Below, one piece after another: positions 1 through 38,333 of a stretch of 38,333 bases of DNA. The DNA comes from Ectocarpus siliculosus. Taxonomy: Eukaryota > Sar > Phaeophyceae > Ectocarpales > Ectocarpaceae. Made by a program: the position numbers and the translations under genes. Position 1 is the stretch's first letter. Every line of letters begins with the position of its first letter. The notes beneath the pieces were generated by a model that ran no database searches, was not told the DNA's origin, and saw nothing but the letters and a program-made list of their open reading frames with translations. Location of the stretch: positions 7,948,708 to 7,987,040 of the forward strand of contig FN649727.1 of NCBI GenBank assembly GCA_000310025.1. The letters run 5' to 3'.

Positions 1-373
1 TTCGTTTTTTTATATTAATATGACACAACGAATCCATCTCTATCATAGAGTCTGAGACAGATTAGCAATTAATTCATAGCGTCAGAAAGTACCTGTATGT
101 CTACGGTTTCCCAGACAGCATATAGGGACATCTCCGTTCCACTCAATTCCGCTACTTAACTCGCCGCGGCCTACTTGTATTCATTCATCTCTCTGCAGAG
201 AGTTGCAAGCAGGGTGAGAGTGATTGCCATGGGGAAGCAGAGCAACCACTACAAACAATGCCCAGCTTTCATAGATGACACACACACACGGGGCGCAGTT
301 TCAGCAGACGTCGTCTGTACATTTGTTTGTCGCGCATGTATGTGTCGACTGCCGACAGCCATCTTCTTGTAGA

Positions 374-404
374 GTATGTATGTATATGCATGTATGTATG
401 TATG
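374..404. repeat. TATG/TGTA microsatellite
   Basis: A short run of imperfect TATG units is interrupted by a central ATATGCAT palindrome. It is simple sequence with no associated gene. Confidence 0.7.
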
Positions 405-834
405 CGGTTGTTCGTATTTGCCCCTATTTGTGTACCGCATCTATTTTCCTCTTGTTGCTTCGTTCGCACGTCCTTGGTTGTTTCGTTTTTTTTTGTGATC
501 ATGCAAGCTTGCTTGTGGTCGTAGACGTAATATAAGTACAGCCATTCCACGGTTTTTTTTTCGTGGATAACATGAGCATCACTCCATGTGTGTGTGTGCT
601 TGTATGTTGAAACCGTGCCCCAAGGGTCCTCCGCTTCGTGTTTTTATCTCTTTTTCGAGACGGGGGCAGCTGTTCCCTATGTTTTTTTCTACCAAGGAAC
701 AGAAGAGTGCGTGTGTGTGTGTTTCTGTGTCTCGAGGTGCCAGGTGCGCTTCGCCCCGTGTATTATGTGTGTCAATCTGTTCCAACGATGGCAGTTGTTT
801 CAGAGATGACCCCCGTTTGAGTGTTTCTACTTGT

Positions 835-1037
835 AATGGTAAGTGTTTTGGCATCGAACGTGCTGATATTTTGTGTAGTTTTTTTTTTTTGGTAGGTGTG
901 GATGCGTGGTGGTCTTCTTCAATGGTACAATATACACAGCCTGAATCAATTCCAAGTTCAGGCGTGTCGACGACACCGCTATGACAATTGTCTTGTGAGC
1001 AAGCCCCATCAATCCAAACGCACCAACACTTACCATT
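835..1037. repeat. 13-bp inverted repeat pair spaced about 180 bp
   Basis: AATGGTAAGTGTT at 835-847 is repeated as its exact reverse complement at 1025-1037. Each copy happens to match a 5' splice-site consensus. Length and context do not allow an assignment; it may be a remnant of a small transposable element or chance. Confidence 0.5.
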
Positions 1038-1282
1038 TAATGTGTAGACAATTGGCATCTCTGGACGAGGGGTCGAGGGTTTTATCGGCGTGCGGTTTTA
1101 TTTCGCCGCGAGGTTGATGGCGTTGTTCGCTATGTACCAGCGACACTCAACCCACAACGATAGAGGTTATGCTCATGAGATGCCGTCTGCCCCACCGCCT
1201 TCTCTCGTTACCCACCCAGATGGGCGCATGGACAGTGCGCAGGTCGAACCTATCATTTTGAAGGGCGATGTCCTCTTGACGA

Positions 1283-1508
1283 GTACACCCCTTCGGGACA
1301 AGCCTTCACTAGTCCTGCACTCACCAGAAGCGCAAAAGGACTTCGTGCGGACCGTGATGTGCGCGTTGGATCAGTGCCACGGCAACTCGGACTCAGACGT
1401 CTGGGTTGCCGTGGAACTGATCCAACGTGCACAACACGGTCCGAAGGAAGTCCTTGCGCTCCTTGCGAGCGCACGACGAGTAGTGAAGGTGTGCCTGGAC
1501 GGGTGTAT
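1283..1508. repeat. Long imperfect foldback, about 110-bp arms and almost no loop
   Basis: The left arm (about 1283-1398) is the imperfect reverse complement of the right arm (about 1399-1508). The centre is the perfect palindrome CAGACGTCTG at 1394-1403. Arms match in blocks such as GGACTTC, CGTTGGATCAGT, CCACGGCAAC and CCTTCACTA, at roughly 80% identity by eye. Because the arms are complementary, open frames on the two strands translate to similar peptides, which argues against coding. It could be a foldback/MITE-type element or a hairpin RNA locus. I see no clear target-site duplication. Confidence 0.75.
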
Positions 1509-1535
1509 CCGGTAAAGGTGAAGGTTTCATCGCTC

Positions 1536-3357
1536 GTGGTGGCAGGGTCGGCTTGCAGCACGCAGCAGGTAGTGCAGCCCTTGCCGGCGCATTGGCGGAG
1601 AAGAAGAAGAGCAAGATCTACACGACGAACCGACTACGTTCAGGCATACGCTTTTTCTTGCGAGGTTGGGGTTCGGTCGACCGTAAGCTTTGTGCCTCAC
1701 GTTTTCGCCGCAGGCTCTGGTTTGTGCCAATCCTCCTTCAGTTGACGGTTGCTCCTCCGTTGGATTTGTTGCTTATTGCCGTGGTTTCGTACGCACCGTT
1801 CTGGCCTAACTGGCTTGGAGTACTATCCACCTTGAGGTGCCCTTCGTTGGTAGGTGGTGTTGCCTGTTTGACTGTTTCCGAACCTTGGGCTCTGGTCTGT
1901 ACCGAAATTTGTCTCGCGTTTGGTCATGTGCGCGCGGTCAGTCGCTTTTTCCTGCTTTCCTTTCTGGTCCTGTTTTCTGGAGTGTCGCAGAAGGTCAGTG
2001 CGGGTTCCTCATCTCGACGTGATTGGCAACGTTTAATATTTTTACTCCTACTCCTTTTGGATTCTGACTACTTGAAAAAAAAATGTTGTGTACACGTACG
2101 TAGAAGTCATGGAGTCCCACCCTCCCATCCGCAGTTGGGAGGGGTGTACTTTTGGCGACCTAAATCTGTTCTTGCAGAGTGACGTCATTCGAGCTCCCGC
2201 CCTGCACGATGTGCGTGGGAACATATGCATGCACTCTTTTCGCCTTGTCGCGCGTTGAATTGGACTGAACAGCGAATTTAGTGCGTTGCTCAAGTGGCAC
2301 ATTTTTCGCAGAACCTTTGTGTCCACTGCCGCATATGATACCGAGCAAAATCACAAGACGAAGCAGGTCTTCGTGCGGAACCAGAGCGCCCGCTCCCAAC
2401 GGTTTGTTGTAGTGTCACGACCGTTGGCGCTGCCCCATTTCCTCGTGCGTGGGTGGGCTCAACCCTCTTGCCCGAGCATGCTAATGCTCCAGGGCCGCGC
2501 GATCGTACGACAGATACAATAGTGTACTGGTTTATTTTCGCCAGAGCTACATATGCATACTCCGAACGTGTCCCCGTCGTGCAAAAAACAAAACAAGGCT
2601 GTGTACATGCTCAGACTCCGACGTTCTTGCCTCCACGCAGAAACTCTTGGACCGGCCTGTCCATTGCCGCCACTCTCTTATGCACAAGTCACACCACAAA
2701 AAACTCAAACAAAAAAACGTACAGGCAGGCCCTACCTGCTAGGTGCGTACCCGTTCCCACTTATACGGGGTGCTTCACGCCGCGCACTATTAGCTGCGCC
2801 AATTGCGCCTTTCATCGAAACGGGGGTGCGGCGCTTCCTGCGTCGAATAGCTCCATGTTCTACCGTCTACCGGTGCGCGATAATCTCCCACGCCCGTGAT
2901 TGCCGGCTACTCCTGGTTGAGGAGCGCAGCCTCCTTGTCGATCTCTTCGTCTGGCCGCGTCGTTCTAAAAGCTATGCAATACCTCTGTTGCACATGAACC
3001 AACACAACACCGGGGAGAAAATGGGGACAACACCCGGCGCCACCCGGATATACTGCAGGTCAAAGCGAAAAGTACGTAAGGACGGAACCGAACAATCAGG
3101 GCTAAAATAAAAACCTAAATCAAGCATGTTCAACATGCGACATGAGGTGGAACTACGCGGTGAAGGCTCTCTCCGCGAAGCCTTCTTTCCGGCGACAAGT
3201 TTTACGGCTGTCTTCTGGGGAACCTACTCTACACAGCACAATTATTGTGCTTTACCAGACTTACGATAAAATTTCCTTGCCGCCATGTACACGCTCGCCA
3301 TCACAACAATCACACTCCACCAACCACCCGTTTTCCGAACCGACGACAAACACGATG
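1536..3357. other. Gene-poor spacer
   Basis: Nothing can be supported as a gene. A 209-codon plus frame at 1553-2182 lacks an ATG start and owes its Leu/Phe/Val-rich translation to T-rich sequence. The last 200 bases probably include the 3' untranslated end of the minus-strand protease gene that stops at 3358. Confidence 0.4.
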
Positions 3358-5733
3358 TCATGGCCGCCGAGCGTAAAACACCAAGAACGGATCGCCAAAA
3401 ACCCCGCCGCCGCCCCTCAAGACAGCGCGCTCCTCTTCCGGAGACAACCACCCCACCGTGGCGTCGTCGAAAAGCGCGAAACCCGGCTTTCCACACGTCG
3501 AACCAGCTGCGGCTGCCCCCGGCGGTTCTTGTTGCACCAACGCCCGATTGTCCCTGTCCGCCTGCTGCTGCTGCTGCTGCTCCAGAAACGATGCCGAGTC
3601 CCCAGCAGCGGCATGAAGCGCGAAGGTGTAGTGGCCGGAAGCAAGGGTCTGTCCCTGGTGGAGGATGACGCCGATCAGGTCGTAGAAAACGTCCCCCGAA
3701 TCGCAAAGCTGACCGGCGCACGAGGTGATACTGCTGCTGCTGCTGCTGCTGCTGCTAGTGCTGCTGTTAACGCCGTCTTCGTGGAGCTGACACCTCGCGG
3801 CCTTTTTCACGACCAGCGTACGCTCGATTGCCTCCTCCCCGCTGCCCGCGGGCAGTCGCCCCTCCGCTCCACGACGCACATCACCCACCACGCTCTCGGG
3901 GGCCCCGCCGGAGGCACGGGCGAGCGCCGTCGGGTACGGGCACGGCGACGAGCGTTTCCGCGTCCCCGGGCGAACGTGCAAGGCCAGCAGGCGGGGTGGC
4001 GAGTGGACCGAAGACCGGCGCTCTGCTTCCGTCCACTGACGGCACGCCTCGCACCAGACCTTGTTGTTGCCCGCCAGGGACTCTCCCTCGAACACCCCGT
4101 CGACGAGGGTCTGCATTGTCCGGCGCCGCCCCCGGAGCGAAGGCCCGCCGTCGTTCTCGGCCGCCGGTATAGCTCCTTGCGCCGTGAGAGGTGGGGCGTG
4201 CTGCGGAGGCGGTAGGAGGGGCGGCAAGGTTAGCTCGGTGAAGTCCTCGCGGGCGGTTCTGTCCCGCTCGCACTCCACGCACAGAGTACGGGCGCAGAGT
4301 GTCCCGCGAAACGCCTGGGCCAAGCAGCAGAAGCTACTGCTGTGGCTGCCGCCGCTCCTTCGCCCGCCAACACCGCCCAGAGAAGTGGCCCCGCTGCCGC
4401 CGTCGTCGACGACGAGACCGAGAAACTTCCCCAAGAGCTCGGAGACACACGCCTGCCCTGTTCCGAATTCAGTCGACCCCGTAGCCCCCGCCCCCCCGCC
4501 TCCGAGTCTCGAGCGGTCAGCGCTCAGCCACCCTCCACGAATCAGCTCTACCAAAAAAGTCGGCGCGATTGCCTCAACAAGAACGCCTTCCCCCGTCGAA
4601 GCGCTCGGTCGGAGCGGCGTTTGGTCGTACGGTTGGCACGTCTTGGACTCCGGGCTACTAGTAGCACCGCTGCCGGTCGACTCGGGTTCAGCGGGCGATG
4701 AAACAGCCGTCTGCGACCCAAAGGCCACCAATTGCTGCTGAGACAGCGCCCGGTTGCGTGTTTCCATCTCTCCCAGAACCTGCTCCAGAGCAGCAAGCAC
4801 CGGATTCCTTTGGGTTCCCGTTACCCCCGCAACCAGCACCGCTGTCCCCTCAGAAGCAGCACCAGCAGGTGCAGCGTCGGCTGCTGGTGGGGTCGAACAT
4901 GATCCTTCTGACCCCTCGCTCCCTACGTCGTGCCATCCACCACCACCCCCGCGACTCGACGTGAGCACCCCATGGCACGCTGTCAGAGCCTGCAGCACGG
5001 CATTCACGTAGCACGTCTCTCCCAGGTTCTTGAGCCCAACGAACGGCGGCGACGGCCCACTTGACGGGCGCTCAATCGTCCAAGCAGCCGGCGCGAGAAC
5101 TCCTGCCCTATCGAGGCAGGTCTCGCTCAAACCCGGCGATGCACCCCAAGGGTAGCCTATGGCCTCGGCGGGGGGGGCGAGCGCAGCGGACGAAGTGAAG
5201 GGCGAGCGAAATCGTTCCTGGAACGACGGAGAGCCTGCTGTGCCGATAGACGGCTGACCAACCGCCGCGTGCTGCGCCGGCAACGCGCGACGACGCTTGC
5301 CGAGGCAAAGCCTCGACCTTTTCCTGAGACGGTTGACTCCGCTGCTTGATCCGACAGGAGGGTGGTTTTCCGCTCCGAACAATACTGCTGCTCGTGATTG
5401 TGCTGATGGCGCTGGTGTCACCGCTGTTGTTGCTGCTGTGGCGTGCGGCATGTCTGGTACTTTTCGTGCCACCTGTGGAAAGAGATGACAGTCAACACGT
5501 TTGGTCGCTCCCACTGCTGCTGCTGCTGCTGCTGCTGGCATTATCCCCCGCTGCTGCCCGTCGCCCGTCACTACTTGGCTCGAGATCCGAGGGGGGGGCG
5601 CTAGGGCTGCTTCTGCTGCAGCATGCCTCGCCGTGCCGCTCGTTGGGTTGGAGGTTGCCTGAGTGTTGGCTGCGGCCGCTGCTTTGCTACATGCCGCCTT
5701 CGTGGTAGATCGAGTGCCGTAGCGACGGGACAT
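3358..5733 (-). CDS. Ubiquitin carboxyl-terminal hydrolase, USP1-like cysteine protease
   Basis: This 791-residue frame encodes a USP-family deubiquitinase that would remove ubiquitin from proteins. The Cys box GLKNLGETCYVNAVLQAL starts at residue 233, with the nucleophile Cys241. A zinc-ribbon pair follows (Cys485/Cys488 and Cys561/Cys564), the second half in the context CEACRQWTEAER, which recalls USP1. The His box (SGHYTF, His701) and FALFDD (Asp756/757) complete the triad, and the frame ends FLVFYARRP. The N-terminal 230 residues are low-complexity with a basic nuclear-signal-like patch (135-149). Poly-Ala, poly-Ser (about 657-671) and poly-Gln (719-724) tracts interrupt the fold. I chose the first ATG in the frame, at 5733; the frame stays open a few codons upstream, so an upstream exon is possible. 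No intron is needed. Known USP1 acts with a WD40 partner on ubiquitinated PCNA and FANCD2; applying that here is inference. Long plus-strand frames opposite it are shadows. Confidence 0.93.
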   Translation of the reverse strand: MSRRYGTRSTTKAACSKAAAAANTQATSNPTSGTARHAAAEAALAPPPRISSQVVTGDGQQRGIMPAAAAAAAVGATKRVDCHLFPQVARKVPDMPHATAATTAVTPAPSAQSRAAVLFGAENHPPVGSSSGVNRLRKRSRLCLGKRRRALPAQHAAVGQPSIGTAGSPSFQERFRSPFTSSAALAPPAEAIGYPWGASPGLSETCLDRAGVLAPAAWTIERPSSGPSPPFVGLKNLGETCYVNAVLQALTACHGVLTSSRGGGGGWHDVGSEGSEGSCSTPPAADAAPAGAASEGTAVLVAGVTGTQRNPVLAALEQVLGEMETRNRALSQQQLVAFGSQTAVSSPAEPESTGSGATSSPESKTCQPYDQTPLRPSASTGEGVLVEAIAPTFLVELIRGGWLSADRSRLGGGGAGATGSTEFGTGQACVSELLGKFLGLVVDDGGSGATSLGGVGGRRSGGSHSSSFCCLAQAFRGTLCARTLCVECERDRTAREDFTELTLPPLLPPPQHAPPLTAQGAIPAAENDGGPSLRGRRRTMQTLVDGVFEGESLAGNNKVWCEACRQWTEAERRSSVHSPPRLLALHVRPGTRKRSSPCPYPTALARASGGAPESVVGDVRRGAEGRLPAGSGEEAIERTLVVKKAARCQLHEDGVNSSTSSSSSSSSSITSCAGQLCDSGDVFYDLIGVILHQGQTLASGHYTFALHAAAGDSASFLEQQQQQQADRDNRALVQQEPPGAAAAGSTCGKPGFALFDDATVGWLSPEEERAVLRGGGGVFGDPFLVFYARRP

Positions 5734-6268
5734 TCTCCCCAGCAACAGCTCCTTGCGTACCTCTCGGCCCTGTGACTGCCCTGTTGGGTGTGCGGGTCAA
5801 CAAAGCAGTTGCCGGGTTGGAGACGCCCACGGAGAGACGCGGCGAGATTTTTTTGAATTTCGAATGTGGGTGTTCCGGCCAATCATTCCGGCGTTTTTGG
5901 AAACGGCTGTCCGAAAAGGGCTCGCGCGCTACACATCTCGGCACAACGGCGGTAGACCGTCCAAAATCGTCGTGTGTTTGTTGGTGTTGATGCTCGCGTG
6001 GTTCTTTTTGTAGCCAACCAGCTGACCAATCAAAAGACGCAAGTCCTACATACAGTTCGGGATAAAGACTCGCCGTGGGTGTTTGTGAGGGCAATACAAA
6101 CAACCACCGTCATCTCTGTCTGTCTTTCTCCGTCACCATCAACATGGCGAACATTCCGTCGCCTACATCATGTGTAAGTCTGGTCCAGAAGTGATTAAGC
6201 AAATGTGTCCCTGTTGCCCTTGCCTAGTGAAATGCACAAATTCTGTAAGACGTCGGAAAGAATGAGTC

Positions 6269-6664
6269 ATGAGAGCGACTTGGCTTGGCTCCAATTATTT
6301 GTTGAAGTCTACTGACTGTTTTGACATTCTTCGCGCCCTGTGTGCTGCGGACGATCTCTTTCTTCATTCTTGCGACGACTATAGGACGACTATCTGGGTA
6401 TCGACTCCTGGAGAGCGGATGAAGATTGCGCTCGCAAAGAGAAGCGGGGCACTGCTTCTGTTCGCACGCCTGATCTGGGCCGAGGGAACTTGGGCGAAGC
6501 ACGACCGGCGGGGCCTCCAGGGTAGGTTGTTCTACAGTATCCCTTCGCCTATGAGTCCAACTGAAGCTATCAGACTGGGCAAGCAGACCCGGCAAGGCAA
6601 ATGCACCGAATGCACATCTAGCTTGCAAGTGAGGGATGTTCCGGTGTGTAGCAGGTCTACTTAA
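6269..6664 (+). CDS. Hypothetical 131-residue open frame
   Basis: The frame begins with a true ATG and runs 131 codons to TAA. The translation is mixed-composition rather than low-complexity, with a CTEC pair near the C-terminus and a short hydrophobic stretch (GALLLFARLIWA, about residue 60). I do not recognise a family. A minus-strand frame of 162 codons covers the same bases, so the coding strand is uncertain. It could also be part of a decayed element or chance. Confidence 0.2.
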   Translation: MRATWLGSNYLLKSTDCFDILRALCAADDLFLHSCDDYRTTIWVSTPGERMKIALAKRSGALLLFARLIWAEGTWAKHDRRGLQGRLFYSIPSPMSPTEAIRLGKQTRQGKCTECTSSLQVRDVPVCSRST

Positions 6665-7774
6665 CGTAAGGGCTCCGGCGATAAAGAGGCGTAGACGATG
6701 TCTATATGACACACTTTTTATTTACTGCAACCACAAGTGATTTCCGACCAATCGCTTGCCGATGCACAGGTCGGCTCCACTTTGGAACGAGGGTGGAGAC
6801 GGGCGATATTCGGTTACCCCACAGAGCGGAGGCGAAGGGAATGGAGGGCATGGATCGACACGATCGAAGGACGTTGTCCAGGAGGCCTGGAAGGAGGTCG
6901 CCAGGTCTTGTTCGGAATGGGTAGTGCGCAATGACCGGATCGGGCAAGACGGGGGGACGTGTGTGTGGCTTGAAAGATTGACGGACTCGGGCACTAACTT
7001 TTGTTAAGAAGCATGATGAGCACTAGACCACCAGGTAGCACGTAGGCACGCACGCAGTTGTAGCAGCAGACCTGTGCCGCGTTCGGCACAACTAACTTGT
7101 GTACAGCAAAAGTCGCTGCTGCCCTCTATCGCATAGCTCCAAGTCATCTTGTCTACTCTTCAAGACAGGTCAATGGATACCCGATACGAATTTCCGTGAT
7201 CACAAGCTACACCAACATATGGTACAGCAGTAATCCCAGTCCTGGTAGGGGTGCAAGGACAGGATCATCCGATTTCATGGTCTTGACTGGTGATCTTGAA
7301 GTACTTTTTTTGTTTTTTTGTGGTTGACATCGCGTGTCGACGGGCCGCGAAGAGCCCTGATATGTCTCCTGCGACGTCTGTGGTGTGCAGTAGTCTGCCT
7401 GTAACTATGGATGGCGTCCTCAACAGTCGGACCAATACCAAATGTCAGAAGGGACTGAGCAGAGAATAGCACGGTTTTACAAGAATATTTGAAAGCAGAA
7501 ACAACAACTAAACAATAACGGGAAGAAACTAAATGTTCCTGGACCAACCAAAAACAATGACAGGGCAAGGAAGACCCCAAATAGTACTTTTTGAAATGGA
7601 AGAAGGAGAGTACATTGATCGCTAGTTTCACTCAATGAAACATACACGAGAAAAGGAAGCCTGGATAAGATGGGGTAGCGGAATCCCTCCGGGTGTGGTG
7701 GAGGCCAATGATAACCGTCAAACGGTTGTTGTTGCCACTTGAACAGTCTCGCATTGGCTACACAGAGAGACAAT

Positions 7775-7809
<35 letters not shown>
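7775..7809. repeat. AGAC microsatellite
   Basis: About eight tandem AGAC units with one AAAC variant lie in non-coding sequence. Confidence 0.85.
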
Positions 7810-8471
7810 CGAACCAGTTTCCCCTCCCAGCTCTTTCCTGATCTCTCGCCCAAGGCCTTGACCTTGCATCAATCGAATATCAATGTGTATTTCCCCGGTG
7901 ACACAGGGGAGGGCGCAACGCCATCTCGAAGGCGACCTTCATCCTCATCCACGTGGAGGTAAACGTAGTGTGCGCACACGTTACCGCTAGGGACATTCTT
8001 GGCTGCCCGATTTTTTCTCCGTGAAGTCATGTTTCAAACCGTAGAATCTCAACACGTTGTCGTGCACTTTCGTGTCTTGGCGATAACATGCTACAGCGGG
8101 CTCCTTCGGAGGCTGTACAACCGCAAGTAGATGTTTCCCCTCTTTTTCTGTAGCTTAGCCGCACTACATGCAACCCTGAACACTCTGCTGCCACCAATTT
8201 TCTGCGCGTCCGTTTCCCACCCTTCTGGCGGCCTTTTTCTCGCAAATTATGACACTATTGGGCACTCTGGGTAGGTCCACCGCCGAATGGAAGAGATGTC
8301 GGGTTCCGGGCAGTGCGACTTTCGCTCCGACGCAGAGATGAACTGGGCAACGAGCAGCAAGGTCGGTTACGAACGGTCCGTATGAGGAAGACAAACTCCA
8401 AAGCGCGACAGTATATTACTTAGGGGTCACGAACAATTGACTATAGTGACCCTGAGCTAGGTACTATATTA

Positions 8472-8790
8472 CATGGCACCAGCGTTTCTTGGCGACGGAG
8501 TGGCTAGGAGTCGTCGATGTCCCTGTTGACTTGTCTTACAGGTGGCAGAACAGGCGACCTCTGCAGCTGGGGTGAAAATTGCAAAACGACGTGCCAGATT
8601 ACTACTCGCAAGGCTGATTCACGAAATTGATAATTCGGTAGCAACTGCGTGTAATCTTGCACGTCGTTTTGCAATTTTCACCCCAGCTGTAGAGTTCACC
8701 TGTTCTGCTACCTGTAAGACAAGTCAACGGGGGACAAGGCGGTCAGGGACATCGACAGCTCCTGGACACTCCATCTCCTCGAAACATTGA
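8472..8790. repeat. Long foldback element with near-identical inner arms
   Basis: The inner arms 8526-8602 and 8651-8727 are reverse complements over 77 bp with five mismatches, separated by a 48-base spacer. Weaker complementarity continues outward on both sides: the GTCGATGTCCCTG block, GGAGTG..AGGAG, and the GCACCAGCGTTTC/GCATCAATGTTTC pair. A 15-base insertion is present only in the right arm. The whole is therefore a hairpin of about 320 bp. No coding frame fits it. Likely identities are a foldback/MITE-type transposon or a hairpin precursor of small RNAs. No terminal duplication was identifiable. Confidence 0.85.
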
Positions 8791-8799
8791 TGCCGTGGA

Positions 8800-10014
8800 A
8801 CAGTGCTCCTCTGCAAGGAGAATGGAAAGTGAAGTTCCTTGGTATTGTCCGTCTTCCGAGATCAGTTGTGAGTATATCAAATTTCCAATCGTACTTCCAG
8901 TTTTGGTGCAAACGACTGGAATCACTATCCTCGTTCTTTGCTCATGAAATGGTCACCACCCAAATGAAGCAGTACACACAACAACAACGTGTTTCTGCTA
9001 AACGCAGGGACGCACGATGATGGATTTCCAACAGTTCGACGAGGCGTGTTTGGGCATGACCAAGGGGTGAGCCTAAAAGACAACACTGCCATTGTCGACG
9101 TGTACCTCTGTTTCCTGTCTGACGTACACAATATCCAGCACCACGCACATATCAACGATTCCCAGTGCTGGGCTAGTACCACCCTGATTGTGCAGCTGTC
9201 GTGTGGAAACATGTAAGCTCCCAAATCGACACAGAGCGACGTCTACCTGTGGGGATCGCGCTGCAAATCCGACCACACACTGCGCGCCAATCGTGACAAA
9301 CTTGCGCCTAAATTCGCTTGTTTCTTTGTATTGGCCAAGAATCGGGGCGGCGGAAGGCACGAGACGGCAAGCAACGTTTTACTCCGTGCTGCTCGAGGCT
9401 TGTCGCACGATTGGAGGAGACCAACAGGTGGAAGCGATTTGCGGGCAGTGTAAGGAGGACTCGACAGCGAGCCAGCGGTCAATGGTTGTCCTTTCCACCT
9501 TCCGGATGCCGTGCCTTCATTCGCTGCAACACCCACAAATACGTCGCAGCAATAGGCACACGTGGATGACGCTTCCGAACTCCACACTGTCCAGCGAAGT
9601 GACAAACGACGACACTAGCTTGTCAGGAGAACGCACGCATCAGAACAACGCCGACATCATGACAGGCCACCTCCACTCCCTTAGCTTCGGTCGAACAAAC
9701 GTCCTCAGGAGGGCGTAACTCTCCCTATCCTATGCGACGCTTGGCCGTACCCCATTGTACACATGAACCCATCCTGTGGCGCATGGCCGTACCCACCGTA
9801 CACACCCGACTACGTTTGTCTGTGCTTCCCCAGGACAACGACCCTGCTAATCGTCCGGCAACCGAAGGCCTCGTGAGGCCAAGCGTTGCGCCGCCCGAAT
9901 CGCCGTTGAGGGGATCGTTTCCTGCTGGTTTCGGTCAGGCAAGCAGCAGCAAAAGAATCTCCCGGGGTGGTGGAAGTAGGTACCGTAGGTTTGCCGTATG
10001 CGTGGCGTTTTGGG
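8800..10014. other. Spacer with unassigned open frames
   Basis: Overlapping frames on both strands (plus 9188-9718 of 176 codons; minus 9243-9605 of 120 codons) have moderately coding-like composition but no recognised domain and no convincing start. A loose direct repeat of a GGCCGTACCC..GTACAC block occurs at about 9740-9765 and 9783-9807. Nothing further can be supported. Confidence 0.3.
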
Positions 10015-10278
10015 ATGGTGGCTCGTGCACCGCTACCAGAAGAGGAGTTAGGAAAGAGGATCGAACGTCTGGCCGGAGCCCATCTTGTCGTCCCTGCCCC
10101 GTCACTGAAGAAGTCGTATTGCCTTCGAAGGCGAGAACGCTCGAGGCCAGTACGAACATCACACTCGGTAGAGGTAGTTGTTAGCGACCTGAACAGGGCG
10201 CAAACTATCGCCACGCAAGGGGCTTTACACCACTCCCACAAATATAGACGCATTGGTCGAAAAAATAGGGCTGGATGA
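10015..10278 (+). CDS. Possible small basic protein or exon
   Basis: An ATG-started frame of 87 residues opens with an acidic-basic helix-like segment (PLPEEELGKRIERL) and becomes Arg-rich. The frame remains open upstream of the ATG to about 9967. No family is recognised. A 147-codon minus frame overlaps it, so both strand and reality are uncertain. Confidence 0.2.
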   Translation: MVARAPLPEEELGKRIERLAGAHLVVPAPSLKKSYCLRRRERSRPVRTSHSVEVVVSDLNRAQTIATQGALHHSHKYRRIGRKNRAG

Positions 10279-10478
10279 AACCGCGATCTCCGTTACTTGA
10301 GTAAATCATGGTGAACCTATTTATTCGTTGAACCGACTCAGCGGTACTTATATGCAAGGGCCCGCCAAAATCTCCTAGCCTGCTGAGAAACGGCGGCAGG
10401 CCAGGTCAATTCCTCAAACCGATTTCACGAGGAAATACCGGTGAGCTCAGTCAAGCGCACTGAAGCTCCATACCGGCA

Positions 10479-10919
10479 GTGAAACGTTCGCTCCCAAACG
10501 CCTCCCTTGAACCATCATCAACACGACAGACTATCAGCCCTAACGATAGCGGGCGGTGGCTCCTGAGGTCGGCAAGACGAAAAGAAAACGCGGAGCCACG
10601 GCAAGGGAATCAGCGCGAAGAGGAGGATGAAGACCGGAAGCGGTCAGAAAGAAGAGGGCGACAGCAGCAACATCCCCATGCCGCGTCGACCGCCGGGGGC
10701 TTATCCGACCGATTGGGCCACGGTAGTAGTTGTTCGTCGCCCCCGCGAGAAGGCGCAGCCTTGGTCGACGGCGGCGGTGACGGCCAAAGAGCTACGGCTA
10801 CATCGATGGTGGGTGGCGCCACTTGCGCCGACGGAAGCAGTTTCTTGGTGATGCAGAAGGCCGACAGGTTCGTGAAGGCGACATTGAAAGAATACCAGAA
10901 GAAACGATTCAGCCGTTGA
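10479..10919 (+). CDS. Possible terminal exon of an unrecognised gene
   Basis: The open frame of 146 codons has no internal ATG near its start, so if real it would be a 3' exon joined to something upstream. It encodes a charged Arg/Glu/Gln-rich segment, a Gly/Ser-rich linker, and a well-formed amphipathic C-terminus (about residues 118-146) containing QKADRFVKATLKEYQKKR, ending at TGA. That tail looks protein-coding rather than random. I found no certain acceptor and recognise no family. Confidence 0.28.
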   Translation: MKRSLPNASLEPSSTRQTISPNDSGRWLLRSARRKENAEPRQGNQREEEDEDRKRSERRGRQQQHPHAASTAGGLSDRLGHGSSCSSPPREGAALVDGGGDGQRATATSMVGGATCADGSSFLVMQKADRFVKATLKEYQKKRFSR

Positions 10920-11706
10920 CCTTCAGAGCGGGCAAAGTGATGTCTTGGGAAGGGGTGAGGCGTGCATGCCATTGTTTATGGCAAGAGAGCACTGTTAGAG
11001 TATCGGGGCAATGGTTCTCGTTGCTGCTCTCACGTTCAGGCCTTGTATCGTCTATCAGAACAGACTTCTCGTTTGTCTCCCTTCGCCAGGCATCCACGTG
11101 GTGGCGGAATCAATTCCTTGCGGAGTAACAAGAACGTCACCAGCTTCGGTTGTTGTAACTATCACGAACGCCAACAACGTTATCGACGCCCTGACACAAA
11201 AATGTCGACATTACTTCGCTATAAGCACGTGCCCCATGGCGGTCCATCGTTTAGTTCTTCTCCTCTTTGCCCGCAAAATTCTGGCGAGAAGACTCCGGTC
11301 CTGGCCACCGGCATGGGTGAAGCAATGCGCGGATAGTAGTAGTGGCGGCGACGATGCTAGAGACAGCAGCGAAAGCCAAAAGACTGGAATCGTTCTTGCG
11401 AGGGGCATATTTGCAGCGGGATCTGCGCACGCGACAGCAAACACAGGGTCACAGGTGACACACCAATCAAGCAAGCCAAGCCGCGTACCCACCTAGTTAT
11501 TACCTATGTCGTAGCGCTACCCATCACTCGCGCAACCGGGCACGTTGTGAGGACCATCAATACGTCAGGCTGTTCGAATGTCTATTCCGTTTTTTGTTTC
11601 GCTTGCCCGAGAAACCACAGCCTCGTCGTCGTCGCCGTCGTCGTTACTGTTGAGTATTGCCATGCTGCTCTTGTTGAATATTTCGTGTCTCTGCCGTCCC
11701 CATCAG

Positions 11707-11795
11707 GTCAAGGCTCTGGACGCTCGATTGCTAATAGGTTCTGAGTCGCAAAAGGCGCTGCTGCTCCAGGAGGAGCTGAGGAGCAACCGTGCCAG
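11707..11795 (+). CDS. Likely internal exon encoding a helical segment
   Basis: The piece is bounded by a pyrimidine-rich acceptor (CTGCCGTCCCCATCAG before 11707) and a donor (CCAG|GTACGC after 11795). In the frame starting at GTC it encodes 29 residues, including KALLLQEELRSNRAR, a probable alpha-helix or short coiled coil. It enters in phase 0 and leaves in phase 2. I could not identify the flanking exons. Together with the frames at 10.0-10.9 kb it hints at an unresolved plus-strand gene. Confidence 0.35.
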
Positions 11796-13490
11796 GTACG
11801 CCAAGTTTTCGCCTTCATAGCTCGAAATGTTGCCGACGACGTTTTGCGCCGTTGGTTGGCGTTTCGTGCGACCGACCCTGGTGCACAACGATTGGTACAC
11901 GGAAGCAGGGCTAGGCCGCGACGCAAGAAATATGCTGCGTCTTAGCCACCCGATTCGTTGGTTGTCATGGAACAATGCCCGTCCGCCTCCTCACGGATCA
12001 TTCTCAGTGTCCATTTTTTAGAAAAAACGACGAGTAAAAGCCAGGCCAAAGCAATTATCCTCCCGAGAGAGCGCCCAAGAGAACGAACGTGTTTAGAAGT
12101 ATTTTCAGGGACGATCTGACACCAGGAGGAGACAGGACTTAGTGGAGCGTGTGATACAGTCGTTGCGCTGACCATTCGGTCACGCCGGAGGAGATGAAAA
12201 TAGATTTAGAGAAGGCTACAGATTTCTCTCCGGCCGTCGATAGGGTACGAACGCGCAGACGTGAGTAGAGCGTGAGGGACGGTGTGGTTGTCGTCAACAC
12301 TTCAGTGATGTCCAGGCGCGCGGGAGAACGAAAGGGTGACTCTTTCGGCGGGCACAAGGCGAGACGACACACCTTCCGCATGGACACACGACCGCCTCCC
12401 TCCCGTATCACAACCCTTGAAGAGTCAAACCCGACCACCAACTCTCCCGTGACAGTTTTTGCCGTGCGTTCACCCACTACCTCCTTCTCCCGCTCCGCCC
12501 CCTGCCATCTTCAAAACGTCTGCCTCGAAGGCTTCTCGAGATCCAACGACACCCAGGTCGAGGGCCCACAGCGTTGTCACAGTGTCGGACGTCTCCCCGA
12601 CAAGGCACCAGGGCCGGTAAGCTTCGGCCACAGCAAGAGCGGTGTATTTTGTTCTTGTACTTGTGGGCATCTCCGTTGGGAGTAGGAGTCAATGGTACCT
12701 GGTCTGGAAACGGCTGGGTGGTTAGTGACTAGTCGAATGGCTGAGGCACGCCACACAGTGAGTGCACCCGCATACTTCAGCCCCCCTGTTTCCACGAAAC
12801 ATAGACGCCTGTTTCAACGAAACATAGAAGCGCTCCGTTCGGGAGGGTTTCAGCTCGTGGAAGGGGTACTGTGATCGCGTTGTTCTAGTATCACCTCCCC
12901 ACAACACCCGCTCGCGCAAGACACATACTACGACGGCACCGCTCCGCCTCCCGCCTGTCTGTCTGTTGGTTACTCCTAAGACGAGAAACCGGACAAATCG
13001 AGGTCGCCCACTACCTGTGCCGGGGCCGGTGGTGGCGGCGGCGGTGCAAGCAGCCGTGACTGTAACTTTCTTGAAGATTCCCAGAGGAGCTTCCCAAGCC
13101 ACCAACAACACTGCCGAGCACACCCGTCCGCTGCAGATTCTCATCCGGCGAGCTGCGCCGTCAATGACAGCGCGGAAGGAAGCGGAACTGCACCGCCGGA
13201 GTCCAACTTGTGTTGTGCTGCGCTAGCCGGGTACCGATTGTCCGGTGCCACCTGCGTCGACATTGGTGACAATGATGGCGACAAGACCTTTGCAGGTAGG
13301 GCAGGTCCTGGGGGGGGGGCGGATGGCGTGGACAGCCTGGACGGGTCGCTGGAAGGGTCGCTGTCGACGGGGTCCCTGTCAACGGGGGCGGGAAAGTCCA
13401 GGGCCGCGGCGAAGGTGTGACCAAGGATGGTCGGAATCCTCCGTGCCCCCGACAACGCTTGTTTCGCACTACTAGATGCCGGGACAGGTT
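11796..13490. other. Region with competing exon-like frames on both strands
   Basis: On the minus strand three open frames follow one another: about 13490-13141 (Pro/Ser-rich, containing ARRIPTILGHTFAAALDF), 12670-12470 (containing SDTVTTLWALDLGVVG) and 12477-12139 (112 codons). On the plus strand a Gly/Ser/Asp-rich frame at about 13220-13412 has an acceptor-like (GTGCTGCGCTAG) and a donor-like (GCGAAG|GTGTGA) boundary. I could not connect these into one consistent gene, and none has a recognised domain. Confidence 0.25.
12786..12831. repeat. Tandem 23-bp repeat, each unit a GTTTCnnnGAAAC palindrome
   Basis: Two 23-bp copies (12786-12808 and 12809-12831) differ at two positions. Each contains GTTTC, a three-base spacer (CAC or AAC) and GAAAC, giving four symmetric half-sites on a 23-bp pitch, about two helical turns. 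This resembles a paired binding site for a dimeric protein. Function is inference only. Confidence 0.6.
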
Positions 13491-13499
13491 GGTCGGTTC

Positions 13500-16400
13500 T
13501 GCCGACTAAATATCGGCCGTAACGCGGGACAACGATTCGTACCGACGGGGTGGCTGTCCTCGGGTTGTGAGGTTGCTAAATGTTGCTTGCGCAGATAGAA
13601 AATATTGCCTCCGCCAGCCGGTGAAGAAGGAAGCACGCTCAAACCGCCCGAATCGTCGACAAGGCGTGATAACTAGCCGGTGTCGATATCGAAGGAATGG
13701 GGCCGTACGATCACGTACGCGCATGATGCGCACGCACGCCATCTCGGCTCTGGTATCCTATCTGTTTGGTGTCGACAAATCGGGCCGCAACTCCCCCTCC
13801 CTCCAGACGAGCCCAAGGCAGACGGAGGTGGTCACATTTTGGAGAATTTGTTCCGTATTGTTGTTGCCGGTAATCTGGATCGTGCGTGAAGAGCACCGAG
13901 TAGGGCAACGAAAGCATGGAAGTCTTCAGGAGGAATGTGTGTTTCCGACAAATATAGGGGTTTTGGTGATTCCATCGCGAACGTTGTTGTCTGTTGCTGG
14001 TGTTGACGTTTACCGGGTCCAGCTTGATTTTGTCGTCTACCTTTGTCAATGTCGATCCCGGGGGACGTTGCCAGGATGCATGTATGTGTGGAACTTTTGA
14101 ACCGTCGTCATGTTCGTGCCCCCCGCGAATATCTTTGCACCCGTCGAAAGGTTAGGACTCACGCGCGTCGCGATACCGTAACTCTCGCGCCTGCTGCTGG
14201 TGCCTTCTGAAAGCAGGTGGCGCCGTCAAGAGAGAAGCTGATTGTTCTGCCGTGCCGGCTATGCCGAATTAGGTGAATAACCTCTTGCCGTTCCCTGCTC
14301 AATCCGACGGTAGCGCGAACTCCAGGGTTGCAACGACGTTCGGAATGGCGCTGCCTCGTTTTGGTTGGTATCGTCGTTGCCGTTATTGGTGTGTGTGGAA
14401 ACATGTCTCTCTCTCTCTCTCTTCCGGATGCCTCCTATTCGAACTAACAATTGGTGTGTAGCACGTAGTCACACTAGTGGGGGTGAACATACTCCTCAAC
14501 AAATCACGAAGCACCACAGAGCAACATAGTGACATAGAGTCGCGGAACTCGCCACTAAAATAATCAATGTGAACTTTGGGGTAATGACACACAACACCTT
14601 TGCCTTTGCCACGCTTGTCGTTGCTCCAATTAAAGGGAATCGGCACTGTGGTGCGCCGAGTGCAAGCTGTCGTTTTGCGCGATCTGCTTCGCGAAGGTGC
14701 CTCACCACCAGGGCACGGGTTTTCTGGTGCACGACCCGGCTCGCGAGTCTCAACACCAGGCGAGCTACGTAATGGATCACATTCGTTGAAACGGAGATGA
14801 CAATCAGGGATGTTGTGCTGCCCTCCACCTGGAGACATGTGGGTGTACGGGCGAGGCACAGAGTATTATGCCCACCCAGGGATTGTATCTTCTTGCGGTG
14901 TGTGCACCTGGGTATAGCGTATGTATGTGTTTGTATGCCATTCTCATGTAGAAAAGAAAAGATGGGCATGTGATATCTTCGTACTACACGGAACGCTATA
15001 GTATGATTGTCCACACTAACCAATGTCAACCCCAAGACCCAGTGAACCTGTTGTTCTAATCGAGTTTCCCGCTCGGCTTCGTTTGTCGTTTTGGTGTATA
15101 CACGCATACTTGCAGGCGGGGTCACACCTGCCGGGAAATGGGCCGGAGAAGCGAGGGGTAGAAACAAGCAGAGCCGGTTGGGGGTGAGTGAGACTCTGCC
15201 CAACAAACAGGCTACTCGTCGTCGTCGTCGTCGTCGTTGTTGACAAGTTGTTGCTGCTACGGTTGCTACAGGGTTGCTGTCGCTGATGTTCGTTTCCTGT
15301 TCTGATATGAACTTTTCGACCGTGTATGCCATAAAGAGAACGTCTCACGCTGAAAAACGGAGCAGATGCCGGTGCTCACTCTTGACGTCGTGCGTTGCGT
15401 GTGTTGAACGTTGAACAAGCAGAACAAAGAGACGCATATCCGGCAAAACAAAGAGGCTTCCTTCTTGCTGACAAAAGCCAAGCAAAACCTCGTCTCGGGC
15501 ACAATTTTCCCAAAACTATACTCTACCTTCGGCTGCTCTTGTCGCTTCCTTCAACTCGCCGTTGTCGTCGCAGGAGAGGTGACGATGGGGGCGTCGGTAC
15601 CTGTCTTCCCGCCACGGTGCCGCCGCCCCGCAAAGCCCACCGAGAACCCTTGTCTTCGCCGGTATCGCTGTGCTCGCCGGTCACGCCGTTTGGGCGCCTG
15701 ATGCGAGGAAGGCCGCAATCTTCACTGCTGCCGGTTAGAAACAACACTCCCGAGGTGGAACCCCCCGAAAGCCAAACATAAGAAGCAGAGGACACGTATG
15801 GGGGGCTTTGATTGTTCCGGGGCACGGCTGAAAAGGGTTGATAAAAGGGCACGACTTGCGAGGAATGACAGAATTGTCGATCACGTCACTTTGGTACCCT
15901 TGTCATCAAGGGAAGGAGCCACAGTTGTTGACTCTGGACCATCCAAGCTCGCAATAACCACAGTAGCCCTGTAGCTTGTTTGACCGCTGACCAGCCGAGC
16001 TTGCGTGACCCCAATTTCGACGAGCAGCATGCGTGGGGGCTTGAGACCGAGGGTTCGGTAGGGAAAGTGTTCCAGTGAGCTACCAGCCAGTGCTTGACCT
16101 ACTGACCGCGAATTAATGACGGTGCTATGTCTAGGCTGTGCTGGCCTTTGTCAGTAGGGTCGATCAGTCAGATAACCGCCTCTCGGGGCTCGCATGCACG
16201 GTAGCCCCTCTCCCCTCGTCTCCCGGACTGGGGTGGTATGCCTACTTGGTCAGCAAAACCCCGACGCGCTCCGTACCATCTTCGCAGGGATGTAGGTCAG
16301 GGCCTCATGGCCTGAGGACAGCGGCCATGCAGTGATAACAAGTCTTTCCCGGCCCCCTGCCCTTGTTGTCGTTGGGGACTGGCTGATCGACCACCGCGAC

Positions 16401-16800
16401 TGTGGAACCGCAAAACGTACGCGTCCTTCGGATGCGATAGAGCGTTGATTGCGCTCGTGTACCAGCCATGGAGATGGAAGGGAAGAAGACGGGGGCGAGA
16501 AAAGGCAACAGGAGAAACAGCCGGAGGGCGTCGTCCGCTTTGCTCGAGGAAAAGAAGGCGAGAAGGAGAAAACATGCAAAAGGATTGTATGTTGTAACAA
16601 AGGACAGTTAGTGGTTCCGTGTAGTAGTACGCGGAAGTGTGCTAGTCGACTATCCTGTTGCACGCTCGAGGTACCGCAGAATACCCGACGGGAGGGGGAA
16701 TAATATAGCTGCCCTTCCATTTCCCCGGTGCCACGCATGTACTCTCCCAAAAAGTAATTCCCCCCCCTCACAGCCGGACACAATTTTGATTCTTTACACC
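13500..16800. other. Gene-poor stretch with one long minus open frame
   Basis: The longest item is an ATG-started minus frame of 278 codons (14496-15332). A second minus frame (14383-14859) overlaps it, and the composition is not clearly coding. CT (14405-14422) and GTC (15216-15236) microsatellites are present, the latter encoding the Arg run inside the long frame. A Ser/Gly/Arg-rich minus frame lies at 15523-15852. I recognise no family and cannot support a gene. Confidence 0.3.
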
Positions 16801-17415
16801 ATGTACGCTACTTGCCAACAAAGACCCATCTCAAATATCATCCACCATTCAAATACCATTCAACGGGAGGCTGCTCTCCCGCTACGTCGCAAGCAACCCC
16901 GGCGCCAACCTGTCCCCCCCCTCCATCCACCGCCCGTTGCTCAAAACCTTCTTCCGGTGTCTGACGGCCACAACAAACATCAACAACAACGATGGCAACA
17001 ACAAAATAGAGGCACCAGGTGGCCGTGCTCCCGCAGGACGAGCTTGCTGCTTTCCGGTCTGTTCCAGCACTGTGCCTCAACTCCGGTTCGAGCGATTTGT
17101 GCTCGGCTCGGGACTTCCACAACAACAAGGTATGCCGCACGTTTTAGAGACGGCCGCTTTTCGGAGGGAAATAATGGCTGCAGATGTTTTCACACGTTCC
17201 TTTTCAAGTGTACGAGTTGGTTCGGGTCCGGTCGAAGTCCCATGGACCGGCTCGTGGAGGGTCCGGTTGGTCCGAACAAGTTCACGGGTCGTGCCAAGGG
17301 GTTTGACCCGGCTCGCGCGAAGCCCCTGATTGGTTGGCATTCCGTCGCTCCTAAGAGTCTTGTGTTCTATCGTAAGCGCTACTATCTCCGTACTCCAATC
17401 CGGGCTGGAGGTTGA
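16801..17415 (+). CDS. Hypothetical open frame with a basic C-terminal module
   Basis: The frame runs 204 codons from an ATG at 16801 (open further upstream). The first 130 residues are Gln/Arg/Pro-rich and low in coding character. The last 60 look more like a real protein, with an Arg/Lys/aromatic-rich segment containing GPNKFTGRAKGF and SLVFYRKRYYLRTPI. That tail could be a genuine exon, for example of a small organellar basic protein, but I do not recognise it. A different plus frame from an ATG at 17174 has a presequence-like start (MAADVFTRSFSSVRV), so exon boundaries may differ. Confidence 0.22.
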   Translation: MYATCQQRPISNIIHHSNTIQREAALPLRRKQPRRQPVPPLHPPPVAQNLLPVSDGHNKHQQQRWQQQNRGTRWPCSRRTSLLLSGLFQHCASTPVRAICARLGTSTTTRYAARFRDGRFSEGNNGCRCFHTFLFKCTSWFGSGRSPMDRLVEGPVGPNKFTGRAKGFDPARAKPLIGWHSVAPKSLVFYRKRYYLRTPIRAGG

Positions 17416-17712
17416 CAAGGTTAAGAAAACACGAATTGTGTTTGAGAATATGTCATGAGCGCAAGGTCGAAAACGTTTCTATGGGAAACTCATTATGTAG
17501 AGGGAAATTCCGGCACTAGAGGGGCTGACGGTAGACAGTAGACAGACGAATCTCACTTCTGTGTTTTCTACGTTGCACCAGTCTCAGTCACGGCGGTAAC
17601 AATGCACATAACCACACCGACACCCAACCAGAACAGTGCATGAAGCAGTGAGTCTCGAGCTTTTCCCACCCTGTACGCCAAATCCTGTTCCCCCCTTCCC
17701 CCCTCCTTGTAG

Positions 17713-17922
17713 TACGCCCTTGCAGCAGCAAAGGCGGTGTCGCCGAGAGGGTTGCCGCTCGACTTCTCCAAGGGGAAAGGGCGCTACAACTACGGCGGGG
17801 GCTCGCTCAACGACGACGACGACGACGGTGATGGGGTTCCCCTGCGAGGGGTAGCCGGAACTGTCGGGGAAAAGGGTGTCAAGACGTTCGGGGGCACTAC
17901 CGTGCGAGTTATTGTCCAATAG
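17713..17922 (+). CDS. Possible terminal exon
   Basis: The frame follows an excellent 3' splice site: a C/T tract (17690-17710) ending CTTGTAG. It encodes about 69 residues, Gly-rich with a five-Asp run, ending TTVRVIVQ and TAG. The start is phase 0 if the CTTGTAG acceptor is used. An alternative acceptor at CCCTTGCAG would give phase 1 and could join the frame ending near 17411, but the donor there (GAG|GTTGAC) is weak. The opposite strand reads two pieces in one frame separated by two TAG codons, which favours the plus strand. Confidence 0.3.
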   Translation, partial: YALAAAKAVSPRGLPLDFSKGKGRYNYGGGSLNDDDDDGDGVPLRGVAGTVGEKGVKTFGGTTVRVIVQ

Positions 17923-20900
17923 TGCGAAGCCCCCCCGGTGCGACGGGTGCAAGTCGTCGCCGGGTCATGAGGGGGGGGGGTGTACTCATAGTCGTGCATG
18001 CCGTAGTCGTTAGACCATTGACCTCGCATCCCTACAAAGCCGGGACGGAGCACGCCGGGTTCTCACCGGACCAGGCTCTCACATCACCAAGCGCGAAGCG
18101 CCGTGAGGTATTCGGCGAGTCGCATGAAGGGTGCGCTGCATCCTGCTAAGGGTGTTCGGCATCTTGTTCTTACTTCCTTGCGTACGGATGACATCTGCGT
18201 ATGACTCAATTTATTTTTCTGGTGCTTTCACTTCCAGAGACAGTTATAAGCACTGTGTACCTGCCTCGAGGGTGCTTGACCATTTTAACACAACGTGGTG
18301 CGATCCTCCCCCTTGCACGGAGTGAGGGTTCTCGACCCCGCACAACATGATCTACTCGACTACCATTATGGTAACCGCCAAAAAAAAAAACAGAGGTACA
18401 AAAAAGGCGGTAACCTGGTTGCCGAGCTCACGAAGTGAATTGGCTTGTTTTACAACGTCGTTGCCAATCGACGAAAACCCAATCCCGATGGCCGACACCG
18501 AGGGCGACATCATGAGGGGGGGGCGCGCAAACGGAGAGAGCGATCACAGCTTTTACCTCACCTGGGGACGTTATGTAACACCGAGAGGGTTTCGGTTGTT
18601 GCAACGATGGGGGGGGCAAAATCAGATCATGGGGCCAACCAAAAGAGGCAACCTGGCAAAAATGCGTCTGTTTTTTCCTGGACGAGGGAAAAACCAAGCC
18701 AATACTACGTCGTATTGGAACTGCTACATACCGGCGGTGAATATGGTGTTGCCTCCTGTGGTCGTCGATGATGTCGACTAGTGGTCGGGTCTTCAGTGAA
18801 AACATGTGTGGGTCATACTCTCTGCTTGGTTGGTTGGCCAGCTCGGGAGGGGGGCACCGAGGATGCGGACAATTGTGTCAAGGATATCGGACACGGTTCC
18901 ATCATTCAAGTCGCGAATCGTTGCTTCAGAGCACTCCCGTTTGGACACGTACAAGTGCCAACATGTGGAGTGTGGGGGAGCCGTGGAGTGAGACCAGGAT
19001 TTTGTCCGGGGCAAACATGTATTTCCGGATGAAACATACGTCCAATGCAAGAAGACAGCAGTTCGGTGGCCATGCCCGGGGTAACTTCGTCGCACCCAAC
19101 AATCAGGAGAGAACCACCAGTAAGTCAGTGTTGTCGTGCGCTACACGGCAGTTCGCTTGAAGTAGACGTAACAAAACGTTGTCTGCCGCCGTCGGTGCCC
19201 TGAATCGGAATGGAGGCACTCGTTTCATTGTTGCGGCTGTAGTAATCGACGCAGTGTACAGCTATATGGAGTATCATCCTTTTTTCTTTCCACACTCCCA
19301 TCCATTCTCCATTCAGCGGAACCTCCGACACCCCTTGTATCGCATCACACCAACCACCGTCTCACCAACCAACGCAAAGCTAAAAGTTGCAAACTCCCGG
19401 GACTCAAAAAAATTGTTTCGCCCCCATGCCTTCTCACTCGAACCCCCGCGCCCTCGATATCGTAAGAGTAGCGTCTGACCACAACAGAACAGACACGGGT
19501 AGCCGCACCACGAAAGGTAGAGCAGCACCAAAAAAGACAAAAAATTTAGTTAGATGTACATACCAAACGCCGTGCACGCTTTACCGGAACACGAAACAAA
19601 GAAATACAGATGGCGAAAATAATAACAACACGGAAGAGGGACGAACCGCACGGAATTCCGACCCAAGACGCGTGGCTGATGCTCCTACGGTTACAAGGTG
19701 CTTAATGGCTACTTGTTTTGTTTTTTTCCATTTGACCCCGATGTCACACCTACTATATATGTAGTGAGATATGCACCAGTTCCGAGAAATCGATAGAACT
19801 ACCACTTTGCATATTAACCTCGTTTTTCCGACGTGAAACCACCAAGACACGAAGGTACCGAGAATCAATCCACAGCACGGACCAGAGTCGTGTAGTTTGC
19901 ACGTGCCACAGCGCAAATCACAGATAGATGAGAAAACGCGCACCAACCGATAGGCGTGTTGTGTCTCTCGCGCTACACACGCGCACAACGGCCAATTCCT
20001 CGAAATCTGGCCGCATTGATTGGATGCAGCCATGGCTGAAACCGGCCGACGACATCGTGGTTAACTCGATCAGCCATGTAGCGTGGTCGATGCCGTAAAA
20101 AACACAACCAAGATGCACACGCGGCTGTTCAGTCAAACGCGGTTGCCGCCATTAGGTAAGTGACACGGAAGACGTGCCAACATATGCATCAGGAAGCACG
20201 AGCACCAGCAGTTCAACTACAAGGAACCACCAAACGTCACTTCTTAGTGTCCTTCCCAGCTGCTGCCCCCCCCCCCCTCCTCCTGTTTTCCCGTCCCCCT
20301 CCAGAAGACAACGCCGCCAACAACAAGACACTTACAAAATATGGAAAGAATTGGTTATTTCCACCGGTGACCGGAGCCAGAACGAAGCGTGGCAGCCACC
20401 AACCCGCACAACAACACAACCGCACGTACAACCAGCAGTCCGTTCCGTTCGCACCCCCAAGATGCCCGCAACGCGAGGCTCTCCTCTCCTCCGTCCCCAG
20501 GTGAGGGCACGAGCACCGGAAGGACGCCCAAAAAACAAGAATATTCTCCTCCACACCCAACACGACCGGAAACATTCGCCGCCATAAGCGTGTGTGTTCT
20601 ATCAACGGGCATCGACAGGGCCAACCGGCTGACCAAGGAAAACACGTCAGTGGCAGTGGGTAAAATCAAGGTCCCAGGAAGGTGTCCAAAACAGCATCCA
20701 AGTGTGTGCGTGTTCCTCTACTCTGGTGCTAGTCTCCACCCCTTTCGTACCTCTCAGTTGGGGCCACACAGAAAACGGGCCAGTTTCATCTATCGTTCTC
20801 CTCGTTAGCGTACTTCCAGCCTCATGGACACCTGCTGAAGGGGCAACACAGCCTCTCTCCCGCAGTGATGCTCCCGCCGCTATTATACCCTTGGTCTCTA

Positions 20901-21559
20901 GACTCCCCCTCCCCAGTGGCACCAGCGAATGACGAACCGTCGCTGCCACACAGCCAAGCGTTGGTTGTGGCACCTGAGGCAACACTACTCGAAGCCACGC
21001 ATCACCGGGCACCACTGTACATCCAGCCGGGGACGAGCACCCAACGAGCTTGTATCGAAACCTTCCGCATAAAAACACTTTCAACAACGCTTGACTACTT
21101 CGTTCGGTCTAGACTACCGTGATTAAGAGTATCTTACAAAAACACAGCCCCCCCCCCCCCCGTCGTCCCCCCGCGTGGCTCTCTGGTGTATCCTTTCCAA
21201 AAATGAATGGCGAAACATCACCGTGTGTTGTACCAACTCCCCAACCACAAGAAGGTCGCTCCGTCTTGGCCTAACAACCTCGTCACAACGGGGCAGGAAC
21301 CGGACCACAAAGGAGCAAATTTTTCACCCAGGCTACGTTCTCTTCTGCCGTATCGATAACACAAACGACCACCGGAGTAGTAGAAACATCAGCATGGCGC
21401 AGCCAAAAACAGTCCTCGCCCCCCCTCCCCCCCCCCCCTCGCCCAAGCACAACAGGGCCCCCTCTAGCAACGCATCTGTGTGACGGCACCCTCCACCCTA
21501 TAATAGATGCGTTTTCGTCGTGGTACAGTAGCGCCGCTTACCGTGAAACGCGCGCTCTA

Positions 21560-21639
21560 CTACTACCTGCGGAATGGCGGGTGTTCGCCTGCATGCAGCC
21601 TACTACCTGCGGAATAGCGGGTGTTCAACTACACGTAGC
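21560..21639. repeat. Two-copy 40-bp tandem repeat
   Basis: The block CTACTACCTGCGGAAT followed by GGCGGGTGTTC is repeated at a 40-base pitch (about 21560-21599 and 21600-21639), with divergence in the last third of each unit. It is non-coding. Confidence 0.65.
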
Positions 21640-22793
21640 ACCACCCAAACCCTCCGTGTTCCCTCCCTCTCGACACTCTGTATGGCCGTTTTCGCTCCTT
21701 GGCCTTCACCCGGCCAACACGAAACCTAGCACCGTCGCACATCTCTCGGTCACCTCGTGGGCTCTGCGCGAGGCGTGCTGCTTTTGTCTCGCCCTGACAG
21801 CTGAAAAATCCTCCCCCGAAGTGCTGCTACCGGGGTGCTGCATCTAGGCACAAAGCGGGCCTGAGGCTCTACGATTGCACCCCCCCTTCGCCCCGCTCAC
21901 GCTTGACACCTCCATTACCGTGCCGCCGTTTTCCTACGTCCGCCCTCTTTCGTTTTTCCCAGGTTGTGTCAAGAGTCCTGGTTGGCGTTTCTTTATGTTC
22001 CCCGTCGTGGTTCAAGCGCTTTCCTTATCCTTGCGTGCTTTTTCTCACGGCCTTTGGTCGAGGAGGACGATGCGCCGCCGGGACCCTCCCTTCCTTCCCT
22101 TGCCCCCGCCTCCGCCGCCGCTGCCGCCATTGTTAGGGTTTCCGCCGTTGGCCTTGTGGGTGTCAAACATGCGTAGACAATGGGGGAGGGGGGTACAACT
22201 CATTTCTAATCCTGTATAAAAAGGGTACAAACGACAGCTCAAAACAGCGGGCTAGGGCCTCTGACCAGGCATGCAAAGCGCACGCACACCAGGCGCAGAC
22301 CAAGAGTTCGGCGAACTTCTTTCTGAACCGATCCCGAAAAAGATGAGTCTGGCACGCCATGTTCGGGACACGTACTATAGTACGTACTGTAGTTTCCGTC
22401 TTGTTTGTTTCATGTTTCCCTTCACCGCCGTTTCCAAGCACCGAGCAGACGCCAAATGCCCACCACCAACGCCGTTTGACCATGACCACCGGAGCTGGTG
22501 ACACCCCTTACTAATGTAGAAGTACCAAATAATGAGATTATTTCGGTCGAAATATCCACATTCGTTTAGTCATACGCCGGGTACTTCTTTGCCTCACACA
22601 TGCGTTAACACGTCCGGCTCTTTCTGATCCTAAAGATCCAGGTTCGTTCAGCCTTACCCGAGTAATTGTCTCCCACAAGAAAAACGTGTTTCATTAGCTG
22701 GTTGTTTTCGAGCCTACAGTAGCGAACAACAACAACGGCATCACTCAAGGCTATTGTACCACCCGGGATCGACTTCTACCTCGGCAGCCGCAG

Positions 22794-22821
22794 CCTCTCT
22801 CTCTCTCTCTCTCTCTCTCTC
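22794..22821. repeat. CT microsatellite
   Basis: About fourteen uninterrupted CT units lie in non-coding sequence. Confidence 0.9.
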
Positions 22822-23429
22822 ACCTGTCTGCCGTTCCTCCTCGCATCCAGCGTTCCCGCCCTCGCCTTCCTAGTAGCCCTCACCTGTCCGAAGCGTGAGG
22901 ACGAATTGACGTGGCAAGAGAAACAAAAACGATGAAGGTGACCGAGGGATAGGGCAACCAAAGCAACCGCCGCAGTTTTTTATGACCAATCAGCGAACTG
23001 CGTGCCACAAATGTTTTTCTCTCTCGTTTTTTCTGGTCATGCGTGCTCGAGGCCGGGGCTGACGCTTAAAAGGATCACGGGATCGAGTTGCAACTTCGTT
23101 TTCTCTTCGCAGCCGACTCACTCCCAACCCTTAGACGATCCAGCACGTTGCCTGGCTCTAAAACACCCCCCGAAAGCAATGTGGGTGAACACGGTATGCA
23201 CCGTTTTTCGTTTCGTTTGTACCACTGATTCCGCGGGAAAACCCCGCAACAGCAGTATCAATATCCATCACACGACACCAAGCACAAAATATTTCGACCA
23301 CGAAGAACAAAAAACAAAACAACAGGACGACACGCCCTTCTTTTGTTCATCCTGCAACCATCTACTCGGTGCTCTACACCAAGCTCTAGAAAGTTGTTCC
23401 AATCCTCGTGCGTGTGGTGCATCACTAGC

Positions 23430-26400
23430 CTAACTGCTCAATTCGGCTGTGACTTGTTGCTCCTGTTTTGCGGGAAGATACACACAGCGGTCACAAGTTT
23501 CGCTCACCACCCTGTCAACCGGGTTTCCTTGCGACCGTCGAACGTCCTTCGGCCCCGCTCGCCTCACGTCGCCCACCCCGCCGCTGAAGATCCTGCGCGT
23601 GGGCGCGGGCGGGGTGTACGTAGCCTTCTTGACCCCCCCGCTGCCGCGCAAGCCGTTGTTGATGGGCTGCGGCGCCGGGTTGAAGGTGGGGGACAGGAAT
23701 GACGTCGGCTGCTGCTGCTGCTGCTGCTGCCTGGTGCTGGTGACTGGCGTGCCTCGCTTTCTCGTGCGCGTGGCGTTGCCGCCGTTGCCGTTCGGGGAAC
23801 CGAAGACGAACGCCCCTTGCGTGACGCCGCCGCCGCCGCCGCCGCTACCGCCGGAGTGGAACGAGATCTGCATGTTGTGGTCAGGCTTGAAGGGTGCGTT
23901 TGCCGCCGCCGCCGCCGCCCCCTTCTTCTTCCTCTTGGCGCGCATGTTGGCCTTCGGGGCGACAACAGCCTGGCCGCCGACGTGGGATGGGATGGGATGG
24001 GATGGGACGGGATGGAATAGGGTGATGGGATGGGATGGGATGGGATGGGGTTATCTAACGTACTCATTATTGATGGGATGGGATGGGATCGGATGGGATG
24101 GGGTGTGGTGGAATGGGGGTGCTATCTAACGTACCCACTTGTTGCTTGCCTTGAGGCATTGAACACCCATGCGTCTCGAGACAAAGCGTCATCGGCCTAC
24201 ACCACAGAGGGTGCATCTCGCTGTTCACGTCTCTGCCATGTTTGACGCGTGAGACATAGTTTCTTGTGGTAAAGGCTGTGGGAAAGAGGAGGGCACGAAC
24301 CCGGGCACTGAAAGAGAGGTCACCCACGACACAAGATGAAAGAAAGGAGATTTCACAGGCGGCTCCACGCAGGTCCCGACCCTGACCGTTTCGAATCATC
24401 GCTGCCCCCCCGCTCCCCCATCCCGAACAAACTCCTTCTTGCTCCCTGTGCGACTTGATTCTCATGCGGCGTAACGACGTGTTCCAAGGGCGATCGCAAC
24501 AACAACAGGTAGAAGCCAAGCGCGGCGAGACCCGTTTCGGCGTCTCGTGGCAAGAGGTTGTTGTGCTCAGGCGGCTCCGGGCGCGTGTGCGTGTTCCCAC
24601 CGAAGCAGCGAATTTTCGCGACGAAAGGGCTGCGTCGCAAGATAATTTTGCCATTAATAATATAGAGGAAAGTCCAAGCAGTAGCAGCCCCGTCCACCTG
24701 GCACAGAAGCGAGCGGCACACAGCAGCCCTATGTGCGACCAAAGAGCTGCCAACAGCCCTACAAACGTTCCAAGTGCGCCCACAGCAAGAAGATTGCCCC
24801 ACGTTTTCCACCCCTTGACTTGGCATAGATACAACATGAAACGCTGGGCCGAAAACTGACTGAGCTACTTGTACCCCCTTTTGCGGTTGCCATCGGCATT
24901 GTTAACATGCAACAAGGAGGGCAACAGCCAGCAATACCGTAGCAGAAGCACCTTCCCCTCGATCCTAGGCGCTTCTTTACGTTCCGGCCCTAAAAAATCC
25001 CAACAAAACACAACAACCAGCCTAAAAAACAAAGCGGTAAAAAATAAAAAAAAAATTACCTGGGCGTCAACGGCCGCTGCTTCGCCCCCGCCGCGCTGGC
25101 GCCTCCTCGACCTACCGCGCCTCCCCGCCTGCTGCTGCTGCTCCTGTTGCGCCTGCTGCTGCTGCTGCTTCTTGCTGGTTCCCTTCACGCCGATGTTGAA
25201 ACCCTTGCTCTTGATGTTCTGCGCCGCCTGCTTGGGCCCTCCGGGGCCTACCCCCTGCTTCTTTCCCCCCGGCCGCGCCCCCCCGCGCTTGGACCTGGCG
25301 CTGCCGGCGGCTGTGCTCTTCTTGGATGCCGCCGTTGCAGCCGTGGCCGCCGCCCGGGCCTTCTTGGCTTTGGCCTTGCTCACCCCCCTGGTGCTGGCGA
25401 CCAGAACGTCGGCGTTCTGGCGCGCCTTCTTCTTCGATTGCTGGGGGCGCGGGGGGGGCGTGGGTGGGACGGAATAGAGGGGTGTGAGGACGTAGAGGTA
25501 GGGGAGAGGAAATACAATGAGGGAGGGTAGAAAACGTTGAGGAAGGCAGGGAGGGAGGGTAGAAAACGTTGAGGGAGGCAGGGAGGGAGGGTAGACAACG
25601 TATAGGGAGGGAGGGGAGACAACGTACAGGGAGGCAGGGAGGGAGGGGAGAAAACGTTGAGCGAGGCAGGGAGGGGGGGGAGATAGCGTAGAGATGGAGG
25701 GACATGTAGCGGGGCGCGGCAGGGAGAAGGTGAAGAACGAGAGAAAGACAGGAGAGGTGAAGCTTGGCTTTGTGTCGGTACGTTTGCGACTGACGTTGGG
25801 AATCACAGCCCGTACGTGTGTGTTGTGAAAAAAAAGCCTACACCAGTGGGTGCGCTCCGCCTTTGGGATCTTGATACATGTACGGTCGCCACAACACGCC
25901 CTTTGGTTTCGCGAGCCACGACGCACACACCTGTGTCTTGGTGCGCTGCACCTCCGCCTCTATCTTAGCCGGAGATGGCTTGGCGCTGGCAGAGATGCCC
26001 CGCTTCTTGGACAGGGCCGCGTCCCTCTTGGCCTTGGACGTTCCGACGGACTTGGCCACCTTCTGCTTCGCTGCTGCGGCCTTCTTGCTCTTGGTCGTGG
26101 GGGTAGCTGTTGTCGGGGAGAACAACAGGGGGGGGGGTATTTGGTGAAATCGATAGTTCTAAAAAAGAGGCGTTATGATCCAGCGTTCCGGCAAGAGCAT
26201 CCCGGTACATGGCGGTGTGGATCGCAAGGTGATTACGTTCCCCCGCTGAAAAAAGATGAAGGAATGTCCTGGGCTGTTGAAACACGTGTTCTTCCCAAGG
26301 GCTCTTCGGTAGGTTTGGCGCTAAACGCCTCCGGCGCTTCGTGGGTGGCTGGGTCTAACGGGGCAAGTTGACAAAAGGATGCATAATAAGCCGCTGGTAC

Positions 26401-27020
26401 AAGCGTTACACGAGCGTTCTGAAGGGCTCTTGCAGCCGCAGCATCTGAAGACTTGACCGATCAAGTGGTACTTGGCAAAAGATGGGCCGTTGGCGACTCG
26501 ACTTGAGGATAATGCGCCGCAGCGGATAAACAAAGAAGCACACCCGGGTGCGATGTGCCTCCGACACACGATTCGGCTGTTCACTATGTACGCAGCCTCT
26601 GCCTGTTGCACCTTAACGCTGTTGCTGCTGCTGCTCTGCTGCTGTTCTAGTGCTGTAGTATAGCCGTAGTGACCGCGCGGAGAAACAAGGAAGGTGTACA
26701 AGATTGAGAGGGAGTCAGCGGGTAGATCGACTTGAACAGGGCGTATCCAACCATCCGGTACTTAGCAAATTCAGCTCTCTCCCTTCCTTGCGAAAGGGCA
26801 AAACAAACAACAAACCGCACCCCTTGCAACGCCGGAGGCGGCGATCCTTAGCGTCAGCGGACAGGAGAGCCACCCCCCTCCCGGCTCTCGCTTGCTCACT
26901 TCACTTACCCTTGACCTCCTTCCGTCGCTCGTTGATGATCTCCTCCAGAGTCTTGTCGATCGTCTGCTCCACCATCATCGGATCCGCGTCCACCCCAACG
27001 CTGAACTTCGGCGCCGACAT
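23430..27020 (-). CDS. Lys/Ala/Gly/Gln-rich basic protein with UAP56-binding-motif-like N-terminus (4 exons)
   Basis: Four exons join in frame: 27020-26909, 26106-25931, 25440-25060 and 23969-23430, giving 402 residues. Donors are AAGG|GTAAG, CAG|GTGTG and CAG|GTAAT; acceptors are GACAACAG, CGCCCCCAG and GGCGGCCAG. Phases are 1, 0, 0. Exon 1 encodes an acidic-to-basic helix with IDKTLEEIINERRKE at residues 21-35, which resembles the UAP56-binding motif of mRNA-export adaptors (ALYREF, UIF, CHTOP). Exon 2 is a Lys/Ala-rich, histone H1-tail-like segment. Exon 3 has Arg/Gly and Gln runs and the segment NIKSKGFNIGVKG. Exon 4 has an RKKK patch, Gly and Gln runs and a Thr/Pro/Arg-rich tail. A nuclear RNA- or chromatin-binding role is inference; no RRM is present. 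The last exon could be spliced before the TAG at 23430. The exon chain is well supported, function less so. Confidence 0.7.
23983..24119. repeat. GGGAT minisatellite in intron 3 next to the 3' splice site
   Basis: Imperfect TGGGA pentamers fill two blocks (about 23983-24052 and 24073-24115), each followed by a (T/C)TATCTAACGTAC element, so a longer unit of roughly 70 bp is itself duplicated. Read on the gene's strand this is a CCCAT array whose end lies only 12 bases upstream of the acceptor at 23970-23971, where the polypyrimidine tract should be. Confidence 0.9.
25518..25690. repeat. About 32-bp G-rich minisatellite in intron 2
   Basis: Five to six imperfect units contain GGGAGGGAGGG followed by TAGAAAACGTTGA or TAGACAACGTA variants. 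The array lies inside the intron between exons 2 and 3 of the basic-protein gene. Runs of G triplets on this strand could form G-quadruplexes; on the transcribed RNA the array is C/U-rich, close to the exon 3 acceptor. Confidence 0.85.
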
Positions 27021-28124
27021 CGCCTCCTCCTGCTCTCTTCTCGAGCCTTTTCAAACGGCACTGGATGCACCTTGTTTCCTGAACGCCAGCGTGTTGCCAT
27101 TGCCAAAGGGAAGGGTCAGCTCGGCAGAAACGGGGCAGTGAAGCAGAGGGCTTGGCTTGTGTGCCAGACCAAGGAGACTAACGATTCAACCGCCAGCAGG
27201 CCGAAGGGCCAGCCGTCCTCGAGAGAGCAAGCCAGTCAGGGCGCCCAGGGCTTTCCCTCCGGGAAAACGCACACGCGACAAAGCCCAGCCGTGTGCTGGT
27301 GTCAAGCACGGGCTTTGCCGCAGGACACGCGCGCACAGCGGGTTATGCCGAGTCGAACGTCGGGGCAGCGGTTGTCCCCTCTGTAGCCCTACTGCTGTAG
27401 AGATTACATTAAATAGATAGACTATTTGCGACGATGGCAATTCCAGACACCAACCTGTCCAACCCATAAAAAAATAACCCACTCACCGCCGGAAGTTGGA
27501 CCAACACTCCTTCACTAGCCTTGCTCTCGCCTGGTGTCTTGCGTGCCTGTGCAGCAGTTGGTTGTCCGAGCAGCAAGATTTTGGGAGACTAAGTTTCGAG
27601 GGGGGGGGCGCTGCGGTGGAGATTGACAGCTTGCAGCCAGGGTACCTTTTTTTGTTGCCGTTTTTTGGGTAAGACGCGACGGCATTTTTTTGTCGTCTCC
27701 ACGACGACAACAGCTCCAAGCGTGTGTGTACCAACCTCCTTAGAGCTACGAAAACAAGGAAAAGGTTTTGTGTATCAAGCACAATTTTTGTTCAATTTGC
27801 CTGCTTGCGGCCTGGGAAGTGTAGTGTTTCACACGCTGGAACTTCGTAGTTCGTGTGCATACACTCGCCGTACGCGACGACAAACGTCGGGCACCTCAGG
27901 CCGCTCAGCGCTCAGCAGTTGTTTGGTGCGGCGGGCGGTCTTGCCGTGGCCCTGCCAGTCAAAGCAGGCACACACAACAACCCCCGAAACCGGCTTCAAG
28001 AATCATCAACAGGACGATACCCTCGAAGACCGTCTAGTCTATGATCAGTGGATAGTAGTGTTGTTCACAAGCTGTCTTGTAGCTGTGTACAATACAGTAG
28101 TCTTCAACACATACTTACATACAA
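27021..28124. other. Divergent intergenic region between the two right-hand genes
   Basis: About 1.1 kb separates the minus-strand basic-protein gene (ATG at 27020) from the plus-strand FAM194 gene (first ATG used, 28125). It probably contains both promoters and leaders. Open frames here are short, and the plus frame over 26892-27386 is a shadow of exon 1 at its left end. Undetected 5' exons of the FAM194 gene could lie here. No specific regulatory site was recognised. Confidence 0.4.
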
Positions 28125-31100
28125 ATGTCACCACAAGGCGGCGTTGGAACGAAGGCCGACAACGCCGAGTACTACCCCTCGGGAAGGCTGGCGTCAGTCT
28201 TCAAGGAGGACGGGTCAGGCTTCATTTATTACCCATCAGGCCTCGTCGCAGTGTGCAAGGGAGTTGTTGACGGACGTGGTCGATATTACGTCTACGGCGA
28301 CGACCGGAGATCCACCCCTCTCGGGGCGGTCAACGAGCATGGCGTGGGATTCTTCCTGGGCCCATCCGGCGTGCGCTTGGCGCTAAGCAAGGTGTCTAAA
28401 TACGTTGAGAGAGAAGTCGATTATCAATACATCCAGGAATTCTCGCGACAAAAGTGCTGTGGATGACGGCGCATGTTTTTGCATGTTTATATGGTTGCTC
28501 GGCAGAACTTATTCTGCAGCGTAATATTTCCACTTTGAACGTTGGGTAAATTAGCGCACGCGTTTGTTGTGTTCCAAAACCATACACAAGGTTAGATAGT
28601 ACGGCACCGTGTTTTCAAAGCCACCCCCTCGTATCTGTGCGAATAAAGCTTTGGGTTGCCCGTGCATCGCCCAGAAACTACCGTACATTCGGCGAGCGCT
28701 GAGAAGGACCAGAACCGGGGTGCCCCCTTGTTCGCACGTCGTGAGCCTCCTCACAAGAGCTGCATGCAGGCGGTAGAACGTTCTACTTCTCGAGTGCATA
28801 CTTGGAACATGCACATAGTCTCAGAGCGTAAACTGCAGGTAGGGATAGTTTCAAAAGCTTCTCGCCTGCACCAGGTCGACGTGATGAGCTCCTCCCGATG
28901 TCGACCTACAGAGTAAAAGGCTAGACGCCTACATACGCACTGACTCCTGGTGCGTGCACGTTGTTCAAGGTGGGAGGGCTCATCACCGATAGGCACGGAT
29001 ACATCGCAAGAGAATGGCGGTATGACCCAGGTGCCCACATGCCCCCACCTACCAGCGTCCTCGATGTCAAGCTGAACAAGAGTATGAACTTCGAGTTCCT
29101 GGATCGGCGCGAAATGCGAATCAAGTTCTTGCACGAGGGTATCTCCCACGAGCTTGACGCTGGCGTGCACCCGAAGCGGGAGGGTACCTACCTTGACAAC
29201 AGGTTTGGCAATTTAGAAGCAACCAGTGCTCATGAGCGGGTAGCTCGTCGTTAAGCTAATTGTAGTACGGTCTGCACGTCGACAAGCCCTTGAACGAGCC
29301 AGGGACATGCACAAACCGATCGCGTTTTCTTTGATTGTGTCGAATCCCCCTTTTCCCGAAGACATTCTCAGACTACATGTGTACATGAGGAAGTGTGTTC
29401 CATAGCTCTCCTGCAACCTATCGCGTACAAACAATGCTCATCGCCTACTCCTCGACAAACCGCGGTGAGGACATAGCATAGCCGGCTCAAATCAAGCGAC
29501 AGCTTCCGTGTGAAAGAACGATCCTGTCCTACAAACCACACACATCCCGGTCCGTCCCTCCGTGCTTCTGCCGCACCGCCGATGCGCAGCATTCGTTTGC
29601 CCGGGGGGGGTCTGGAACCCCAAATCCAACGTGTTTCTTTGATGTCGAGGCAGCAGGCGTTCGGCAACGCCATGAAGGCCAAGCGGGATCGCCTGAAGCC
29701 GAGGAGTCGGAATCTAGCGGGAGCTTGCAAGAGTCTCGTTGCCAGCCTCGAAAACGGTTTTGACGGGATGAACCCTCAGGCAAGCAACGTTTTTCTTTTA
29801 ACGGAATCAGCGGAAGGCACTGAGAGACTGTTACAGTATATTGGTAGAGGAGATTGGTGGCCTGAGAGATAGAGCCAGTGGTTGAAATACCAGCCAAAGC
29901 AAGCAGCATCTAGACCAATTGAAGTATGAACACTGACCGCCGTCTCGTGCTGAAAGATGAGCGAAAACAACGTTGGATGACTTTCGACCGAAGTGCACCT
30001 GACCTTGTTCAGTTGTTCTCCCGAAGACAACTCCAGCAAAGAAATGCTATCTCTGAATCGAAACAGCTCGGACACATTTAAAAGTTGTTCTTCTGCACCG
30101 ATGCACCAAAAGGGGAGTCAGAGGCACACAGCGGTACTCATCCCAAAACGTCCCATGACTGCCCTACAACCCCACCCTCGCAATATAGGTTGAACCGTTC
30201 CCCGACCCGTCTTGGAAGCACGATGCTCTTACGGCTACCTACGGAGAGCTGCCCAGAATACGGAGCACGGGGCTAGAGGTCGGTCCCACCCACGGCCTAG
30301 GGAGCATGATCTACGATGACGATGACGACGGCAGAGGAGGCCCAGGAATGCGCCGATCAAGGTCGTGGGGTGGGGGTGCAGGGGTTGGGAGTGGGGGTGA
30401 GGGGGGCCGCGGCGACGACGCTTTCGCGGCGGCCTCGAGGCTGAGGAAGGGCGGGAAGTGGCTGGGGGAGCTGGACGTGCGACTCCAGGTGTCCGCCGAG
30501 AACCCGCTACTCAAGAGGTAGGTACGTGGGGCCGTTCCGGCCCGGGCGTGCCTGCTTCGGCCGTTCCGGCCCGGGCGTGCCTGCTTCGGCGGGAAATGGG
30601 CGCTGTTGCACCCTCCCTGGAGTATCACTGGATGTTCGTAGAGCAAGGTTGGTTGGCACGCTATTTTCACATGCTATAATAGTACTACCGTCTCGCGTAT
30701 TGAGCGGCATTGGATCTCAACGGTATTCTTTTCGTCTCTCAACCAGGAGCGCGGGAGATAAAGCGTTGTGAAATGATTTTCGGTCGGGTCGTCCAATATG
30801 CGGGTGTGTACACACCAACGTCCTAGGTGTGGTATGTACAGCGGCGAAATATTCCTGTATACTACTGTACGTCGAAGTTAACTAAGGGTGAGGGCTGGCT
30901 CATCTCGATACACTACGCCTTTGAAATCGTGCGACCTCTGCAGAGATCAAGAACGGCTGAAAAAGACTTGAGCAACCTCGGCTTTTTGTTTCTGTTCGAC
31001 GCCCAGATCGAACTTATTGCAGGCGGCAAGCGGCCGCTACGCGGAGGAGATCGTTGTGCCAGGGGCAAAGACGTCGGTGTCCAACCCTACCGGAAAGACA

Positions 31101-34100
31101 ACCGTTTCAGGGGTGCCTCTGCCCAAGGTTCCGGCCTCTAGGTACTGTGTTGCTCGTGGACCTTGGCTCGACCAAGCTAGTGAGTCGCTGACATTACACG
31201 GCAATCTCGAGGAAATACACGGAATAGACATATTAACAAGCACTAACATATCAAAGGCTACAACCCGCCAAGCATAATGTGAGCTTTTTCCGAGGTAACA
31301 ACGGTGCATGCTCCATAGCCTTGCTGCTCTCGAGATTTAGGTATTGGACAAATGACGACCGCAGTAGCATTGTTCACAGACAACTAACGGCTACAACAGT
31401 AGCGTTGTTCTACTCCGTGAGTGAGATTTTCATGGGTGCCCGCGGATGGCTGGAACGGCGACGAGATCACGACAGTAAGGAATGTTGCCAAAGGTCGAGA
31501 CTTCTCCTCTTCTCTATGTACGTCTGCTACGTGCACCAGCGAGGATTGGTTGCGTACGATATCATTTGTCGCCGTTACTTTCAGTTTCTGTGTGCTTTTT
31601 TCACCATGAATCGGATTCAGCACGTGCGTGTGCGCTCGGAAAACGTTGAAGTTTCCGCTCTTTTTTCCCCCACAAGCACACCTGGTATGCTTGAAAGGGT
31701 ATGTACTGTGAGAACCGGTCGGTCTCCTTGAAAGCAACTTACCGAAAAACGGGCTTTGCGAGGTGGCGAGTACTCAGATACGCCCGGTTTGACCGGATAG
31801 ATAGGCCGGTCCGCCAACCTGAGCCAACGCTCCGGCAAACATCCAGAACGGTACACCGGCAGCCCTTGACTCCTTCCGTACACCACCAAACGACACAAAA
31901 GAGCGGCTCGACCGGAAACCTGGCCCCGCCACTCCGTCCTGACAAGCCAACGCGATGCACTGTATGTACGACACCGGGGCTCTCTCCGCTGATGCTCGCT
32001 GCCGCTCGATTTTTGCGCCGCGCACGCCACCCACCGAGCAGGCTGCGAGCCTTCCTCGAGGAGGAGGCCGCGCCCGACCAGCTGGTGACCGTGCTTGGAG
32101 TTCGCGGAGACGACCCGGCGTGCAATAAGGTGCAGACCATCGCCGAGCTCGCGAACTGCTTTCTCGTTCAGGGCTTGTCCTCCTCCTCCGGGGAGGGAGG
32201 CTCCGAAGGGGGGGAAGGGGGCGAGGGCGGGCGCATGAACAACAACAGCAGGAGCAGCAGCGCGGCCGGCCCCTCGAGCCGTGCCTCTGTCTCGGGCGCT
32301 GAGAAGTACAGGATGGTGAGGGTCGACTTCGCGGAGCACCGGGCCACGGCGGAGCTGTACGGGGTTCAAGCCCTCCCGGCGTTCCTCATGTTTCAGGGGG
32401 GACGGCTTGCCTGGGTGGGGACGCTGGGGGGGAGTCCCCTGAAAGCGGCGCCTCCTGCGGGTGCAGCGGGTGGGAGGAGGGTGCTACTCGTGGAACCGTG
32501 CGCAAAGGTAAAAGGGGAGATGCAGCAAAATGTCGAGAGCGGGGTGAGGGAGGGTGTCGAATCGGAGGGGGTGGAGGATTTCAATACATATGGACCGGAC
32601 GTACAGAAAGAAAGGTCGGACGCGTACTGTAGGTCGAAACAAGCTCCATAGTAGGCCACTTTCGTGTGTGTGCGGACGGAAAGCGAAACCGGCGTGAAGG
32701 GGTAGGCTAGTGTGCTGCCCGGAACCCCATCGCTTTATTGAGAAGTTGTTCCGATCTCTCTCTACTCTGGACACTACATTTCCCGGTACGCGTATGTGCC
32801 ATTTAGCGCCTACGGCGACATATTATTGCACGCAACATTTTGGACTGTTGCCTCACACAAAGGGGGACGGATGAAGTTTGTCACAGCGGCTGGGGCCCGT
32901 GAGTGCACGGTAGCAGACAGGTCTATTGTTTGACAGGTGGCACCCGCAACTTAGACGACACCCCGGCGATGGCATAGACCGAATTTGTCTTTCTCGCGCC
33001 CTCCACCCCAATGCCGTCCCCGCCCCTACTTGGCATAGCGGCAAATCTCGACAGAGCGAGCGCTCAGGAGATTCGGGTGCAGCTGGGATCTAGTCCTCAA
33101 CGCTCCACAAGCACTTTTGCGGATACAGGTACATGCAAGCTCACGCAATTAACGTGTTTTTTCATGAAAACCTCAGTCGAACGGTCCGCTTCGGGAGTTC
33201 GATATGATGGGGGATGTTAGTTTCTCTTGAGCGCTGCGGCGGAGAAGCCTGGCGTGTGTGGCGCAATCTTCTCCTTGCCTGGGTTGTGGAACACATGCCG
33301 TGACAATAGTCTTGTTCGAGGAGGTTCTTATTGCTTTGTGGTGAGATACGCAGCATTGCTGAGTGTTGAGCCCTTGTTGGATATTGCGGCAGCGATGGGG
33401 AGAGCGCATTTTATCAATGCGAATACCCACCAAATTGTTGTATTTTGTTGTTGTGTCTGTTTTCATCCATGCCTCCGATAGTTAGATTCACCGTTTACTG
33501 TGCTGTTCATGGTGTGTAGCGGTTCCGTGGCCAATGATGTCAAATGTGTTCTAGATTGTTCGTAGTGCCTCTTAAGAGATTCGCCGTAATCGCTTCTCTC
33601 TCTAACCTTGCTTGCAGGTCTCGGTGTAATTAGCAACTCGTTCGGTCCGCTAATCGTTGGGCGATGATGTTGTGGTCGTGTCGAATTTTCAACGAGCAGG
33701 TGGCTAGAACAAACTCAATGGCTTCCGATTCCGGCAACGCGGCCTCTCCAAACGGAGAGGGTTACGGCGTGCTGATGATAAGCAACGCCCTGGGAGCTGC
33801 GGAGGTCATCGCTTTGGAAAAGGTGTGGCGCAGCCGTAGGTTCCCCCGACAGCTTGGTCGGAAGGCATTGGGGAGTGAGATGTCGTTGGTGGTCAAAAAT
33901 ACGAAATACAAAGGACCAGCTGACTCAACGGGGAGTGCTACAGTACGCCAATTGAAGTGACACCGGTAACGCTACTTGTCCGTGAACCTCAAGCGATCCC
34001 CGTTTTCCAAGTCTAAAAAAACGTGCTGCACCCTTTGTGAACTCATTGACTCCCGCGAATGTGACACGGAGCAGCCACAGCATCACATAGGAGTCGGCAG

Positions 34101-35326
34101 CAGCACCAACCACTCACCATGCGCCCCCCCACTCTCCCGCCCCCCCCCCGACCCCAACAAAAGGCCTTACACGGCGGTGGAGCAGGTTTCAGCGGCGGCG
34201 GCGCCGACTCCGTCGTCGTCGGCCTCGCACACGTGCAGGGCGACCCCTCCGCCATGGGCAGCGCCGCCCTTAGGGTCGTCTCGGCCGGCTTTACCGAGGC
34301 CGCCGACGGGAAGCGGGCCGTGCTGTCCCCGCACCTCGCCCTCGTCGCCGACGTGGCCGTCAGCACGCCCGTGAGAACCTCGGCTCTGGAGGCGGTGTTC
34401 GATAGGTGCTGCAACCGGCCGAAAGAGGATGCCAGCGTAGCGGGAGTGGGAGGGAAGAGAGGCGATGGAAAAGGGGGCGTGTCGTTGTCGATGTCGGCGA
34501 GCTGCAGCGCGCTGGAAGGCGGGGACGGCAGGTGGGTGGGAGATTGCTCCTGCGGTGCTGGTGGGTGGAGCGGTGGTACCACAACGGTTGGGTGGAGCGT
34601 TCAGAACCATCGACGTGGTTGGCTCGCACACATGGATAGCTGGATCACTTTCGCAGAAAGCAAAAACCTTGGTCTCTGGCAAAGTCAAAGGCGACTACAG
34701 ATAGTCGACAAATTGCCACTATTAATACCAGCTTGTTGCTACGAGGGGTCGCGAGAAACTCCAACCAAGGACGACGCCGTACTGCACTCTGAAACCATGT
34801 GGCGCGGAGGAATGCCGTGATGTTGTGTCCCCTTTCTTTGCCCGGTGTCTCTAGCGCATGGGTCACCGGGGGAAGGGGTGTATTCCCATACACTCCGTGA
34901 CAAAGGTAAGGACATGGAAGCCCGAGCAAACAACAACAAAAACTCGCCAATGTTACTCGGGTACATACGCAATACGCAATCATACACTCGGAATCGGCTT
35001 TTCATGCCCTCAATTTCAGACATCAAAGCTTTCCGTTTGACGATGAAACGGTTCCCCGATGACCTCGACTCTCTTCGCCTTTGATTCGAAGGTACAAGGG
35101 CGTTACGCCATCGCGGCTGTTGCAAAAAATGGAGGAAGTCGGAGCACAGTTGGCCATGGGGATATTCGCGTCCAATCAGGCGACGAAGGCGGGAAGACAA
35201 CACCGGCCGGGGCGGGGAGGTGCCGCTGCGTCCGCGGGAAAGGGGGGGATACTATTGTCTGCACAGGAAACGAGCTGCAAAGGGTTTCTGTTGGAGCGTT
35301 CAACGCTGCAGCGGATCGCTCTCTAA
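28125..35326 (+). CDS. FAM194 (ERICH6-like) protein with thioredoxin-like and receiver-like segments (multi-exon)
   Basis: Best exons: 28125-28391, 28970-29239, 29654-29779, about 30270-30517, 31023-31141, 32042-32507, 33700-33822, 34164-34531 and 35092-35326. Exon 1 (YYPSGRLA, IYYPSGLVAV) and exon 2 (GGLITDRHGYIAREW) form a FAM194 domain, fused in phase 0 at SK|VGG exactly where the family runs on. Exon 32042-32507 has VRVDFAEHRATAELYGV and ALPAFLMFQGGRLAWVG, a thioredoxin-like beta-cisPro-beta unit; no CxxC is seen, so probably redox-inactive. Later exons contain VLLVEPC, EAADGKRAV, HLALVADVAV, VSLSMSAS and YKGVTPSRLLQKMEE, in the order of receiver-fold elements. Junction phases agree at 28391/28970, 31141/32042, 32507/33700, 33822/34164 and 34531/35092. 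The link 30517 to 31023 is unresolved (a 25-base exon at 30842-30866 would restore phase), and exon 2 could instead end at TAA 29254. ERICH6 relatives are associated with flagellated or sperm cells; function here is unknown. Confidence 0.72.
30531..30588. repeat. Perfect two-copy 29-bp GC-rich tandem repeat
   Basis: Two exact copies of a unit beginning GCCGTTCCGGCCCGGGCG sit 13 bases after the splice donor at 30518, inside an intron of the FAM194 gene. Each unit contains the palindrome CCGGCCCGGG-like core. The perfect identity points to a recent duplication. Confidence 0.85.
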
Positions 35327-36934
35327 CTGGCTCCTTGTGGAACCTTACCATTTTTCTGATCGACGTACATACATAGCTGGTGTGAACTGTTTATCTTTGT
35401 CTGTTGTTGACACAGCGTTGCCGCACTTACCGGGCAGACGTTGGTTTGTTGTCGTCATGCGCTCGTGCTTTGTGTTTGTAAACACCGAAGCCATCGAGTA
35501 CGAAGGCCGCGATATCAAACTACTTCGTTCACTTGTTTCTTACGATGTGTGCTTCGACTAGCTGTCTTATCTGCATTTCATCAATGAAACGCATGCCGAA
35601 TTTTCACGCCGAAAAACGTATATTCGTGGTACACATTACGTAGTTCCTTGCAAGTTTTTCGCTGCCGGTCTGTTGGACTCTCGGCAAGGGTCTCCGCGTA
35701 GATTTTCTGCTACTGCTGTACACGTTGCTTTCGTTCGTTTTTGTGTGCTCGTGCTCCTGCCCACTATATGGCGGTCGCTACCTTTTTGCCCTTCTCGGTT
35801 TGGTGGAGAGTGGAAAGGTGGTGCCGTGCCGCCCGCTGCCTAGCACGCCACCCTCGTTCAGTTGCCCGTGTCTTCCGCAAAATGGATATCGAGACGTGGG
35901 AATGCCGCTATGGGCGAAGCGTATGTCGTGCGCGAGTTGCGGGTGTGCATATCGGATAGTAGACGGCCAGCCATCTACGGGTGTGTGTGTGTGTGTGCAT
36001 GTTGTTGTACGCTGCTGTGGTTTGTCTGAAGAACGGCGTTTGACGCGGATCACTAGAAAAAACGCCATCATAGTTTGTCTGCTACGGCCGGGCGCCGAGT
36101 GGTGGATCTACCCACGCACCAAGGGGACAAGAAGGTGACGGTGCGTGCTGTGATTTTTGTGGTGGATGGGCGTTGTGTGTGGGGGGAACGTACGCTCACT
36201 GTGGCGGAGAACACCCTGGGTGAGATGGCTACATACCGGGGCCCTTTCACGCGAAAACCCAGACACGAATGAATGCGCTTTGGGTTCCATAATATTTGAC
36301 CCGAGACGTTGTTCGGCAGGTACACCTCATGTGGATATGTCGAAGCGGACTCCTGTACTGTTGTAGAATTTTGGTCAAATCGATTCCGAATGCTTTACCG
36401 GGGGCAAAGCGTTTGTTCGGTGGTACTGCCTTGACCATCTAAGCGCATGATGAGAGCGGGAGGAACAAGATGCCACGGCATTGTCTATGTAAACGTCTCG
36501 GCGGTTATAGAAAGGCCTAAGAACTCTCTTTGTGTATTGGTTCGACGATGCACAGGGACGTTTACCACCCACAAGCAATTCGTTGGAAATGCGACACGGA
36601 AATATTTGTGCGTAAAGGCGCAACCCTAGACTACAATATACGTGCAAATCGCAATGCAGAGAAACCTGGAGTTGCAGCTTTTTTTCTCGATCAAGCGCTG
36701 CTCCTTACATGCACGCATACACCGAATATTTGCATCTGTGAGGCCGTGACCAGCACGTACACGATCATGAAGAGGGGGATCATGAAGAGGGGGAGGGGGA
36801 GAGGGTCAGCTCAGCCAACATGCATGTGGTTGTTTGGTATGCAGCGACCTAGCAAGGTTTTCGCTCCTTTCATGTCCGCGATCTGTCTGTGAGCACATAT
36901 TATCGACATTCTTCCTTGTTTCGTTTGCTTCCAG
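35327..36934. other. Downstream region of the FAM194 gene, unassigned
   Basis: This stretch contains the likely 3' untranslated region and then exon-like plus frames of unknown status: 35880-35960 (with MSCASCGCAYR in one frame) and 36075-36272 (65 codons, containing KKVTVRAVIFVVDG). The latter has a donor-like AAG|GTGACG inside. They could belong to a further plus-strand gene that ends at 37055, or to the FAM194 gene if its last exon is spliced on. A GT run lies at about 35980-35998. Confidence 0.25.
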
Positions 36935-37055
36935 GCTCACGGCGATGTGCGCGGGATACATCGACATGAGCAAGATTGCCTATCTAAACTCTCGAGTTGC
37001 CAGCATGCGAACAGCCCCCCCAATAGCAGTCCAGATTAAGATTCGAAGATTCTAG
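36935..37055 (+). CDS. Possible terminal exon
   Basis: A good acceptor (TTGTTTCGTTTGCTTCCAG) precedes 36935. In phase 2 it opens a 40-residue frame to TAG at 37053-37055, with coding-like content (YIDMSKIAYLNSRVASMR, then APPIAVQIKIRRF). No donor of matching phase was identified upstream with confidence. It is not a recognised family. Confidence 0.28.
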
Positions 37056-38182
37056 GGGGGCACGCAGAGGCGACAAAACACCCCCCCCGCAACGTAGATG
37101 CCCACCCGCTGATGTCGGCTGTCTGTGTCGTGTACATTTCTGCCTGCCTGCTGCCTGGCTGCCCCGCGCGTGTCGGCAAAGTACATATTCTTGGGGAAGC
37201 AGGTGAGAATTTGGTGCCGCAAAATCGAGCTCTGGCGGCGGTGGAGATGCTTCGCTGGCCGGGGGGGGCAACCTTCTCTTTTGCCTCTCCTCTTCGATTG
37301 CATGCGTAGACTTGTTTTGCTTTTCATGTCTCGGTGTGAATAAGCCGTCGTTACAAGTTGCAAGGAACCCGGACAGCTTCTACATGTCGACAAGCCCGCC
37401 CCTCTTCAGCTACCCTGCTCTATTATTTAATGGTTTTTGTGGTGCTCACGTCGGTCATGTCCTCAACAAACGCTAACACGAAGCAAACAGCAGTGTAGCA
37501 AAATCAACCGACGAGTGTCAAGAAATATCCCGCCGCCTTTTTCCCTCGGCGCTTGGCTTGCTGGCTTCGTACACCACTTTCCCAGCAGCAGGAACTCCAC
37601 CGGTAGAGATGCCTGGGCGACCCACGTGTGCGCTGGTGGTGCTGGGGCTGGCTTGCTCTACGCGCGGCGGGGATGGGTTCGTGGGGCCAACTGCAGGTGC
37701 GAAAGGGATCCAAGACGACCAGTACATGAACACGTCGAAATGTGCGCCAGAACATGTCGGAACTCCGGTTGCCGCTGTATCTAAGTTCCCCCCGCCCGCG
37801 CCAACACAGCAGTGTTGGCCCGGCAGTAGTTGGATTGTCTCAATGGTTCGACCATGTGCTTCCTGCTTCATGTGTGGCAGCCCACGGGTCTGCTTCTTTC
37901 TCTCCAAGGGCGGCGGAGACGTAGGCTACGATAGCTACACTTCGCCGCTCCTTTATACTAGACCAACGGTGTAGCCTACACTATGAACAAGTGCAGAGTT
38001 GTGCGAAATCTCGGAAAGATGGACATGATTACTAGTTTTGATAGATCCGACAAGCTTCCGCGACGCCATCTCTCTCACCAAACTACGGGGGGTCAACGCC
38101 TACTGCATTGGCCCTTGCAACGGGTGTTGTTCAATGAAACGATGCGGCCCCCGACACATCTCGATGTTTACTTCGTGTACCA
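37056..38182. other. Right-hand spacer
   Basis: Apart from the minus frame at 37518-37907 (listed separately), only short mirrored frames occur. One plus frame from an ATG near 37609 starts with a signal-peptide-like hydrophobic run (CALVVLGLAC). A 9-bp inverted repeat GTAGGCTAC / GTAGCCTAC lies at 37921-37929 and 37971-37979. Confidence 0.3.
37518..37907 (-). CDS. Possible exon on the minus strand
   Basis: A 129-codon minus frame with no ATG at its start has a mixed, fairly coding-like composition (HFDVFMYWSSWIPFAPAV, then a Pro/Ser/Gly-rich and finally basic C-terminus KRRRDIS) and ends at TGA. An acceptor-like GAAAGAAGCAG occurs near its beginning. A plus-strand frame covers the same bases, so the strand is uncertain. 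No family is recognised. Confidence 0.2.
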   Translation of the reverse strand: MERKKQTRGLPHMKQEAHGRTIETIQLLPGQHCCVGAGGGNLDTAATGVPTCSGAHFDVFMYWSSWIPFAPAVGPTNPSPPRVEQASPSTTSAHVGRPGISTGGVPAAGKVVYEASKPSAEGKRRRDIS

Positions 38183-38332
38183 CTAAATAGGCCCTCGTCT
38201 ACGACGCTCGCTTGCCCTTCGCCTTCGTGTGCAGTCCTCGCACGGTGGTTCCATCTCGCCCGTGAGGGTGATGCCCCTCTGCCGGGCAGTGTCTCTCGAG
38301 AGTGGTTGATTGGCGAGGGCCACAAAGACGAT
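38183..38332 (-). mobile_element. Decayed Ty1/copia-type retrotransposon fragment (gag-pre-integrase region)
   Basis: The minus frame entering at the window edge contains RDTARQRGITLTGEMEP followed by CEDC, the pattern of the gag-pre-integrase segment of copia polyproteins, where a CxxC is followed by a basic stretch. The basic stretch here is frame-shifted just after CEDC, and both resulting frames soon meet stops, so the copy is inactive. The rest of the element would lie beyond 38333. No LTR is visible inside the window. Confidence 0.5.
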
Positions 38333-38333
38333 A

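Follow-up and report, generated by a model that had tools for sequence, protein, structure and literature searches.

The forward strand of the window, the 38,333-nucleotide stretch of Ectocarpus siliculosus DNA that we analyzed, probably carries one nine-exon eukaryotic gene of the FAM194/ERICH6 family at positions 28125-35326. We consider it reasonably likely that the product of this one gene consists of an N-terminal FAM194 domain, a linker followed by a thioredoxin-like domain that lacks a CxxC motif, and a C-terminal tail, and that it has a structural or adaptor role in a motile flagellum. The gene is real and belongs to a known family; its thioredoxin-like part is plausible, and its tail is unexplained. 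The striking feature that had been ascribed to it, a response-regulator receiver, is not supported by our sequence comparisons. Of the three modules that the original prediction tentatively joined in a single chain, the FAM194 domain and the CxxC-less thioredoxin-like unit stand, on exons that are in phase, and the receiver tail does not.

Translation of the joined exons yields 761 codons followed by a stop codon. All eight junctions are in phase along the chain, and the frame is open to the stop at 35324-35326. Since the exon ends were set by eye with phase among the criteria, this agreement is supportive of the model and is not independent of it. The junction SK|VGG, which had been claimed to be in phase, is indeed so at 28391|28970. 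Seven of the introns are of the GT-AG type and one, intron 3, is of the GC-AG type (29780-30188; donor CAG|GCAAGC), and their lengths range from 341 to 1192 bp. The GC content is approximately 55 percent. The linker encoded by exons 4 and 5 has no Pfam match at E values up to 1. Near the start of intron 4, positions 30530-30590 hold an exact 29-bp tandem duplication of 2.1 copies. Exons 1 through 9 would presumably be joined in a single transcript.

Table 1. Exons of the proposed FAM194/ERICH6-family gene, with positions in the window and residues of the 761-residue product.
Feature	Position	Strand	Residues	Content
Exon 1	28125..28391	+	1-89	ATG start; FAM194 domain, first part
Exon 2	28970..29202	+	90-166	FAM194 domain onward from SK|VGG
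Exon 3	29650..29779	+	167-210	FAM194 match stops at residue 199; GC-AG intron follows
Exon 4	30189..30517	+	211-319	Linker with Asp-rich and Gly-rich stretches
Exon 5	31007..31141	+	320-364	Linker
Exon 6	32042..32507	+	365-520	Thioredoxin-like domain, then VLLVEP
Exon 7	33700..33822	+	521-561	Tail without recognized fold
Exon 8	34164..34531	+	562-683	Tail with EAADGKRAV, ALVADV and LSMSAS
Exon 9	35092..35326	+	684-761 and TAA stop	YKGVTP; C-terminal end

Judged from its sequence, the identity of the FAM194 domain is certain. The Pfam FAM194 profile (PF14977) matches residues 10-199 with an E value of 6.1e-43 and a score of 146.9 bits, against a curated cut-off of 27 bits, and the match is nearly complete, covering positions 2-201 of the 202 positions in the profile. 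The domain had been predicted to lie in the first two exons; the prediction of the domain holds, and the exon count was one short because the match is spread across exons 1, 2, and 3. A second Pfam match within the same stretch, to DUF3008 (E 0.041), is at chance level and was discarded. A comparison of the FAM194 part with the PDB gave no matches at E values up to 10. Relatives of the gene were found neither in viral contigs, using scans that reach close relatives only, nor in phages using megablast. In 100 bacterial genomes of one phylum, FAM194 gave no match, as did the controls of that scan, which makes this negative uninformative.

The unit encoded by exon 6 is similar to thioredoxin, and this similarity, while weak, is confirmed to lie clearly above chance. 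In the whole protein, the Pfam Thioredoxin profile (PF00085) matches with an E value of 0.024 and a score of 15.1 bits; in a 98-residue version from which a low-complexity insert of approximately 37 residues (about residues 412-448) was removed, the match strengthens to an E value of 8e-4 and 19.8 bits, with both scores lying below the curated cut-off of 23.5 bits. Likewise, the NCBIfam model TIGR01068 matches at an E value of 0.0027, under its own curated cut-off. The Pfam and NCBIfam matches both cover the second half of the unit, where the cis-Pro stretch ALPAFLMF is kept and P477 aligns with the cis-Pro of thioredoxin. When a hidden Markov model (HMM) built from 15 bacterial thioredoxin-family domains was compared with residues 365-510, the best domain scored 14.5 bits, a score that none of 2000 shuffled versions of these residues reached (highest, 6.4). 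A profile comparison using hhalign gave a thioredoxin probability of 81.1, whereas shuffled sequences peaked at 2.5 (up to 100 shuffles) and 4.8 (400 shuffles). When the window's 187 open frames with 90 or more residues are ranked for thioredoxin, the one containing exon 6 comes first at 69.5, and the runner-up scores 21.8.

The whole protein has 67 matches in the PDB; among the best 60 of these, 55 are thioredoxins, thioredoxin fusions, or designs, with a best E value of 0.016 for the thioredoxin-type matches, and the other five are aquaporins. For the tail, five aquaporin chains came up at chance level (E 0.31-0.36) and were discarded. A tblastn search with the unit in plasmids gave a weaker outcome: it returned 76 records, and among the best 20 of these, the top match is a trxA (E 0.06), four are named thioredoxin, and the rest are mostly chance matches. 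A Pfam match to OST3_OST6 (E 0.3) overlaps the thioredoxin-like part. The AlphaFold model of exon 6 alone, computed from the single sequence, has a mean pLDDT of 42.0, which is too low to use; at this low confidence, its second half runs strand-helix-strand-strand, in agreement with the order of elements in thioredoxin. Exon 6 would presumably encode a thioredoxin fold.

No CxxC motif is present anywhere in the 761 residues. A single cysteine, C392, lies near the active-site position, and since the alignment of the first half of the unit is ambiguous, so is its assignment to the first or the second cysteine position. Given the lack of a CxxC motif, the thioredoxin-like unit is probably redox-inactive. 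The claim of a thioredoxin-like unit that has the cis-Pro and lacks CxxC is borne out, as a weak similarity that clearly exceeds chance.

The tail raises the separate question of whether exons 7-9 are coding and belong to the same gene. We scored codon usage with a model trained on exons 1-6 and on an 812-residue open frame at 3361-5796 of the reverse strand, which matches a ubiquitin carboxyl-terminal hydrolase (Pfam UCH, E 8.5e-14). Of the six frames, the proposed one scores highest in exons 7, 8, and 9, with 0.204, 0.329, and 0.139 bits per codon, respectively, in a scoring scheme that skips stop codons in the other frames and so favors those frames. Exons 1-6 range from 0.003 to 0.32 bits per codon; the three tail exons lie inside this span or slightly exceed it. 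It is likely that exons 7-9 are coding and form a tail of approximately 240 residues that lacks a recognized fold. That they are instead non-coding and open by chance strikes us as improbable. Long open frames are common in the window, as the 187 frames of at least 90 residues attest, and stop-free background windows score as high as the exons in 59 of 1443 cases for exon 7, 6 of 227 for exon 8, and 50 of 602 for exon 9, counts taken from windows that overlap one another and may contain unannotated coding sequence. Against a chance origin stand the first rank of the proposed frame in all three exons, its closeness to the range of exons 1-6, and the fit of the junction phases. Somewhat less improbable, and still unlikely, is an arrangement of two genes or of alternative transcripts, in which a FAM194-thioredoxin product ends in exon 6 and a downstream gene begins at an ATG in exon 7. 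Such an arrangement would accommodate the roughly 47 further codons for which exon 6 stays in frame before the stop at 32649-32651, the in-frame ATG inside exon 7, and the length of intron 6, which at 1192 bp is the longest of the eight. It is opposed by the fair donor of exon 6, AAG|GTAAAA, whose phase fits, and by the absence of any in-frame stop between the acceptor of exon 7 and its ATG. We favor a single gene that extends through exon 9.

The original prediction read the tail as receiver-like on the strength of five short words, and all five are present in the order claimed: VLLVEP (residues 512-517), EAADGKRAV (606-614), ALVADV (620-625), LSMSAS (669-674), and YKGVTP (685-690). Receivers are marked by an acidic pair, a phospho-acceptor Asp, a Thr or Ser, and a Lys, in that order. 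In the tail, D624 in ALVADV can be placed as the phospho-acceptor Asp and the Ser in LSMSAS as the Thr or Ser by eye only; the acidic pair is absent at the putative first strand, whether this is taken to be VLLVEP or SVVVGLA, and no profile alignment spans every conserved receiver position. A degenerate receiver, spanning the last part of exon 6 through exon 9 behind the thioredoxin-like domain and serving as a non-phosphorylated interaction module, would account for the order of the words, and a few comparisons lean toward it. The hhalign alignment to the receiver profile (probability 2.1; E 0.023 for one comparison) covers 31 residues, 675-705, and places K686 on the conserved Lys; this marginal alignment corresponds to the end of the profile, namely its last strand and helix. 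For a longer version of the tail, hhalign gives 1.7, whereas up to 100 shuffles peak at 1.3. Averaged over 31 bacterial receivers, the Smith-Waterman score of exons 8-9 is reached by 16 of 200 shuffles, and that of the whole tail by 31 of 200.

The greater part of the evidence runs the other way, and we regard a degenerate receiver as improbable. The Pfam search, whose HMMER filters remove most matches above an E value of 0.1, listed no Response_reg domain (PF00072) for the 260-residue tail or for four trimmed constructs, and NCBIfam gave no match in the tail. The tail yielded no domain in an unfiltered hmmsearch with an HMM of the 31 bacterial receivers; when trimmed to a version of exons 8-9, it scored -4.5, a value reached by 1562 of 2000 shuffles. 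Six of 400 shuffles equaled the hhalign probability of 2.1, one of the 187 open frames in the window surpassed it, and 192 of 300 shuffles did as well or better in a global profile alignment. The best Smith-Waterman score against the 31 receivers, 42, was reached by 93 of 200 shuffles, and the tblastn test of the receiver claim in plasmids gave no match at E values up to 10. The AlphaFold model of exon 8 alone, with an unusable mean pLDDT of 37.4, consists mostly of strands and one helix and has no alternation of the two. As a control, five of the 31 bacterial receivers that were left out of the profile score 99.0-99.8 with hhalign, indicating that ordinary divergent receivers are detectable by this method; a strongly decayed receiver could escape it. 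After tests with Pfam, NCBIfam, our own HMM, local and global hhalign, Smith-Waterman, and tblastn, the receiver identity of the tail was rejected for want of support. One further Pfam match, to ADAMTS_CR_3 (E 0.31), falls on the tail portion of a single trimmed construct and is at chance level. It would be more improbable still that the gene encodes a three-module adaptor composed of a stramenopile-type FAM194 flagellar protein, a redox-dead thioredoxin fold, and a pseudo-receiver; if true, such an adaptor would join a sperm-associated family to a two-component signaling fold.

Elsewhere in the window, positions 8469-8800 form a long inverted repeat with arms of 82 nt at 8521-8602 and 8651-8732 that are 93% complementary, and with outer arms at 8469-8525 and 8744-8800 that are 77% complementary. 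This repeat may be a palindromic remnant of a mobile element. A GGGA-rich minisatellite array with reported periods of 24-88 lies at 25519-25690. No Rfam families or tRNAs were found in the whole window.

With regard to function, the FAM194/ERICH6 family is tied to sperm and flagella. The FAM194 domain would dock to the axoneme, the redox-dead thioredoxin fold would serve as a binding module and not as an oxidoreductase, and the whole protein would act as a scaffold in the motile flagellum. One published study lists human ERICH6 among testis-specific genes and describes ERICH6B as its ubiquitously expressed paralogue (PMC7436996). It is from this testis listing, together with the background on the family, that we infer the flagellar location, docking, and scaffold role. 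FAM194/ERICH6 proteins appear to be little studied in the literature that we searched, where the titles listed for ERICH6 are mostly expression or association studies. In that literature, we found no mention of PF14977 and, among the titles listed, none on the architecture. Judged by title, several of the listed matches to FAM194 deal with cervical disease and methylation markers for it, such as FAM19A4.

Compared with known systems, the tail resembles receivers (PF00072) in a handful of short, similarly ordered words and in a marginal 31-residue profile alignment, and differs from them in that its similarity is not clearly above chance and the acidic pair is missing at the putative first strand. 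Among FAM194 proteins, human ERICH6 was formerly named FAM194A, and ERICH6B is likewise a FAM194 domain protein. The gene described here shares with them a near-complete FAM194 domain (E 6.1e-43); its model opens almost at the domain and continues for approximately 240 residues beyond exon 6, two candidate differences from the animal proteins. Animal ERICH6 may have a thioredoxin-like C-terminal piece. If the thioredoxin-like unit is common to the animal proteins, its presence in the family would be ancient, and the unit would offer a concrete handle on function. The unit departs from thioredoxin (PF00085) in its lack of CxxC, its low-complexity insert of approximately 37 residues, and its score below the curated cut-off, whereas it shares with thioredoxin the strand YRMVRVDF, a helix, the cis-Pro stretch ALPAFLMF, and the last strand, and two of the 15 aligned bacterial thioredoxin-family domains, L124 and L121, likewise lack the first cysteine.
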